Origin: Phycisphaerae bacterium RAS2 | GTDB taxonomy: Bacteria; Planctomycetota; Phycisphaerae; UBA1845; UTPLA1 | Direction of reading: 5' to 3' | DNA: 64,000 nucleotides | NCBI GenBank assembly: GCA_007753915.1 | Contig: CP036352.1 | Location: 2,356,001-2,420,000, forward strand | Shown here: piece after piece, positions 1-64,000 of the stretch | Layout: every line of letters starts with the position of its first letter | Numbering within the stretch: the stretch's first letter is position 1 | Program-made: the position numbers and the translations under genes | The notes under the pieces: generated by a model | What the model was told of the DNA's origin: nothing | Databases searched by the model: none | The model's input: only the letters and a program-made list of their open reading frames with translations

Positions 1-110
1 ACGAGTTGGCAACGGCCGCGGCGACGGCCATCGACAAGCTCCAGGAGTACCGCCAGGCTCTCATCACCGCCGCCGTCACAGGCAAGATCGACGTGCGGAG
101 GAATGCATGA
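1..110 (+). CDS. hsdS: Type I restriction specificity subunit HsdS, C-terminal end (partial)
   Basis: Only the last 35 residues lie in the window, in the frame beginning at base 3. They read as a helical segment (IDKLQEYRQALITAAVTGKI) that is the usual C-terminal end of HsdS, the DNA-recognition subunit of type I restriction-modification enzymes. The stop TGA (108-110) overlaps the ATG of the next gene. HsdS joins HsdM and HsdR in one complex; hsdR lies downstream at 1602 and hsdM presumably lies before the window. Identity rests on this short conserved end plus the hsdR context. Confidence 0.85.
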   Translation, partial: ELATAAATAIDKLQEYRQALITAAVTGKIDVRRNA

Positions 111-682
111 GCCAGAACTCCGCGACTAACTCCGAAGGCCTCCCGCTCGCCAGGCTATGTATGGTCTTGGCGAGTCTATCGCCGCTGTTCATCCTTTGGG
201 CGATTCGTGGCATCAACTGCGTTCCGGACCGGTATCTTGTCCCGGCGTGCATCGCTCTCGTAGTCCTGCCGAACCTGGTGTTGTTCGGGCGACTGGCCTT
301 GGCCAAGCGGGCGAATGATGTTCAGTCCAAGGTGATCGGTTCGGCGGACGATCATCGCGATCACCTGCTCGTGTATCTGTTTGCGGTGCTCCTGCCCTTG
401 TGGGATGCCGGAGCCGACAGCGTGCGAAGTGGCGCCGGCATCATCGTGGCGTTGCTCTTTGTGGTGTTCTTGTTCTGGCACATGAACCTCCACTACATGA
501 ACCTACTCTTCGCGCTGATCGGAAGGCGCGTTTACTCGGTTTACGACCAATCCAGTGAATCGATGGCGACAGACGCTGCGGGTTTTATCCTCATCACTTG
601 GCGGACCGCCATACCGGTCGGAACTCGTGTCGATGCGTTCCGGCTCAGTAACCGGGTCTATTGGGAGAAGCGAAACGCATGA
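107..682 (+). CDS. kwaA: Kiwa anti-phage system membrane protein KwaA
   Basis: The 191-residue protein has four hydrophobic segments (about residues 16-36, 45-66, 85-105 and 108-128) and a short soluble C-terminus. That size and topology match KwaA, the membrane component of the Kiwa anti-phage system. The assignment depends mainly on the partner: the next gene encodes a DUF4868 (KwaB-type) protein and overlaps this one by ATGA. The start ATG also overlaps the hsdS stop, and a GGAGG-like ribosome site (97-102) lies inside the end of hsdS. In Kiwa the membrane protein is thought to sense infection at the envelope and act with KwaB. The primary sequence alone is not diagnostic. Confidence 0.75.
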   Translation: MSQNSATNSEGLPLARLCMVLASLSPLFILWAIRGINCVPDRYLVPACIALVVLPNLVLFGRLALAKRANDVQSKVIGSADDHRDHLLVYLFAVLLPLWDAGADSVRSGAGIIVALLFVVFLFWHMNLHYMNLLFALIGRRVYSVYDQSSESMATDAAGFILITWRTAIPVGTRVDAFRLSNRVYWEKRNA

Positions 683-1605
683 GCACCGTAGACCTTGCGA
701 ATATTCGCACGACCGAGTTTGGCGTCTGCCTGTACGGAGATGGCAACGACAACAACGTCTTAGTGCCCGTCGATGCGGGAGTGCAAACCGCGCTTCGTGA
801 GATGGCGCAGGCTACGGCCGACAAGATCGGATGCTTCGGCCGCAATGCCAACCTGCCGAGCTACGAGCCGGCGGAGAAGTACGCAGCGACAGAGGCTCTG
901 AAATGCCCTATCGACGACGACCTTGAGGCGTCAGCTCCCGTTGCACTCTTTCGTGCGAACAACCTCCCGACATCTGTGGCAGCGATAGCGGAACCGTCCG
1001 CCATCGAGTTCTACTTTGCCCGACTGCGAGACAATCGGGGTCGGCAATTGATCGCCGTCAAGCGAGCGGCTCAGTTCAAGGGGATGCTCAAGGCCAAGGG
1101 CCGGTTGATCCGCTGGCTCGACGACACAATGCAGGTTGTTGAGGATGACGTGTTCAAGCTGGACCCGGACTTTGACTACCTTGTTACGGACGATGAGATC
1201 TACATCCTGCGCCCGAGTGCGTTCGAGTTCACCGTCGATCTTGACGAGACCATTCTCGCGAAAGCGAAGGAGAACGCGGAGAGTCTTCACAACACCGTGG
1301 CATTCATCGACTTCTCTGGGATCGCCGAGTATGTGGGCGGACACAAGCGAGCAGCCCGGCTCGTTGCCGCCCTCAAGAAGCGCAACGACTTGGCCTCCAC
1401 AGACCAGCGACTATTGAAGAAGGAGTGCCGAGAGACCGGTGTCGCGGTTGAGCGACGGAACGGGCGGATGTGTCCCGCAGCGGGGCACGAATACGAGTTC
1501 CTGATGCTCCTGGATCGCCGCCGTTACGCTCTCACACTCATCGCGGACACTCCTGAAACCTACGAGGCTCCGAGTCGACGAAGGGTCAACGGGGGTGCGG
1601 CATGA
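679..1605 (+). CDS. kwaB: Kiwa system protein KwaB (DUF4868)
   Basis: The 308-residue soluble protein carries the DUF4868 pattern: FYFARLRDNRGRQLIAVKRA near residues 113-132, then RLIRWLDD, EDDVFKLDPDFDYLV and DDEIYILRPSAFEF. This is the family that defines KwaB. I chose ATG 679 over an in-frame TTG at 661 because it forms an ATGA overlap with the kwaA stop and has GGGAGAAG (663-670) at good spacing. The C-terminal region contains a GHEYEFLMLLDRRRY stretch typical of the family. The stop overlaps the hsdR start, so kwaB is translationally coupled on both sides. KwaB is the cytosolic, DNA-associated part of Kiwa; which enzymatic activity it has, if any, cannot be read here. Confidence 0.85.
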   Translation: MSTVDLANIRTTEFGVCLYGDGNDNNVLVPVDAGVQTALREMAQATADKIGCFGRNANLPSYEPAEKYAATEALKCPIDDDLEASAPVALFRANNLPTSVAAIAEPSAIEFYFARLRDNRGRQLIAVKRAAQFKGMLKAKGRLIRWLDDTMQVVEDDVFKLDPDFDYLVTDDEIYILRPSAFEFTVDLDETILAKAKENAESLHNTVAFIDFSGIAEYVGGHKRAARLVAALKKRNDLASTDQRLLKKECRETGVAVERRNGRMCPAAGHEYEFLMLLDRRRYALTLIADTPETYEAPSRRRVNGGAA

Positions 1606-4600
1606 CGGTCGATCACAGAGAGCGGGCCTTCGAGGCAGCGATCGAGGACACGCTCCTCACGAGCGGCGGATACGTCAAGACGGACCCAGCAGCCTTCGAC
1701 CGCGAACGGGCGATCGATCCGGCCGTGTTTATCGCCTTCGTGAAAGACACGCAGCCCGAGACCTGGAACGCCCTGGAGAAGCTCCACGGCACCGGCACCG
1801 AGAGCGTGCTCCTGGACGACCTGGTGAAGGCGTTGGATGGTGCGAGCACCGTGCTCGGCGTGCTCCGACACGGCTTCAAGTGCTTTGGGAAGCTCGTGCG
1901 GGCCGCGTACTTCGCGCCCGCCCACGGGATGAACCCCGACACGCTGAAGCTCTACCAGGCGAACCGGCTGACGCTCACGCGGCAACTGAAGTACAGCACC
2001 AAGCACGAGAACTCGATCGACATGGTGATCGGTCTCAACGGCATCCCCGTGGCGACGATCGAGCTGAAGAACCCCATGACGGGGCAGACCGTCGAGCACG
2101 CCAAGCACCAATACAAGAACGACCGCGATCCGCGTGAAACCGTCTTCGACTTCAAGAAGCGGACGCTCGTTCACTTCGCCGTAGACCCCGACCTCGCGTA
2201 CATGACGACACGGCTTGCGGGCACCAAGACCGTCTTCCTCCCGTTCAACTGCGGCGACGGCACCGGCGCTGGGAACGCGCTCAACCCCGGCGGCTACAAG
2301 ACCGCGTATCTGTGGGAAGAAGTCTGGCAGCGTGACTCGTGGCTCGACATCATCGCCCGCTTCGTTCACCTCCAGGTCGAAGAGCGCACCATCGGCGGCA
2401 AGAAGTTCGTCAAGGAGACGATGATCTTCCCGCGCTATCACCAGTTGCTCGCCGTGCGGAAACTCGAATCCGACGCGCGCCGCGTCGGCACCGGCAGCAA
2501 CTACCTGATCCAGCATTCGGCGGGCAGTGGGAAGAGCAACTCCATCGCGTGGCTTGCTCACCGGCTCGCGAGCCTCCACAACGCCAAGGACCAGAAGGTG
2601 TTCGATTCCGTGGTGGTCATCACCGACCGCCGCGTCCTGGACCGCCAGCTTCAGGACACAATCTACCAGTTCGACCACAAGCAGGGCGTGGTGCAGAAGA
2701 TCGACGAGGACTCGGCGCAGCTCGCCGACGCGCTGAAGAACGCGACGCCGATCATCATCACGACGCTCCAGAAGTTCCCCTTCGTCGCCGACAAAGTGGG
2801 GGAGCTCCCCGAACGCCGCTACGCGGTGATCGTGGACGAGGCGCATAGCTCGCAGTCCGGCGAGGCCGTTGCCGAGCTCAAAGGCGTGCTCGCGGCCGAT
2901 AGCATCAAGAAGAAGGCCAAGGAGGAGGCGGAGGCCCAAGGCTTGCCGGACTACGAGGAGGAGATCCTCAAGACGATGGTGAAGCGGGGCCGCCAGCCGA
3001 ACATCAGCTTCTTCGCCTTCACCGCGACGCCCAAGTACAAGACGCTCGAAGTCTTCGGGCGGCCGGGACCAGGCGGCAAGCCCGAACCGTTCCACCTCTA
3101 CAGCATGAGGCAGGCGATCGAGGAGGGCTTCATCCTTGACGTGCTGAAGAACTACACCACCTACAAGACCTACTACCGGCTCGTGAAGACGACGGAGGAC
3201 GATCCGCAGGTCGTCAAGAGCAAGGCCGCCAAGGCGCTCGCCCGGTTCATGAGCCTGCATCCCCACAACATCGCGCAGAAGACCGAGGTGATGATCGAGC
3301 ACTTCCGCACCTTCACGCGCCACAAGATCGGCGGCCGTGCGAAGGCGATGGTCGTGACGGGCTCTCGGCTCCATGCCGTTCGCTACAAGCAGGAGTTCGA
3401 TCGGTACATCACGGAGAAGGGCTACGAAGACATCAAGACGCTGGTCGCGTTCTCGGGCACCGTCGATGATCCCGACGTGCCGGGCGTGAGCTACACCGAG
3501 CCGGACATGAACCGACAGCCCGACGGTAAGCCCCTCCGCGAGAAGGAGCTTCCCGAAAAGTTCGGGAGCCCCGAGTACCACGTCCTCATCGTCGCCGAGA
3601 AGTACCAGACCGGCTTTGACCAGCCGCTCTTGCACACCATGTATGTCGATAAGAGACTCGACGGCGTGCAGGCCGTGCAGACGCTCTCGCGTCTCAACCG
3701 CACCTGCCCCGGCAAGGAGGACACGTTCGTCCTGGACTTCGTGAACAAGGAAGAGGACATTCTCGAAGCCTTCAAGCCTTACTACGAGCAGACCGCCATC
3801 GGCGACCACGCCGATCCGCGTCAGCTCTACGAGCTTCAGACCAAGATGGAGGCCCAGCACGTCTACCACGCCCAGGACGTGGAGGCTTTCTGCAAGGTGT
3901 TCTTCAAGAGCAAGGCGACGCAGACGCCATCGGACCACGCGCTCATCAACGCGGCGATCGATCCGGCCGTGCAGCGCTTCGCGGCGCTTGACGAGGAGGA
4001 GCAGGAGGAGTTTCGCGGCTTGCTCGGAGCGTTCCGCAACCTTTACGCTTTCCTCTCTCAGATCATCCCATTCCAGGATTCAGACCTGGAGAAGCTCTAC
4101 ACCTACAGCCGCTTCCTCCTCTCGAAGCTGCCCCGCCGCCAGGGCGGGCCTCAATACGACTTCGAGGATGAGGTGACGCTGAAGTTCTATCGGCTCCAGA
4201 AGATCAGCGAGGGCACGATCACGCTCGCGCCGGGCGAACGCGGCGAAGTGTCGGGGCCGACCGCAGTCGGGACCGGCAAGAGCGAAGAGAAGGAAGTCGA
4301 GCTCTCGCAGTTGATCGACATCATCAACGAGAAGATGGGCACCGACTTCAAGACCGCCGATGAACTGTTCTTCAACCAGATCCGCGAAGAGGCCGTCGCC
4401 GACGAAACGCTCCGCCAGGCAGCGAACGCGAACACGATCGAGAACTTCCGCTTCGTGTTCAACAAGGCCCTCGAAGGTCTGTTCATCGACCGCATGGAGC
4501 AGAACGAGGAACTGTTCGCCCGCTACATGAACGACGCCGAGTTTCAGAAGCTCGTGGGTGAGCACCTACTCCGTCAGGTCTACACGCAAATCCGCGAAGA

Positions 4601-4634
4601 AGAGCCGACATCGTCCAGCAAACAAGTTGACTGA
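1602..4634 (+). CDS. hsdR: Type I restriction endonuclease motor/nuclease subunit HsdR
   Basis: At 1010 residues this is full length for HsdR, which translocates and cuts unmodified DNA as part of the HsdRMS complex. The N-terminal PD-(D/E)xK nuclease shows D140-region residues and IELKNP near residue 155. The SF2 helicase motor follows: Walker A SAGSGKS near 305, VDEAHSS near 411, FTATP near 473, and QTLSRLNRT near 693. A C-terminal helical region that binds HsdM/HsdS completes it. The ATG overlaps the kwaB stop (ATGA) and is preceded by GGGGGTG. It ends 8 bp from a converging small gene. No frameshift or missing motif is visible. Confidence 0.97.
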   Translation: MTVDHRERAFEAAIEDTLLTSGGYVKTDPAAFDRERAIDPAVFIAFVKDTQPETWNALEKLHGTGTESVLLDDLVKALDGASTVLGVLRHGFKCFGKLVRAAYFAPAHGMNPDTLKLYQANRLTLTRQLKYSTKHENSIDMVIGLNGIPVATIELKNPMTGQTVEHAKHQYKNDRDPRETVFDFKKRTLVHFAVDPDLAYMTTRLAGTKTVFLPFNCGDGTGAGNALNPGGYKTAYLWEEVWQRDSWLDIIARFVHLQVEERTIGGKKFVKETMIFPRYHQLLAVRKLESDARRVGTGSNYLIQHSAGSGKSNSIAWLAHRLASLHNAKDQKVFDSVVVITDRRVLDRQLQDTIYQFDHKQGVVQKIDEDSAQLADALKNATPIIITTLQKFPFVADKVGELPERRYAVIVDEAHSSQSGEAVAELKGVLAADSIKKKAKEEAEAQGLPDYEEEILKTMVKRGRQPNISFFAFTATPKYKTLEVFGRPGPGGKPEPFHLYSMRQAIEEGFILDVLKNYTTYKTYYRLVKTTEDDPQVVKSKAAKALARFMSLHPHNIAQKTEVMIEHFRTFTRHKIGGRAKAMVVTGSRLHAVRYKQEFDRYITEKGYEDIKTLVAFSGTVDDPDVPGVSYTEPDMNRQPDGKPLREKELPEKFGSPEYHVLIVAEKYQTGFDQPLLHTMYVDKRLDGVQAVQTLSRLNRTCPGKEDTFVLDFVNKEEDILEAFKPYYEQTAIGDHADPRQLYELQTKMEAQHVYHAQDVEAFCKVFFKSKATQTPSDHALINAAIDPAVQRFAALDEEEQEEFRGLLGAFRNLYAFLSQIIPFQDSDLEKLYTYSRFLLSKLPRRQGGPQYDFEDEVTLKFYRLQKISEGTITLAPGERGEVSGPTAVGTGKSEEKEVELSQLIDIINEKMGTDFKTADELFFNQIREEAVADETLRQAANANTIENFRFVFNKALEGLFIDRMEQNEELFARYMNDAEFQKLVGEHLLRQVYTQIREEEPTSSSKQVD

Positions 4635-4642
4635 CGCAGCAG

Positions 4643-4849
4643 TCAGCTCTTCCGTCGATTGTACGGGCTCTGATTCGTCGGTTTCAGCGAAATGTCGTTG
4701 TTCGCCGCGATTGCCCGTACAGACGCTTCCGTCCGCTGGACCTTGATCCCTATGACCCGCGTGGGAGTGTTCTCCGCGGCGAGTTGACGAACTTGCTTGA
4801 CCACTGCGGGCGTGATCGGTTCGCGGTGATTCGTGGGTTTCTTGGCCAT
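4643..4849 (-). CDS. Small conserved protein of unknown function (KPTNQSPY family)
   Basis: The 68-residue protein starts MAKKPTNHREPITPAVVKQV and ends ISLKPTNQSPYNRRKS. I recognise this pattern from a small uncharacterised family in proteobacteria and others; it looks like a helix-turn-helix-sized fold (TPTRVIGIKVQRTEASVRAI resembles a recognition helix pair). I chose the ATG at 4849, with AAAGGAC just upstream, over a start 45 bp earlier that has no ribosome site. It lies 53 bp downstream of the XRE gene on the same strand and may share its transcript. DNA binding is inference from the helix pattern only. Confidence 0.7.
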   Translation of the reverse strand: MAKKPTNHREPITPAVVKQVRQLAAENTPTRVIGIKVQRTEASVRAIAANNDISLKPTNQSPYNRRKS

Positions 4850-4902
4850 TCTCAAGTCCTTTCTGATTGAGGCGCTCGGTTCTGATTGTTCCACACACTC
4901 GG

Positions 4903-5349
4903 TTACGCGGAGACCATTTCACGTGGGGCGTCCAGTTCGACTTTGGTACGCAGGCGAACGTTGAGCGCGTCAAGAATCTTCATGGCCCGCTCCAGCGTGA
5001 TCCCGAAGTACTCGTTCCGCTCATCACGAGACACCTGCGATTCGTGAACATCGAGCCGCTTCGCCAAGTCTCGCTGGGAGATTCCCTGCGCGATTCGGAG
5101 CGAGATCAGCAGGTGCCCGAATCCGCGAAAGTTGTCGAGTTCATCAAACTCCCGGCGCTTGAGCCGCTCGTAGCTTTCCACCTCTTCCTTGAGTTGCAGG
5201 TGGAACGACTCCATCGGATCGGTGACCCGCTTGATTTCCTCATCCGTGAGGCCCGTCTCCTTCAGACGCTTCCGATGCTCGGTGAACCGGCTGCGCTCCT
5301 CCGCGAGACGAGCGACAGCCTCTTTGTACTCGGTCTCGTTGCGAATCAT
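4903..5349 (-). CDS. XRE-family transcriptional regulator, antitoxin-like
   Basis: The 148-residue protein has a charged helical N-terminal half (residues 1-75, probable coiled coil) and an XRE helix-turn-helix (about 80-133) with SLRIAQGISQRDLAKRLDVH and ESQVSRDERNEYFGITLERA. This arrangement recurs in predicted type II toxin-antitoxin regulators paired with a DUF6932-like partner. Its ATG overlaps the stop of the upstream partner gene (ATGA at 5346-5349), so the two are co-translated. It is the only obvious DNA-binding regulator in the island, and a perfect palindrome lies in the promoter of its operon (5957-5974), which suggests autoregulation and perhaps control of the divergent CBASS operon. 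Confidence 0.85.
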   Translation of the reverse strand: MIRNETEYKEAVARLAEERSRFTEHRKRLKETGLTDEEIKRVTDPMESFHLQLKEEVESYERLKRREFDELDNFRGFGHLLISLRIAQGISQRDLAKRLDVHESQVSRDERNEYFGITLERAMKILDALNVRLRTKVELDAPREMVSA

Positions 5350-5921
5350 GGTTGACCTCCGTTACGCATTTTCACGATGCCTCTCGGCGAGCCGTCGCGC
5401 CGCGATTGGCGGAACGCCGAGGGGAATTCCAGTTCGTTTCCGTGTTTGTCACGGATACCAGTGCCGATCCCAAGGCCCGGCACATGCGGGTAGAGCTCCA
5501 CGCGGTACCGATGCCACATTGGGAGTTGCAGCTTCGGATAGCCGCGATACGGGCGCCGCGAAGCGGGGTCCCAGGTCCACACCTTGTCCGGGTCTAGGAG
5601 ATTCAGTTCCCGCGTCAGTTGCCCGCTCTTGAGCCGATTCAGATCGCAGACGAAGTACCCGTCGATGTCGTTCGGATGGTCCTTGTCCTCCGCGAACGAT
5701 CCGTCGGCGAAGACCTCCGTGATTCCCACCCGCCAGAGCTGTCGGGTCAGCACTTCCAGGTTGTCCACCAGCTTGGCTCGCCAGCCTGCGTCCCAGGTCG
5801 GGCACTCGTTCGGCTCACCCGGCCCCAAGACCAGGACAGACTGCCGCAGTTCCGTGAATGTGACCTCGTAGTCACCGGGAGGCAGCAGGCCGTCAAGCTC
5901 GAATGGGGGGATCACCGTCAT
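5346..5921 (-). CDS. Nucleotidyltransferase-fold protein (DUF6932-like), partner of the XRE gene
   Basis: The 191-residue protein carries a minimal nucleotidyltransferase signature, FADGSFAEDKDHPNDIDGYF, giving G74-S75 and the D85/D87 pair of the pol-beta fold. A third catalytic acid is not obvious. The C-terminus is aromatic and basic (WHRYRVELYPHV). I placed the start at ATG 5921 because GAGGACG precedes it and because a promoter ends about 17 bases upstream; an earlier in-frame GTG at 5957 would lie upstream of that transcription start. It is first in an operon with the XRE gene. The pair resembles a toxin-antitoxin module, but which member would be toxic cannot be read from the sequence. 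Confidence 0.75.
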   Translation of the reverse strand: MTVIPPFELDGLLPPGDYEVTFTELRQSVLVLGPGEPNECPTWDAGWRAKLVDNLEVLTRQLWRVGITEVFADGSFAEDKDHPNDIDGYFVCDLNRLKSGQLTRELNLLDPDKVWTWDPASRRPYRGYPKLQLPMWHRYRVELYPHVPGLGIGTGIRDKHGNELEFPSAFRQSRRDGSPRGIVKMRNGGQP

Positions 5922-5938
5922 GTTGTCGTCCTCGTCAC

Positions 5939-5974
5939 CTTGACACTTTAGCACCACTTGACAGATACGTCAAG
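5939..5974. promoter_or_regulatory. Putative operator: CTTGAC half-sites in the divergent promoter region
   Basis: A perfect palindrome CTTGAC-N6-GTCAAG spans 5957-5974. A third CTTGAC half-site lies at 5939-5944, 18 bp away from the first half of the palindrome, i.e. on the same helix face within error. The palindrome overlaps both divergent -35 boxes. An XRE dimer is the natural candidate ligand because its gene is in the leftward operon. Binding is inferred. Confidence 0.6.
5945..5973 (-). promoter_or_regulatory. Predicted sigma70-type promoter of the nucleotidyltransferase/XRE operon
   Basis: On the minus strand TTGACG (5973-5968) and TAAAGT (5950-5945) are separated by exactly 17 bp. 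Transcription would start near 5938, about 17 bases before the ATG at 5921. The -35 box lies inside the palindrome. Confidence 0.65.
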
Positions 5975-5986
5975 CATGGCTATCGT
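5958..5986 (+). promoter_or_regulatory. Predicted sigma70-type promoter of the CBASS operon
   Basis: A consensus TTGACA (5958-5963) and TATCGT (5981-5986, four of six matches) are separated by 17 bp. Transcription would start near 5993, leaving a leader of about 109 bases before cdnC. The -35 box is shared with the palindrome at 5957-5974. Confidence 0.6.
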
Positions 5987-6101
5987 GTTCCCGACCAGCT
6001 ACCATCTCGAACCAGGGCTTGGGGGTGGGCTGGCTAACAGCCCCTACAGGTGGAACGGAAGCGACCGAACCGTGCAGGACCGAGAACAGGAGCGAGCCAG
6101 C

Positions 6102-7073
6102 ATGACCATCGCACCACGAATCGCACACTCGGACATCCGCCATTTCGCCGAGGATCGCGTCAACCTGCCGGCGGACATCGCGAAGGAGCGACGCCAGAAG
6201 GTGAACGAACTCCGCGAGCGCCTCGCGAAGTGGATGAAGGACCATCCGGAGTGCGGCATCGCCAAATCGTATCTGTCCGGCAGCTTGGCCAAGGGCACGG
6301 CGCTGAAAACATCGAGCGATGTCGATGTCGCGCTCTACATCAACTACGACGGCGAGAAGAAGGCCGACCGCAGGCTCGCCGACTGGATCGCGGAGAGGCT
6401 GCGGAAGGCGTACCCGCAGATGAAGCCGGAACAGATCGAGCCGCAGGAGTACTCGGTCAAGATCAAGTACAGGGAAGCCGGCATCGACGTGGACATCGTC
6501 CCTGTGTTCTACGAAGGCGACCCGCAGGACAAAGGCTGGCTCGTGTCGAAGAAGTCGGGCCGCTTGATGCTCACCAGCATCCCGATGCACCTTGCCTTCA
6601 CGCGCAAGCGGAAGGACGCCCAGCCGCAGCACTTCGCCCAGGTGGTGCGCCTCGCCAAGTGGTGGGCAACCGAGCAGAAGGGCGCCGACGCGAACTTCCG
6701 CTTCAAATCGTTCATGGTCGAGTTGATCTGCGCCCATCTTGCCGACAACGGCCAGAGCATGGCCGACTACCGCGTGGCGTTGGAGGCGTTCTTCAACTAC
6801 ATCGTGAAGACCGGCCTCAAGACGCGGATCGCGTTCAAGGACCATTACCCGGCGAGCGAACTGCCCGCCACGCTCCCCGATCCGATCCAGATCTTCGACC
6901 CGGTGAATCCGAAGAACAACGTCGCCTCGCAGTACACCGAGAATAACCGTCGGCTGATTGTGACCGCCGCGCAGGATGCGCTTGACGCCCTGAACGAGGC
7001 CCACACCGCCGCAACCAAGGGGCACGCCGTGCAGATGTGGCAGGTTGTGCTCGGCTCTTCGTTCAGGGGATGA
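6102..7073 (+). CDS. cdnC: CBASS cyclic oligonucleotide synthase (CD-NTase, CdnC type)
   Basis: The 323-residue enzyme shows the CD-NTase active site: GSLAKGTALKTSSDVDVALY with G60-S61 and metal ligands D73 and D75, and a third acid in GIDVDIVPVF (D129/D131). CdnC enzymes are activated by HORMA proteins and make cyclic tri-adenylate that switches on NucC; the three genes that follow encode exactly those partners. I chose ATG 6102, which has AGGAG (6088-6092) nine bases upstream and leaves a family-like N-terminus; open frame continues upstream to 5958 but through the promoter. It is followed three bases later by the HORMA gene. Product chemistry is inferred from the partners. Confidence 0.93.
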   Translation: MTIAPRIAHSDIRHFAEDRVNLPADIAKERRQKVNELRERLAKWMKDHPECGIAKSYLSGSLAKGTALKTSSDVDVALYINYDGEKKADRRLADWIAERLRKAYPQMKPEQIEPQEYSVKIKYREAGIDVDIVPVFYEGDPQDKGWLVSKKSGRLMLTSIPMHLAFTRKRKDAQPQHFAQVVRLAKWWATEQKGADANFRFKSFMVELICAHLADNGQSMADYRVALEAFFNYIVKTGLKTRIAFKDHYPASELPATLPDPIQIFDPVNPKNNVASQYTENNRRLIVTAAQDALDALNEAHTAATKGHAVQMWQVVLGSSFRG

Positions 7074-7076
7074 ATC

Positions 7077-7586
7077 ATGACGTACTCGTACACCACGACT
7101 GAAACTTGGTCCCGCACTCACGCCCGCTACGTCGCAGGCAAGGTCGCCGCCGACCTCCGGCAGATGCAACAGGAGTACGGCAGGCCGTCCGACACGGACA
7201 TCGAGAATTACGTGACGGAACTCACCGAGCTTCTCGCTGGTGGTTACGTCAAGGAGGTCAGCTACGGCTTCCGGCGCGACGGCGCGTGGATCGCCGCGTT
7301 GAAGTACACCGCCGACATGTACGGCAACCTCACGGCGGATGACCGCTCCGGACGAATCCCCAGGGGTGCCAACACCGCCGGCGCGGCGTGGTATTCGTTC
7401 CTGAGCTACAGCAGCGCGTGGTTTGCGTTGACGCAGGCCCAGCGCGATGCCATCGAGCGCGACCTCCCGTTTGCGCGATCGTCCGGCGCAGAGCCGATTG
7501 TCCTCACCGGCTCGTGGGCGCTGGACAAGTCCTACAGCGCCGCGGGCTGCGGCTTGCGGCGAGCCACGATTGGAGGGGCCGTATGA
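7077..7586 (+). CDS. cap7: CBASS HORMA-domain regulator Cap7
   Basis: The 169-residue protein begins MTYSYTTTETWSRTHARYVA and continues with KVAADLRQMQQEYG and RRDGAWIAALKYTADMYGNL, the pattern of bacterial HORMA domains in type III CBASS. Such proteins switch from open to closed form on binding a closure peptide and then activate the CD-NTase; the TRIP13-like ATPase resets them. AGGGGA precedes the ATG and only three bases separate it from the cdnC stop. Its own stop overlaps the next start (ATGA 7583-7586). The HORMA call rests on both sequence pattern and gene order. Only one HORMA gene is present, as in the simpler type III operons. Confidence 0.85.
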   Translation: MTYSYTTTETWSRTHARYVAGKVAADLRQMQQEYGRPSDTDIENYVTELTELLAGGYVKEVSYGFRRDGAWIAALKYTADMYGNLTADDRSGRIPRGANTAGAAWYSFLSYSSAWFALTQAQRDAIERDLPFARSSGAEPIVLTGSWALDKSYSAAGCGLRRATIGGAV

Positions 7587-8536
7587 ACCCTGTTGATCTC
7601 TTTGAACAGGTGGTTCACCTGCCCGACCCGAAGGCGCAGACCGACTACGACAGGCTTGTCGGCCTGGACGATTACAAGGAGCGGCTGGTCAAGGAGACGC
7701 TCCTGCTGGTCGATCCCGGCCTGCTCACCGAGTGGAGCCGGAAGCACTACCGGAACCTGCTCCCGGCCCTCGACTACTTTGCGGCGCGCCCGCCCCTGTT
7801 CGTGCTCGCCGGCGACGTGGGCACCGGAAAGACGGCTCTCGCGCGTTCGTTCGGCAATGAGGTCGCTCGGCGCGCGAAGGTCCAGGTCCACCTGTACACC
7901 ATGAGCCTGAACGCCCGCGGCAGCGGCGCGGTCGGCGAGATGACGCGGCTCATCTCCGGTGCATTCCGGCAGGTTCGAGACGCCGTTGCCAAGTCCCGCG
8001 ATGGTCACGGCCGAGCCGGACGCGGCATTATCCTCCTGATCGACGAGGCGGATGCGCTCGCTCAATCGCGCGAGGCGGCACAGATGCACCACGAGGATCG
8101 GGCAGGTGTGAACTCACTGATCCGTGGCGTGGACGAGATCGCTGCGGAGCGGCTCCCGATCGCCATCATCATGTGCACCAACCGGCTGGACGCCATGGAC
8201 CCGGCGGTTCGCCGACGTGCCGCAGCCGTGTTCGAGTTTCACCGCCCGAATCGCCAGCAGCGAATCGCGGTGCTCCGCGCCGGGCTTCATGGCACCAACA
8301 TCACCGACCGCGAAATCGAGGCGCTGGCGGACACAAGCGGAGAGAGTGCCGAACGATCCCACAGCTTCACCTACTCCGACCTCACCCAGCGACTGATACC
8401 AACGCTCATTCTCGATGCCTTCCCGGAGGGGCCCGTTACCGGAGCCCGAGCCATTGAGGTCGCCAAGAGCATCAAGCCGACGCCGCCCTTCCGCGGGCAG
8501 CGAGAAGCAAGCGCACATGGAGGCAGTCATGGCTGA
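7583..8536 (+). CDS. cap6: CBASS TRIP13/Pch2-like AAA+ ATPase Cap6
   Basis: The 317-residue AAA+ protein has Walker A GDVGTGKT (77-84), Walker B IILLIDEAD (149-157), sensor 1 asparagine in IIMCTNRLDA (N200) and an arginine finger region PAVRRRAA (208-214). In type III CBASS this protein unfolds closed HORMA subunits to switch signalling off, as eukaryotic TRIP13 does. ATG 7583 forms an ATGA overlap with cap7 and has GGAGGGG upstream; open frame further upstream overlaps cap7 and has no matching domain. The stop overlaps nucC. All ATPase residues appear intact. Confidence 0.93.
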   Translation: MNPVDLFEQVVHLPDPKAQTDYDRLVGLDDYKERLVKETLLLVDPGLLTEWSRKHYRNLLPALDYFAARPPLFVLAGDVGTGKTALARSFGNEVARRAKVQVHLYTMSLNARGSGAVGEMTRLISGAFRQVRDAVAKSRDGHGRAGRGIILLIDEADALAQSREAAQMHHEDRAGVNSLIRGVDEIAAERLPIAIIMCTNRLDAMDPAVRRRAAAVFEFHRPNRQQRIAVLRAGLHGTNITDREIEALADTSGESAERSHSFTYSDLTQRLIPTLILDAFPEGPVTGARAIEVAKSIKPTPPFRGQREASAHGGSHG

Positions 8537-9278
8537 AAGACCTTCACTCATCCGCCTCTTCAATCATGTGCACAAGGAACTGTGCACCAAGCTCGAACTG
8601 GCGCGGGACACGCTCGACCACCCCACATCCAAGGGAACCAAGTCAGAGGATTTGTGGATTGAGTTGTTCAGAAACTACCTGCCCAAGCGTTACGACGTGC
8701 ATCGCGCTTTCGTGATCGACTCCAGGGATGCGCTGAGCGACCAGATGGACATTGTGGTCCACGACCGGCAGTTCTCGCCCTTCGTGCTGAATCTGAATAG
8801 CGAGTACTTCGTGCCAGCCGAAAGCGTGTATGCCGTGCTGGAAGTCCGGCAGACGATGAACGCGGGCAACGTGGAGTATGCGTCGGGCAAGATCGCGAGC
8901 GTGCGGAAGCTGCACAGAACCAGCCTGCCCATTCGGCACGCCGGCGGCGAGTATCCCGCAAAGCCGCCGCATCATATCATCGGCGGCTTGGTCACACTGG
9001 ACAACGATTGGAGCCCGCCGTTCGGCGACTCGTTCCGCGAGGCCATCGCCCGAGTAGCTGTTGAGGGCCAACTCGACATCGGCTGCGCCGCCAAGCAGGG
9101 AGGCTTCGAGGTGAAGTACGCGACCAATGAACCGCCTGCCGTCGCCGTCGAAAGGTCCGACGCCGCGCTCGCCCTGTTCCTGTTGCGGTTCATTGCTCGT
9201 TTGCAGAGCATGGCCACGGTGCCGTGTATCGATGTGCTCGCGTACGCCGCCAACATCAAGGCCACCCGCAATGAATAG
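8529..9278 (+). CDS. nucC: CBASS effector endonuclease NucC with Lys-to-Arg change in the active site
   Basis: The 249-residue protein matches NucC (homotrimeric restriction-like nuclease that is activated by cyclic tri-adenylate and destroys host DNA): HPTSKGTKSEDLWIELFRNY, LPKRYDVHRAFVIDS and SDQMDIVVHDRQFSPFVLN are typical. The family active site is ID-x30-E-x-K. Here D74 and E105 are kept at the exact x30 spacing, but the third residue is Arg107 (CGG, 8847-8849) rather than Lys, two base changes away. Start ATG 8529 has GGAGG five bases upstream and overlaps the cap6 stop by 8 bp. Either the enzyme tolerates Arg or it is impaired; the remainder looks intact. Confidence 0.93.
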   Translation: MAERPSLIRLFNHVHKELCTKLELARDTLDHPTSKGTKSEDLWIELFRNYLPKRYDVHRAFVIDSRDALSDQMDIVVHDRQFSPFVLNLNSEYFVPAESVYAVLEVRQTMNAGNVEYASGKIASVRKLHRTSLPIRHAGGEYPAKPPHHIIGGLVTLDNDWSPPFGDSFREAIARVAVEGQLDIGCAAKQGGFEVKYATNEPPAVAVERSDAALALFLLRFIARLQSMATVPCIDVLAYAANIKATRNE

Positions 9279-9382
9279 CCAGTCGATCCACCGTGATGAT
9301 GAAGCGGGAGACGCGGCCCCTCTCCCGCTCCAAGCCTCACCCTCTACCCCCCACGAGCACTGGGCCAGATCGGAGATGCGCC

Positions 9383-10423
9383 ATGTTTGACGAAACCCTT
9401 CGAGCACTCCGGCAGCTTGAGCAGGGGATGCGGATCTCCATCGATCTGCCCCTTGACGAAAAAGGGAGCATTGATCGCCGTTGCCCGTCATCGGAATGCG
9501 GGAGGCACTTCAAGGTGGTCTATGAGGATTGGCGGGAGAAGGTGCCTGACGAGCGGGCGTTTTGTCCGTACTGCCGCTTCGAGCAGGACCCGCAAGACTG
9601 GAACACATCGGACCAGGAAGAGCACATTCGATCCGTCGGCTTGGCTCACGTCCAAGGCATCATCGACCGTGCGATGCAGTCCGATGCCCGCAGGCAGAAC
9701 ATGCGGGAACGGTCGCGGCCGCGACGCGGCCTCATCGACATTTCGATGACAATGGATTTCAAGCCGGGACCGCGCCCCCTGATTGTCCCCTTGTCGATTG
9801 CCGAGGCGTTACGCCAGGACTTCACCTGCGAGGCATGTGCCTGTCGGTGGTCATCGCTTGGCTCGTCCTTTTTCTGCCCGGCCTGCGGCCACAACTCAGC
9901 CGCCGTGATGTTCGACCGAACAATCGCGACGGTGCGCCGGATGATTGAGCACATCCCGAGCATCACTGGCGGATTCGCCGATGCAGACACAGCCCAGGAT
10001 GCCATCCGCCAGATCATGGAGGACCAGCTTGGCCGACTGGTGGGGGCATTCGAGCGACTAGGAGAGGCTCTACGTGAATCCGTTCCTGCGACCAAGCGGG
10101 CGCCGAAGAAGGGCAACATCTTCCAGCGAATCGACGATGCTTCGGAATGGTGGCGAGTGTCAACGGGCTCCGGCTACGACTCTTGGTTACGGCCGGCGGA
10201 ACTCACCCGCATACGAGTGCTCTACCAGCGGCGTCACTTGCTCGTGCATCGCCAAGGCATCGTGGATCAATCCTACCTGGACCGGTCTGGCGACTCCGCA
10301 TACCGCCTTTCTCAACGTATCGTGGTGCGTGCAGAGGATGTGTCCGAGCTTGCTGGCTTGTTGGAGAAGCTGGCAGCCGGGCTCCGGAGTGCAATCCAGA
10401 ACATGCCGCCAACTACGACATGA
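9383..10423 (+). CDS. Double zinc-ribbon protein with C-terminal HEPN-like domain
   Basis: The 346-residue protein has two Cys4 clusters, C34/C39/C61/C64 and C149/C152/C165/C168, and a C-terminal helical domain with YQRRHLLVHRQGIVDQSYLD. The R284-x4-H289 motif there is the catalytic pattern of HEPN ribonucleases. The gene starts at ATG 9383 with GGAGA upstream, 104 bp after nucC and on the same strand, so it may be read through from the CBASS operon. I do not know a named family. A role as an RNase effector or a nucleic-acid sensor is inference; the HEPN fold is also found in non-catalytic proteins. Confidence 0.75.
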   Translation: MFDETLRALRQLEQGMRISIDLPLDEKGSIDRRCPSSECGRHFKVVYEDWREKVPDERAFCPYCRFEQDPQDWNTSDQEEHIRSVGLAHVQGIIDRAMQSDARRQNMRERSRPRRGLIDISMTMDFKPGPRPLIVPLSIAEALRQDFTCEACACRWSSLGSSFFCPACGHNSAAVMFDRTIATVRRMIEHIPSITGGFADADTAQDAIRQIMEDQLGRLVGAFERLGEALRESVPATKRAPKKGNIFQRIDDASEWWRVSTGSGYDSWLRPAELTRIRVLYQRRHLLVHRQGIVDQSYLDRSGDSAYRLSQRIVVRAEDVSELAGLLEKLAAGLRSAIQNMPPTTT

Positions 10424-10948
10424 TGCGGGCAATGCCGATAGACGGCAACCGCCGTGACGCGGATCAGCGTCCGTGCTCTGTCGGTCCTTGCCACAAGCAT
10501 GTCGCGCCGCTTTCACGGTTTCACGGCCAGCAAAACCCGCATTCCAGGCTCCCAGGCCCGTATCCCCTCGACAAAGAGTTCAACTGGCGTACTGTCACCC
10601 CGATTGCCGCCTTCGGCGGCAATAGAGCAGGTGAAGAGTATCGCAAGGGGGCAGATGTGGCAGAAATCCCGTCTGCCAAATGATGCTCCATCACCCGAGG
10701 CGACCATTCGTCTGTGATCTCCCGCTCCAACGGATTGCCAGATCGAGTCCGTCAGCATCTACTCCACTTGTCACAAATCCGTCAGCAATGAGTCCGCCTG
10801 CATCGAACCCGCCTGCGCGCTGGCCGGGCTTCAGCCGGCTTGCGTTTGCCACCGGTTTCAACCGGTGGTGGACAATCCCAATTAGATTGATTTATCTTTC
10901 CATGCTTCATCAGCCGGCTTCAGCCGGACTTGCCCCCGGGGCGTCAAC
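10424..10948. other. Non-coding stretch with palindromes, upstream of the RAYT gene
   Basis: No credible gene is visible. It contains an isolated palindrome at 10603-10623 (ATTGCCGCC, TTC loop, GGCGGCAAT) and the left cluster of REP-like palindromes at 10822-10927. The part between 10690 and 10820 has no recognisable structure. Confidence 0.6.
10822..10927. repeat. Left cluster of REP-like palindromes flanking the RAYT gene
   Basis: Three palindromes, each with a two-base TC centre: an imperfect one at 10822-10840 around GCCGGGCTTCAGCCGGC, a perfect one at 10849-10868 (CCACCGGTT-TC-AACCGGTGG), and CCGGCT-TC-AGCCGG at 10914-10927. The third is the reverse complement of the palindrome just after the gene. 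They lie directly upstream of a REP-associated transposase, which is the expected arrangement. Confidence 0.75.
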
Positions 10949-11401
10949 ATGAGCAGTCATGTTTATCATGAGGTTTATCTTCACTTCAACTGGCACACCA
11001 AGGGCGATCTGCCGCTGCTCACGGGCGACCTCGAAGCGCTCGCCCACGCAGAATTGACAGCAAAATGCCGGCGAATCAAGGGCGCGTACCTGCACGGCTT
11101 GGGCGGCACCGACACGCATGTTCACTTGGCAGTGAGCATTGAGCCGTTCGTTGTGATCAGCGACCTTGTGCAGGAACTCAAGGGTGCGTCCTCATTCGAG
11201 GTGAACAAGCGCCTGAACCGAAAGGCCCTGGAGTGGCAGCGCGGTTATGGCGTGGTGAGTTTCGGCAAGCGGAATCTCGATTGGGTGCTCGACTATGTTC
11301 GCCGCCAGCGCGAGCACCACGCCAACGGCCAGCTCCAGGCCCGGCTCGAAGTCTGCGATTCGCCGGATTCCGGTGAACCAAGACCGGCTGAAGCCGGCTG
11401 A
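10949..11401 (+). CDS. REP-associated tyrosine transposase (RAYT, Y1/IS200-like)
   Basis: The 150-residue protein is a Y1 HUH transposase: the His pair is H57-V-H59 in GTDTHVHLAVSI and the nucleophile is Tyr116 in LDWVLDYVRRQREHHANG. RAYTs cut single-stranded REP palindromes and are thought to spread them; they are single-copy domesticated relatives of IS200/IS605. Palindromes of the same sequence sit on both sides, and the reading frame ends inside the right one (the last residues PAEAG are encoded by CCGGCTGAAGCCGG). The start ATG follows GGGG. The catalytic residues look intact, so it may be active. Confidence 0.9.
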   Translation: MSSHVYHEVYLHFNWHTKGDLPLLTGDLEALAHAELTAKCRRIKGAYLHGLGGTDTHVHLAVSIEPFVVISDLVQELKGASSFEVNKRLNRKALEWQRGYGVVSFGKRNLDWVLDYVRRQREHHANGQLQARLEVCDSPDSGEPRPAEAG

Positions 11402-11470
11402 AATAGTAGCGCTGGGAGCTTTCTTCCACCCGCCAAGGCGGGCGGCAAACACCAGTCGGCTGAAGCCGAC
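11384..11470. repeat. Right cluster of REP-like palindromes flanking the RAYT gene
   Basis: CCGGCT-GA-AGCCGG at 11384-11397 overlaps the RAYT stop, CCCGCC-AA-GGCGGG at 11429-11442 and GTCGGCT-GA-AGCCGAC at 11455-11470. The first and third are inverted relative to the left cluster, so the gene lies between oppositely oriented REPs. Confidence 0.75.
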
Positions 11471-11518
11471 TCCCGAAATCCCGCTCTACTGCCCGCCTCG
11501 ATCGGAGGACCGGACCAC

Positions 11519-11935
11519 ATGCCCATCCACAAAGACATCCGCGCGTACAACGCCGCACAAACCGCCGGCGACCAGCGCATCTGCGACGCCCTCGCCAAGG
11601 CGATCGATCGCCAGCTCACCCGGCACGGCGCGGAGAACATGATCTGGCACCGCCACCCGGTCTGGTTTCTCGACGGCAACCCGATCGTCGGCTACAGCAA
11701 GCTCAAAAGCCCGCAACCCGGCGGCTGCATCCGCCTGCTGTTCTGGAGCGGCCAATCCTTCGACGAGCCGGGGCTGGACGACGAGGGCAGCTTCAAGGCG
11801 GCCGAAGCGCGCTATACGTCCGTCGATCAGATCAAGGCCGGCAAGCTCAAGCGGTGGCTGGCGAAGTCGGTCAAGATTCAGTGGGACTATAAGAACATCG
11901 TGAAGCGCCGCGGCAAGCTGCTGCGGTTAAAGTAG
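11519..11935 (+). CDS. DUF1801 domain protein
   Basis: The 138-residue protein fits the DUF1801 (YdhG-like) family: an alpha/beta fold with MIWHRHPVWFLDGNPIVGYS, a glycine-rich turn GGCIRLLFWSGQSF, and a basic C-terminus. Members are small cytosolic proteins of unknown biochemical role. GGAGGAC lies 8 bases before the ATG. It stands alone between the REP cluster and the ankyrin gene and looks like island cargo. Confidence 0.8.
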   Translation: MPIHKDIRAYNAAQTAGDQRICDALAKAIDRQLTRHGAENMIWHRHPVWFLDGNPIVGYSKLKSPQPGGCIRLLFWSGQSFDEPGLDDEGSFKAAEARYTSVDQIKAGKLKRWLAKSVKIQWDYKNIVKRRGKLLRLK

Positions 11936-12015
11936 GAACGAATTCAGAGGCGAATGCCGCCGCTGATATTAGCTGATGTGCCTCGCTATCAAGTTCACGT
12001 AATCGAGTTCTTGAC

Positions 12016-12936
12016 ATGGCCACCCTCGACGACGACTTCCGCGATGCCGTCGCCGCCATCGACGCGGGGGATGAACCCGCTTTGCGGCGACTGCTGGATG
12101 CCAGGCCGCACGTCGCCGTCGCGCGACTTGATTCCCCCGGCGAATGGCTGCGCGGCGTGGCTGCGAGCGACATCGAGCCGGGCGGATTCTTTCACCGCCC
12201 GTACCTGCTCTGGTTCATCGCGGAGGACCCGGTCCGTCACGGCAGGCTTCCGTCGAACATCGCGGCGATAGCCCGTTGCATCATCGACACGGCCCGCCTT
12301 AAGGACCCGGCAACCCTGCCCGAGCAAGTCGATTACGCCCTGCGCCTCGTATGCTGGTCGTGGATTGCCCGACAATGCGGCGTGCAGATCGCGCTGATCG
12401 ACGAATTGCTAGGGGCCGGTGCGTCGCTGGAGGGCCTGAACACTTATCAGGGTCGCTATGGCGCCAACACCGACGCGGCGATCCACAACGGTAACTTTGC
12501 CGCGGCCGAACACCTCGTGAACCGCGGCGCGGTGCTCACTCTAACGACGGCTCTTTGCCTGAATCGCTGGGAGGAAGTCGATCGTCTCGCGCCGGCTGCA
12601 TCTCAAGCGGAACGTGATGATGCATTCGTTCAGGCAGCGCTGCATGGCCATGCTGAGGCGCTTCGGCGAATGCTCGCGCTGGGGATGGCCCCCACATCCA
12701 TCAGCCGCCGAAACCATTCGCACGGGACCGCCCTGCATCATGCTGTTTCGTCGGGCAACCTCGAAGCGGTACGCGTGCTGGTGGAGGCCGGCGCGAACTT
12801 GTCGCGCGTGGATTCCATGTTTGGCGGCACACCATTGGGCTGGGCGGAGTATGGCGAGAGTCAGGAGAAGGACGCGACCCGCGCCGCGCGGTTTCGAGCG
12901 ATTCGCGAGTACTTGCAGCAACGGTCGAACACGTGA
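12016..12936 (+). CDS. Ankyrin-repeat protein
   Basis: The 306-residue protein contains degenerate ankyrin repeats; the clearest are DDAFVQAALHGHAEALRRML, GTALHHAVSSGNLEAVRVLV and GTPLGWAEYGES in the last third, with weaker ones at residues 10-35 and 150-175. There is no signal peptide, so a cytosolic protein-binding role is likely. The ATG at 12016 has only a weak ribosome site. No toxin or enzyme domain is attached. Such proteins are common in accessory regions, but the partner is unknown. Confidence 0.8.
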   Translation: MATLDDDFRDAVAAIDAGDEPALRRLLDARPHVAVARLDSPGEWLRGVAASDIEPGGFFHRPYLLWFIAEDPVRHGRLPSNIAAIARCIIDTARLKDPATLPEQVDYALRLVCWSWIARQCGVQIALIDELLGAGASLEGLNTYQGRYGANTDAAIHNGNFAAAEHLVNRGAVLTLTTALCLNRWEEVDRLAPAASQAERDDAFVQAALHGHAEALRRMLALGMAPTSISRRNHSHGTALHHAVSSGNLEAVRVLVEAGANLSRVDSMFGGTPLGWAEYGESQEKDATRAARFRAIREYLQQRSNT

Positions 12937-13064
12937 TGGTCCGTCCGGCTTGACGAGCCTTTCCGGCGAACTTTCTGCTCCTGCAACGCCTTGACCTGAA
13001 TTGCTGACCCTGTTTAGAAGCGCGCCCCTACCCTACTGATCGGGACTCACGCTAGTATGGCAAG

Positions 13065-13493
13065 ATGTCAAACGTGCTCATATTCGACATTCGCAAGAGC
13101 GATATTACGGTGATCACACCGTGCATCGACGGTGTGTTACTCACAAATCTCGTGGAGCAGTTCGAACGTGCTCGCGGGATGAACGATCCAGCAGGCGGGT
13201 ATGGAGGACTTGTCATGGAGTTCTTCAAGTACGGCCCGCTTGACCAGTATTTCCGCGGACAGTCTGAAACGCCCTTCTTTGCCAATGCGTCGGGTCGCAT
13301 CTACGTTTTAGGCTGCGACTGTGGCGAGGTAGGATGCTGGCCGCTCACATGCGTCGTGCATACCGAGGAGACTACCATCACTTGGCAAGCATTTGAGCAG
13401 CCCTACCGACCAATTCGATGCTATTCTGCATTCGGCCCGTTCGTCTTCAACCGCGAACAGTACGAGCAAGCGCTCCGAAGCCTGCCGAATTAG
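13065..13493 (+). CDS. Conserved hypothetical protein with GCDCGEVGCWPL motif
   Basis: The 142-residue protein has no signal peptide. Its middle holds YVLGCDCGEVGCWPLTCVV, a cysteine cluster (three Cys within six residues plus one) that could bind metal, followed by an aromatic-rich C-terminus (WQAFEQPYRPIRCYSAFGPF). I have seen this motif in other uncharacterised bacterial proteins and in proteins near polymorphic-toxin immunity genes, but I cannot name a function. The start codon has a weak ribosome site. It is the last gene of the accessory region. Confidence 0.65.
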   Translation: MSNVLIFDIRKSDITVITPCIDGVLLTNLVEQFERARGMNDPAGGYGGLVMEFFKYGPLDQYFRGQSETPFFANASGRIYVLGCDCGEVGCWPLTCVVHTEETTITWQAFEQPYRPIRCYSAFGPFVFNREQYEQALRSLPN

Positions 13494-13615
13494 CACAACT
13501 ATTTTGATTCCCTGCTCTCCAGCACCAAATTGAGTCGCCTCGGGGATAAACCGTTGCGGTCTCGCATCCGGCTGAATCGCACGGACGCTTAGCTCGGCGC
13601 GAAACAACCCCGCCA

Positions 13616-13643
13616 TTGCACCCCCTGCCGCGCGCCCTATAAT
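13616..13643 (+). promoter_or_regulatory. Predicted promoter of sdhB
   Basis: TTGCAC (13616-13621), 16 bp, then a perfect TATAAT (13638-13643). A start near 13650 gives a leader of about 58 bases. This implies that sdhB is transcribed independently of the island. Confidence 0.65.
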
Positions 13644-13707
13644 CGCCCATCGAACCTCATCCGGTCGGCACAAGTCGGTCGATGAGCTACTTTTGGAGCC
13701 GCGTTGA

Positions 13708-14631
13708 ATGGCTGCACACGCATCTCACGACTCGCATGCATCCCACGATTCGCACGGTCACGCGGGCCACGGCGCCGCTCACGATTCGCACGGGCACGGC
13801 GGGCAACACGAAGCCGTCATCTTTCGCATCGCCCGGCAGGATCGGCCCGGTGGCGATCGATACCATCAATCCTTCTCCGTGCCGCACGTGCCGGGGATGA
13901 ACGTTATCTCGGCGCTGCAATACATCGCCGGCCATCCGACGCCGATCGGCGAAACCGAGTCCGTCACGCCGGTCGCGTGGGATTGCAACTGCCTTGAAGA
14001 GGTCTGCGGCGCCTGCACGATGGTCATCAACGGCCGCGTGCGGCAGGCATGCAGCGCCTTGGTCGATCAACTCGACCGCAACGACGCGGGCGAGATCGAA
14101 CTGGAGCCGATGAGCAAGTACCCGGTCGTGCGTGATTTGTTCGTCGATCGGCGGCGCATCTTTGAGGGGCTGAAGCGCGTGCGGGCGTGGATCCCGGTCG
14201 ACGGATACTACGACGCCGGCGCGGGGCCGACCCAGGGACCGGGCGAGCAGGAGACCAATTATCCGTTGTCGCAATGCATGAGCTGCGGCTGCTGCATGGA
14301 AGCCTGCCCACAATATACGAAGGTGGAAATCTCTCGCGCCAGCGGCGAGAGCGATGCCGAGTTTGCCCGGCGCGAGACACACGAATTGCAGAATGGGTTC
14401 CTCGGCGCAGCCGTCATCTCGCAGGCCGTTCTGTTCAACAATCATCCGACCGGCAAGATGAGCAAGGGCGAGCGGCTGGAGGCACTGATGGGCCCCGGCG
14501 GAATCACCGATTGCGGCAACGCGCAGAACTGCGTGAAAGTCTGTCCGAAGCTGATCCCACTGACGTATTCCATTGCGAAGGCCGGCCGGGACACGTCGAT
14601 CCACGCCATCAAGCGCTGGTTCATGAAGTAG
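13708..14631 (+). CDS. sdhB: Succinate dehydrogenase/fumarate reductase iron-sulfur subunit with His-rich N-terminus
   Basis: The 307-residue protein carries all three iron-sulfur clusters of SdhB: C93/C95, C100, C103 and C115 for [2Fe-2S]; C190, C193, C196, C200 with C269, C275 and C279 for the [4Fe-4S] and [3Fe-4S] centres. It passes electrons from the flavoprotein SdhA to the membrane quinone site. The first 34 residues are unusual, with 11 histidines in an AHDSHGHGGQH-like pattern. No sdhA or sdhC is adjacent: the accessory region lies upstream and a MORN-like gene downstream. The gene has its own promoter. Frd and Sdh cannot be separated from this subunit alone. Confidence 0.93.
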   Translation: MAAHASHDSHASHDSHGHAGHGAAHDSHGHGGQHEAVIFRIARQDRPGGDRYHQSFSVPHVPGMNVISALQYIAGHPTPIGETESVTPVAWDCNCLEEVCGACTMVINGRVRQACSALVDQLDRNDAGEIELEPMSKYPVVRDLFVDRRRIFEGLKRVRAWIPVDGYYDAGAGPTQGPGEQETNYPLSQCMSCGCCMEACPQYTKVEISRASGESDAEFARRETHELQNGFLGAAVISQAVLFNNHPTGKMSKGERLEALMGPGGITDCGNAQNCVKVCPKLIPLTYSIAKAGRDTSIHAIKRWFMK

Positions 14632-14656
14632 GCACGGTTCACGCAGCGGCCGCGCG

Positions 14657-15076
14657 ATGCTCGTCGCGCCGCGAATCACCTTGAGACTCGCAACTTTGGC
14701 GAATCATCCCACCACGCTGACGGGCACCAAGCGACGGCTGCTGACGCTCGTGCCGCTGGCGGTGCTGGCCACGTGGTTCACCTACATGTGGTTTGTAAGC
14801 CGGGTCGTGCCGTCGATCGACAAATATCCGGGCGGCGCGATCCGGGCCGAAGGCTATGCCCAGCGCCAGGGCTTCGGTGAATATGCGAAGACCGGCCACT
14901 GGGTCACGTATCACCCCGGCCCCACACCGGGCAAGACCGGTCCGAAGGAATCCGAAGGCTTGTACGCCGAGGGGCAGAAAGACGGCGAATGGCGGTACTG
15001 GGACGAGCAAGGCAAGCTGATTCGCGTGGAGCGTTTCACTCGCGGCTTGGCGGCATCAAGCCAGACGTCTCAATAG
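14657..15076 (+). CDS. Membrane-anchored protein with MORN-like repeat
   Basis: The 139-residue protein has one membrane segment (about residues 28-48, LLTLVPLAVLATWFTYMWFV) and a periplasmic part with MORN-like turns: GHWVTYHPG and EGLYAEGQKDGEWRYWDEQG. The latter resembles YwqK-type repeats. It lies 25 bp after sdhB on the same strand and is probably in the same transcript, but a role in the Sdh complex is not supported by sequence. No strong ribosome site precedes the ATG. Confidence 0.65.
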   Translation: MLVAPRITLRLATLANHPTTLTGTKRRLLTLVPLAVLATWFTYMWFVSRVVPSIDKYPGGAIRAEGYAQRQGFGEYAKTGHWVTYHPGPTPGKTGPKESEGLYAEGQKDGEWRYWDEQGKLIRVERFTRGLAASSQTSQ

Positions 15077-15150
15077 CACGGCAATCGTTGATCTGCGAGA
15101 CGCCCATCACATCGTCTGGTTCCCCCGAAATCACTCTGGTTCGCTCCATC

Positions 15151-15181
15151 AAAAAAGCCCCAGGCAGATGCCCGGGGCTTT
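15151..15181 (-). terminator. Intrinsic terminator after the small heat-shock genes
   Basis: Read on the minus strand: AAAGCCCC, a 12-base loop, GGGGCTTT and a run of Ts (15156-15151). It lies 30 bp after the stop of the 15211-15618 gene. Confidence 0.85.
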
Positions 15182-15210
15182 CGATTTGGAATCGCAAATC
15201 ACCGTGAGCC

Positions 15211-15618
15211 TCACTCGGACTTCACTGAAATGCGCCGCGGCTTGATCGACTCCGCTTTGGGCAGATGCACTGACAGGACGCCGCTACGCAACTCGGCATC
15301 GATCCTTGATGCATCGATGCCCTCGCCAACGCGGAACGACCGTTCAAAATCGCCCACGCCATACTCGCGGAGCAGGCTCCCTTCGCGCGTTCGGGGCGAG
15401 GGGTCAATTCCTGCGCGGAGCGTCAACAGGCCATTCTCGTAATTCACGTCGATTCGGTCGCCGATTGCGCCGGGAACGTCGGCGAAGAGCACAAACTCAT
15501 CCGCCTTTTCGATGATGTCAACCGCCGGCACATAGGTTCGGCCGCTGCGGGTTGGTTCCGGCGTCGCCACGACGTTCTGTGGGGCGGCCGGCTTCTCAAG
15601 CATTGCATTCGCTGACAT
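15211..15618 (-). CDS. Small heat-shock protein, Hsp20/alpha-crystallin family
   Basis: The 135-residue protein has an alpha-crystallin domain (about residues 30-125) with PAVDIIEKADEFVLFADVPG, a YGVGDFERSFRVGEGID segment and the terminal strand LRSGVLSVHLPKAE. Small heat-shock proteins hold unfolding proteins in the cytosol until ATP-dependent chaperones act. The N-terminal arm is a short, proline-rich tail and a C-terminal I-x-I-type motif is replaced by RISVKSE. AGAGGAG precedes the ATG. It lies 82 bp downstream of a second Hsp20 gene and is followed by a terminator, so the two form one operon. Confidence 0.93.
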   Translation of the reverse strand: MSANAMLEKPAAPQNVVATPEPTRSGRTYVPAVDIIEKADEFVLFADVPGAIGDRIDVNYENGLLTLRAGIDPSPRTREGSLLREYGVGDFERSFRVGEGIDASRIDAELRSGVLSVHLPKAESIKPRRISVKSE

Positions 15619-15700
15619 GGTTCATTCTCCTCTCGCGCGACGCGCGCGTCACTTGATTCCTTGCCTTTTTCGCGGGACTATCGGGTTCGGCCCGAATCTC

Positions 15701-16123
15701 TTACTCCGTACGAACGCTGATCTTTCGCGGACGGGCCGCTTCGGCCTTTGGCAGTGTGATCGTCAACACGCCGTTCTTCAGACTCGCTTCGACTTTGTCG
15801 GAATCGATCTCGACCGGAAGCGTTACGGTGCGGGAAAACTCGCCCACGCCGCGCTCGCGACGATGGTAGCTCGCGTTCTCATCGGCCAGCGGCCTGCGCT
15901 GTCCCTTGATCGTCAATTCGTTGCCGACAACGAACAACTCGATGTCGTCCATTCCCATGCCGGGCAACTCGGCTTCGGCGAACAACCGGTCGCCTTCTTC
16001 CCAGATGTTCAGCGCCGGATAGGACCGCGCTCGCACGTCGTGTCCGTTGAATACGCTGTCGAACAACTCCCCCATTTCTCGCCGGACGAGTTCCGGGGCC
16101 AGCAACATTCGATTGATGAACAT
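15701..16123 (-). CDS. Small heat-shock protein, Hsp20/alpha-crystallin family
   Basis: The 140-residue protein shows the alpha-crystallin domain: YPALNIWEEGDRLFAEAELP, DIELFVVGNELTIKGQR, YHRRERGVGEFSRTVTLPVE and LKNGVLTITLPKAE. GAGGAGGTAAC lies at good distance from the ATG. It is the promoter-proximal of two Hsp20 genes; the paralogues differ mainly in the N-terminal arm, so they may form mixed oligomers as IbpA and IbpB do (inference). I did not find a CIRCE or clear sigma32 box upstream. Confidence 0.95.
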   Translation of the reverse strand: MFINRMLLAPELVRREMGELFDSVFNGHDVRARSYPALNIWEEGDRLFAEAELPGMGMDDIELFVVGNELTIKGQRRPLADENASYHRRERGVGEFSRTVTLPVEIDSDKVEASLKNGVLTITLPKAEAARPRKISVRTE

Positions 16124-16441
16124 GTTTCGTTACCTCCTCGAAAGAAGACCCTCGCCTTGCGTGCAGGACCGGCCCCTGCCGGTCTGCGAATGCTCCACCC
16201 CGCAATAGGCAGATGCCGTGCCAACGGCTGTAGGCACGTGCGAGGCGGCGGCGACGTCGACGTTAACTAGCTGTAAATACTGGAGTAACGGTTGGCAGCG
16301 GAACCGCGCCGCCGTTGAGTGGAGTGTCACTTTGACCGGCAGTCAGGCTGCCAAACACGAATTGCGAGATACGAGGTATCACACTGACCGGCGGGATTTC
16401 AGCCATCGAATGAAGCCGCGCTTAGCTTCGACTCGGAGGTA
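16124..16441. other. Intergenic region between the Hsp20 operon and the HD-GYP gene
   Basis: It should hold the leftward heat-shock promoter, but I see no convincing consensus or CIRCE. A six-base-pair hairpin CGTGCC/GGCACG lies at 16217-16238. Nothing else is recognisable. Confidence 0.4.
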
Positions 16442-18169
16442 CTACGTTGCCTGCTCGTCGACTCGCGCGGGACTGGCCATGGAGGAGGGATCCGCGTCAT
16501 CCGAACTTGGTTCCACCTGGGCATTGGCCCACGCCACGTGGGTCGGTCGATGGCGCTTGACCGCCGACTTTCGATCGGACAAGTGTGTTGCCAGACGCTC
16601 GATAGCCTCGTGCCGGCGATAGAAGGCTTCGACAACGACCGGGTCAAAATGCGTCCCGGACGATTCGAGGATGTGTTGCACCGCCTCGTCGTGCGACATC
16701 GGTCCCTTGTAGATGCGTTCGGTTCGCAGGGCGTCGTAGACGTCCGCGATGGCGGCGATGCGCGCGGCGAGCGGAATCTGCTCCCCCTTGAGCTGGCGCG
16801 GGTAGCCGTTGCCGTCAAACCACTCGTGGTGTGCGTGGGTAATGTCTTCGGCCATTCGCAAGAAGGCGGAATCGGGCGCGTGGGCCATCAGCGAGCGGAT
16901 CGTTTCGGCCCCGACCACCGGGTGCATGCGCATCACATCGCGTTCTTCCGTCGAAAGCCGGCCGGGCTTGAGGAGGATCGCGTCGGGGATGGCGACCTTG
17001 CCGATGTCATGCAACGGCGCCGCGCGCTGGATGTTGTTGATGAACTCGTCGTCAATAATGCGGTTGTACGGAGCGTCTTCCCGGAGGGCCTCGGCGACCT
17101 CCACGCAGTAATTCGCCACGCGCTCCAGGTGTTTGCCCGTGTCGTCGTCGCGGTGTTCCGCAAGCTGGGCCAGGCCAACGACAATCGCGTCGCGCGCCGC
17201 GTCGCGCGCCTTGCTGGTTTGAATCATGTGAATCGCGGAAGCGGCATACGCCGCCGCCAACTCGAGGTATTCGAGATCCTGCGGAGAGAACGGCCTCTGG
17301 CCGACGCGGCCGCACGCACAAATGAGTCCGACCGACTGATCGCGGGATTTGATCGGAATCGCCACGCTGGGCGTTTCGGAGACGTAGTCAAAATCGGGTC
17401 GCCCCGCCCACGTGGCGGCTGCTTCGTCGTCCTCCACGAGCAGCGTCTTGCCCGACGCCATCGCCTCGCCGCAGATCGTTCCCACGCGGGCGATCGGCCC
17501 GGCCATCATGTCTTCCCGGCGGCTCGCACGGACGACGTCCAGATCGCCGTTGTCCACCGAAATGGCGATCATGACGCGACGGCATGCGGTCATCGCAATG
17601 GCCAGCTCCAGCATACGGTCATAGACCGCTTCCAATGTTTCCGCTCGCGAAAGGGCCGTCGTAAAATCAAGCAGGCAGTTCAGCGCCCAGGATTGCTCCC
17701 CCAATCGCTCATAGCTCCGCTCCAACTCGCGCGACGCGCGACGCAACCGACTCATGGCCCGCATTCGTAGGACAAATTCCTGCGGGTGAATGGGCTTGGC
17801 CAGGTACTCATCCGCGCCGCTGTCCAATCCCGCGATCACGGCGTCCGGCTCCACCCGCGCACTTAGCATGACAACCGGTGTGTTGGCTGTCATCATGTCA
17901 GCTCGCAGGGCGCGGGTGGCGTCATAGCCGTCCATGCCGGGCATCATGACGTCCATGATGAATACGTCGGGCGGCTGATCTCGGGCCAGCTCCACTGCTT
18001 TCGCTCCATCGGCAGCCTCGATGACGGACCAGCCGTCTCGCTCCAACAGCGCGCGGCAAAGCGCGCGCAGCTGCGGGTCGTCGTCCACGACCATCGCCGT
18101 CAGTCCGCCAACTTGCTGGAGGTTCTCAAACAACGGCTGCCTCACTCCGATCCGCGTGTGAATGCACAC
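16442..18169 (-). CDS. Response regulator with REC, GAF and HD-GYP domains
   Basis: The 575-residue protein has a receiver domain (about 25-140, phospho-acceptor D73 in FIMDVMMPG), a GAF domain (about 165-315) and an HD-GYP domain (about 325-520) with LHDIGK (H387-D388), HAHHEW and FDGNGYP. HD-GYP domains hydrolyse cyclic di-GMP, so a phosphorylated and ligand-bound form probably lowers c-di-GMP. All signature residues are present. The start is a GTG at 18169; an ATG at 18094 would begin right at the receiver domain and is less likely. No sensor kinase is adjacent. Confidence 0.93.
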   Translation of the reverse strand: MCIHTRIGVRQPLFENLQQVGGLTAMVVDDDPQLRALCRALLERDGWSVIEAADGAKAVELARDQPPDVFIMDVMMPGMDGYDATRALRADMMTANTPVVMLSARVEPDAVIAGLDSGADEYLAKPIHPQEFVLRMRAMSRLRRASRELERSYERLGEQSWALNCLLDFTTALSRAETLEAVYDRMLELAIAMTACRRVMIAISVDNGDLDVVRASRREDMMAGPIARVGTICGEAMASGKTLLVEDDEAAATWAGRPDFDYVSETPSVAIPIKSRDQSVGLICACGRVGQRPFSPQDLEYLELAAAYAASAIHMIQTSKARDAARDAIVVGLAQLAEHRDDDTGKHLERVANYCVEVAEALREDAPYNRIIDDEFINNIQRAAPLHDIGKVAIPDAILLKPGRLSTEERDVMRMHPVVGAETIRSLMAHAPDSAFLRMAEDITHAHHEWFDGNGYPRQLKGEQIPLAARIAAIADVYDALRTERIYKGPMSHDEAVQHILESSGTHFDPVVVEAFYRRHEAIERLATHLSDRKSAVKRHRPTHVAWANAQVEPSSDDADPSSMASPARVDEQAT

Positions 18170-18531
18170 AATCCGGGGCCGGCCATGCCCGGTTTCGATG
18201 TGTTGTCATCGGACGGTGATGAGCGCGAAGTGACCAATCAGGCCGGGCATGAAAGTGACATTCGCATGTCGTTTCGAAGGCGTCTCGGACGTCACCGATG
18301 GGTCAAATAATGGCGGCACGCTCCGAACAACAATGTATCAGGCGTGATGAGGCTCGAAGAAACGTTGACAGGCGGACGTTGCGCGTCGGTCCGAGATTGT
18401 TGAAGAATCCGCGCGGGCAGCCCATAACCGGCGACATGCGCCGTTTGCTTGCAGCCGTTCGCAAGACCTGAATATATCTACAAATAGTGAATTAGATCGA
18501 CGCGTTGCGCGGAGACCGGTCCGTGACGTGC
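18170..18531. other. Intergenic region between HD-GYP gene and tatA
   Basis: No gene visible. A nine-base inverted repeat CATGCCCGG (18184-18192) / CCGGGCATG (18243-18251) lies just upstream of the HD-GYP start and could be a regulator site. A short AT-rich patch lies near 18470-18495. Confidence 0.35.
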
Positions 18532-18786
18532 TTATTCTGATGTCTTTTCCAAAGGTTTTGAGCCGCGCGCGGCGTCCGATCCCGTTGTGCTGCCGGCTGC
18601 ATTGATGTCGTCACCCGTGTCGCGCAGGCCCTTCTTGAACTCGACGATGCCGCGACCCAGCGAACGGCCGACTTCGGGCAGCCGCTTGCCGAAGAGCAGC
18701 AGCGCGACAATGCCGATGACAATCAGCTCCCACGGACCCAGATTTCCCAAGAACGCCAGCATATATCCGTGAGGTTCCATCGCCAT
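18532..18786 (-). CDS. tatA: Sec-independent translocase subunit TatA/TatE
   Basis: The 84-residue protein has the TatA layout: short periplasmic N-terminus, one membrane helix (GPWELIVIGIVALLLFGKRL), the hinge FGKRLPE and the amphipathic helix VGRSLGRGIVEFKKGLRD, then a charged tail. TatA subunits form the twin-arginine translocation pore with TatC. ATG 18786 was chosen because GAAAGGGC lies upstream; an earlier start adds 15 residues not seen in the family. No tatB or tatC is adjacent. Confidence 0.93.
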   Translation of the reverse strand: MAMEPHGYMLAFLGNLGPWELIVIGIVALLLFGKRLPEVGRSLGRGIVEFKKGLRDTGDDINAAGSTTGSDAARGSKPLEKTSE

Positions 18787-18969
18787 CTGCCCTTTCTGCC
18801 CGCACTGCCGCAGCCACGCAGCATCACCCATTACTATATCGCCTGAATCTCGCCGCTGCCACCGGAATCCCGCAGCCTTTCAGGCCGCCACGCCGCGAGG
18901 CCGATACAAAATCGGCTGATCGTGCTCGAAAACCGCCCTGAACAGCCTTTTCAGGAGCCTTCTCCAGTT

Positions 18970-20337
18970 ATGCTTCCTGCGCTCGCCCGGCGACTGGTGC
19001 TTCCCCTTCACGAACGAATCTGCCGGAGACCCACCTTCCGCCGGCTGCGGGAGCTGGAGCGGTCGCAATGGATGGAGCCCGCAGCGCTCATCGAACTTCA
19101 GGAAACGAAGCTCCGCCGGCTGATGCGGCATGCCTCAAGTCGAATCCCGTATTACCGCCGCCGGTTCGTCGATGCGGGGTGCCATGCAGACAATGTCCAA
19201 GGGTTTGGCCTGGGCAGCCTCGTTCGACTCCCCACGCTGTCAAAAGACGACATTCGGCAAAATCTCAACGCGCTGCTCGACCCGACTTCCGCCGGCGAGC
19301 GGTTTCCCTATACGACCGGAGGCAGCACCGGGCAACCGCTGCAATTCCATATCGACCGATCTCGTCAGGCGGCGGATCAGGCTGCGCGCGCTCGGTCCCG
19401 GCGCTGGTTCGGCGTCGACCTCGGCGAGCGCGAGCTGTACCTCTGGGGCGCGCCGGCCGAATTATCCGCACAGGATCGTTTCAAGTCGCTGCGCGATCGC
19501 CTGATCAACCACCGTCTGCTAAGCGCCTTCAACATGACGCCTCGCACGATGTCGCGCCATCTGGACGTCATGCAGCGATTCAACCCCGTGCATCTCTTCG
19601 GTTACCCGAGCAGCCTGGCGCGACTGGTCCGCCACGCGCGCGACACCGGACGACGGTTCGCCAATCCCGCATTGCGGGCGGTCTTTACGACCGGCGAGTG
19701 GCTCGACCCGGCGGACCGCTCGACCATTGAAGAGGCCGTTTCCTGCCCCGTGGCAGACGGCTATGGCGCTCGCGAGGCTGGATTCATCGCGCACCAATGC
19801 CCGCTGGGCGCCTACCACATCGCAATGGAAGGCGTCATTGTGGAGATCCTCGGCGAATCAGGCCACCCGCTGCCGGCAGGTGAAGTTGGAGAAATCACGA
19901 TCACGAACCTTGATGCCTGGGCAATGCCATTCATCCGCTATCGCACCGGCGATCTGGGGGCGCTGCGCGCCGCGCCCTGCCCTTGCGGACGCGGGCTGGC
20001 CTGTCTGGAGGTTGTTGCCGGCCGGCGCACCGACATGCTCCAAACGAAGTCCGGCGGCGCAGCCCATGCCCTTTCGGTGCTTTATGTCCTGCGCGATCAG
20101 CCGGGTATCGCGCAATACCAGGTGATCCAACAGGGCGATTTGAGTCTGGACGTGCGACTCGTCGCAAATTCGCTCACCGCGCAATCCCGATCCCGGTTGG
20201 CCTCCAGGCTCTCCGCCTGCATCGGCACAGGGACACCGGTGCGAATCCATCAAGTCGATCGAATCGAAGCGGCCTCTTCAGGCAAATATCGAAGTGTCAT
20301 CAGTCTGGCAAGCGGCACACCGTCTCACCGGCCATAG
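18970..20337 (+). CDS. CapK/PaaK-like adenylate-forming enzyme
   Basis: The 455-residue protein belongs to the phenylacetate-CoA ligase (PaaK)/CapK group of AMP-forming enzymes: the ATP loop is FPYTTGGSTGQPLQFH, and further motifs are VFTTGEWLDP, DGYGAREAGFIAHQC and RYRTGDLGAL. A Cys-rich CPCGRG turn follows, as in this family. CapK relatives occur in polysaccharide loci, and a sugar transferase gene lies 1 kb downstream, so a role in envelope glycan modification is more likely than phenylacetate breakdown. ATG 18970 has AGGAG upstream; a GTG at 18922 is possible. Its 3' end overlaps the converging lipoprotein gene by 13 bp. Confidence 0.85.
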   Translation: MLPALARRLVLPLHERICRRPTFRRLRELERSQWMEPAALIELQETKLRRLMRHASSRIPYYRRRFVDAGCHADNVQGFGLGSLVRLPTLSKDDIRQNLNALLDPTSAGERFPYTTGGSTGQPLQFHIDRSRQAADQAARARSRRWFGVDLGERELYLWGAPAELSAQDRFKSLRDRLINHRLLSAFNMTPRTMSRHLDVMQRFNPVHLFGYPSSLARLVRHARDTGRRFANPALRAVFTTGEWLDPADRSTIEEAVSCPVADGYGAREAGFIAHQCPLGAYHIAMEGVIVEILGESGHPLPAGEVGEITITNLDAWAMPFIRYRTGDLGALRAAPCPCGRGLACLEVVAGRRTDMLQTKSGGAAHALSVLYVLRDQPGIAQYQVIQQGDLSLDVRLVANSLTAQSRSRLASRLSACIGTGTPVRIHQVDRIEAASSGKYRSVISLASGTPSHRP

Positions 20338-21134
20338 CGATCGAGCAATCGCCAAAAATCGCTGGGCCGCGGCACGAGCGGATCATCTGTCTGCCACGGG
20401 CTGGGCTGGGTCGTCGCATCGCGCCGATCGAGCTTGGCCAAGTCCCAAAGCGTATCGCGAACCAACTGGCGCAGCCGCGCCTCGGCGAGGTAGCTCGAGA
20501 TGCATTCGCCATCGTCGAACTCATGCTCGTGTCGGTCACATGCCTTGCGCTGCTTTTTCTGCAACTCGACCGGGCAGCGAAACGCAACCAGCGCCGTGCC
20601 CGACCGTGCATCGTAGAGGACTCCGAAATACTCCGCGTCCGCCGGCGTATCAAGCACGCGCGTATAAACCAGGCACAGGTTGCAACGACCCTTCAGCGCC
20701 TCATCGAGAATTTCGCGGTGGTCAGCGCCGCGCGGGTCCAGCCCGCGTTGCCGCTGCACGCGCACCTCGCGCATCCCCGGCAGATCGTCCGCCAAACCAA
20801 GCCAATACGCCTGCCGATCCACCGCCATCTGGGCAGGTCGAACTGCGCGCGTCGCCTGCGGCCCGTCAGCGATGGCCACGACCTGCACGACGCTAAGCCC
20901 CGTGGGAAAGCGCCCCTGGCTTGGCGACGCGTCAAGCGTGTGTCGGCCTTCGGCCGCAACCTCGCCAGGTGTCAGTCCCATGTCACGAGGCTCGACGGGA
21001 ACAGCTCCCAATTCATCTTCCGGCGGCTGCACGCGCCAGGCGCGCTTGTAGGGCTCCTCCTCACAGGCACCGATGAAGGCCGCCAGCACTGCCGCTGCGC
21101 ACCAGAATGTCACCAGGTTTCTTCGATTCTGCAT
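20325..21134 (-). CDS. Predicted lipoprotein of unknown function
   Basis: The 269-residue protein opens with a lipoprotein signal (MQNRRNLVTFWCAAAVLAAF, then IGAC with the lipidated Cys). No enzyme motif is recognisable in the rest; it has CNLCLVY in the middle and a Gln/Lys/Arg-rich stretch LQKKQRKACDRHEHEF. The gene is divergent from the sugar transferase and converges on the CapK-like gene. I do not recognise the family; location in the outer envelope is the only supported inference. Confidence 0.75.
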   Translation of the reverse strand: MQNRRNLVTFWCAAAVLAAFIGACEEEPYKRAWRVQPPEDELGAVPVEPRDMGLTPGEVAAEGRHTLDASPSQGRFPTGLSVVQVVAIADGPQATRAVRPAQMAVDRQAYWLGLADDLPGMREVRVQRQRGLDPRGADHREILDEALKGRCNLCLVYTRVLDTPADAEYFGVLYDARSGTALVAFRCPVELQKKQRKACDRHEHEFDDGECISSYLAEARLRQLVRDTLWDLAKLDRRDATTQPSPWQTDDPLVPRPSDFWRLLDRYGR

Positions 21135-21365
21135 CGCAGGCCGCCTCTTGGAACGCACGATTGCACGGCGCAGAAATCCGCCGCGACTCTCGTTTTATCG
21201 GAGTTACCGCCCGCGAACTTGTGCCATGCGAGATCGAGGCAGCTCGCGCCGCGCAAATCTCGCCGAACGGGATTAAGCGGCTCGCCGAAAGTGCCTTCGT
21301 TGTCATCTCATGTCGATGCAGGCCGCGTCCGATACCAATACCGTCTTTCGGAGGATTCGTCCCGC

Positions 21366-22880
21366 GTGAGCGCCAACGTTCTGGCTCCCCTCGATCTGAT
21401 CGTGCAGCCTGCTGGCCCGATTGCCGCGCCGCAGGAGCCGTCTGCCTCGAAATCGCTCGGCCAGACGATTCCGTCTTCCACGGATGTCCCCACAGGCTCA
21501 GTGCTCGGCCGGCACCTGCTCCATCTGCCCCGCGCTGCGTGGATGGCCGCAGACATCACACTCGTTGTTTCCGCGATGGTGATCGGTCACCATCGACTGG
21601 TGTGGTGGTCGCCGACGCCCTGGCCGCTTGGCGAGTTTCAGCCGTGGATGCCCGCGCTGATCTTGGCGACCTGCGTCGCCATCGCGGGGAGCATCTTCGG
21701 GCTCTATGAATCCAACACGCTCTGGGCGCGATCGCGCATCCTCGCCCGATGCTTCATCACGATCGTGGCCGCGGTCCTGTCCACCTGGCTCATCACCAAC
21801 CTATTCATGTATTCCAGCTTGAGTCGCCGGACGATTGCGTTCGGGTTTGTCGCGTTCCTCATACTGGCGCCATGCATCCGCCTGCTGGCGCATCAATCGG
21901 TGCGCGAAGTTCGCCGCGGGCTGCTTGTGATTGGTCGCGGCCCGCTGACCGGCGCGATCATCCGCTCGGTCCGTCGGGGATGCGTACCGGGGTATCGCCT
22001 GATCGGCGTCGCCCTGGATCAAGCCGACTCGCGGCGTGAGCAATTCGCTTCGGACATCCCGATCGTCGGATCGGCCGCCGAAGCATCTCGCATCTGCCGC
22101 GAATTCGATGTGGCCGAAGTCATCGTTGCGAACGAGGCCTGCCGCGACACCACGAGCGCCACCGCCGCGCTTCAATGCCTCCACCTGGGGTGCCGCGTTA
22201 CGGACGAGACAACCTTCTTTGAGACGGCATACGGGCAGGTCCCGGTATCGCACATCTCACCGCGATGGTTCTTGTCCGCCGATCTGAAGGGCCACCGCCG
22301 CGAACACGCATTTGTCAAGCGGTGCGTCGATCTGGTCGGAGCGGCGTGCGGATTGATTGTCGCCGCACCGGCCCTGGTGGCGGTTGCGATGCTGGTACGC
22401 ATTCAGGACGGCGGGCCGGTGCTTTACAGCCAAACGCGAGTCGGCCGCGGCGGGCGGAGATTCACGCTCTACAAGTTCCGAACGATGCGCGTCGATGCCG
22501 AGGCGGGCGGCACTCAATGGGCCGTCGCCAACGATGACCGCGTTACTGCGATCGGGCGGTGGCTTCGCCGGTCGCGCCTGGATGAATTGCCACAGTTGTG
22601 GAACATTCTTCGCGGTGAGATGTCGTTCGTCGGTCCCCGACCAGAGCGGCCGGAGTTCGTCAAGCCGCTGGCCATGTTGATCCCCCATTACCACGAGCGC
22701 CATCTCGTCAAGCCGGGGTTAACCGGCTGGGCGCAGATCAATCTGGCCTACGCCGCGGATGTACACGACGCCCGGCTGAAACTCCAACACGATCTCTATT
22801 ACATCAAGCACATGTCTCTCGAACTCGACCTCGTCATCCTGCTGCGGACGCTGGGGACGTTTTTTCGCGGCGGGCGTTGA
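21366..22880 (+). CDS. Polyprenyl glycosylphosphotransferase (WbaP/EpsE-type sugar transferase)
   Basis: The 504-residue protein has four or five N-terminal membrane segments (about residues 60-180), a nucleotide-binding-like middle (GLLVIGRGPLTGAIIRSV) and a C-terminal bacterial sugar transferase domain with a membrane re-entrant helix. Signatures are YKFRTMRVDA, RWLRRSRLDELPQLWNIL and GEMSFVGPRPERPEF. Enzymes of this type place the first phosphosugar on undecaprenyl phosphate to start exopolysaccharide synthesis. I chose the GTG at 21366 with GGAGG (21350-21354) upstream; open frame further back overlaps the CapK-like gene and has no domain. Confidence 0.93.
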   Translation: MSANVLAPLDLIVQPAGPIAAPQEPSASKSLGQTIPSSTDVPTGSVLGRHLLHLPRAAWMAADITLVVSAMVIGHHRLVWWSPTPWPLGEFQPWMPALILATCVAIAGSIFGLYESNTLWARSRILARCFITIVAAVLSTWLITNLFMYSSLSRRTIAFGFVAFLILAPCIRLLAHQSVREVRRGLLVIGRGPLTGAIIRSVRRGCVPGYRLIGVALDQADSRREQFASDIPIVGSAAEASRICREFDVAEVIVANEACRDTTSATAALQCLHLGCRVTDETTFFETAYGQVPVSHISPRWFLSADLKGHRREHAFVKRCVDLVGAACGLIVAAPALVAVAMLVRIQDGGPVLYSQTRVGRGGRRFTLYKFRTMRVDAEAGGTQWAVANDDRVTAIGRWLRRSRLDELPQLWNILRGEMSFVGPRPERPEFVKPLAMLIPHYHERHLVKPGLTGWAQINLAYAADVHDARLKLQHDLYYIKHMSLELDLVILLRTLGTFFRGGR

Positions 22881-22897
22881 GCTTTCTCAACCGCACG

Positions 22898-23887
22898 CTA
22901 TTCTCCAACGGATACGTTTGTCATCCACGTCCGCCATTGTGCCTCATGCTCGGCGAGGTTCACGCCGGTGACCGTCCTGACCGGTGCATAGCGATCCACC
23001 TGGCGGACATCCTCCTTCTGGTTCAGCCATTGCACCGCCGAGAGCAGCGCGCCTCGGACGGCATCCTGAATGTCATAGGTAACCAATGCGTGGAGGCGTC
23101 CCACCTTCAAGTCCGCCAGCCGCCGGTGTGACGCCGAGATCAGCACAACAGCCATTCCCTCGGGCGCAATCGTCTCGGCAGGGCTTAGAGCCGCCAGCGG
23201 CCACTCTCCCAGCAACGTCCAACCTCCGCAGCGCGGATACAACCGCGACAGACGCCGCATCTCTCGCACGGCGGCGATGGCGTCCCCTTTGCAGTTCTCT
23301 TCGTGCATGAGGTGAATTTCGCCGTGGTTGCGCAGCTCCTGCGAAAAACCGACGTAACGGCTGCGATCAAGCTCGAGCGACTCTCCCCCGTGAAGGAGCA
23401 TGAGCGACTGCGCACGGCCTGCAAGTGCCGCCGCACTGGCCCGGGCCGCTTCGCGCCCGAGGTCCATCTCGGACGGACCGCTGAAACTGGTGCGCGACTT
23501 GGGCCCGCAATCGCTGCCGATTAGAAACACGCCGACGCCGCGCTGAACGGTGTCGATCAATGCGGGTCCAAGCGGGACCGGCTCTATCGGCCACACGATG
23601 AGCATGTCCGCGTGTGCGCGCGTCTCTTCAATCAGGCGCTGCTGTTCGGCCGGGGATCGCGATCCGACCGGCCTGACTTCTACCTGCGCCCGGGGGATTC
23701 GCCGAGCCAGCCATTCGCCGGCGCGCTCCATGACTTTGTGTTCGGGTTGATCGGCCGACTCGGGGCTGATCAGTGCGATGCGGTGAACCGTGCCGCGCGG
23801 CTCGCGCTTTTCGGGCAGCTCCGCCGACTCGCGACAGCCCGCGTTCAGCGTCAAGGCAACGAACACTGCGACGATGAATCGGTTCAC
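22898..23887 (-). CDS. Periplasmic sugar-binding-like lipoprotein
   Basis: The 329-residue protein starts with a lipoprotein signal (MNRFIVAVFVALTLNAGC). The body has the type 1 periplasmic-binding-protein (LacI/RbsB-like) pattern: HRIALISPESADQPEHKVME, EETRAHADMLIVWPIEPVPL, GVFLIGSDCGPKSRTSFSG and a C-terminal VLISASHRRLADLKVGRL. It may bind a small ligand, but no ABC transporter genes are adjacent. The start overlaps the VanZ-like stop by four bases (ATGA). The family match is by pattern only. Confidence 0.75.
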   Translation of the reverse strand: MNRFIVAVFVALTLNAGCRESAELPEKREPRGTVHRIALISPESADQPEHKVMERAGEWLARRIPRAQVEVRPVGSRSPAEQQRLIEETRAHADMLIVWPIEPVPLGPALIDTVQRGVGVFLIGSDCGPKSRTSFSGPSEMDLGREAARASAAALAGRAQSLMLLHGGESLELDRSRYVGFSQELRNHGEIHLMHEENCKGDAIAAVREMRRLSRLYPRCGGWTLLGEWPLAALSPAETIAPEGMAVVLISASHRRLADLKVGRLHALVTYDIQDAVRGALLSAVQWLNQKEDVRQVDRYAPVRTVTGVNLAEHEAQWRTWMTNVSVGE

Positions 23888-24264
23888 GTCGCCCTCGTCA
23901 CGCTTCGCTGATGCAACAGAAGAATGATCGCGATCCCGACGATCGCGCCGAACACATCCGCCACCCAGTCATACAGTTCGCAACTTCGTCCCATGATCGG
24001 CTGCGTCCATTCGTCCACCGCGCCGTATGCCATCAGGCCCACCAGCCAGGCCAGCGCAGATTTCATCGGATACCGTCGGCCAACCGTCAGTCCACGCCAG
24101 ATCGACACCATGCCCAGCAGCACGAACCCCGAGAAATGCATCACTTTGTCGTTGATCGGCGGCCGACTGGGGACCGGCGGCGGCGGCATGTGCGACGTGA
24201 CAAACGCGCCGACAAACAGGCACCCGAAGACAGCGGTGCGCATTCGACGCGATTGCAGATTCAT
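23884..24264 (-). CDS. VanZ-like integral membrane protein
   Basis: The 126-residue protein has three or four membrane segments and the VanZ-like motifs NDKVMHFSGFVLLGMVSIWR and YGAVDEWTQPIMGRSCELYD followed by WVADVFGAIVG. VanZ-like proteins are small envelope proteins; the conserved D-x-x-x-H, DE and D-x-x-A residues suggest a membrane enzyme, but the reaction is not known. Its stop overlaps the start of the downstream lipoprotein gene, so the two are probably co-translated. Confidence 0.9.
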   Translation of the reverse strand: MNLQSRRMRTAVFGCLFVGAFVTSHMPPPPVPSRPPINDKVMHFSGFVLLGMVSIWRGLTVGRRYPMKSALAWLVGLMAYGAVDEWTQPIMGRSCELYDWVADVFGAIVGIAIILLLHQRSVTRAT

Positions 24265-24300
24265 TCGACCCTTTCAACTTTGGTCAGCGAAAACGACCGC

Positions 24301-25320
24301 TCAACCCGCCCGTGCGACCGCTTCCGACTCCGGCTTGGCCTGGGCCTTGTCATTCGGAGCATCAGCCGGGGCGCCCTCGGCGACGGGCGGCGTCTTCGGG
24401 CGCGGCTTTCGTGCTTTTGACGAGGATTGGACGGTTTGGGGAACGGTCGGCGCGCTACCCTGAACCGGCAGCGGTTGCGAAGCAGGTGCGGCGGGCTCAT
24501 CGGTCGCCCTCTGCACGACCTGCGATTGCGGCGAGAGGGCTGCCAGGAACTCATCGGCCAGCGCGAGGTAATCAATCGCGCCATTGCTCTTGTCGGCATA
24601 TTCGAAGATGGATTGGCCGTGACTGGGGCACTCCGCCAGTTTCACGTTCCTGCGAATGCGAGCTTCAAAGATTTTCGCGTCGCGCCACGGCGCGTGCCCC
24701 GCGCGGGACGAATCGAGAAACGATTGCAAGTCCGCCACGACCTCGGCCGACAGCTTGGTCCCGGCTTCGTACATGCAAAGCACGATGCCCAGCACGCGCA
24801 GGGCCGGGTTGATCCGCTGCGACACCAGCGCGATGGTCTCGAACAGCTTGCCGGCGCCCTGCAATGCCAGGAAATGCGCCTGCAGCGGTATCAAGACGCG
24901 CGTCGAAGCCCCTAGCGCGTTGAGCGTGAGTATTCCAAGGGAAGGCGGACAGTCGATGATCGCAAGGTCGTAGGTCTTCTTCGCCGCTGCGAGGGTGTCG
25001 CGAAGAATCACTTCGCGCCCGACGACGCTGACCAGCTCCACTTCGGCGGCTGCAAGGTCAATCTGCGCGGGGACGATGGTCAAGTTCTTGCCATACGAGT
25101 GGAGCGCGTCATCCAGTGGGAGATCGCGCGTCAGGACTTCGTAAATGCCCCGGCCGGGAGCGGCCTCGTCCAAACCGAAATGCGTCGTCAGGTGGCCCTG
25201 TGGGTCGAGGTCGAGCATCAGCACGCGCCGGCCGCGCTGCCCGAGCGCCGCGCCGAGATTGACCGCTGTGGTTGTCTTCCCAACGCCGCCTTTTTGATTG
25301 ATGACTGCGATGCATTCCAT
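24301..25320 (-). CDS. parA: ParA/Soj-family ATPase with long disordered tail
   Basis: The 339-residue protein has an intact ParA ATPase: deviant Walker A QKGGVGKTTTAVNLG (residues 9-23), VLMLDLDPQGHLTTHFG and the switch region LAIIDCPPSLG. Residues after about 255 are a Pro/Ala/Lys/Gln-rich low-complexity tail (for example SSKARKPRPKTPP) not seen in typical Soj. ParA proteins position DNA or protein cargo along the nucleoid. No parB lies next to it; the neighbours are envelope genes, so cargo other than the chromosome origin is possible. Confidence 0.93.
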   Translation of the reverse strand: MECIAVINQKGGVGKTTTAVNLGAALGQRGRRVLMLDLDPQGHLTTHFGLDEAAPGRGIYEVLTRDLPLDDALHSYGKNLTIVPAQIDLAAAEVELVSVVGREVILRDTLAAAKKTYDLAIIDCPPSLGILTLNALGASTRVLIPLQAHFLALQGAGKLFETIALVSQRINPALRVLGIVLCMYEAGTKLSAEVVADLQSFLDSSRAGHAPWRDAKIFEARIRRNVKLAECPSHGQSIFEYADKSNGAIDYLALADEFLAALSPQSQVVQRATDEPAAPASQPLPVQGSAPTVPQTVQSSSKARKPRPKTPPVAEGAPADAPNDKAQAKPESEAVARAG

Positions 25321-25670
25321 TGCCGTGCCCTGTCATGCGGCACCAAGCCTCGCCGCATTCAGCCGCAGGATCCGTCCAGTCGCTGCATCATACTCGCCTT
25401 GCCGGAAAAGCTCCAGAATCCAGGCGCGGGATCACCATTCGGCAATCCCCGACGCCGCGAAGCGAATCGAGCGCCTGTGAAATCCGATCCACCACGGGCC
25501 AACCAGTTTCTTCCGCCCGCGAAACGCGTTCGGGCCTTTTCTTGATACTGGTTGCCTATTGTTCGCACTGCGCGCGGCTGCAGGTGGGATTGAACTTGGC
25601 AAGATCGGGAATCCGCTCCCAAGCGGTCGCCCCTGACCTTGCTTCGCGATGTCATGAATCCCGACTCGGA
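25321..25670. other. Intergenic region upstream of parA
   Basis: I see no convincing gene. On the minus strand a TATGAT hexamer lies near 25389-25394 but its -35 partner is weak. No repeat or hairpin stands out. Confidence 0.35.
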
Positions 25671-26570
25671 TCACGCGACCGGCTCGCCCTCCGTCTCGGT
25701 CAACTCACGAAAGCAGTTGCTCAATCGCGTAGTCATCTCGCCAGCGCGGCCGCCGCCGATGACCCGTCCGTCCACTTTGACGACGGGCGCCAGCTCGCCC
25801 ATCGTGCCGGTGCAGAAACACTCGTCAGCGCGGTACAGCTCGGTCAGCGACAGGTCGGCTTCGGCATGAGGAATCCCGCTTCGGCGGCACATGCCCAGCA
25901 CCACGGCGCGCGTGATGCCTTCCGGACACGCCACAAGCCGGCTCGTGCGTACGACGCCGCGTTCCACGATGAAAACATGTGTCGCATTCGTCTCCGCGAT
26001 GAAACCCCGCGTGTCGAGCATGAGCGCGTCATCCGCTCCGGCGGCGTTGGCTTCGATCTTTGCCAGGATCGATTGAATCAAATTGCAATGGTGGATCTTC
26101 GGATCAAGGCAATCCACCGGGAACCGGCGAATGCTGCTCGTCATGAGCGTGATGCCCGACTTGTCATAGACCGGCGGCTTATGCTCCGCCAGCACGATCA
26201 GCGTTGGTCCCGAGGTGTTCAGGCGCGGGTCCATCCCGCTCGTGTACTTCACGCCGCGCGACAACGTCAGGCGAATGTGGACGCCGTCGGTCATTCGGTT
26301 GGCCGCCAGCGTACGACGAATCTCGTCGATGATCCGAGCTGTCGAGGGAATCTCGGCGAACGCCAGCGCCTTGGCCGAGCTGATGAGCCGCTCCAGATGC
26401 TCGGTAAGCATGAAAATGCGACCATGATAGAGGCGCAGTCCCTCCCAGACCGCGTCGCCGCCCTGCACCGCGGAGTCGAACGGGCTGACTCCCGCCTCGT
26501 TTCGATGAACGAGTCGGCCGTTGATGTTCACCACAAGATCGTCGTTGCGTGGATCGCGCGGTTGCAGCAT
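25671..26570 (-). CDS. Class IV PLP-dependent aminotransferase (BCAT/DAAT-like)
   Basis: The 299-residue enzyme is a fold-type IV aminotransferase: VVNINGRLVHRNEAGVSPFD, DAVWEGLRLYHGRIFMLTEH and HIRLTLSRGV. The PLP lysine is most likely in LDPKIHHCNLIQSILAKIEA. It also has DALMLDTRGFIAETNATHVF and the phosphate-binding end FCTGTMGELAPV. The family covers branched-chain, D-amino-acid and aminodeoxychorismate enzymes, and the substrate cannot be read. It lies 32 bp downstream of a sulfotransferase gene on the same strand and is almost certainly co-transcribed. Confidence 0.9.
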   Translation of the reverse strand: MLQPRDPRNDDLVVNINGRLVHRNEAGVSPFDSAVQGGDAVWEGLRLYHGRIFMLTEHLERLISSAKALAFAEIPSTARIIDEIRRTLAANRMTDGVHIRLTLSRGVKYTSGMDPRLNTSGPTLIVLAEHKPPVYDKSGITLMTSSIRRFPVDCLDPKIHHCNLIQSILAKIEANAAGADDALMLDTRGFIAETNATHVFIVERGVVRTSRLVACPEGITRAVVLGMCRRSGIPHAEADLSLTELYRADECFCTGTMGELAPVVKVDGRVIGGGRAGEMTTRLSNCFRELTETEGEPVA

Positions 26571-26602
26571 GAATCGCTTTCTCTCGTTTGGCGTTGAGCG
26601 GC

Positions 26603-27352
26603 TTAGGTCCGCAGCCGCCGCTCATGAAGTACTTCATACAGCTTCAGGCACTCGCCCATCAACGGCGCAAGCCTGTCCGGCACCGGCTCGGCCTTGGGTT
26701 TGTACGGTTCAAACCCGGTCGACTGCTCCACCGCCGCGTACCAGTGCTTTGCCCAGATTCCATCGGTCTCGCGCCGCCCCGGCGGCCAATGCAGCATTGC
26801 ATCGTCAAACGGCACGCCCAGCGCCTCGCACAGAACGCCCAGCATGCGACGAGGATTCTCAAGCACGTCGCGCGAGTCCACAATCGGCGGCGCGTGCCCC
26901 GTCAGGTCCTCGACCAATTGAACGACTTCAAGCTGCTGGGGAAGGCCCGTGTCCGTCAGCTTCGGTTCGGGAATGACCCTCGACAACGAGGTGAGCATCT
27001 CGGCCGGATGGCGAATCAGCATTGCATGCGTCAGCGATCGCAACCACTCGCGGTCGATCTCGGGCAACAGGTGGTGGGCCATGTGCTTTTGGTAATAGAT
27101 GCGTTTTCCGTCTGGAATCGGCCCGAGCAGCCGGGCGACGACCTTGCGCCAGTCGGATTCATGAAACGCAATGACTTCATCCCGGCCGGGATGCTCGACG
27201 CCGGTCACGCGAAGATAATGCGCATAGAGGGGTTCATCACAGACGATGGCATCGGGCCGATTTTCCCAGGCGCGCATCATGGCCGTGGAGATGTTCCTCG
27301 GCCCGGACCACATGGCAATTCGAATGATGGGCTGCATGGGCTGTCGACTCAT
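26603..27352 (-). CDS. Sulfotransferase-family (P-loop) protein
   Basis: The 249-residue protein has the PAPS-binding 5' loop AMWSGPRNISTAMMRAWENR, DEPLYAHYL, QKHMAHHLLP and the 3' phosphate-binding LIRHPAEMLTSLSR, all typical of cytosolic sulfotransferase-like proteins. It may transfer sulfate to a small molecule or, like some relatives, act on another phospho-group. AGAGG precedes the ATG. It is first in a two-gene unit with the class IV aminotransferase. In plants a P-loop domain of this kind is fused to a BCAT-like domain in the same order, which hints at a functional pair. Confidence 0.85.
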   Translation of the reverse strand: MSRQPMQPIIRIAMWSGPRNISTAMMRAWENRPDAIVCDEPLYAHYLRVTGVEHPGRDEVIAFHESDWRKVVARLLGPIPDGKRIYYQKHMAHHLLPEIDREWLRSLTHAMLIRHPAEMLTSLSRVIPEPKLTDTGLPQQLEVVQLVEDLTGHAPPIVDSRDVLENPRRMLGVLCEALGVPFDDAMLHWPPGRRETDGIWAKHWYAAVEQSTGFEPYKPKAEPVPDRLAPLMGECLKLYEVLHERRLRT

Positions 27353-28113
27353 TGTTCACGCCTCTCATCAAGTGGAGCCGTCTGTGATCACCTTCGAATC
27401 GCTGCAGAGGGATTAATCGCATTCACGACCGGCCTTCAGATGCCCGTGCCTTGTTGATTGCAATGCACGCGCCCTCGGCTCAATTGCATTGGCGACAACT
27501 TGCCAAGAAGTGTGCAGCCACTAATGGTCTCCACTTGATCACATACACAATCTGTATGACCGAACTAGACATGCTGCCGTCTATGCATAGTAGGTGCGCC
27601 TTCCATCACCCGTTCGAGCAGGAACAAATAATAATCGCTGCATGCGAATGCATCGAAGCCCATCGTGTCGGCAATCTGATTCGCCTAAGGCGTGGTTGGA
27701 ACCGTTGGAAGAATCTCTCGCAAATGGTCAATCCCGTTGGCGCTTGCATGCAGCTCACCGTGCGGTAAGGCAGGCGTTGCGAAACAGATAGCGGTTTGGT
27801 CCGAACCGAGCGCGCGGGCAAGTCCAATTTCCGCCGTGGCGGGCGGGCTCCAAAAAGGTGGCTCCCCCAGACCTTTACCCTCGCAGTCCCGGCTCGTGCC
27901 GTGCCGTAATACAAACGCCATCAAATCGGCGCGGTCAGTACAGGTAAAGTTTGGAGCGGCACCCGCCGCGACGTGTGCGATCGGTATGCGAACTTTACGA
28001 GTGCCGCGCGGCCCTCATCAGTTGCAAAGAATACAACAAACTGGCTATGCTACGCTGGGTTGGGCCGTCCCAAAGCTACCCAGATCGGCGTTCGTAATTT
28101 GGAGAAACATCGC
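27353..28113. other. Long intergenic region before htrA
   Basis: No gene with recognisable domain or ribosome site is seen in 760 bases; codon-like frames here lack similarity to anything I know. The right end holds the htrA promoter (28022-28051). The stretch near 27835-27850 contains a GC-rich GGCGGGCGGG run. It may include a decayed gene. Confidence 0.4.
28022..28051 (+). promoter_or_regulatory. Predicted promoter of the htrA gene
   Basis: TTGCAA (28022-28027), 18 bp, TATGCT (28046-28051). A start near 28058 would give a leader of about 56 bases, with GGAGAA before the ATG at 28114. Confidence 0.5.
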
Positions 28114-29481
28114 ATGCGCGCCTTGCAGACCTTGCTACTGATCGGACTATCTTCACTCGTTGCAACGACCCGCGCCCATGCGGAGAATCGGCCCAGTGCG
28201 ACACAAAGCGACTTTCGCCAAATCGTACAAAGCGCCAAAGACAAGGTCTTTCCAGCGGTTGTCTTCATTAAGTGCATCCGCGAAAGCATGGAACGCGGGA
28301 AGAAAATCTCCCAGGAAGTTTCCGGCAGCGGCGTCATTATCAGCGCCGAGGGCGATGTCCTCACCAACTGGCATGTCATCGACAAGGCCGTGGAGGTTCG
28401 CTGCCTGCTGTTCGACGGCCGCGCCATGAATGCCACCATTCTTGGGAGCGACAAGGACACGGATCTCGGATTGCTCAAACTGACGCCGGAGGAGGACGCA
28501 AAGCTGCCCTTCGCGTCGTTGGGAGACTCGGAGGTGCTGCGCGAAGGTGATTTTGTCATGGCAATGGGCGCGCCATGGGGGCTGAATCGATCGGTCTCCA
28601 TCGGCATCATCGCTTGTTCGCGACGCTTCATTCCCAGCCACAGCGAGTACAGCCATTGGCTTCAAACCGATGCGTCGATCAGTCCGGGCAATTCGGGCGG
28701 ACCGCTTGTCAACACCGATGGGCAAGTCATCGGTATTAACGCCCTCGCGAACATGAGCGGCGGCGATATGGGCTTCGCGATTCCGTCCGTGACCATTGCC
28801 CAACTGGTCCCCCAGCTTCGTAGCAGTGGTTGTGTGAACTGGAGTTGGACCGGGCTCCAGCTTCAGCCGCTGAGAGATTTCAATCGCAATATCTATTTCG
28901 ACGCGTCCGACGGAGTCATCGTCGCAGAGACGGACCCTGAGAGCCCTGCCCGGCGCGCCGGCATCGAAGGACGCGACCGAATCATCCGAGTCAACGGCGA
29001 GCCGATAACGGCTGCTACTGAAGAGGATCTGCCGGAAGTGCGCCGCCGTCTTGGTATGCTGCCCAAGGGTGAAGTGGCGCGCTTTGATATCGCCCGAGGA
29101 GGAGAATCGATCACGCTGGAAGTCACGCCGCGCGTCAAGGGAAAAGTCGAGGGAGAGGAATTGGACTGCCCGCGATGGGATCTCACGGTCAAAGCGATTA
29201 ATCAGTTTGACAATCCCGAGTTGTTTTTTTATCGCAAAGTGGGCGTGTTTGTCTTTGGAGTGAAGTATCCCGGCAACGCCAGCAACGCGGGCCTGAACGA
29301 GCAGGACATTCTCCTGAAAGTGGGCGAGACAAAAGTAGAAACGCTGGATGACGTTCGCGCGGCTCACAAAGCGTCGCTTGAAATTGAGAAGGGCTCCATG
29401 CGCACGGTGATCACAGTCCTGCGGCAGGGCCTGCTCCGACAAGTTGTGCTTGATTACTCGCGCGACTTTGAGAAGGAATGA
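28114..29481 (+). CDS. HtrA/DegP-type periplasmic serine protease
   Basis: The 455-residue protein has a signal peptide (MRALQTLLLIGLSSLVATTR, cleaved near AHA-EN), a trypsin-like protease domain with the full triad H87 (NWHVID), D117 (DTDLGLL) and S194 (SPGNSGGPL), and two PDZ domains (about 255-335 and 350-440). HtrA proteins degrade misfolded envelope proteins. ATG 28114 was chosen because it opens the signal peptide and has GGAGAA upstream. The next gene encodes a similar protein without a visible triad, suggesting a protease and pseudoprotease pair. Confidence 0.95.
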   Translation: MRALQTLLLIGLSSLVATTRAHAENRPSATQSDFRQIVQSAKDKVFPAVVFIKCIRESMERGKKISQEVSGSGVIISAEGDVLTNWHVIDKAVEVRCLLFDGRAMNATILGSDKDTDLGLLKLTPEEDAKLPFASLGDSEVLREGDFVMAMGAPWGLNRSVSIGIIACSRRFIPSHSEYSHWLQTDASISPGNSGGPLVNTDGQVIGINALANMSGGDMGFAIPSVTIAQLVPQLRSSGCVNWSWTGLQLQPLRDFNRNIYFDASDGVIVAETDPESPARRAGIEGRDRIIRVNGEPITAATEEDLPEVRRRLGMLPKGEVARFDIARGGESITLEVTPRVKGKVEGEELDCPRWDLTVKAINQFDNPELFFYRKVGVFVFGVKYPGNASNAGLNEQDILLKVGETKVETLDDVRAAHKASLEIEKGSMRTVITVLRQGLLRQVVLDYSRDFEKE

Positions 29482-29586
29482 GGCGAGTACAAAGTGAGCG
29501 GACGGTCGCGGCGCGAATGCGGCGAGACCTCGTCCTTCCCATGAAACAGTGCACTACTCATCGGTAACCATTGAAAGGACTGGCTG

Positions 29587-31944
29587 ATGATTTCGGAATT
29601 GAAACTTGCATTCTCCGTCGCGCTCATGGCGTTTCCCTTGTCCGATCCAACGTCTGCGACGGGCGCCGACGAGGAAGTCGAACTCGCCCGATCCGTCCAG
29701 AATGGTCTTGTTCGCGTCGAATACACCATTCAATACGACAAGGGGGACGCACCGCGCGGCACCGGATGGGACTCACGATGCCCAAACTGCGGACGATACC
29801 ACGGTGCCGACAGCGCATCAAAATTGGTTGAAGAAGAGCGACCGTTTGAACTGGGGGGCTATCTCGTCACGGATCGCGAAGTGATGGTGCGCGACTTCCC
29901 GCTGCACCCTCGATTCATCAAATCGATTGATGTGAGCCTTGGAGACGAACGAGTCTCCGCGAAAGTAGATCGTCTCGCGATGCAACAGTGCGCACAGATT
30001 CTCCGATTGGAAAGGCCCCTCTCCGGCGCAAGCCCGCTGGTCATGGACCCGGCCGCTCAAAAGCCCTATCGCATCGTCACCCACGAGCGGTCCAATGGGG
30101 TATGGACCACGTCGGTGCGCAGCCTCCCTACCAGCATCAGTACGACCTCCGACGGCCTTGCATTTGTGCCTGTTACAACGCCCGGGCTTATCGTTGGCGG
30201 CGGCGGCCGGCCTGTGTCGATGTGGATGAGCGAAGAATTTCCGCCGGATGACTCCTGGAAGGAGTCCTACGAAACGTGGGAATGGCTGTCGATGGAGCAA
30301 TTGTCGAAGCACCTCGCGACCCTGGAATCGCGCGCGGCTTCCGGGCTGGTTGGCGTCACCATGAAGTTCCGCAGTCCGCGAAAGGGAGACCGCGGCGGGA
30401 GCAGCCGGTTCAGTTGGAGCGACGATGGCGACAACGAAGACAGCCAGGAAAAGCACGTCATGGGATTGATCTACGCACCTGATCGCGTCCTCGTTCTCGC
30501 GAACTTGACGCCAAAGGTCACATCACGGCTGGAAGAAGTCGCGATTCAATCTGCCGAAGGGAAATCGCGTCCCGCCAAGTTCGTCGGCAGCCTCCAGGAC
30601 TACGGAGCGTTTGTGGTCGAATTGGCCGCTCCCCTTCCGGAAGCGCCGATTCCATTTTTCAAGGGTGACCTGCGCAAATATCGCCGAGCAGTCCAACTGT
30701 GTGCCGATGTCTATATGCAAGGCAAGAACCGGATCGCCTACTTTACGCATCAGCATTTTTCCGGGTTTGAAACACGGTGGAAAGGCCGTACCTTTCCCGA
30801 ATTGTCCGGATCGCAGGATCGCGAGTTCCTCTTTGCTACATCGGGCGAGCTGACCGCGTGCTACATCGTTCGACGGCCGAAAGTGTCGATTGAAAAGGAT
30901 CGATGGGACAGCGACGAACGCGCCCTGACGCCTGCACTGTACCTTTACGAAGCCTTGAGTTCGATCCCTCAATCGACGGACCCGAGTAACGTCCCGCTCA
31001 GCGCGGAAGAAGAAAATCGCCTCGCCTGGCTTGGCGTTGAGTTTCAGGCGATGACACGCGAATTGGCGAGAATCAATGGCGTATCGGATCAAACGCGCGA
31101 TGGAAGCATTGGCGCGCTCATATCGTACGTGTATCCGGATTCTCCGGCGACCAAGATCGGAATCGATGTCGGGGACATTCTGCTACGGCTTCACGTACAA
31201 GGTCAGCCTAAACCGGTCGATGTCAAACTGGAAGACGCCGATGATTACCTTGGCGGTCACTTCCCATGGGACGAGCTTGACCAGGTTCCGGCGGAATACC
31301 TGGACGATCTGCCCAAACCGTGGTCGCCGGCCGAAAACTCCTTCATTCGCGCTATGACCGATCTCGGAATCGGCAAAGAAATCGAGGCGGAACTGATCCA
31401 GAGCGGGAAAGCAGTTCGCAAGAAGCTCACCATCGCGCTCGGCCCGGCACATTACGATTCGGCTGCACAATTCAAGTCCGAGCCGTTTGGCTTGACGGTG
31501 CGCGACTTGACCTACGAGGTGCGGCGGTATTTTCAGAAACAGCCTACCGACCCGGGCGTCATTGTTTCCAAGGTCGAATCAGGCGGCAAAGCTGCGGTCG
31601 CAAAAATCATACCCTACGAGGTTATTACGCATGTCAATAATCAGCCGGTGAACGACGTTAAAGCGTTTGAGAAACTGATTGCCAACCAGGACGAACTGCG
31701 CCTGTCCGTTAATCGCATGCACAAGGGTCGCATCGTCAAAATCAAGCCCGGCAAGAAGAAGCCAAACTCGCCGGCGCGGGTGGATGCCGCGAAAGCGGAC
31801 GAACCGACAAGGAGTGACGAATCGGCAGCATCTGGCGATTCGCCTAAGGCGGCCTCCAAGTCGGAAATTGACGCGACCAAGGCAGTCTCGCCGCAGGACG
31901 CCAAACAAGAACCGTCGAACACCGATGAACCCGATGGCGGGTGA
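29587..31944 (+). CDS. Large secreted PDZ protein, probable HtrA-like pseudoprotease
   Basis: The 785-residue protein has a signal peptide, a CPNCG cluster (about residues 65-69) and an N-terminal half with trypsin-like layout (GGYLVTDREVMV where active enzymes have the catalytic His segment; QILRLERPLSGASPL where they have the Asp strand), but no HV, DLALL or GNSGGP triad residues. Two PDZ domains follow (about 485-580 and 630-700: GALISYVYPDSPATKIGIDV, GVIVSKVESGGKAAVAKIIP), then a charged, disordered tail. AAAGGAC precedes the ATG. It lies 105 bp after htrA and is probably a scaffold or regulator of it. Confidence 0.75.
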   Translation: MISELKLAFSVALMAFPLSDPTSATGADEEVELARSVQNGLVRVEYTIQYDKGDAPRGTGWDSRCPNCGRYHGADSASKLVEEERPFELGGYLVTDREVMVRDFPLHPRFIKSIDVSLGDERVSAKVDRLAMQQCAQILRLERPLSGASPLVMDPAAQKPYRIVTHERSNGVWTTSVRSLPTSISTTSDGLAFVPVTTPGLIVGGGGRPVSMWMSEEFPPDDSWKESYETWEWLSMEQLSKHLATLESRAASGLVGVTMKFRSPRKGDRGGSSRFSWSDDGDNEDSQEKHVMGLIYAPDRVLVLANLTPKVTSRLEEVAIQSAEGKSRPAKFVGSLQDYGAFVVELAAPLPEAPIPFFKGDLRKYRRAVQLCADVYMQGKNRIAYFTHQHFSGFETRWKGRTFPELSGSQDREFLFATSGELTACYIVRRPKVSIEKDRWDSDERALTPALYLYEALSSIPQSTDPSNVPLSAEEENRLAWLGVEFQAMTRELARINGVSDQTRDGSIGALISYVYPDSPATKIGIDVGDILLRLHVQGQPKPVDVKLEDADDYLGGHFPWDELDQVPAEYLDDLPKPWSPAENSFIRAMTDLGIGKEIEAELIQSGKAVRKKLTIALGPAHYDSAAQFKSEPFGLTVRDLTYEVRRYFQKQPTDPGVIVSKVESGGKAAVAKIIPYEVITHVNNQPVNDVKAFEKLIANQDELRLSVNRMHKGRIVKIKPGKKKPNSPARVDAAKADEPTRSDESAASGDSPKAASKSEIDATKAVSPQDAKQEPSNTDEPDGG

Positions 31945-31970
31945 TGATCGGTACGCCACCAAGGAATGCT

Positions 31971-32966
31971 TTAAGAGCCTCGCGCAACCATGAACGGCAT
32001 TCGAACACGCGCGTCGTCGTCCGACTTCAGCCGATCGACAACGGACCGTTCCGCTAACTCCGCGTTCTGACAGATCAACTCTGCAACATACAGCCGCACC
32101 CACCAGCGCGGATGGCGCGAGAGATCATCCAGCGCGCGCACCGCCGAGGCCTCCACCGCGTCGCGGGCGACAAACCCAAAGCGTCGCTTCCAGAATAGCT
32201 CGGCCACGACATGCTCCGACCAGAGAATCGGCTTAATCTCCGCGGGGTCGCGCAACTGACAGGCTCGGGTCATCGTCTGAAGCGCCAGCCCCGGATCCGA
32301 TTCGTACATCAAGAGAGCAAGCGATGTCCGCGGTTCGCGACCGACGCGGGTCTCCTCTTCGATGACGGCTCGATAAGCCGAAAAGTCCGACGCGCGACTC
32401 GCGGAGCGATCTTCGTAACCAATGAGCAGCTCGCGCGCCATTGAACGAATTGTATCCTCGCGATTGTCCAGTTGCGGCGCGAGCGACGAGACCAAGGCGT
32501 CCTTCGATGCCGCCAGCCGCGAAAGCGACACCCCAACGAACGCTTTGATTCGCGCGCGCTCGTCCTCATCGATGCGACGGACCGCAGCCTGATCGGGCTG
32601 GGCCGGCTTCCCGCCCGGCGCAGCGCCCACAGCGACGTTGCCCACCGCCTCCATGCGCCGCGCGGCAAACAGCAGCACTTGCGGAACGAATGCCGCAGGG
32701 TCGTTGCCGGTTTTCGCAATAGCCGTATCCAGCTTCATCGCTACGGAGTCTCGGTCCTTCGCTTCGAGTGCATCTTGTAGCGCGTCTTGCACGGCCTCAA
32801 TCGGATCGACGACAACCACGGGGCCGGTCCGCGGCGGCGGTGTCGGTTTTTCGGCGCCAAGTACCGGCAGTGCCGCAGCGAGCAGCGACAAGGTACTCAT
32901 TGCCACGCATGTGAACAGCGAGCCTTCTCTAGGTCGCAATCGACTCGCATGCTTGTATCGCATCAT
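31971..32966 (-). CDS. Secreted protein with HEAT-like helical repeats
   Basis: The 331-residue protein has a signal peptide (LFTCVAMSTLSLLAAALPVL, cleavage near LGA) and then alpha-helical segments that resemble HEAT repeats (DLSRHPRWWVRLYVAELICQ is the clearest). No catalytic motif is seen. I placed the start at ATG 32966 because TAGGAGG lies 8 bases upstream. It is 10 bp downstream of the dockerin-like gene on the same strand. A protein-binding role in the periplasm is inferred. Confidence 0.7.
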   Translation of the reverse strand: MMRYKHASRLRPREGSLFTCVAMSTLSLLAAALPVLGAEKPTPPPRTGPVVVVDPIEAVQDALQDALEAKDRDSVAMKLDTAIAKTGNDPAAFVPQVLLFAARRMEAVGNVAVGAAPGGKPAQPDQAAVRRIDEDERARIKAFVGVSLSRLAASKDALVSSLAPQLDNREDTIRSMARELLIGYEDRSASRASDFSAYRAVIEEETRVGREPRTSLALLMYESDPGLALQTMTRACQLRDPAEIKPILWSEHVVAELFWKRRFGFVARDAVEASAVRALDDLSRHPRWWVRLYVAELICQNAELAERSVVDRLKSDDDARVRMPFMVARGS

Positions 32967-32976
32967 GCCCCGCCTC

Positions 32977-34437
32977 CTACCGCGACAGCCGGCTTTCAAA
33001 GTTGTCCTGAATGTAGGTACGAACCTGCACGTAATCGTCAACGAGATAGTGCGTCGAACCCGCGCCCCAAGGCGTTGACTCGACGTTCAAGCCGGTCGGC
33101 GGCGGATTTGAATTCGGTACCGGCCCCCCGTCGAGAAAGATGTCCACGAATGAGCCGACTTGATAATGATTCGCGTGATACTGCGTGCTCGGGGGGCGTC
33201 GCAATTCCTGATCCAGATCGAAATCCGAGTCATTCTCGACCGCATCGACATAGGACGAGACGACAATTTCGAAGACGCCGATGCCCGGCCGGTCGATATC
33301 GAGCCGCTCCGCAAGGTCATACGTCGAGCCGCCGCCGTGGCTGTAGCCGAAGATGGCGATCTCGCTGACCTGTCGCGCCGCCACGGCCGTGACGGCCTCG
33401 TTCAGGACACTCCCGGACCCATTCGGTGACACGTTGTCTTCATCATAAAGATGCACATCGTAGCCGCGCCCGTACAGCGCCGTCGCGACGACAAATGTGC
33501 CGTGATTGGCATCCACGGGTACCGACGGAACCTGCCCCTCGCCGCCCAGCGCGAGGACAACGCCGTGAAATGTATGGAATCGAATCGCGTCAAGTGTATA
33601 CGCGCCGGACTCCGGCAACAATTCGATTTCGCCTTCACCGTGCGCGGCGTCAGCCCACTCCACCCAGACCGTCATCGCCGGCCCGATCATCGCGAGCGGG
33701 AGCGTCACATCACCGATAAATGCAACATCACTTCCAGACTGCTTATCTCGTGTCAGCCAGACGCGAAGCGCGGCGTGGGTGCGCTGCAACACAATCGGTA
33801 TCTCCGGCTGGGCGACCTCGATCGTGACTTCGATCAGGTCATCTTCGCCCTGCGGGTCGCTGTCGCCTGGAGCGTTGATGCGAATCCCCGGCCCCAGCGT
33901 TGCACTCGTCTCCTCCGCGTCGGCCACAGCCGTCCGCGCAAACGGGAAATACGCCGCACCGTGTTGCGGGCGAAATGCCGTGAGATTCCCCCACGCACAC
34001 GGATTCGATTCGCACGTCGTGTTCGGCCCGAGCCAGAGTCCGGCACAACCCGCCGCGGTTGTTTCCGTGCAGGCGTTCACCGCCGTGCAACACGCCCCAA
34101 CGACCGGCGGCGCCAGAAGGCAATTCACGAACATCTGTACGTCGCGCCCGTCGCGCAGGTCATTGCCGTCCAGATCGCCCGCACAGGGCGCGCACCCAAA
34201 ATCGCCGCTCAAGAGTAATCCGATGAAATGATCGATGTCCGCGATGTCGTGCTGGGTGTCGCAATTGGCATCGCAGGCGTCGCATGGGCCGGTCGCCGCA
34301 AGGCCGAACCCATCACGCCATCCATCAACGCCCAACGCCGGACGCGCGATCGCGAACACAAGCAACAAGCCGGCGAGGACAAATGACCGCGAAGAACGAA
34401 TGGCGAGGTCACGCGGATCGGGTGCATGGCAAATCAT
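32977..34437 (-). CDS. Secreted protein with dockerin-like domain and alpha/beta-hydrolase-like region
   Basis: The 486-residue product has a signal peptide (SFVLAGLLLVFAIARPALG), a dockerin-type pair of Ca-binding loops (DANCDTQHDIADIDHFIG and GDLDGNDLRDGRDVQMF, about residues 60-110), a Cys-rich GACCTAVNACTETTAAGC segment common in planctomycete secreted proteins, and a C-terminal part with AIFGYSHGGGSTYDLAERL, an alpha/beta-hydrolase nucleophile elbow (GYSHG) that suggests an esterase or lipase-like function. The start could be 34437, 34458 or 34503; I chose 34437 because it gives a normal signal peptide. Confidence 0.75.
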   Translation of the reverse strand: MICHAPDPRDLAIRSSRSFVLAGLLLVFAIARPALGVDGWRDGFGLAATGPCDACDANCDTQHDIADIDHFIGLLLSGDFGCAPCAGDLDGNDLRDGRDVQMFVNCLLAPPVVGACCTAVNACTETTAAGCAGLWLGPNTTCESNPCAWGNLTAFRPQHGAAYFPFARTAVADAEETSATLGPGIRINAPGDSDPQGEDDLIEVTIEVAQPEIPIVLQRTHAALRVWLTRDKQSGSDVAFIGDVTLPLAMIGPAMTVWVEWADAAHGEGEIELLPESGAYTLDAIRFHTFHGVVLALGGEGQVPSVPVDANHGTFVVATALYGRGYDVHLYDEDNVSPNGSGSVLNEAVTAVAARQVSEIAIFGYSHGGGSTYDLAERLDIDRPGIGVFEIVVSSYVDAVENDSDFDLDQELRRPPSTQYHANHYQVGSFVDIFLDGGPVPNSNPPPTGLNVESTPWGAGSTHYLVDDYVQVRTYIQDNFESRLSR

Positions 34438-34528
34438 GGGAACGATTATACCACGCATCGACGACGCCGCCCGGCGAAGGATCCACCGGGCGGTGTCGCG
34501 CATCCAACATGGCGAACTCCCACCGAGC

Positions 34529-36795
<2,267 letters not shown>

Positions 36796-36916
36796 GTGGG
36801 AGTTTAGCTCCGAAAGTTGGACATGCACAGCCGAGTCGGCGCGTTAAGGTTTTCCCCGCCCCCGGAGTACCATTGCAACGCGTTAAGGCCTCGAGGGATC
36901 GGACCGTGTGCGACGA

Positions 36917-38170
36917 ATGATGCCCGACAAGCTCCGCCTCAACCTGCTCGAATCACGCCGCGGCCGCAAGCTGCTCTTCACGGCGCTGTACTTAAGCGAA
37001 GGCGCGCCGATCGGCTACATCTGGTGGGCGCTGCCGACCATGCTTCGCAGCGCGGGCGTGCCGGTGGACCGCATCACCGTCACGACCGCTTCGCTCACGC
37101 TCGTGTGGGCCCTGAAGTTCCTCTGGGCGCCGCTCGTCGACGTCGTGCGCTCCAGTCGCTGGGGCCTGCGCCACTGGATCATGCTCACGCAAACCTGCAT
37201 GGGCCTCGCCCTGCTGCCGCTGATCGTCACGCCCTTTGACGGCCGCCTCGGGCTGCTCACGACCATCCTTTTCATTCACGCCTTCTTCGCCTCGACGCAG
37301 GACGCCTCGGTCGATGCCCTTTGCATCGCCTCGACTGCGGGCGAAGAACGCGGCGGAATCAATGGTTGGATGCAACTCGGCATGTTGCTGGGCCGCGCGG
37401 CCTTCGGCGGTCTGGCGCTCTATGTCCAGCAATGGATCGGCCAGCGCGGCGCGCTCATCTGCCTCGTTTGCGTCATCTGGTCCACCACGCTGCTTGTGCG
37501 ATTCATGACGCGCGAGCCCCCGATGGCCATCGCGCCCGACGGACAGCAATCCAGTCTGCGCGATCTCACCGCCCGGCTGCGTAACGCCTTCGGCCAACCG
37601 GTCACCTGGTTCGCCGTGGGTTTCGCTTTGCTGGGCGGCGCGGCGTTTGAAGCGGCCGGCGCGGTCGCGGGGCCGATGCTCATTGATTGCGGCCTTGCGC
37701 CCGATCGCGTCGGACTCTTCTTCGCGCTGCCGGTCGTCCTCGGCACGGGGCTGGGCGCGCTGGCCGGCGGCACGATTTCGGATCGGCTCGGCCACACGCG
37801 CGCCGTCGCATGGCTGACCGGCGCGTTGGCGATGGTCGTCGCGGCGGTCGCGGGCGCGTACGCCGGCCTCGCGACGTTCGGCGTACCGACGGTGATCGCG
37901 CTGCTGTCGATGCTGTACGTCCTGTTCGGGGCGTTCAGCGTCTCGTCGTATGCGATGTTTATGGACCTGACCGACCCGCGGCTGGGCGCGACGCAGTTCA
38001 GCGCGTTCATGGGCGCGACGAACCTGTGCGAAGTGTGGGCCACCTTCGCCGTCGGCAAACTCATCGTGCAATCGGGCTACGGCCCCGCCTTGTTGACGTT
38101 CGCGGCAGTCTCGTGCGCGTCGGTGCTGTTGCTCCGCGGAATTCGCGCGGCGCGGGTGGTTCCGGCGTAA
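36917..38170 (+). CDS. AmpG-like major facilitator transporter
   Basis: The 417-residue protein has about 12 membrane helices and matches the AmpG/acetyl-CoA-transporter branch of the MFS: LLFTALYLSEGAPIGYIWWA at the first helix, LKFLWAPLVDVV at the second loop and FFASTQDASVDAL in helix 4. AmpG proteins import muropeptides for cell-wall recycling; substrate here is inferred. I chose the ATG at 36917 over a GTG at 36908. The gene is divergent from katG and followed by tRNA-Ala on the other strand. Confidence 0.85.
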   Translation: MMPDKLRLNLLESRRGRKLLFTALYLSEGAPIGYIWWALPTMLRSAGVPVDRITVTTASLTLVWALKFLWAPLVDVVRSSRWGLRHWIMLTQTCMGLALLPLIVTPFDGRLGLLTTILFIHAFFASTQDASVDALCIASTAGEERGGINGWMQLGMLLGRAAFGGLALYVQQWIGQRGALICLVCVIWSTTLLVRFMTREPPMAIAPDGQQSSLRDLTARLRNAFGQPVTWFAVGFALLGGAAFEAAGAVAGPMLIDCGLAPDRVGLFFALPVVLGTGLGALAGGTISDRLGHTRAVAWLTGALAMVVAAVAGAYAGLATFGVPTVIALLSMLYVLFGAFSVSSYAMFMDLTDPRLGATQFSAFMGATNLCEVWATFAVGKLIVQSGYGPALLTFAAVSCASVLLLRGIRAARVVPA

Positions 38171-38284
38171 TTGATTCGGCGCGGGCTGTGGATTCTCCGG
38201 CCTTCAGGACCGGTACATTAAAAAAAGACCTCTGACAAAGATTCGCAAACTCTGAGCTTAAAAAGCACGGTACTCCGGCCCGAC

Positions 38285-38357
38285 TGGAGACGAAGGGATT
38301 CGAACCCTCGACCTGCTCATTGCGAACGAGCCGCTCTCCCAACTGAGCTACGTCCCC
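38285..38357 (-). tRNA. tRNA-Ala (anticodon CGC)
   Basis: The minus strand folds as a standard cloverleaf starting GGGGACGTAGCTCAGTTGGG. The anticodon loop is TTCGCAA (anticodon CGC, reads GCG) closed by GCTCG/TGAGC, and the T arm carries GGTTCGAATCC. The acceptor has the G3-U70 wobble pair and A73 that identify alanine tRNA. The CCA end is not encoded. Confidence 0.95.
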
Positions 38358-38801
38358 GAACGTCCTTAACTCTAATGGCGTCGCCGACCGGCGGCAAGGG
38401 GGACGAGGAAACGCCCAAACGTCCAAAAGTCAAAACGTGCGAGCAGCCAGCACAATCGTACAATCAGGGGCAGTCGCCATGGCGGCCGTGAACCGTTAGC
38501 CGTGTGCCGTGTGCTTTGAGCCAATCCGGTCTACGCCTCCCGCTGTAGGGTGGGCATTGCCCACCAACCGAGCGCGCGGCGCGCTGGGTCGAAGATCCGT
38601 TGCTTTGGAGACGTGCCATACGACATCACGAAGCAGCCAAATAGTGGCCGATTCCAACTCTACCAATGGTGGGCGGTGCCCACCCTACAAGATGGCTTGG
38701 TGCGTTCAGGACGCACTTACGGCTAATGGCTAACAGCTATTGGCTAACGGCTCGCAGGTTCGAACCTCAAGCCTCAAGCCCCAGGTCTCAAGTCTTACGT
38801 C
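38358..38801. other. Non-coding region with inverted REP-like pair and short direct repeats
   Basis: It holds the inverted pair of GGTGGGC palindromes (38549-38684) and, at 38769-38812, a run of CTCAAGCC/TCTCAAG-type 8-11 base direct repeats. A similar AACGGCT/GCTAATGGCTAAC repetition lies at 38730-38755. No gene is visible. Confidence 0.5.
38549..38684. repeat. Paired REP-like palindromes in inverted orientation (BIME-like)
   Basis: The first palindrome GGTGGGCA-T-TGCCCACC (38549-38565) is preceded by GTA. The second, GGTGGGC-GGT-GCCCACC (38668-38684), is followed by CTAC, so the two carry the same flank in opposite directions and enclose about 100 bp. The sequence differs from the REP next to the RAYT gene. 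Confidence 0.6.
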
Positions 38802-39890
38802 TCAAGCCTCACCACTGACAATCCTCCGCACCTTGCGGCCCGCTTCTTCCGACGGATGCTGCGACTCCGCCGCGATCAACCCCGGCAACAACGGGCCCGT
38901 ATCGCGCAACCCGCTCGATTGATCGCCGGCATCCGTAGGGTGCGTCTCCGCCACGGCGGATCCGCGACTCGACGCACCGGTCTTTGCCGCCCGCTCCGCG
39001 CGGCTGGCGGCCAGCCACCGCCGGGCAAATTCGCCGCTTTGTATCTCATCGAGCATCGCTCGCATGGCCGCGCGCACGTCATCAGTGACCAGCCGCGGGC
39101 CGTTGGTCAGGCCGCCCCAGGCCGCGGTGCGCGAGATCTTCGACCGCACGCGCGCCAGCCCACCGGCGTATTGTATATCCACAATTTGCTTTAATTCGTG
39201 GATGCACTCGAAATACGCCAGTTCCGGCGGGAACCCCCGCTCCACCAGCGTCTCGAACGCCGCCTTCATCAGCTCGATCACCCCGCCGCACAGCACCGCC
39301 TGCTCGCCAAACAGATCGGCCTCGCACTCCTGCGCGAACGTCGCCTCGATCAGCCCGGCCCGGCCGCTGCCGATGCCGCCGGCCCAGCCGAGCGTGATCC
39401 GCCGCGCGTCACCGGTCGCGTCCTGATGCACCGCGACGATGGCCGCCAGCCCTCCGCCGCGCGTGAACACGTCGCGCACGAGCGGCCCCGGCCCCTTCGG
39501 CGCGACCATGATGACATCGACATTCGCCGGCGGCGCGATGGTCTCGAAGCGAATGGCGAAGCCGTGAATGAACCCCAGCGCCTGGCCGGGCCGCAGGTGC
39601 GGCGAGACTTCGGCGGCGTAAATGTCTCCCATGCTGTCGTCGGGCAATGCGAAAATGAGCAGGTCAGCCGCGCGCGTCGCTTCGGAAACGCTGACCGGTG
39701 TGAAACCGTGTTCGACGGCCAGGGCGTGCCGGGGGCCGCCGGGGCGCTGTGCCACAATCACGTCATGCCCGCTGTCGCGCAGGTTTCGGGCGTGGGCCTC
39801 GCCCTGCGAGCCGTAACCCAACACGGCAATGCGCCGGCCGGCCAGCGCCGAAGGGTCGATGTCCTTTTCGTAGAGGATTTGGGATTGCAT
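38802..39890 (-). CDS. ilvC: Ketol-acid reductoisomerase
   Basis: The 362-residue enzyme catalyses the second step of branched-chain amino-acid synthesis. The N-terminal Rossmann domain has RRIAVLGYGSQGEAHARNLR; the knotted C-terminal domain has the Mg ligands in ECEADLFGEQAVLCGGVIEL and the ECIHELKQIVDIQYAGGL segment. The phosphate-binding loop is QRPGGPRHA, lacking the serines typical of NADPH forms, so cofactor use may differ. The last ~40 residues are a low-complexity tail beyond the usual end. ATG 39890 begins MQSQILYEKDID as in the family. No ilvBN genes are adjacent. Confidence 0.95.
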   Translation of the reverse strand: MQSQILYEKDIDPSALAGRRIAVLGYGSQGEAHARNLRDSGHDVIVAQRPGGPRHALAVEHGFTPVSVSEATRAADLLIFALPDDSMGDIYAAEVSPHLRPGQALGFIHGFAIRFETIAPPANVDVIMVAPKGPGPLVRDVFTRGGGLAAIVAVHQDATGDARRITLGWAGGIGSGRAGLIEATFAQECEADLFGEQAVLCGGVIELMKAAFETLVERGFPPELAYFECIHELKQIVDIQYAGGLARVRSKISRTAAWGGLTNGPRLVTDDVRAAMRAMLDEIQSGEFARRWLAASRAERAAKTGASSRGSAVAETHPTDAGDQSSGLRDTGPLLPGLIAAESQHPSEEAGRKVRRIVSGEA

Positions 39891-40236
39891 GGGATTGGTC
39901 TGATCGTTCGCCGCGGCGCATTCGCAGCGCGCGACCGGCTCCTTGGGACCATCGTCCCGGCAATTGAGCATGGCCGCCAGAAGCCACGGCCATGCCACCC
40001 GGCTATTGCATGGTTTCCGAATGCCGGGGACATGCCCCCCGCGCATCACAAACGCGGAAGACGTGCACTGTTGCCTGTGAAATCAACTTCAAATCCATGC
40101 GTGTTAGGGACTTGGCGGCGAGGGAGTTACCGATAATAATGCCGCTGCCGCTTTGCCGACCGCCAAGTCGTGCCGAGTCGTCGCGGCGGTGTTAGGTTAT
40201 AGCTGGAACGATTGCGGCGCAAAAGGAGTTGGCCGA
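39891..40236. other. Divergent intergenic region upstream of ilvC and the TPR gene
   Basis: It contains a perfect nine-base palindrome GCATGGCCG / CGGCCATGC (39968-39976 and 39987-39995, ten-base loop), which could be a REP element or a regulator site. I see no leader peptide or T-box. A TATAGC-like hexamer lies near 40198. Confidence 0.45.
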
Positions 40237-42618
40237 ATGAGCCTGCTACATCTCTTCTCCATCTGCTTCCTTGTCAGCCTTGGGCAAACGGGCGCGAACC
40301 CGACCGATCCGGCGGTGACGCGCGACCCGCCCGCAGCCGGGAACAAGTTGCAAACGCCGCCGCCGGCGAAGCGCGCGACGGCCCAGCCGGGGCAGCCGAC
40401 CGATCTGGATGCGCACGCCGCGCAGTGGCTGGTGGAATTGGCGCAGCATCAGGGGCACATGGTGGGCCGGGCGAGTCCGAGAAGTGCTTCGCTGCAGGTG
40501 ATCGCGCTGCTGGAAGCGGCTCGGGCGACGGATGCGAAATGCGCCGACGCGTACTACTGGCTTTTCGATTTGTATCAGCGGATGGGCCGGATCGACCCCG
40601 CGCGCGAGGCGCTGACGCGGTACGTCGATCTGCTGCCGACGGACGAGGCGGCATGGCTTCGCGTGCTGGATTTGCAAATTGACTCGCGTCAATCTTCCGA
40701 GGAGCGGCTGGCGTTTGTGAAGGCGGAGCTCGAGCGCCCGAAGATCAGCCCGACCTGCGAGAGCGAGCTGCGGCGGCGGCTGGCGCGGCTCCTTTATGAG
40801 CAGCGCGAGATGGAAGCGGCCGGCAAGGAGATCGAGCGTGCGTTGCGATTGAATCCGGCGAACGTGGCCGCCCGCGAGCTGGCCTATGAGATGTTCGGCG
40901 AGACGGAGGCGGCGCTGCAGCGCGTGGAGCTGGCGCTGCAGATGATTTCGATCAATCCGACGCAGGCGAACCTGGTGTGGGAGCTTGGGGAGTTCCTCGA
41001 TCGCTTGAGCCTGCACAAGGAAGCGCAGGAGTGGTTCAACCGTGCAATGGAGATGCATCGCCGGTCGGATGCGCGGGCGATTCCAGCCGACTATTGGCAG
41101 AAGCTGGCGATGTCGTACGTGGCCAGCGGAGACTTTCAGCGGGCCAAGGACTCGGCCGACGCAGCGCTGACCGCCGAGCCGAACCATGCGCAAGTGCGTC
41201 TGCTTCGCGCCACGGCGCTGGAGAAACTGGGTGACGCCAAGGGGGCACAGGCTGATCGCGACGCGGTGCGCAAGCATTACGACGAGATGATCCCGGCGAT
41301 TCTGGATGGCAAGCTGCCGGACAAAGCAGCCGAAGCGGCATGGTATTACAGCTATCACCAGCCCGATGCGAAGCGCGCGGCGGAGCTGGCGAAGATCGCG
41401 GCCGAGCAGCCGGGCGGCGGATCGCTGGCGGCCCTGGCGCGCGGCTACACGCTGCGACAAGACGGCAAGTCAAAGGAAGCGATTGACGTGCTCAAGCCCC
41501 TGGCGGCGAAGGACCAATTGGCGGCCCTCGGCCTGGCCAAGGCGCTGATTGAACAGGGTGAAAAGGCCGAAGCGATCACCGTGTTGCACAAGGCCGCGGC
41601 GCTTCAATACTCGGGCATCGCATATCGACTCATCAGCGAACTGCTGGAGAAGCACGGCGAGAAGCCGCCGACCGCGCCGATGTATGCGGATGTGAAGCAA
41701 GCGCTCGAGCGATTCCATCGCGATGTGTTTGATTTTCCCAAGAAGCCGGAAGCGTTCCTGCAATGCTCATTGCGATTCGAAGAGCCGATCTCGCCGATGG
41801 GGCCGATGCGAGGGACGTTGCGGCTGGAGAACGTCGCGCCGTTCCCCATCACGCTCGGCGAGGGCTACATGGTTCGCCCGCTAGCGGCGATCTCGGCGAA
41901 GGTGGCGTGCGGCGACAACGTGACGGAGTTCAAGAACTATCAGCAGGTGCTGATCAATCGCCGCCCCGTGCTGCTCCCCGGTGACGCGGTGGAGAAGACC
42001 GTCTGCCTGGACATTGGCCCGATTCGCCATGCGCTGCGCAAGACGGTGCTTCAGCCGACGACCATCGAGTTGTCGGCCTGGATTGATCCGGTCATCGAGA
42101 ACGGCGAACTGGCGGCCGGGCCGGGCACGGTTCGCATCGGGCCGGTTCGCGCAAGCCGCCCGGTGCTTGATATCTCTCCGACGGCGGTGAATTTGCTGGT
42201 CGACCAGTCGACGGACCGCAATCCGCGGCGACGGATCGAATCGGCGCAGGGAATCACGGCGATTCTCGCCTCGGTTACGGGCCAGCCCGCCGAGGCGGAC
42301 ATGCCCATGGACAAGATGCGTGCCGCATTGGTTTCGCTGCTGAAAGACGCGGACTGGCACGTTCGAGCGCAGGCGCTGTCTGCCTGCGAAGCCGTGCCGC
42401 TCAATGATGCGCTGATGCAAGCCGCCGCGCCGGCGGTCAAAGATGAACAGGCCGTGGTGCGCATGATGGCGGTGCGACTATTCGCCGCGAAGCAGGGCAA
42501 GCAGTTCATGCCGGTGCTGGAACAGTTGAGCAAGTCTGACACGGTCGCCTTTGTGCGGATGACCTGCGCCGGATACCTGCCCGAGTCCGGGGCACAGGCG
42601 AGCCGCGAGAAGGAATAG
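40237..42618 (+). CDS. Secreted TPR-repeat protein
   Basis: The 793-residue protein has a signal peptide (MSLLHLFSICFLVSLGQTGA), a proline-rich linker, then a long array of tetratricopeptide repeats (about residues 70-520, e.g. ADAYYWLFDLYQRMGRIDPA, AQEWFNRAMEMHRRSDAR) and a C-terminal beta-rich region followed by HEAT-like helices (WHVRAQALSACEAV). It probably assembles an envelope protein complex; the partner is unknown. AAAAGGAG lies 9 bases before ATG 40237, which beats an earlier in-frame start. Confidence 0.85.
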   Translation: MSLLHLFSICFLVSLGQTGANPTDPAVTRDPPAAGNKLQTPPPAKRATAQPGQPTDLDAHAAQWLVELAQHQGHMVGRASPRSASLQVIALLEAARATDAKCADAYYWLFDLYQRMGRIDPAREALTRYVDLLPTDEAAWLRVLDLQIDSRQSSEERLAFVKAELERPKISPTCESELRRRLARLLYEQREMEAAGKEIERALRLNPANVAARELAYEMFGETEAALQRVELALQMISINPTQANLVWELGEFLDRLSLHKEAQEWFNRAMEMHRRSDARAIPADYWQKLAMSYVASGDFQRAKDSADAALTAEPNHAQVRLLRATALEKLGDAKGAQADRDAVRKHYDEMIPAILDGKLPDKAAEAAWYYSYHQPDAKRAAELAKIAAEQPGGGSLAALARGYTLRQDGKSKEAIDVLKPLAAKDQLAALGLAKALIEQGEKAEAITVLHKAAALQYSGIAYRLISELLEKHGEKPPTAPMYADVKQALERFHRDVFDFPKKPEAFLQCSLRFEEPISPMGPMRGTLRLENVAPFPITLGEGYMVRPLAAISAKVACGDNVTEFKNYQQVLINRRPVLLPGDAVEKTVCLDIGPIRHALRKTVLQPTTIELSAWIDPVIENGELAAGPGTVRIGPVRASRPVLDISPTAVNLLVDQSTDRNPRRRIESAQGITAILASVTGQPAEADMPMDKMRAALVSLLKDADWHVRAQALSACEAVPLNDALMQAAAPAVKDEQAVVRMMAVRLFAAKQGKQFMPVLEQLSKSDTVAFVRMTCAGYLPESGAQASREKE

Positions 42619-42884
42619 TTCTCTACCGGGCCGATTTCGTCGACTGTGCGCCGCCGCGAATTTTCTCTCGGCAGGACGTCCGCCTGTTCGGAGCCTGGCT
42701 GCCAAGGGCCACGGCTTTGCCGCCTTGTCTTCCCGTTTTGCATCAACACGCAATCAATTCCGGGCCCGCGACCTAAGGCTGGCCCCAGTATCGGTAAGGG
42801 TTCTATCCGAACTGCCCGCCACCGGAACGGTCAACCCGCCCGGTCGGTGATACAATCCGCCACGGTCATCGGGAGAGGGAACGC

Positions 42885-44165
42885 ATGTTCGAACTGGAGA
42901 GCGGCGATTGGCAGCAGCGCATGAGTCTCGTTGTCGAGACGTTGCGCGAAATGAGCGAGCACACCGAGCCTGCGGCGATGGTCCGGAGCTATGGTGCTCG
43001 GATGCGCAACCTTCTGGCGACGGATCGCATGGTTGCCGTCAGCCGCCGCGACCTGCCGCCGCCGCAGTACCGGATTACACGCAGTACGCTGTGGAAGGAA
43101 GAAGTCAATCCGTGGCTGGAGCCGCAGAAGTTGCCGCTGCTCAAGGGCGGCTTGCTCGGAGAACTGCTGTACGCCGACAAGCCGCAGCTGCTTGACGACG
43201 TGCGTGTTCCTGCCGACGACCCCGCCGCTGAGTATTTCGACGGCATGCGTTCGCTGATCTCGCTCCCGCTCTTTGACAAAGGGATCGCCACGAACATGGT
43301 GGTGTTCATGCGTCGCGCGCCCGGCGCGTTCGACCCCGAGAGTTTCCCGCAATGGGTCCTGATGACGGGGTTGTTTGGTAGAGCGACCTCCAGCCTCGTT
43401 GTTTCGGTTCAGCTTGCCACCGCCTACGCCACGACCGACCGCGAATTACAGACAATCGCCGACATACAGCGATCGCTCCTTCCCTCCGAGCTGCCGAAGA
43501 TCGATACGATGGAACTGGCGGCGTACTATCAAACCAGCCGCCGAGCGGGCGGAGATTATTACGATTTCTTCCCGCTGGAAGACGGCCAATGGGGAATTCT
43601 CATCGCCGACGTGAGCGGTCACGGTACGCCGGCCGCCGTCATGATGGCCATCACCCACAGCATTGCGCACACGATGCCCGGCCCGCCGACACCGCCCTGC
43701 CGCCTGCTGGACAACCTGAATAAGCAATTGATCCGGCACTACACGCGCAATTCCGGCACGTTTGTCACGGCGTTTTACGGAATCTACGACGCTCGCACCC
43801 GCATGCTGCGCTATGCCAATGCCGGCCACAATCCGCCGCGACTCAAACGCTGCGATGACGGCTCAATGGCATCACTCGACGGCGCGGGCAGCTTCCCGCT
43901 CGGCATCACGGCGGATGTCGTCTATGAAGAGGCCACGCTTCAGCTTCGCCCCGGCGACCAGATTGTTTTCTACACGGACGGCATCACCGAGGCCCAGAAC
44001 GCCGCGGGCGAGATGTTTGGCGAGGCGCGGCTGGATGACGTGCTCGGCGCCTGCCGACCCGGCGCGCAGCAACTCATTGATGCGGTGCTTGAGTCCGTCG
44101 CCGCGTTCAGCAACGGCCGCCCCGCCGACGACGACCGCACGGTCCTGGTCGCAAAAGTGAAATAA
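42885..44165 (+). CDS. GAF-SpoIIE (PP2C) phosphatase, RsbU-like
   Basis: The 426-residue protein has an N-terminal GAF-like sensor (about residues 15-180) and a C-terminal PP2C/SpoIIE phosphatase (about 215-425) with RRAGGDYYDFFPLEDG, LIADVSGHGTPAAVMM, YANAGHNPPRL, FYTDGITEAQ and DDDRTVLVAKVK; the metal-binding Asp residues are all present. Such proteins dephosphorylate anti-sigma antagonists in partner-switching networks. GGGAGAGGGAACGC precedes the ATG. No anti-sigma or antagonist gene is adjacent. Confidence 0.93.
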   Translation: MFELESGDWQQRMSLVVETLREMSEHTEPAAMVRSYGARMRNLLATDRMVAVSRRDLPPPQYRITRSTLWKEEVNPWLEPQKLPLLKGGLLGELLYADKPQLLDDVRVPADDPAAEYFDGMRSLISLPLFDKGIATNMVVFMRRAPGAFDPESFPQWVLMTGLFGRATSSLVVSVQLATAYATTDRELQTIADIQRSLLPSELPKIDTMELAAYYQTSRRAGGDYYDFFPLEDGQWGILIADVSGHGTPAAVMMAITHSIAHTMPGPPTPPCRLLDNLNKQLIRHYTRNSGTFVTAFYGIYDARTRMLRYANAGHNPPRLKRCDDGSMASLDGAGSFPLGITADVVYEEATLQLRPGDQIVFYTDGITEAQNAAGEMFGEARLDDVLGACRPGAQQLIDAVLESVAAFSNGRPADDDRTVLVAKVK

Positions 44166-44200
44166 CGGCGACGTCGCCGGACAGCGTCGCGAATGGCCCG

Positions 44201-46126
44201 TCATTCGCCGAACGTCAGTTCCGCCAGCGGCACCTCGGCCTCCATCGAGTCCATCGCCACGACCGCTTGCTGCCGATCCAGCTTGATTCGAACGACGCGC
44301 CCGGGTTTGTCGAACCGACGCACGAACACGGCATCCCCCGGCTGCAAGCGCATCACGCGTTCGACCCATGCCGCATAACGCGACTTCTGCTCCGCCAGCT
44401 TCTTGGCGATATCGACGGCCGTCAGCGCCGCCCTGGCCGCCTCGGAGCGCGCCGCATCCGCATCGCGCCGGGCTCGCTCGGCGTCGCGCCGCGATTGAAG
44501 CGTGCCGACGATGGCGCGCTGCAGCGCACGATGCCGCCCCGCGAGGTGCTTGCGCGCGGCGTCGGCCAATTTGCGCGGCATGCCCAGCTTCGTCGCGATC
44601 GTGATCGCGCTGCTGTGACCCGGCTCGCCGATGCGCAGCTCATAGGTCGGGCGAAGCGATTCGATGTCAAATTGGACCGAGGCATTGTCCACGCGCGGGT
44701 GATCGTATCCGACCGCCTTGAGCGCCCCCAGATGCGTCGTGATCATCGCGAGGCAGCCGCCATGCAACAGGTGATCGATGATCGCGCGGCCGATCGCGGC
44801 GCCTTCGTCCGGGTCGGTGCCGGCGCCGAGTTCATCCAGCAGCACGAGCGTGCCCTTCCGCGCGCGGCGGATGATGTCGAGGATGCGCGCCAAGTGCGCG
44901 CTGAACGTCGAAAGCGATTGTTGCAGGCTCTGCTCATCGCCGACATCGATCCAGATGCCTTCAAATACCGGCATTTCCGAGCCGGTCAACGCAGGAATCG
45001 GCAGGCCCGACTGGTGCATCAGGCTGATCAGGCCCACGGTCTTGAGCGCGGCCGTCTTGCCACCGGTGTTCGGGCCGGTAATCATCAAAATGTCGAAATC
45101 ATCCCCGAGGCGCACGTCGATCGGCACGACCGATCGCGTCGAAGCCGGTCCGGTCGCCGCGCCGGAGCCCTCCGCATCCTGCGCGCCGGACATCGCGAGG
45201 AGAATCGGATTTCGCGCCTGGATCAACTTCAGCCGGCCGGACTGGTTGAGGGCCGCGTAGGCCATGCCCCAGCGCGCCGCAAAGCGCTGCTTGGCTGCGA
45301 GCAGGTCAACGACCGCCAGGGTCTCCATGGTGCGCAGCAACTCCGCCTGGTTCAGATGAACCAGATGAGTCAGCTCCCACAGGATGCGATTGATCTCGTC
45401 CGACTCGTCCTGAAGCAGATTCATCAGCCGGTTGTTCAGCTCGACGGCTTCGGCCGGTTCGACGAAAAGCGTCTGCCCGCTGTCGCTGCTGCGATGAACG
45501 ATGCCGGGGATGCGCCCGCGCTGCTCGGCGCGAAGCGGCAGCACCATGCGGTCGGCGTGAAAGGTCGCGTTGGGGTATTGCAGCCAGCGCAGCACGCCCG
45601 GCTGGCGCAGCAGACGGTCAAACACGTTGCGCGTCGCAAGGCGCACATCATCGATGTCGCGCCGGATGCGCGCCAGCCGCGCCGAGGCGTCATCGCGCAC
45701 TCGCCCGCGCGCGTCGATCACGGCATCGATCCGCTCGATGATGGCCGTGAAATCTCCGATTCGATCAGCCAGCTTTCGAACCAGCGCGGCCCCTGCATCC
45801 AGCGGCTCGAAATAGCGCCGGACATTAGCCGCCCCACGCAGCGTGTCCGACAATTTCGCAAATTCCTCCGGCTCCAGTTTGGCTGGCGGCACGGCACGCT
45901 TCACCACCGCACGAAGATCGGTGATTCCGCCGAACGGCGGCATCCCATGGCGCGCCACGAAGGCCTCAAACTGCTTTGCCTGATCCAGCCACTGCGCCAC
46001 CTGACCGGCCGAGCGCGACGGCGCGATGCGCGACGCCAGCTCCCGCCCCAGCGCGCACTGCGCCTGTTCGGCCACAAGCTGCCGAATGCGCTCGAACTCC
46101 AGTTTCTCCAACGTGTGCGCGTCCAT
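44201..46126 (-). CDS. mutS2: MutS2-family ATPase lacking the Smr domain
   Basis: The 641-residue protein has the MutS2 layout: helical core and clamp, then an ABC-type ATPase with Walker A ITGPNTGGKTAALKTVGL, LVLLDELGAGTDPDEGAA and GHSSAITIATKLGMP, then a coiled-coil arm and a KOW-like end GDAVFVRRFDKPGRVVRIKL. Typical MutS2 is near 780 residues and ends in an Smr nuclease domain; here the stop follows directly after the KOW-like part. MutS2 acts on branched DNA and on collided ribosomes. ATG 46126 starts MDAHTLEKLEFERI as in the family. Confidence 0.9.
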   Translation of the reverse strand: MDAHTLEKLEFERIRQLVAEQAQCALGRELASRIAPSRSAGQVAQWLDQAKQFEAFVARHGMPPFGGITDLRAVVKRAVPPAKLEPEEFAKLSDTLRGAANVRRYFEPLDAGAALVRKLADRIGDFTAIIERIDAVIDARGRVRDDASARLARIRRDIDDVRLATRNVFDRLLRQPGVLRWLQYPNATFHADRMVLPLRAEQRGRIPGIVHRSSDSGQTLFVEPAEAVELNNRLMNLLQDESDEINRILWELTHLVHLNQAELLRTMETLAVVDLLAAKQRFAARWGMAYAALNQSGRLKLIQARNPILLAMSGAQDAEGSGAATGPASTRSVVPIDVRLGDDFDILMITGPNTGGKTAALKTVGLISLMHQSGLPIPALTGSEMPVFEGIWIDVGDEQSLQQSLSTFSAHLARILDIIRRARKGTLVLLDELGAGTDPDEGAAIGRAIIDHLLHGGCLAMITTHLGALKAVGYDHPRVDNASVQFDIESLRPTYELRIGEPGHSSAITIATKLGMPRKLADAARKHLAGRHRALQRAIVGTLQSRRDAERARRDADAARSEAARAALTAVDIAKKLAEQKSRYAAWVERVMRLQPGDAVFVRRFDKPGRVVRIKLDRQQAVVAMDSMEAEVPLAELTFGE

Positions 46127-46296
46127 GCGACATAGTGTAGCCGCCACCCCATCCGGCGGGCGAATCGTCATCGCGCGGCAACCTCGAGACTCTTCGCTCG
46201 CAATGACCCGTCAAAGTGAGAAGATGTTCAGAATGGACAATCAACCAGTGCTGGCTTGCTTTCGCAATTCGCTATTCGCCGTTTGCAATTGCTCAA

Positions 46297-47145
46297 TTAC
46301 GGATCCCGCCACGTCTTCCATTCCGGCACATAGTGCGGCCCGTTCTCATGGCCGACGCTTCCAATGCGGAACGGCTTCGACTTGAGCCAGCCCGGCTGCA
46401 GCGCGAACGTCTCGACATGCCCATCGACCAGCGCCGCCTGCGTGCGGCCGTCGTGACGGAACGACGTGGTCGGGCTTTCGTTTTCGCTCCAAGTGCCCGA
46501 CGAGTAGAGCCACGGCGGATCGAGCAGCGCGGTGTTCCACGGCTGACTGCCACCCAAATCGAGCATCGCGTCGGCGAATGCAAACACGCGCGATGCGTCT
46601 TTCACCGATGAAAGCGTCTGCCAGCGCAAATGACCGATGGACCACGAGTAGCTTGTCGCGTGCGGCGGGGAGAGGTAATACCCGTTGTAGCCGTAGGTGC
46701 TGGTCACGCGCTTGGCCGCGCCCTGCGGCCTGTAGCTCCCGAACGGTTGCTGCGGGCATTCATAGACACTTGTCGCGCTCAACGGGGATTGCAAGTAGGG
46801 CCACAGAAAACCCCGCTCGTGATCGACCTGTCCCGCTTCGTTCGTGCCCCACCAGTAAACGGTCGGCCCAGTTCCGATGATCTCCGGCGCGGTGTAGGCC
46901 AGCGGCATCAAGCGGCCGTCGTGCGCGTCGGCGTACATCGTCAGGCCCGTGCCGATTTCGCGCAGCCGAGCCTGGCATGCGGTCGCCCGCGCCCGGCGCG
47001 AGGCTCCGGACAGCGCCGGCGCGAGAATCGCCAGCAAGGTCGCGATGATCGCGATCGCTACGAGCAGCTCGATGAGCGAAAGCGCCGGTCGGAACCGCGG
47101 GCGCAATCGTGTCGTGCTCTTGCGAATGTTCGACGCAAGCGTCAT
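46297..47145 (-). CDS. Prepilin-like protein with H-x9-DG C-terminal motif
   Basis: The 282-residue protein has a type IV prepilin N-terminus (LSLIELLVAIAIIATLLAIL after a basic leader) and the planctomycete-type end FRHDGRTQAALVDGHVE (H-x9-DG). Such proteins occur in large numbers in planctomycetes, are probably processed by a prepilin peptidase and sit on the cell surface. The ATG overlaps the stop of the upstream PQQ-propeller gene (ATGA at 47142-47145), so the two are co-translated. The exact role is unknown. Confidence 0.9.
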   Translation of the reverse strand: MTLASNIRKSTTRLRPRFRPALSLIELLVAIAIIATLLAILAPALSGASRRARATACQARLREIGTGLTMYADAHDGRLMPLAYTAPEIIGTGPTVYWWGTNEAGQVDHERGFLWPYLQSPLSATSVYECPQQPFGSYRPQGAAKRVTSTYGYNGYYLSPPHATSYSWSIGHLRWQTLSSVKDASRVFAFADAMLDLGGSQPWNTALLDPPWLYSSGTWSENESPTTSFRHDGRTQAALVDGHVETFALQPGWLKSKPFRIGSVGHENGPHYVPEWKTWRDP

Positions 47146-48650
47146 GGCACTCCCAACAGGGCCGCGACGAAGTCCGGCACGTCTTCCACCGTCAACATGC
47201 CGTCCGAAGTGAAATCCAGCAGCGCCGCGTCGGCAATCGACGACCCGTGAAGGAGCCGATCCACGAAGCAGGCGATGTCCAGACCGTTTAGGGTTCCATC
47301 TCCTGTGCAGTCGCCTCGCCGCGCCAGCGCCGTCAAGCCAGCCGGACCGATCGAATACAATTGGCCATCGGCCAATGCCGGGCTGCTCCCCATGCCCATA
47401 CGGTGTTCACGCACAAAGAGCGGATCGCCCGGTGAACGCGACACGTCCAGCGCGTACAAGTCTGTGTAAGCACCAAAGAACCCACCACCCGTCGGAATCT
47501 TGCCGACGTACAGCACACCATCCGAATACACCGGTTGATGCGTCCAGCCGCCGAGGACCAGCGCACCGCCTGTATCGACATACGTATCCCACAGCTTCAC
47601 CGCCAATGCGCCGTCGTCGCGGAAGCACTGCACCTTCGGCGCGGAGCCGAATCCGTTGATTCCCGCCGACAAGTAAATGCGATCTTCCACCACGACGGGA
47701 GTCGAGCTGGTGCGCTCGCACGGTATGGTCCAGACGGGTTGCCCGGTCGCAGCGTCGAGTTTGACGAGCAGCGAATTATCGCCCGAGCCGCTCAAGTTGT
47801 AGCTCGCCGCGTACAAATACCCATTCGCGAGCGTCACGCCTCCGAAAAAACCCGTCCCCGCGCAAGTCGTCCACAGCCGACGCGATCCCGGCGGCGCGGC
47901 CACCTCAAGCGCCGTGATGGCGCCGATTTCGAAACAACTCTGCTCGTCAAAAGAAATCGACGACACATAGACGATGCCGCCCTCCCCCGCTGCCGTCGCG
48001 CCCGAAGCTCCGCCGATCGGCTCGGACCATACGATTTCGCCCGGTTCATACGGATTGCCCACCGCGTTGAGCGGCGATGTATTAATGCAATACAGCGACG
48101 CGCTCTGGCCGAACCCGTCGAAGTCCGTGATGAACGCCCGGCCCGCCGCGGCATCAGGCAACACCAGCGGCGAGGCGTTGACGACGTTGCGATTCAGAAC
48201 AGCTGTCCATCGCAGCTCTCCCGTCAGCGCATCCACGGCGTTCAATCGCGCACCAGTCGCAAGCAACACCAAGCCGTTCACCTCGTCCACCGCCGGCGAC
48301 GACCACGAGTCCAGCACCGACTTTGCGACAAGCGTCTGCCACAGCACCTGCCCCGTCGATGCCTCTACCGCAACGAGCTTGTTGTTCACATGAAGATTGC
48401 TGACCAGGTGCCTCGCGTTGACATACACGCGGCCGGCAAACACGACCGGACCGCTCGGCCCTTCAAACGCGATCGGCGTACCGGGCGGATGCTGTGAAAC
48501 CGACCAGAGTGTCGCGTTGAGCGAATCGGGCGCATGCTGCGCGATGCCGCTGCGGCGCGCGTCGCCTGCGTAATGCAGCCAGTCGTCGGCTCGCGCGGTT
48601 GCTCCCCACGCAGCAGCAATTAGCGCCAGGATCGTGCATCGGTGAATCAT
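47142..48650 (-). CDS. Secreted PQQ-like beta-propeller protein with dockerin-like tail
   Basis: The 502-residue protein has a signal peptide (MIHRCTILALIAAAWGATAR) and repeated beta-propeller blades of the PQQ type (LVAVEASTGQVLWQTLV, LNAVDALTGELRWTAVL, LVKLDAATGQPVWTIPC). The C-terminal 60 residues hold two Ca-binding loops (GDCTGDGTLNGLDIACFVDR and LDFTSDGMLTVEDVPDFVAA), a dockerin-like domain. PQQ-binding enzyme residues are not apparent, so a structural role is more likely. It is coupled to the downstream prepilin-like gene. Confidence 0.85.
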   Translation of the reverse strand: MIHRCTILALIAAAWGATARADDWLHYAGDARRSGIAQHAPDSLNATLWSVSQHPPGTPIAFEGPSGPVVFAGRVYVNARHLVSNLHVNNKLVAVEASTGQVLWQTLVAKSVLDSWSSPAVDEVNGLVLLATGARLNAVDALTGELRWTAVLNRNVVNASPLVLPDAAAGRAFITDFDGFGQSASLYCINTSPLNAVGNPYEPGEIVWSEPIGGASGATAAGEGGIVYVSSISFDEQSCFEIGAITALEVAAPPGSRRLWTTCAGTGFFGGVTLANGYLYAASYNLSGSGDNSLLVKLDAATGQPVWTIPCERTSSTPVVVEDRIYLSAGINGFGSAPKVQCFRDDGALAVKLWDTYVDTGGALVLGGWTHQPVYSDGVLYVGKIPTGGGFFGAYTDLYALDVSRSPGDPLFVREHRMGMGSSPALADGQLYSIGPAGLTALARRGDCTGDGTLNGLDIACFVDRLLHGSSIADAALLDFTSDGMLTVEDVPDFVAALLGVP

Positions 48651-48757
48651 CGCGCCCTCGATGACCTGTCAACGTCTGTCTGTCGTCACGAAGTATAGAA
48701 AGGCCCGGGTGCGCTTCCCCTCCTTTGTTCCACGCACCCAGACCGAAATCGACTCTA

Positions 48758-49561
48758 TCAAGCTCGCCGTGACCGGCCGCGCCGCAGCAGCAACATCGCC
48801 GGCGCGAGCAGCGCCAGCGTCGCCGGCTCCGGCACGCGCACGAACGCATCCACCTCGGTGCTCCAGGTCGCGCCCTCCGGCACGCGCACGCGCGCAAACG
48901 CCGCGCTGGCCAGGCCGGACTCCGCGATGTCGCACGGCGTGCCGCCGCCCGATCCGTCGTACAGCGCCAGCGCCTGCGAATAGGTCAACCCGACCAAATC
49001 GCCAATCGTCAATGTCGGATCGATCGGCTTGAGAAAATCCGTCGGGACCGAGCCGGCCGGGAAACCGAACTCGCCGCTGTCGAGGTAGCCCTGGGTCGGG
49101 AAGAGGCCGTCCGCCGCGCAGCTCAATGGTCGCCAGTCGAAGCCGTCGGCCGAAACTTCGACGATGCCCGGCTCCGGCGAAATGCCGGTGATGGGGAAGT
49201 TCGGATCGCCGAAATCGAGATTGAAAAAGGTGTTGCCGAAGACGATGAGGTCCACGCCGTATGGATGCAACGGGTCGTTCACGATCGGCGCGTCGAATCC
49301 GACCGTGATCCAGCCGCCGGCGCCGACGCTCAAGACTTCATCGGTGCCGAAGGGCGACGAGAACATCGTCACGTCACCGGGAAACGGGGTCAGCTCGCCG
49401 GTGTAACGCTCGGGCGAACCAAGCACGACGGTTGAATCGCCCGTGTATCCCGGCTCGGCGCCGATGCCGGGGCTGTAGTCCAGCGCCTGCGTGGCAAACG
49501 GCGTTGCATACGCCGACCCCGCCGCCGACATCGCGATAACTGTTGCGATGATCCCTCGCAT
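48758..49561 (-). CDS. PEP-CTERM surface protein under cobalamin riboswitch control
   Basis: The 267-residue protein has a signal peptide (MRGIIATVIAMSAAGSAYA) and ends in a PEP-CTERM sorting signal (VPEPATLALLAPAMLLLRRG and a basic tail) for exosortase processing. The body begins with LDYSPGIGAEPGYTGDSTVV and contains GDVTMFSSPFGTDEVLSVGA, a beta-rich secreted domain I cannot name. A cobalamin riboswitch and terminator precede it at 49701-49980. The riboswitch implies that it is made only when cobalamin is scarce, so a surface role in cobalamin capture is inferred. Confidence 0.85.
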   Translation of the reverse strand: MRGIIATVIAMSAAGSAYATPFATQALDYSPGIGAEPGYTGDSTVVLGSPERYTGELTPFPGDVTMFSSPFGTDEVLSVGAGGWITVGFDAPIVNDPLHPYGVDLIVFGNTFFNLDFGDPNFPITGISPEPGIVEVSADGFDWRPLSCAADGLFPTQGYLDSGEFGFPAGSVPTDFLKPIDPTLTIGDLVGLTYSQALALYDGSGGGTPCDIAESGLASAAFARVRVPEGATWSTEVDAFVRVPEPATLALLAPAMLLLRRGRSRRA

Positions 49562-49700
49562 GATGGCCCGTGGTACACCACTTGGCCGGGCCGCTTGCGA
49601 CCCGCTGCATGCAACGACCACACCATTTCTGAACTCTTTGCAACTCGCGACTTTTGTCCTCATCCCAGACTTCCTTCCTGCGGCCATCATGCGTGGCCAC

Positions 49701-49735
49701 AAAAAAACCTCCGTACCGCGGTTGCGGAACGGAGG
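49701..49735 (-). terminator. Intrinsic terminator of the cobalamin riboswitch
   Basis: On the minus strand CCTCCGT, a 14-base loop, ACGGAGG, then seven Ts (49707-49701). It lies between the riboswitch aptamer and the PEP-CTERM start, so control is at transcription elongation. Confidence 0.85.
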
Positions 49736-49819
49736 CGGAAGCCTGCGAGCGCGAGGGGCGCGAAAGCCCGTGCGCGATCGAAGCCGGCCCAGATCCGGGG
49801 CGGTACGACTAAATCGACA

Positions 49820-49980
49820 CAGGCAGGTCTTCTGGCTCTCGGATCGATCTACTGGCCGCGCCTTCTCATCGACTTGCGACAATGGCGTGTGCGGCGTTCG
49901 TCCCCGATTACAGCGGCGGGACCGCGGTGGACTTGCACCACCTTCCCTGCAAACAGCCTCCCCACACGGGAGACCTGTGC
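49820..49980 (-). promoter_or_regulatory. Cobalamin riboswitch
   Basis: The minus strand shows the conserved aptamer parts in order: GGGAAGGTGGTGCAAGTCC near the 5' end, CCGCGGTCCCGCCGCTGTAA, and the B12 box AGCCAGAAGACCTGCC (49837-49822). The ends pair as P1 (ACAGGTCT at 49978-49971 with AGACCTG in the B12 box). The spacing and core sequences match the adenosylcobalamin aptamer class. The gene it controls starts at 49561. Confidence 0.95.
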
Positions 49981-50582
49981 CGTATCTATTCAATTGTCAA
50001 TTTGCGACCGTGCCGAAGCGACGACCGGCTCGGCCGGTAGTCTGCCGCAGCGTGCCGCCCGATGCAAGCATTTTCTTTCCGGACGCTGGAACGCGCCCCT
50101 TCCCGCGAATCGCAAGACAATGTCCTGTATGCACTTGCCGCCGGGCTTGTGTCGAATGCTCCAGCGGCTCAACTGGCAAAACTCCGGCCGATATCACGCG
50201 CCGGGCAGGCATTCTTTCACGACTTCGCGCGACGCAATTGACTCCGGCCGACCAGCGCGCGTACGAATACTCTGGAGCGCGAGTGAATCACGCTTCAATC
50301 CGCGGCGGCTCGAAATAACCGGCCGCGCCGCGCATCACAGGTGAATCGACCCGAGGGTGGAGGGGCCGATTCCGCGACGGCCGGCCATCAGATGACCCCC
50401 CAAGGTTGGGCGCCCTGCCCAACCGTTTATGCCCCGCTGCGACCGAGCGCCCACTCGGTCGCGCAAGAATGGCGCTGCGGCTCGCTTCCCTACGGAGGCC
50501 CGCAGCGCCATTTGCATTGACTTCAACTGTAGCCGCAAGCTTTGATGCAGCGATGGGTTCCGCGACATACGCGAACAAGCCG
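49981..50582. other. Non-coding stretch with three palindromes
   Basis: Between the riboswitch and the end of the YadA-like gene there is no gene. The right part (50404-50512) holds three consecutive stem-loops; the rest (50000-50400) shows nothing recognisable. Confidence 0.5.
50404..50512. repeat. Cluster of three palindromes after the YadA-like gene
   Basis: GGTTGGGC-GCCCT-GCCCAACC at 50404-50424, GCGACCGAG / CTCGGTCGC at 50439-50462, and a 13-base stem AATGGCGCTGCGG / CCGCAGCGCCATT at 50468-50512 with a 19-base loop. No T run follows on either strand, so a plain terminator is unlikely. The first resembles the GGTGGGC palindrome at 38549. Confidence 0.6.
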
Positions 50583-52337
50583 CTACGGTCGCCCGACCAC
50601 GTGAACGTAGAACGCGGCGTCGAGCGGAACAAATGCAGCGCCATTGAAGGCCTTGGTCGATATATCGACGTAATTCTGGTTGGCAACGGCGGTGGCCATG
50701 ACGGGATCGTTCAGAGATTTGACTGTGACGACGGCCGACACGCCGTTGGGTAATTGGCGTTTGAACGTTGCGCGATAAAGTCCTGTGCCGCCCAGTTTGG
50801 CCACTGTGCACCCATAGCTGGATGCTGCGACGCCGTTGAATTGAACGTCAGCCCATGCATACACAACATTGTCATTGTATACCCCGCCTTCCGCGGGCGC
50901 ATTAACGGGACCCAGGCTGTCTTCGGCTTCGAAAAACGGAGAAACGACAACTTCTGCCGCGTCGAGTTCCAGAACGCCGGTGCGGCCGTTCTCGCCAATG
51001 ATGAAAAGCGGGTCTTCGTCCCCATCCGCAATTATGAAGAGCGCATTCGCTTCGTCGTCGTTGGAGTCCAACTTGAATCCGAAATCGCCATTGCTGAAGA
51101 AAACGAGATCACTGCTTGGCAGTACCGGATCGGAACGGATAAGTCCATTATCGTTGCCATCCGTTCCTCCCAGCACCAGGTCCGGCGTGTCATCGTCAGC
51201 TGCTTGTGCATGCAATGCCCCCTGCGGAGCATTGGTGTTGATCCCAACTCCTCCCGCCGAACGGATTAAGAATTGATCTGACGCCGTTGACTGAAATGGC
51301 ACGGGAACTCCTGCAGTGTCTGTCCAAACGAAAGCGCCATCGTGAATCGCGCGAGCATTGTATCCAGCGGCAAGCGAAGCAAATCCCGTTGCGTGACACT
51401 GGAATCCGCCGGGGACCATCGCCAGCAACGCGGTGGCGCGGTTGTCCCGGCCTCCGCCGATGTATGATAGATTCGCCGTGGCTTCGTTCCCCTGGCCGCC
51501 GGCTATTGTCGAGTACTCGCCCTGGGCTTCGTTTGAAGTGCCGCCGCCTACGGTGGAACTGAAACCGCTTGCCGTATTGACTTGGCCGCCGCCGATTGAC
51601 GCATACCGATTGGCGAGGTTGTTTTCGCCGCCCGCGATCGTTGCACGGTCCCCGCTCGCGGTGTTGTTGGCTCCGCCCCCGATGGTCGCTCGCGAATCTT
51701 CGGACTTATTGTTTATGCCTCCGCTGATCGTCGCATATGCACCGGACGCGCGATTGTTCTCTCCTCCGGAGATTGTCGCAAACGGCTGAAGCGACGGGTC
51801 GCCATCGTCGTTTCCCGCTCGATTGTCACCACCGCCACCGATCGTTCCAAAGGAGTCGAATATGTGATTCCCCGATCCCGGGGCTGGAGCATTGTTGACA
51901 CCTTTGAACCCGCCGCCGGCGATAGTCCCGGCCATGACACCTGCGGCCATCGTGTTCTGATCCCACCCACCGATGATGTTAGGGCCGAAGTTGTCCGTTG
52001 GTTCAAGCCGCAGCGCCCGGTCGCCCCCCGCGTGCAGATTAAGGGGCTGCGTGTCGGTCGTGCCGATGAAATCCGTCGCCGGATTCGTGCTCAAGTTGCC
52101 TCCAAGCTTCCAGTAAAACGTATCAGAGAATGCTGTGTCCAAAGAAACCACGCCGTTGTTCACGGTTATCCCCTCGCCCGCCAACACCGTTGCATTCTGG
52201 CCGGGCGGCCCTGGCGGTCCTGGCACGGGAGCCGGCGCCGGCAAGGTCTGATCGACATTGGGTGGACAGGCCTGCCCGCTGCAAACGACCGCAGTGAGCA
52301 GAACTAAGGTCAGGATGGATTTGCTTCGTGATTTCAT
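50583..52337 (-). CDS. Surface lipoprotein with collagen-like linker and YadA-head-like repeats
   Basis: The 584-residue protein has a secretion signal ending at CSGQAC (possible lipobox), a short collagen-like linker (PVPGPPGPPGQ), then about ten 14-residue-period repeats of the form GGGxNNxASGxxATI (for example ATISGGENNRASGAYATI), which match the left-handed roll of YadA-type adhesin heads. A C-terminal beta-rich domain follows; no trimeric autotransporter anchor is present. It is divergent from the sigma/kinase pair. ATG 52337 with GGGAG upstream was chosen over 52352. A stalk-bound surface role is inferred. Confidence 0.8.
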   Translation of the reverse strand: MKSRSKSILTLVLLTAVVCSGQACPPNVDQTLPAPAPVPGPPGPPGQNATVLAGEGITVNNGVVSLDTAFSDTFYWKLGGNLSTNPATDFIGTTDTQPLNLHAGGDRALRLEPTDNFGPNIIGGWDQNTMAAGVMAGTIAGGGFKGVNNAPAPGSGNHIFDSFGTIGGGGDNRAGNDDGDPSLQPFATISGGENNRASGAYATISGGINNKSEDSRATIGGGANNTASGDRATIAGGENNLANRYASIGGGQVNTASGFSSTVGGGTSNEAQGEYSTIAGGQGNEATANLSYIGGGRDNRATALLAMVPGGFQCHATGFASLAAGYNARAIHDGAFVWTDTAGVPVPFQSTASDQFLIRSAGGVGINTNAPQGALHAQAADDDTPDLVLGGTDGNDNGLIRSDPVLPSSDLVFFSNGDFGFKLDSNDDEANALFIIADGDEDPLFIIGENGRTGVLELDAAEVVVSPFFEAEDSLGPVNAPAEGGVYNDNVVYAWADVQFNGVAASSYGCTVAKLGGTGLYRATFKRQLPNGVSAVVTVKSLNDPVMATAVANQNYVDISTKAFNGAAFVPLDAAFYVHVVGRP

Positions 52338-52597
52338 CACACACACTCCCATAGATTTGAGTCAAATGCCAGCCCTGACCCTGCGCCGCGCGGTGCCCCG
52401 AGATCATTCGGACCGTTCTCGCATCGGCTGTTTGCAGGCAAGGGCACTCCGGATGATCAAAGGTGGCGGCACGCATCGTTTGATTGTGGTAAGATTCATT
52501 GGAACGATGGTGTCCTCACTCATCTCCGTATAGGCTGGTTGCATTCAACATTGGACGGCACCACCGTTTTTTTGTTCCTCGCATGTTGGGGCTTTCT

Positions 52598-53194
52598 ATG
52601 GAGTCCCAAGCGACCCGAGCGAGCTTGTTGTCGCGCGTTCGCAATTCGTCGGATCAGGAGGCTTGGCGCGAATTCGATGAGACCTATCGCGAATTGATTC
52701 TCCGCTATTGCCTCGCCCGGCGGCTTCAGACTGCCGACGCGGAAGATGTACGACAACTCGTGATGCTTAATCTTGCGAAGGGGCTGCGCACCTTTGAATA
52801 TCGCCCGGAGCGGGGGCGGTTTCGGCACTACCTCTGCAAGACGATTCGCCATGCGATTTCGCATCATGCCGCGCGTCCAAAATCGACGGGCCGGGCACTA
52901 GATACTCTTGAGATCGCGGAGATCGCCATCGGCGATGTCGGCGCACCCGACGACGTCTGGGAACGCGAATGGATGGACCACCATTATCGCATCGCCATGA
53001 GGACGATTCGTAAGTCGTTCGAGCCGCAAAGCATCAGCATGTTCGATCGCCTGCTGGCCGGACAATCAGTCGAAGACGTGGCTGCGGAATTCGGCACGAC
53101 GTCCCAGGCGGTGCACAAGGTGAAGCAGCGGATCCGCAATCGCATGATGGAACTCGTTCAGGAGCAGATTCGGGAAGAGGATGAACCGCTTTGA
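52598..53194 (+). CDS. ECF-type RNA polymerase sigma factor
   Basis: The 198-residue protein has sigma region 2 (about 20-85, with LILRYCLARRLQTADAEDVR) and region 4 (about 125-190, EDVAAEFGTTSQAVHKVKQR). It resembles the planctomycete ECF group whose genes lie beside protein kinases. Start ATG 52598 has GGGG upstream; a second ATG at 52583 is possible. The 3' end overlaps the kinase gene by 14 bp, so the two are translated together. Regulation by the kinase (phosphorylation) is inferred. Confidence 0.9.
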   Translation: MESQATRASLLSRVRNSSDQEAWREFDETYRELILRYCLARRLQTADAEDVRQLVMLNLAKGLRTFEYRPERGRFRHYLCKTIRHAISHHAARPKSTGRALDTLEIAEIAIGDVGAPDDVWEREWMDHHYRIAMRTIRKSFEPQSISMFDRLLAGQSVEDVAAEFGTTSQAVHKVKQRIRNRMMELVQEQIREEDEPL

Positions 53195-55922
53195 CGACAA
53201 CGCGGCAGGGCATCGCGAGGTCGGCTCCAGCGCCGATCTTGCAGGATTTGGGTTTGATCTGCCGGATCATGCGTGGCTAAGTCGCGTTCACCATGCCGAG
53301 CGCAACGCGGAACTGGGTTGGATCGGTCCTTATGAACTGCTGGAAGAGATCGGTCGCGGAGCCCAGGGCATCGTCTATCGTGCGCGACAACGTACGACCC
53401 AAAGGCAAATCGCGCTCAAGCGACTGATCGCCGGCAGCTTCGCCAATCCTGAATCGCGCGCTCGGTTCGATCGGGAAGTGCGCATCGCAGCCGAATTGAA
53501 TCACCCCAACATCGTGACTGTGTACGGCGCGGATATTGTCGACGGCGTTCCAAATCTCGCCATGGAATGGATAAACGGCCTGCCGCTTGACCGATGGGCC
53601 CGCACACACGATGGGGCTGTTCGCTCGATGGGCGATCTCCTGCGCGCTTTCGGGCGAATCTGTGACGCTGTCCAGCACGCACATCAACACGGCGTCATCC
53701 ATCGCGATCTGAAACCGTCCAACATCCTTGTCACGCCTGACGGCGAGCCGCACGTGCTGGATTTCGGGCTGGCGCGGGCAGTGGACCCCGATGGGTCCAT
53801 CGCAACAACGCTGACAGCCACCGAGCAGATGCTCGGCACTCCCGCCTACGCATCGCCAGAGCAGGTCGGATCGGAACCGGCCATCGTTGATACACGTACA
53901 GATGTATATTCTCTTGGTGCGATTCTCTTTCAATTGCTCACAGGCCGGACTCCGCACGACTCGTCGGGCGGCCTCGCCAGGCTGCTTGATTCAATTCGAC
54001 ATGACGATCCCACGGCTCCTTCGCACGTCGCGACCGGTGTCGTTCGCGAGCTGGACCTCATCACGCTGAAGGCGCTGGCGCGTGATCCGGGACAACGCTA
54101 TCAGTCCGTCGACGCGCTTCGATCGGACGTGTCGCGCTTTCTCTCGGGCGAGCCGGTACTCGCCCATCCACCGCGGTTTACGTATCAGGTTCGCAAGTTG
54201 ATCCGTCGCCATCGCACGGCCACGGCGTTCAGCGCTGCCATCGTGTTGCTTGTTGCAGGCATGGCGGCGTTAGCTTTCGTCATGGCCTTGCGGATCGCCG
54301 ATCAGCGGGATCGCGCGATTCGAGCCGAATCGACAGCCGAGCGACGCTTCAAAGAAGTGCGTGGTTTGGCGCGGGCCATGATCTTCGATGTCCATGAACA
54401 CCTGGCGCCGATCGTCGGCGCGACCGAAGCCCGTCGTGCGCTCGTGACGACCGGACTGGAGTACCTCGACCGTCTCGGTCGTGAAGCCGGCGATGATCCC
54501 GTTTTGCTCGCCGAGATCGCCGAGGGTTACCATCGCCTCGGCGCGGTGCAGGGGCTGCGCACCATGGGGAGTCTGGGAGACCTCGCCGGCGCTCGGCAGA
54601 GCTTCGAGAAAATGCAGTCCATCTGCCGCACGATGCTTGAGTCCGACCCGGACGACGTGCGAGCGCTAAATCTTCTGGCCGGCAGCTATCGAGGGCTGGG
54701 TGATGTCCTGACGTTAATGGGCCTTCGCGCCGATGCAATCGCCAGCTACCAGTCCCAGATTGACATTCACACCCGCGTTGCGATACTTGATCCTCACCCT
54801 GCCAAACCGCGCCGACACGCCTACGTCGCCCGCATACAGATGGCAAAGCAGCACCGAGCAGCCGGGGATGCCGATAGCGCAATCAAGTTGTACAACCTTG
54901 CCGCTGCTGACATTCATCAACAGATTCCGCTCTATCCGGACAACACCGACCTTCGCCGCGATCTCGCATTGATCCGTGCACTGGAGTCCGAATTGCTGCT
55001 GCAGACGCAACACATCGACGAGGCCGAAGCTGCTTCGCGCGAGGCGATGAATGTGACGCAAATGCTTGTGTCGCGGCATCCCGAGAACAATCAATTTCAG
55101 CGCGACCTCGCATTGCGCCATCAGGAGATGGCCGACATCGCACTCGCCCGAAAGGACTATCCGGTAGCCCTCGGCTCTTACAGGCAATGCTTGGCCATTC
55201 TCGCGCGATTGGCGGCGGCCGACCCGGCAGACACGGTGGCGCAGCGTGACCTGTCGATCACGCACGAGAAGTTCGGTGACGTCGCGCGGGAACAAGGCGA
55301 CGGGGCTGCGGCGCTGGCGGAATACGAACTTGCGATGCAAATCACTTCTGCGCTGGCCGACGCGCAACCTGACAGCGTTGCCCAGAAACTCGACCTTTGC
55401 ATGATTCGCACCAAAGTCGGCGGCGCACGAGCGCAACAGGGCCAGAACGGAAGCGCCATAGAGCTAATTCAAGACAATCTCGCCAGGCTGGACGAACTGA
55501 CGGATCCCGATTCACCCGACGTAGATCGCTCCAATACTCGGCTGCAATCGCTTCAGCTCCTTGCCGATGCCCAGCTTGCGATGGATCGCCGTGAGGAAGC
55601 TGAAGCGACACTGATACAGTATTACGAAAGTGCAACCGCGGATGCGAAGCATTTCCCCGACCACGATTGGTTCGTTCACCATATCGGTGCAGCCACTGGC
55701 AAATTGGGGGAGCTTCACGAGGCAATCGGCGTCGACGCCACCCAACCGGCCGACACGCGCCGAGACGCCCTGAACACGGCCGAAAATTGGTATCAACGCT
55801 GCAAAGAAGTTGCGAACAAGATCATGCAGGATGAATCAACACCGCCCGATGACACACGGTCTTCGAAGGCATGCGATGAAGCCATCGCTCGGTGTAAAGC
55901 AGCGCTTGCGGGTTTGCATTGA
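53181..55922 (+). CDS. Transmembrane Ser/Thr protein kinase with C-terminal TPR region
   Basis: The 913-residue protein has a complete Hanks-type kinase domain (about residues 50-330): glycine loop IGRGAQGIVY, K80, E99, HRDLKPSNIL with D176, DFGLA with D194, and YASPEQ. One membrane helix follows (about 350-372, SAAIVLLVAGMAALAFVMAL), then tetratricopeptide-type repeats (about 430-890) facing the periplasm. The start overlaps the ECF sigma gene by 14 bp. Sensor input is likely through the periplasmic repeats, and the coupled sigma factor is the obvious output. Confidence 0.95.
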   Translation: MNRFDDNAAGHREVGSSADLAGFGFDLPDHAWLSRVHHAERNAELGWIGPYELLEEIGRGAQGIVYRARQRTTQRQIALKRLIAGSFANPESRARFDREVRIAAELNHPNIVTVYGADIVDGVPNLAMEWINGLPLDRWARTHDGAVRSMGDLLRAFGRICDAVQHAHQHGVIHRDLKPSNILVTPDGEPHVLDFGLARAVDPDGSIATTLTATEQMLGTPAYASPEQVGSEPAIVDTRTDVYSLGAILFQLLTGRTPHDSSGGLARLLDSIRHDDPTAPSHVATGVVRELDLITLKALARDPGQRYQSVDALRSDVSRFLSGEPVLAHPPRFTYQVRKLIRRHRTATAFSAAIVLLVAGMAALAFVMALRIADQRDRAIRAESTAERRFKEVRGLARAMIFDVHEHLAPIVGATEARRALVTTGLEYLDRLGREAGDDPVLLAEIAEGYHRLGAVQGLRTMGSLGDLAGARQSFEKMQSICRTMLESDPDDVRALNLLAGSYRGLGDVLTLMGLRADAIASYQSQIDIHTRVAILDPHPAKPRRHAYVARIQMAKQHRAAGDADSAIKLYNLAAADIHQQIPLYPDNTDLRRDLALIRALESELLLQTQHIDEAEAASREAMNVTQMLVSRHPENNQFQRDLALRHQEMADIALARKDYPVALGSYRQCLAILARLAAADPADTVAQRDLSITHEKFGDVAREQGDGAAALAEYELAMQITSALADAQPDSVAQKLDLCMIRTKVGGARAQQGQNGSAIELIQDNLARLDELTDPDSPDVDRSNTRLQSLQLLADAQLAMDRREEAEATLIQYYESATADAKHFPDHDWFVHHIGAATGKLGELHEAIGVDATQPADTRRDALNTAENWYQRCKEVANKIMQDESTPPDDTRSSKACDEAIARCKAALAGLH

Positions 55923-56168
55923 TCATACGAGTGGATGAGAACCTCTACGAAGGGAGAGGATGTCAGCAAGACGTCCAACTTGAGATCGTCCGTGGCAGTC
56001 GATCGCACCACCTCCCTTTCGCGAGTCATTCAGTCCGGCGGCTCATTGAAGCTGCTCTTCGATTGGCACCTTCGTCACAAGTTACTCCTAGCCTCATGGC
56101 GTCTCTCCCATTGCTCTTTGCACCCGTTGACATCCCCCAATCCTCCGCCAATACTCTCCCCGCAGTTT

Positions 56169-56241
56169 GCCCCCATCGTCTAGAGGCCTAGGACACCGGC
56201 TTTTCATGTCGGCGACCGGGGTTCGAATCCCCGTGGGGGTG
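56169..56241 (+). tRNA. tRNA-Glu (anticodon TTC)
   Basis: A cloverleaf beginning GCCCCCATCGTCTAGAGGCC with anticodon loop TTTTCAT (anticodon TTC, Glu) closed by CCGGC/GTCGG and T arm GGGGTTCGAATCCCC. The acceptor pairs GCCCCCA with TGGGGGT, giving a G1-U72 wobble; discriminator G73 fits glutamate tRNA. CCA is not encoded. Confidence 0.95.
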
Positions 56242-56404
56242 GTTTCTTCACCGGTTTTTCCCTATCTGCGGGCCATTCCCCAAGTTACTGCGTTTTTTTG
56301 CTTACCGCTTTTTCCAATCGCGGCTATGATGACGGACGGATTGGCGGCGCGGTCTCGTCGGACCGGGGCGCGCCCCTTCTGCCCGTACATTCCAGGAGCA
56401 CCGA

Positions 56405-58315
56405 TTGGAACTGCCACGTCGCAAAACAGATGACATCTATCTTCCGGACGGCGAATTCCAGGCCATCCTCAATCGGCTGCGACAGCGCACGGACGCGCAC
56501 GATCTCAACATCGGCATCGTCTATGCGTTCGACTTTCGCACGCGCATGCTGCCCTACTGGTACGCCGACAAGCGCATGGCTCCGGCCTGCGTACGAATTC
56601 TCGCAGACTGCCTCGCTGCCGCCGGTTTCCGCAACGTGCGCGTCGTTCTCCAGCAGTGGACGCCGAACTTCACACCCAGCCTCGCGCGCCTGAACGGCCG
56701 ACCGCTCGATATGCTGCTCGTCTCGGCGATGCAGATTCACGCCGAGCCGGCCTACGACATGATCCGCGAAGCGCATGCCATGGGCGTGCGTCGGCCGCTG
56801 ATCCTCGCGGGCGGGCCGAAGGCGGTGTACGAGCCGACCGACTATTTCGAGCTTGGCCCGCAGCCGGGCGTCGGCGCGGATTGCGTCTCCACCGGCGAGG
56901 GCTACGTGTTCCTCGCTTTGCTGGAGCGCATCCTGGAGATGCTGCGCCCCGGCGAGAAACCGCTGGCAGGCTTCGAGCGCGCTCGACGCTGCGGCTCGTT
57001 GAAAGACATTCCGGGGCTGGTGTATCTCGACCCTTCGCGCCCGGCCGACAAGCCCATCGCGGTCAACACCGGCGTGCAACGGCTGCTGCGCGACCTCGAC
57101 GAAATGCCCATGCCGGACGCGGGCTATCGCCTGCTCGAGCCACCGCACAAGAAGCAGACGCTCGCTCCGCAACCCTTCCCGGCGCACAAGGTCGGCAAGG
57201 TCTCGATGGTCTCGTCGGTCATCTCAACGCAGGGCTGCAAGTTCGCCTGTTCGTACTGCCCGATCCCGGCGCTGAATCAGCGCACGTGGCGGCACAAGAG
57301 CCCCGCGCGGCTCGCCGCCGAAATCAAGCACATTTACGAGAACTTCGGCATCAAGGAATTCTTCAGCACCGACGACAATTTCTTCAACACGCGCAGCACC
57401 GTCGTCGATCTCATGACCGCCATGGCCAACACGACGACGCGCGGCCGGCCGCTCGGCGAAGTCATCCGCTTCTACACCGAAGCGACCGAGTACGACGTGC
57501 ACAAGAACATGGACATCCTGCCGCTTTGCAGGAAGGGCGGCATGGCGGCGATCTGGTTCGGCATCGAGGACATCACCGCCGAGCTGGTCAACAAGGGCCA
57601 GACGCCCGGTAAGACGACGGAAGTCTATGAGCGCCTGCGCAGCTTCGGAATCGAGCCGATGGCCATGATGATCCACAACGACCATCAGCCGCTGCGCTCG
57701 CCGCCCGGCACGCTCGAAGGCGTCATCAACCAGGCGCATTACATGTTCGAGAAAGGCGCCGTGTCGTATCAATGCACCTACCTCGGCCCGGCCGTCGGCA
57801 CGGTCGATTTCGAAGCCGCCGCGAAGGGCCGCGTCATCTACAAATCAGTCGGTGGCGAGCCGATTCCGCAGGCCTTTCAGGACGGTAACCACGTCGCTGC
57901 GTCGCGCCACCCGCGCCCGTGGGAGCGGCAGCTCAACATCATTCGCGCCTACTCGGCGTTCTACAACCCGATCAACGTGCTGCGCATCATCGGCAACTGG
58001 CGAAACGACCGTCTGTCGGCGCGCCGGCTGCTGTTCCAAGTGATCGGCCTCATCGGCATCGCCCTCACCGCACCGGCCTTGTGGAAATGGTCGCGCAAAC
58101 TCAAGCGCGGTCCGATTGAAGTCTGGGACGGCCTCCAACGCGCCCGCATTCCCATGATCGACGCCGAGGAGGGCCACGAAGTCAGTTGGGGCATTGAGTT
58201 CCTGCCCAATCCCGAGCTGCCACAAAAGGGCGAGCGCCGCGCCGTCCGTGAGACATCGTCGTTCCGCGATGCCGAACGAAAGATGGAGCGCGAGTCGGAA
58301 GCGGTCACGGTCTGA
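56405..58315 (+). CDS. Radical SAM protein with cobalamin-binding-like N-terminal domain
   Basis: The 636-residue protein has an N-terminal Rossmann-like region (about 30-200, DMLLVSAMQIHAEPAYDMIR and RRPLILAGGPKAVYEP) of the B12-binding-like type and a radical SAM barrel (about 270-520) with the cluster motif CKFACSYCPI, preceded by VISTQG. The C-terminal part has a membrane-like segment LLFQVIGLIGIALTAPAL. No DxHxxG cobalamin motif is seen. The start is a TTG at 56405 with CCAGGAG upstream; the next ATG lies inside the domain. The substrate cannot be read. Confidence 0.9.
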   Translation: MELPRRKTDDIYLPDGEFQAILNRLRQRTDAHDLNIGIVYAFDFRTRMLPYWYADKRMAPACVRILADCLAAAGFRNVRVVLQQWTPNFTPSLARLNGRPLDMLLVSAMQIHAEPAYDMIREAHAMGVRRPLILAGGPKAVYEPTDYFELGPQPGVGADCVSTGEGYVFLALLERILEMLRPGEKPLAGFERARRCGSLKDIPGLVYLDPSRPADKPIAVNTGVQRLLRDLDEMPMPDAGYRLLEPPHKKQTLAPQPFPAHKVGKVSMVSSVISTQGCKFACSYCPIPALNQRTWRHKSPARLAAEIKHIYENFGIKEFFSTDDNFFNTRSTVVDLMTAMANTTTRGRPLGEVIRFYTEATEYDVHKNMDILPLCRKGGMAAIWFGIEDITAELVNKGQTPGKTTEVYERLRSFGIEPMAMMIHNDHQPLRSPPGTLEGVINQAHYMFEKGAVSYQCTYLGPAVGTVDFEAAAKGRVIYKSVGGEPIPQAFQDGNHVAASRHPRPWERQLNIIRAYSAFYNPINVLRIIGNWRNDRLSARRLLFQVIGLIGIALTAPALWKWSRKLKRGPIEVWDGLQRARIPMIDAEEGHEVSWGIEFLPNPELPQKGERRAVRETSSFRDAERKMERESEAVTV

Positions 58316-58372
58316 CACGACTCACACGCGGATGACCGCGAGCGCGTCCCCGTTGCCGCTATCATTCACGTC

Positions 58373-59974
58373 ATGGTTGATGCAACTCCTCCAGGGCAAC
58401 CGCGCGGGTTTCGCGCGGCGCGACTCGTCATCACGCTGATCGCACTGGCGGCCGCGCTCATCACCGGCCTCTGGTGGTATGTCGGCCGCGTCGGGTCCAC
58501 GCCGCTGGAACGGTGGATCGGCAAACAGATCGTCGCGGCCATCGAGCAGCACATCACGCCGCGCGTCACCTATTCCGATCTCGACTACCAGGCTCCGCTG
58601 ACAGTCGTGATCGACGATCTCGCACTGCTCAATGGCGAAGAGCGTATCCTCGCGGTCCACCGCGCGACGCTCTCGCTCGCCGAGATTCCTCGAGAAGGTC
58701 AACCGGTTCAGATCCGCGAGATCGACCTCGACCGCCCCATCCTTCGATTCGTGGCCGACGAGAACGGTCGCATGTCAGGCTGGAGCAACTTTTCGCGATC
58801 GCGCGGCCCGACCGCTAGCGCACCGTCGCAGCCCAGGCTCTCGCCCGCCGCCGGTGCGATCCCGCGCTTGAGCGACCTCCTCGTTCTGCGACAGGCGTCG
58901 ATCCGACAGGGCCGCATTCTCTATGACGCCGGGCCGGGCCATCCCGCCATGATCCTCCCGGGCATCGAGCTGTTTCTCGCCACGCCGCCCGCCGCGACCG
59001 GCGACGGCTGGTACGAATGCGACGGGCACCTTGACCGCGCGCCGCAGATGAGCCTGCGATTTGACACGCGCGTCAACATCAACACGGGCGACCTGAACCT
59101 TCAAAGTGTCCGCCTCGATGCCGCGCTCGATGAAGCGACCTACAACACCATGCCACCGGCCGTGCAGCGGTTTCTAGCGGACCGCAACATTCGCGGGCGG
59201 CTCGCACTCACCGCCAAAGGCAACGTGCCGCTTGGGCAGGCAATGGATGCCGCGATCGATGTGGAGGCCGACTTCGACCGCGTCTATTTCACGCTCGGCG
59301 AAACAGCATGGCCCGCCGAACGGATCGACCTGGATGTGTCGCTCGCCGATCGCCGGCTCCGCACCGCTTGCGAGGCGCGATTGCTCGGCGGCGCGGCGAA
59401 CGTGCGAACTCGCCTGCGCCTCGACGGCAACCGCGACTTTGATGCTCAATGGCAGGCGGCCGGAGTCCGGCTCGAGGAGACACTCCGCATCGCGCAGGGA
59501 CGCACCCCGAAGTATTCCGGCCGAACCAACTTGCAGGGAAATGCGCAGGGCACGTTGGGGCCGGTCGTGACGGCGTCCGGTGCAGGTCGTGTCGAGATCA
59601 CCGAGGGCGTGCTGATCGCGCTGCCGATTCTCGCTGAACTGCATGCCCTGATCGGTGGCCCGCGCCCCGCGCCCGACGGCACGACGAAAGGCGGGACCGA
59701 TCACGCATCGCTCGACTTCCGAATTACGCCGACCCATTTCAACGTGACCGACATCGAGGTCGTCTCCACGCTCGCCGCCATGAAAGGATCGGGGCGCATT
59801 TACTTTGACGGCCGGCTCGATCTGCTCGTCAACGCCGGACCGCTCAAGCGCCTGGAAAAACTGCTCGGCCCCATCGGCTCGCTGCTCGGCACGATCACCG
59901 ACCGCGTCGCGCCTTATCAAATCCGCGGCGTCATCGGCAACCCCTCCGTTTCCGTCCGCCCGCTCGGCTTGTAG
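58373..59974 (+). CDS. AsmA-like membrane-anchored protein
   Basis: The 533-residue protein has an N-terminal membrane helix (LVITLIALAAALITGLWWYV) and then a long beta-rich region of the AsmA/TamB type: repeated strands such as RAPQMSLRFDTRVNINTGDL and RIYFDGRLDLLVNAGPLKRL. Such proteins span the periplasm and are thought to move lipids between membranes or assist outer-membrane assembly. It follows the radical SAM gene by 57 bp on the same strand. The family call is by pattern. Confidence 0.75.
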   Translation: MVDATPPGQPRGFRAARLVITLIALAAALITGLWWYVGRVGSTPLERWIGKQIVAAIEQHITPRVTYSDLDYQAPLTVVIDDLALLNGEERILAVHRATLSLAEIPREGQPVQIREIDLDRPILRFVADENGRMSGWSNFSRSRGPTASAPSQPRLSPAAGAIPRLSDLLVLRQASIRQGRILYDAGPGHPAMILPGIELFLATPPAATGDGWYECDGHLDRAPQMSLRFDTRVNINTGDLNLQSVRLDAALDEATYNTMPPAVQRFLADRNIRGRLALTAKGNVPLGQAMDAAIDVEADFDRVYFTLGETAWPAERIDLDVSLADRRLRTACEARLLGGAANVRTRLRLDGNRDFDAQWQAAGVRLEETLRIAQGRTPKYSGRTNLQGNAQGTLGPVVTASGAGRVEITEGVLIALPILAELHALIGGPRPAPDGTTKGGTDHASLDFRITPTHFNVTDIEVVSTLAAMKGSGRIYFDGRLDLLVNAGPLKRLEKLLGPIGSLLGTITDRVAPYQIRGVIGNPSVSVRPLGL

Positions 59975-59977
59975 CGC

Positions 59978-60523
59978 TCACCCGCCGCAACTGCCGCCGG
60001 TTTCGATGATCTGGAACGGCTGGCTCGGTTGTGGATTGCCCGGGGCGGAGAGAACTTCACTCGCCCACGTTCCGCAATCGGGTCCGCCGTCGGCCCAGCG
60101 AAGGATGACCGTGTCGCCGCAATGGAATTGATACCCGATCTGGCCGCCGAACTTCTGATCCTGCAACTGAAGCGACTCAACGGTGTCACCGAATCGCCAG
60201 CCGCAAAGGCCGATCATGAACTGCGGCGAGGCGTTGGTGCAGTCGCCCTCGGCGCCGCCGATCTGGCGCGTCGTAAACGCGTACGACTCCCCCGGCGCCA
60301 GCACCGGCGGCTGCTCGATGAACCGATGCGGCTGATTCTCCAATCCGAGCGAGCACAAGCCGAGGTTTCCCGCGACGTAGCGCGAGGCGCTGGTGTTGAC
60401 CAGGTAGACTCGAACGCTCCCCGGATCGCTCGCGAACAGGCTGAACCACTGCTCGGTGCAACCTCCGGTCAGCAGGAGAATCGCCACTAATCCCGCCGCA
60501 ACGATTAAGACGTGCTTCTTCAT
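59978..60523 (-). CDS. Predicted lipoprotein of unknown function
   Basis: The 181-residue protein has a lipoprotein signal (MKKHVLIVAAGLVAILLLTG then GC). The body has several Cys (LGLCSLGL, GDCTNASP, FHCGDTVI, DCGTWASE, GGSCGG) that suggest disulfide bonds. No known domain is visible. ATG 60523 was chosen over GTG 60532 because it follows GGAG at usual distance. It converges on the AsmA-like gene, 3 bp apart. Confidence 0.75.
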   Translation of the reverse strand: MKKHVLIVAAGLVAILLLTGGCTEQWFSLFASDPGSVRVYLVNTSASRYVAGNLGLCSLGLENQPHRFIEQPPVLAPGESYAFTTRQIGGAEGDCTNASPQFMIGLCGWRFGDTVESLQLQDQKFGGQIGYQFHCGDTVILRWADGGPDCGTWASEVLSAPGNPQPSQPFQIIETGGSCGG

Positions 60524-60731
60524 GATGTCCACTCCACAAACGCGGACGGGTCATCGCAGGCACAATGAAATCCCCATCGCACCCGCTCCGCCGCGATACC
60601 CTGCAAACGGGCAATCCCCGTGCCGCAACCGCCGGGCACGTTGAACACGCGATGTGGAATCCGGCGCGGCCCTGCGAAACTTTCGCCCAACTGCCGAACA
60701 CCCGCTAAGATCGCGTGCGGGAGGTGCCTGG

Positions 60732-61016
60732 ATGGCGCGTTACAGCGGCGAAGTGGCTCGCGACTGCGAGAAGTGCGACGAGCCTTTGCAATTCGCGCTC
60801 GGAATCGACACCGAAAGGGAGACCCTGCGTGCGCAACATTTCGGCCCCGGCGGGCCGCAGAACGTGGTGGTTTCGGACTGGTCGGCGCAGCTGGTCACCG
60901 AGGCGCAAGTCGTGTTGAGCGTGTCATTTGCGTGTCCAATGTGCGGCGGGGTGCAGGCCGCCCACGTGACCTGTCGGCGCGTACCCTCGCCCGGGGAAGA
61001 CACACATTTTGGATGA
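60732..61016 (+). CDS. Small protein with two CxxC motifs
   Basis: The 94-residue protein has CEKC near the start and CPMC near the end, which may form one zinc site between two strands. The middle contains FGPGGPQNVVVSDWSAQLVT. No family is recognised. GGGAGGTG precedes the ATG at good distance. It lies 146 bp upstream of the cold-shock gene on the same strand but is separated by the csp promoter. Confidence 0.7.
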   Translation: MARYSGEVARDCEKCDEPLQFALGIDTERETLRAQHFGPGGPQNVVVSDWSAQLVTEAQVVLSVSFACPMCGGVQAAHVTCRRVPSPGEDTHFG

Positions 61017-61026
61017 CCTGCGTCCA

Positions 61027-61055
61027 TTGACGCGCCTGTGGAAATATCCGATACT
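61027..61055 (+). promoter_or_regulatory. Predicted promoter of the cold-shock gene
   Basis: TTGACG (61027-61032), 17 bp, GATACT (61050-61055). A start near 61062 gives a leader of about 100 bases, a length typical of cold-shock mRNA leaders. Confidence 0.65.
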
Positions 61056-61162
61056 TGCCCTGTTCGGTGGTCTCGTTCGACACCTGTTGAACGTTTCGAA
61101 GCAGTGTTTGTTTTGAGGACACGTGCCGGCCGGGGCCCCCCAAGAAGTTGAGGTTTGGTAGC

Positions 61163-61366
61163 ATGCCGCAAGGTACAGTGAAGTGGTTTAACGACTCGAA
61201 GGGTTTTGGCTTCATCGCCACCGATGATGGCCAGGATGTCTTCGTCCACCAGAGCGAAATCAAGATGGACGGATATCGCCGTCTGGACGAGGGCGCTCGC
61301 GTCGAGTTCGAGGTGACCCAAGGCCCCAAGGGCATGAAGGCCACCGAAGTCAAACTGGTCCAGTAA
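61163..61366 (+). CDS. Cold-shock domain protein CspA family
   Basis: The 67-residue OB-fold protein has both RNP motifs, KGFGFIA and DVFVHQS, plus GTVKWFND and [13 protein letters not shown]. Csp proteins bind single-stranded RNA and DNA and relax mRNA structure. GAGGT lies upstream of ATG 61163; the leader is long and the gene ends in a strong terminator. Confidence 0.97.
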
Positions 61367-61397
61367 GTCGATCCCAGCGATCGCTGAAGTATCCATG

Positions 61398-61431
61398 GAC
61401 ACCGTCGCACATCGCGGCGGTGTCTTTTTTT
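61398..61431 (+). terminator. Intrinsic terminator of the cold-shock gene
   Basis: GACACCG (61398-61404), a 13-base loop, CGGTGTC (61418-61424) and seven Ts (61425-61431). It ends 5 bp before the stop of the converging photolyase gene. Confidence 0.92.
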
Positions 61432-61435
61432 GTGC

Positions 61436-62848
61436 CTATCGCGCCGCTTTGAAGAACGCCAGCGCCGCCTTCCTTGCCTCCGCATGATCGACGATCGGCG
61501 ACGGATAATCGCGGCCGATTCGGCACCGCGCAGCGCCTTGCGCCGCCTCACCGGCTTTCCACGGTTCATGGATGGCTCGATCATCGAACCCCGCCAGCTC
61601 CTGCACGTGCGTTCGAATGAACGCCCCGTCCGGGTCGAATCGCTGCGATTGCGCGACGGGGTTGAAGATTCGAAAATACGGCTGGGCATCCAGGCCAATG
61701 GACGCCGCCCACTGCCAGCCGCCGACGTTTTGTGAGAGGTCGTAATCGAGCAACCGCCGGGCGAAGTAGCGCTCTCCCCATCGCCAATCCACCAGCAAGT
61801 GCTTTGTCAGGAACGACGCCGTGACCATGCGCAGCCGATTGTGCATGTAGCCCGTGGCGTTGAGCTGCCGCATGCCCGCGTCGACGAAGGGGTAGCCGGT
61901 TCGGCCCTCGCACCACGCGTCAAACATCCGTCGATCGCGCCGCCACGGAAGCTCGGCGAACTTCCGTTGAATCGGCTCGGTCTGGGTGTGCGGAAAGTGA
62001 TGCAGGACCATGTTGTAGAATTCGCGCCAGATCAACTCGTCGATCCATTTCTCCGCGCCGGGAGAACCGACCTCGCGCGCGACGCGAATCGCATGGCGAA
62101 TCGAAATGGTTCCAAATCGCAAATGCGGACTGATGAACGACACGCCGCGTTGCGCGGGGAAATCGCGCGCGGACCCGTACTCGCCAATTCGTGTCAGGAA
62201 CGCGTCAAGCGTCCTTCTCCCCGCCTTGGTCCCGCCGGGCCATTTCAAGTCGCTCTTGGCGAAACCCAGGTCCTCCAGCCCCCACGCGTCGCTCTTTACG
62301 CTCGCCGGCGGCATCGCCAGGCGCTTCAAATCGGCCCGCACCGACCGCTCGGACAAATCATCGTCCGTCAGCCTCGCCCGCCATGCGTTGCGATAAGGCG
62401 TATAGACCTGAAACGGCCGCCCCGCCGCCGTCAGGACTTCATCCTGTTCGAAAATGACGTGATCCTTGGCGGTTTCCAGCCTCCGGCCCCGCTCCGCAAG
62501 CGCCCGGCGCACGCGCTCATCGCGTTTACGCCGCGCCGGTTCGTAATCATGGCTGGCAAAGACCGCGTTCACATTCAATTCGTCCGCCAGTGCGGAAATG
62601 GCCTCGCTCGCGCGCCCGTGACGCACAATCAAGCGCGACCCCGCGGCTCGCAACGCGGCATCGATCTCGCTGATGCATTGATGAATGAAATCGACGCGCC
62701 GGTCGTCGCGGTCCTCGAGGTGTTCGAGGATCTCACGGTCAAAGACGAAACAGGCAAAGACGCGATCGCACGCACCCACTGCACGTCCCAGCGCTGCGTT
62801 GTCTTCAAGCCGCAGGTCGCGCCGCAACCAGACGAGACCGGTGCTCAT
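61436..62848 (-). CDS. phr: Deoxyribodipyrimidine photolyase
   Basis: The 470-residue protein has the N-terminal antenna domain (LVWLRRDLRLEDNAALGRAV) and the FAD-binding domain with WIDELIWREFYNMVLHHFPH, the GYPFVDAGMRQLNATGYMHN stretch, RLLDYDLSQNVGGWQWAASI and DAQPYFRIFNP. It repairs cyclobutane pyrimidine dimers using blue light. The start overlaps the stop of the MerR-type regulator by four bases (ATGA at 62845-62848), so the two are one operon and the regulator probably controls photolyase expression. Confidence 0.96.
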   Translation of the reverse strand: MSTGLVWLRRDLRLEDNAALGRAVGACDRVFACFVFDREILEHLEDRDDRRVDFIHQCISEIDAALRAAGSRLIVRHGRASEAISALADELNVNAVFASHDYEPARRKRDERVRRALAERGRRLETAKDHVIFEQDEVLTAAGRPFQVYTPYRNAWRARLTDDDLSERSVRADLKRLAMPPASVKSDAWGLEDLGFAKSDLKWPGGTKAGRRTLDAFLTRIGEYGSARDFPAQRGVSFISPHLRFGTISIRHAIRVAREVGSPGAEKWIDELIWREFYNMVLHHFPHTQTEPIQRKFAELPWRRDRRMFDAWCEGRTGYPFVDAGMRQLNATGYMHNRLRMVTASFLTKHLLVDWRWGERYFARRLLDYDLSQNVGGWQWAASIGLDAQPYFRIFNPVAQSQRFDPDGAFIRTHVQELAGFDDRAIHEPWKAGEAAQGAARCRIGRDYPSPIVDHAEARKAALAFFKAAR

Positions 62849-63729
62849 TCACGAGCGCTCCGCGCACCCGTCGGATGCAGCGTTTCCACCAGACCGATTA
62901 GATGAGAAAGTGTGTCGCAATAGGCCGTGTACTTCATGCCCTGCCGAATGGGCTCTGTCAGCGCTCGACCACCGACGACAATTGGAACGCCCCGCGCGGC
63001 AGCCTCCTGCTGCAGCGCCGCGAAGTTCTTCAAGAACGCCTCCGGTGAGTCGATGTAACAGGAGCTGACCCATAGAAGTCGAGGCTGCACATCGCGGGAC
63101 GCAGCAATGAACGTCTCGACCGGCAGGCCGACGCCATAGCTGTCGGCTCTCCAACCCACCTCGCGCAGGACGAGGGCGACCATCGTCGTGGGGATGAAGT
63201 ACGGATCGTTGCCCAGCGTCGCGCCGATGGCGACCGGCGCGTCGTCCTCCACGGACGGCAGGATGCTCTGCAAATTGACCAGAGTCGTCTTGCACATTTC
63301 GCCCGCGCGGCGCTCCTTGTAGATCTCCGTGTGACCGTGCTGCCAGCGATCACCGATCTCGTGAAAGGCGCGCGCAATTAACTTGTCACAGATCTCGCAC
63401 GTCGTGTGGCCCGCCAGGTACAGGTCAAACGCCATGCGCCACACCGCGTCGCCATCCCCCGCCTCCAGTGCTTCGCGAAACGCCGGCGCCGCCCGTTCGA
63501 GCGATTGCTCGCCTCGGCCGGACGCCGCAGGCAGCCCGAGAATCTCCGGTCGCACCAGCTCGTGACCGCTCGCGCGCAGGTAGCGCACGACTCCCGCGAC
63601 GGTCAACCGTCGGTGGCCTCCTGCCGTGCGCGTCGCGGCAAACATCCCCTTGTCGGTCCAGCGCTTGACCGATGCCTCGCTGACACCGATTGCCTGTGCG
63701 ACCTGCTTTGGAGTTAGGACTTGTTTCAT
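62845..63729 (-). CDS. CarH/LitR-like MerR regulator with degenerate cobalamin-binding domain
   Basis: The 294-residue protein has an N-terminal MerR helix-turn-helix (residues 1-60: VSEASVKRWTDKGMFAATRT then AGGHRRL), a helical cap (about 75-155) and a Rossmann B12-binding-type domain (about 165-285). In CarH a W-x9-E-H motif and D-x-H-x-x-G hold adenosylcobalamin; here they read W129-x9-E139-R140 and D175-P-Y177-F-I-P180, so both His ligands are lost. The gene overlaps the photolyase gene. A light or other signal may be sensed without cobalamin; the fold assignment is by pattern. Confidence 0.88.
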   Translation of the reverse strand: MKQVLTPKQVAQAIGVSEASVKRWTDKGMFAATRTAGGHRRLTVAGVVRYLRASGHELVRPEILGLPAASGRGEQSLERAAPAFREALEAGDGDAVWRMAFDLYLAGHTTCEICDKLIARAFHEIGDRWQHGHTEIYKERRAGEMCKTTLVNLQSILPSVEDDAPVAIGATLGNDPYFIPTTMVALVLREVGWRADSYGVGLPVETFIAASRDVQPRLLWVSSCYIDSPEAFLKNFAALQQEAAARGVPIVVGGRALTEPIRQGMKYTAYCDTLSHLIGLVETLHPTGARSARE

Positions 63730-64000
63730 AAAATGAATGCTCTCATTGAATCAGGCTTCAACCCGATGACCCCAGGAGCATATGCACGATTTGAACGAAT
63801 ATCAACTTGGTATTGCTTTCGAAGAAGGCGGGCGATCACCGGAAAGCACATATTTATAGTATTGAAAACAAGTTAAGAGCGATCATGGCCAAGAACTTAA
63901 TTTTCGATTGAACGATTTGATTACTTTTCAGCGGTCACCGAGCACTCGCTTGAATTAGCAAGGAAGGTTTGCGCCGACGTCGAAACGTGTTCGTAGAGCG
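63730..64000. other. AT-richer upstream region of the regulator/photolyase operon
   Basis: It holds AATGA-N6-TCATT (63732-63747), 3 bp upstream of the regulator start, a possible operator. The rest is markedly richer in A and T than its surroundings. A 25-codon frame at 63782 lacks spacing for its AGGAG and is not called. Confidence 0.4.

Follow-up and report, generated by a model that had tools for sequence, protein, structure and literature searches.

Computational analysis of a 64,000-nucleotide window from the genome of Phycisphaerae bacterium RAS2 (CP036352.1, positions 2,356,001 to 2,420,000) predicts a cobalamin-repressed operon for the scavenging of vitamin B12 at the cell surface, a reading to which we give a probability of about 0.8. 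Computation establishes a complete riboswitch aptamer, a terminator behind it, the order of the genes that follow, homology of the first gene product to the B12-binding domain of BtuH, linkage of the protein family to the riboswitch, and a genome that lacks both CbiC and TonB-dependent receptors. From these we infer a switch that responds to cobalamin and is turned off by it, and a protein that binds B12, is displayed on the surface and hands the vitamin on.

The aptamer lies on the reverse strand at 49805–49993 and matches RF00174 over model positions 1–189 with a score of 112.2 bits (E = 2.7e-27; the gathering score is 31.5 bits). It contains the B12 box AGCCAGAAGACCTGCC at 49822–49837, placed by the RF00174 alignment, and is the sole RF00174 match in the entire genome (4.32 Mb, a single contig, 97% complete). 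A hairpin at 49736–49707 (−21.5 kcal/mol), approximately 70 nt 3′ of the aptamer, together with a tract of seven T, forms an intrinsic terminator (49701–49736, reverse strand); in the sister species both aptamer and terminator are preserved almost letter for letter. The initial annotation of this DNA had described a cobalamin riboswitch with a B12 box and a strong terminator, and both descriptions hold; the range it gave (49561–49980) is correct in location and slightly short in extent, as the aptamer reaches 49993. A simple consensus scan of the window did not list the 49736–49707 hairpin, probably because of one mismatch in its stem.

Terminators also follow the aptamer in related genomes: hairpins of at least −10 kcal/mol strength were found within 350 nt of the aptamer in 22 of 38 related loci as against 3 of 114 shuffled controls, these and the following counts being drawn from related, and thus not independent, genomes. 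A putative antiterminator strand, CGTACCGC (49800–49807, reverse strand), is complementary to GCGGTACG in the 3′ arm of the terminator. For 14 of the 22 genomes, where shuffled sequence would lead one to expect 1.5, the strand that pairs best with the 3′ arm of the terminator has its end 5 to 14 nt beyond the aptamer, a result whose significance lies in position alone, the pairing energies being, locus by locus, not above those of shuffles. Judged from sequence, the succession of aptamer, antiterminator and terminator has the layout of a ligand-induced terminator: a strong hairpin combined with a positionally conserved alternative partner makes an expression platform that could be switched.

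The first gene behind the terminator (48758–49663, reverse strand) encodes a protein of 301 amino acids when read from the ATG at 49663. An alternative ATG at 49561 would give a product of 267 amino acids (P0001). The start is probably at 49663, because the sister genome retains the Shine-Dalgarno sequence AGGAAG in front of it and because, in that species, the frame from this ATG stays open and free of indels even though codons have changed. The protein has an N-terminal signal peptide, which leads straight into a jellyroll domain (no Pfam match was found N-terminal to it), and a C-terminal VPEPATLALLAPAMLLLRRGRSRR. The sorting signal, VPEPATLALLAPAMLLLRRGRSRRA, is encoded at 48761–48835 (reverse strand); its VPEP is invariant in 18 of 18 sequences. 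The Pfam PEP-CTERM model scores 7 bits on the RAS2 copy, below its cut-off of 20.7; 13 of 28 family members match PF07589 (best E = 4.2e-5). As in known exosortase substrates, a signal peptide is combined with a PEP motif, a hydrophobic stretch and a basic end, and the genome encodes an exosortase (E = 1.2e-55). The earlier identification of a secreted PEP-CTERM protein is thus borne out, as is the remark that the gene is neither btuB nor a biosynthesis gene: what the riboswitch precedes is an operon for a surface protein and a pseudopilin. Neither Pfam nor NCBIfam holds a family that covers the protein.

The nature of the jellyroll domain emerged from its predicted fold. The AlphaFold model (pLDDT 91.5, pTM 0.87) has a sole Foldseek match below 1e-3 in the PDB, 8blw_B (E = 4.6e-5), which is BtuG1 (BtuGH), chain B of the BtuB1–BtuG1 complex of Bacteroides thetaiotaomicron, and the match falls on the BtuH part. 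Structural alignment ranks BtuH2 (7biz_B) first, with Z = 13.5 over 152 residues at 29% identity, followed by the BtuH part of 8blw_B (Z = 12.6, 31% identity); unrelated structures, CBM32 and discoidin domains included, reach Z = 9.6 or less at identities of mostly 14% or less. Direct searches of PDB sequences with family profiles did not reach BtuH or find any relative. A bridge exists through a riboswitch-operon protein from one relative (G021, L090:5540-7909): the family profile matches it at E = 1.8e-12, and it in turn matches BtuGH at 7.8e-9 and BtuH2 at 1.2e-8 in a search of PDB sequences. A second riboswitch-operon protein (G020, L094) matches BtuGH and BtuH2 at approximately 1e-5, and a profile–profile comparison with BtuH2 (hhalign) gives E = 3.6e-5 across 54 columns, with GNAF over FGNTF. 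Homology to BtuH thus rests on the fold, the 54-column profile match and the G021 bridge.

Comparison with the BtuH2 sequence (taken from the PDB) identifies, by aligned columns, Asn110 of the FGN-x-F motif (codon at 49232–49234, reverse strand) as the equivalent of Asn399. In BtuH2 this residue contacts the phosphate of B12, while Phe401 touches the lower base (PMC8941943). Asn110 shows no variation among the sequences compared (50 of 50), and Phe112, which corresponds to Phe401, is retained in 29 of the 50. The loops that contact the corrin in BtuH2 (Tyr510, Trp511, Trp577, His476) are long; those of the RAS2 protein are shorter and not matchable residue by residue. Because it has neither N-terminal PKD/Ig-like domains nor a lipoprotein signal, we class the protein as a homologue of the BtuH domain and not as a BtuH lipoprotein. 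It shares the domain of BtuH and probably works like it, and binding of B12 is predicted. Membership of DUF4465 (BtuJ) was considered and rejected: P0001 gives no such Pfam match to E = 10, and none of 28 family members does to E = 1.

Two further genes follow on the same strand and overlap by a few bases. One (47142–48650) encodes a secreted eight-bladed beta-propeller of the BamB/PQQ-like type (PF13360, 8.9e-20) with a weak C-terminal dockerin match; the other (46297–47145) encodes a pseudopilin, or DUF1559-like protein (PF07596, PF07963), with the C-terminal motif IGSVGxENxPHYVPxW, which is conserved as IGSVGxENxPHYVPDW in the subgroup of pseudopilins found beside the propeller. The best structural matches of the propeller are eight-bladed BamB/YxaL-like propellers (Z = 31–37); a relationship to BtuG was considered and is unsupported, BtuG being absent among the matches listed. 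In some relatives (L085:8652-9845, L097:7273-8364, L090:7916-8977) the BtuH-domain gene comes after one for a secreted, propeller-like protein that in most cases carries PEP-CTERM, an order that recalls the BtuG–BtuH pairing of Bacteroides.

Downstream of the operon lies a MutS2-like gene (44201–46171, reverse strand), which keeps this place in several relatives. Upstream of the riboswitch, the gene at 50583–52352 (reverse strand) has a lipoprotein-like start, collagen-like GPPGPPG and YadA-like repeats; its product is a probable surface adhesin. Beyond it, at 52499–55922 on the forward strand, lie an ECF-type sigma factor gene and a gene for a Ser/Thr protein kinase with a TPR-like region, a typical planctomycete pair.

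At E = 1e-3, homologues of the BtuH-domain protein turn up in 49 of the 61 genomes of the order, a number of them as matches that are partial or confined to the sorting signal; the riboswitch occurs in 58 of 61, nearly always as a single copy. At all 18 compared loci with near full-length homologues the riboswitch lies 207–823 nt upstream on the same strand. The two longest of these gaps hold a gene for a PduO-type adenosyltransferase: in L067 (G012) and L070 (G010) this ATP:cob(I)alamin adenosyltransferase is the first gene of the operon, ahead of the BtuH-domain gene. A single-sequence search of the contigs of species genomes returned no relatives; an alignment-based search returned 276, of which the best 80, almost all from Planctomycetota and including the isolate Lacipirellula limnantheis I41, were used for counts of linkage. 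A stringent riboswitch motif – one that fails to detect about one known case in five – was found at 56 of these 80 loci, and never on the opposite strand or in shuffled sequence. Rfam adds a riboswitch at 18 of the 24 motif-negative loci, which brings the loci with a riboswitch directly upstream to 74 of 80 across the phylum; of the six loci with no riboswitch, at least two start no more than 230 nt from the end of a contig. A survey of the family for riboswitch linkage, which the initial annotation had proposed as a check, thus finds linkage both in the near relatives and far beyond them. A pseudopilin homologue is encoded nearby on the same strand at 72 of the 80 loci and a propeller was recognised at 21, while the C-terminal anchor of the family alternates between PEP-CTERM and dockerin-like repeats.

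Other secreted proteins occupy similar positions. A small family with a GG/WWHYW motif, with PEP-CTERM or dockerin-like ends and no Pfam domain, stands directly after cobalamin riboswitches in L088:8797-9324, L100:9005-9739 and L093:6033-6566, and is possibly a further cobamide-binding family. In relatives devoid of the BtuH-domain gene, a different dockerin-ended secreted protein (L081:7549-8778, L083:7749-8861, L082:8774-10087, L087:7090-8301), recognisable by the motif WTExFxDDPxxAxRFxVPxGHD, lies between riboswitch and pseudopilin.

The physiology of the genome bears on what such an operon could be for. RAS2 encodes a cobalamin-dependent methionine synthase (MetH), a MeaB-type B12-binding protein, a PduO adenosyltransferase and a BtuF-BtuC-BtuD-like ABC transporter. 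CbiC, the sole marker of corrin synthesis searched for, is absent from all 61 genomes of the order, and the bacterium, on this evidence, seems unable to make vitamin B12. No TonB-dependent receptor was found in the RAS2 genome by either its plug or its barrel domain, and the plug domain was undetected in 40 of the 61 genomes. Cells that depend on B12 and are unable to synthesise it must import it; here the standard outer-membrane step is absent. Because the operon is the only locus in the genome controlled by a cobalamin riboswitch, it is the best candidate for scavenging. The genome also encodes secretins, so passage of B12 by way of a pseudopilus is possible.

According to the model that we favor, abundant cobalamin in the cytoplasm would be bound by the aptamer and transcription would end at the terminator; under scarcity the sequence just after the aptamer would pair with the 3′ arm of the terminator and the operon would be transcribed. 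The first product would be exported by means of its signal peptide and retained on the surface by the PEP-CTERM/exosortase route, where its jellyroll domain would bind cobamides. These would then be handed towards the BtuFCD-type importer of the inner membrane, to supply methionine synthase and other B12 enzymes. Production of the surface protein at low cobalamin, possibly to capture the vitamin, had been suggested from the DNA letters, and three independent lines now support it: homology to the B12-binding domain of BtuH2 and BtuGH, seen in the fold and through the bridging sequence, near-universal linkage to the riboswitch, and B12-dependent enzymes and an importer with neither the corrin-synthesis marker nor TonB receptors.

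Alternatively, the jellyroll could be a carbohydrate- or matrix-binding domain of the CBM32/discoidin kind that binds no cobalamin, with low cobalamin serving as a cue for adhesion or biofilm matrix. The fold does belong to the wider CBM32/discoidin group (Z = 8–9.6), PEP-CTERM/exosortase surface proteins are usually tied to exopolysaccharide, and in a denitrifier a c-di-GMP riboswitch precedes PEP-CTERM genes (PMC12530212). The identities given above nevertheless separate the BtuH domains (29–31%) from the CBM32 structures (mostly 14% or less), and BtuH and BtuGH are the only proteins reached by way of the sequence bridge; these data, the adenosyltransferase gene found in the operon of two relatives and the breadth of cobalamin riboswitch linkage make a carbohydrate binder improbable. 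Less probable by far is a chance neighborhood, in which the aptamer would be a relic or belong to another transcript and the gene would use a promoter of its own. Planctomycete promoters are poorly predictable, and a scan for sigma-70-like sites found none anywhere in the window, the region upstream of the gene included; yet order and strand are identical at 74 of 80 loci, and between the two species of the genus aptamer and terminator are near identical while the sequence after them changes. We regard coincidence as scarcely credible.

A different question is which gene the riboswitch chiefly serves. If it were the pseudopilin (with the propeller), then the BtuH-domain gene would be one among several that can replace each other in first position and differ in their roles. 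Four genomes that lack the BtuH-domain gene (G009, G002, G008, G015) keep riboswitch and pseudopilin behind a different secreted first protein, and G017 retains propeller and pseudopilin. In most loci, however, the BtuH-domain gene comes first after the riboswitch, and at about 59 of the 80 loci no propeller is recognisable while BtuH domain and pseudopilin are still there. Such a division of roles thus appears unlikely, albeit the least so of the alternatives; it is in any case compatible with capture of B12 rather than opposed to it.

Placed beside known systems, the locus combines familiar parts in an unfamiliar way. With BtuH2 (7biz) and the BtuH part of BtuGH/BtuG1 (8blw) from B. thetaiotaomicron, the RAS2 protein shares a homologous jellyroll B12-binding domain, the FGN/GNAF motif with the equivalent of Asn399, a secreted surface form and a cobalamin-riboswitch locus (PMC8941943, PMC12751083). 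It differs in the lack of PKD/Ig-like domains and of a lipoprotein signal, in the shorter loops of the pocket, in its anchor – PEP-CTERM here, a dockerin-like end in many relatives – and in the absence of a BtuB partner from its operon and of a TonB receptor from the genome. BtuG, BtuH, BtuJ and BtuK of Bacteroides are surface lipoproteins of B12 uptake operons, mostly riboswitch-controlled and several with BtuB (PMC12751083). BtuJ/DUF4465 proteins (IPR027828) are secreted jellyroll B12 binders, some of which carry PEP-CTERM, and a planctomycete member from Mucisphaera has been shown to bind B12 (PMC12751083, PMC13398666); unlike these, P0001 has no DUF4465 match and its nearest structure is BtuH. 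The riboswitch itself resembles other terminator-type RF00174 riboswitches in its full aptamer, B12 box and terminator about 70 nt after the aptamer, but its target is an operon for a surface protein and a pseudopilin in place of btuB or biosynthesis genes. A literature search revealed no previous description of a BtuH domain that is linked to a cobalamin riboswitch and carries a PEP-CTERM anchor, and no paper that ties planctomycete PEP-CTERM or pilin genes to cobalamin. We thus appear to be dealing with a known type of domain in a new anchoring and operon arrangement, undescribed in Planctomycetota.

Surface scavenging of B12 has been worked out in gut Bacteroides, where lipoproteins act with the TonB-dependent transporter BtuB. 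That a homologous binder domain stands behind a cobalamin riboswitch across the Planctomycetota, where it has another kind of anchor and is partnered by a pseudopilin, would mean either that the vitamin crosses the outer membrane by a route not yet described or that a known class of protein has a new job. Competence pseudopili move DNA; by analogy, a surface BtuH-type binder together with the dedicated, riboswitch-controlled pseudopilin (sometimes with the propeller) might move the vitamin across the outer membrane or cell wall in place of BtuB, a TonB-independent acquisition that we put forward as a speculative and rather doubtful extension. The family also allows hundreds of surface proteins that lack annotation, in a phylum widespread in the environment, to be given names that can be tested.
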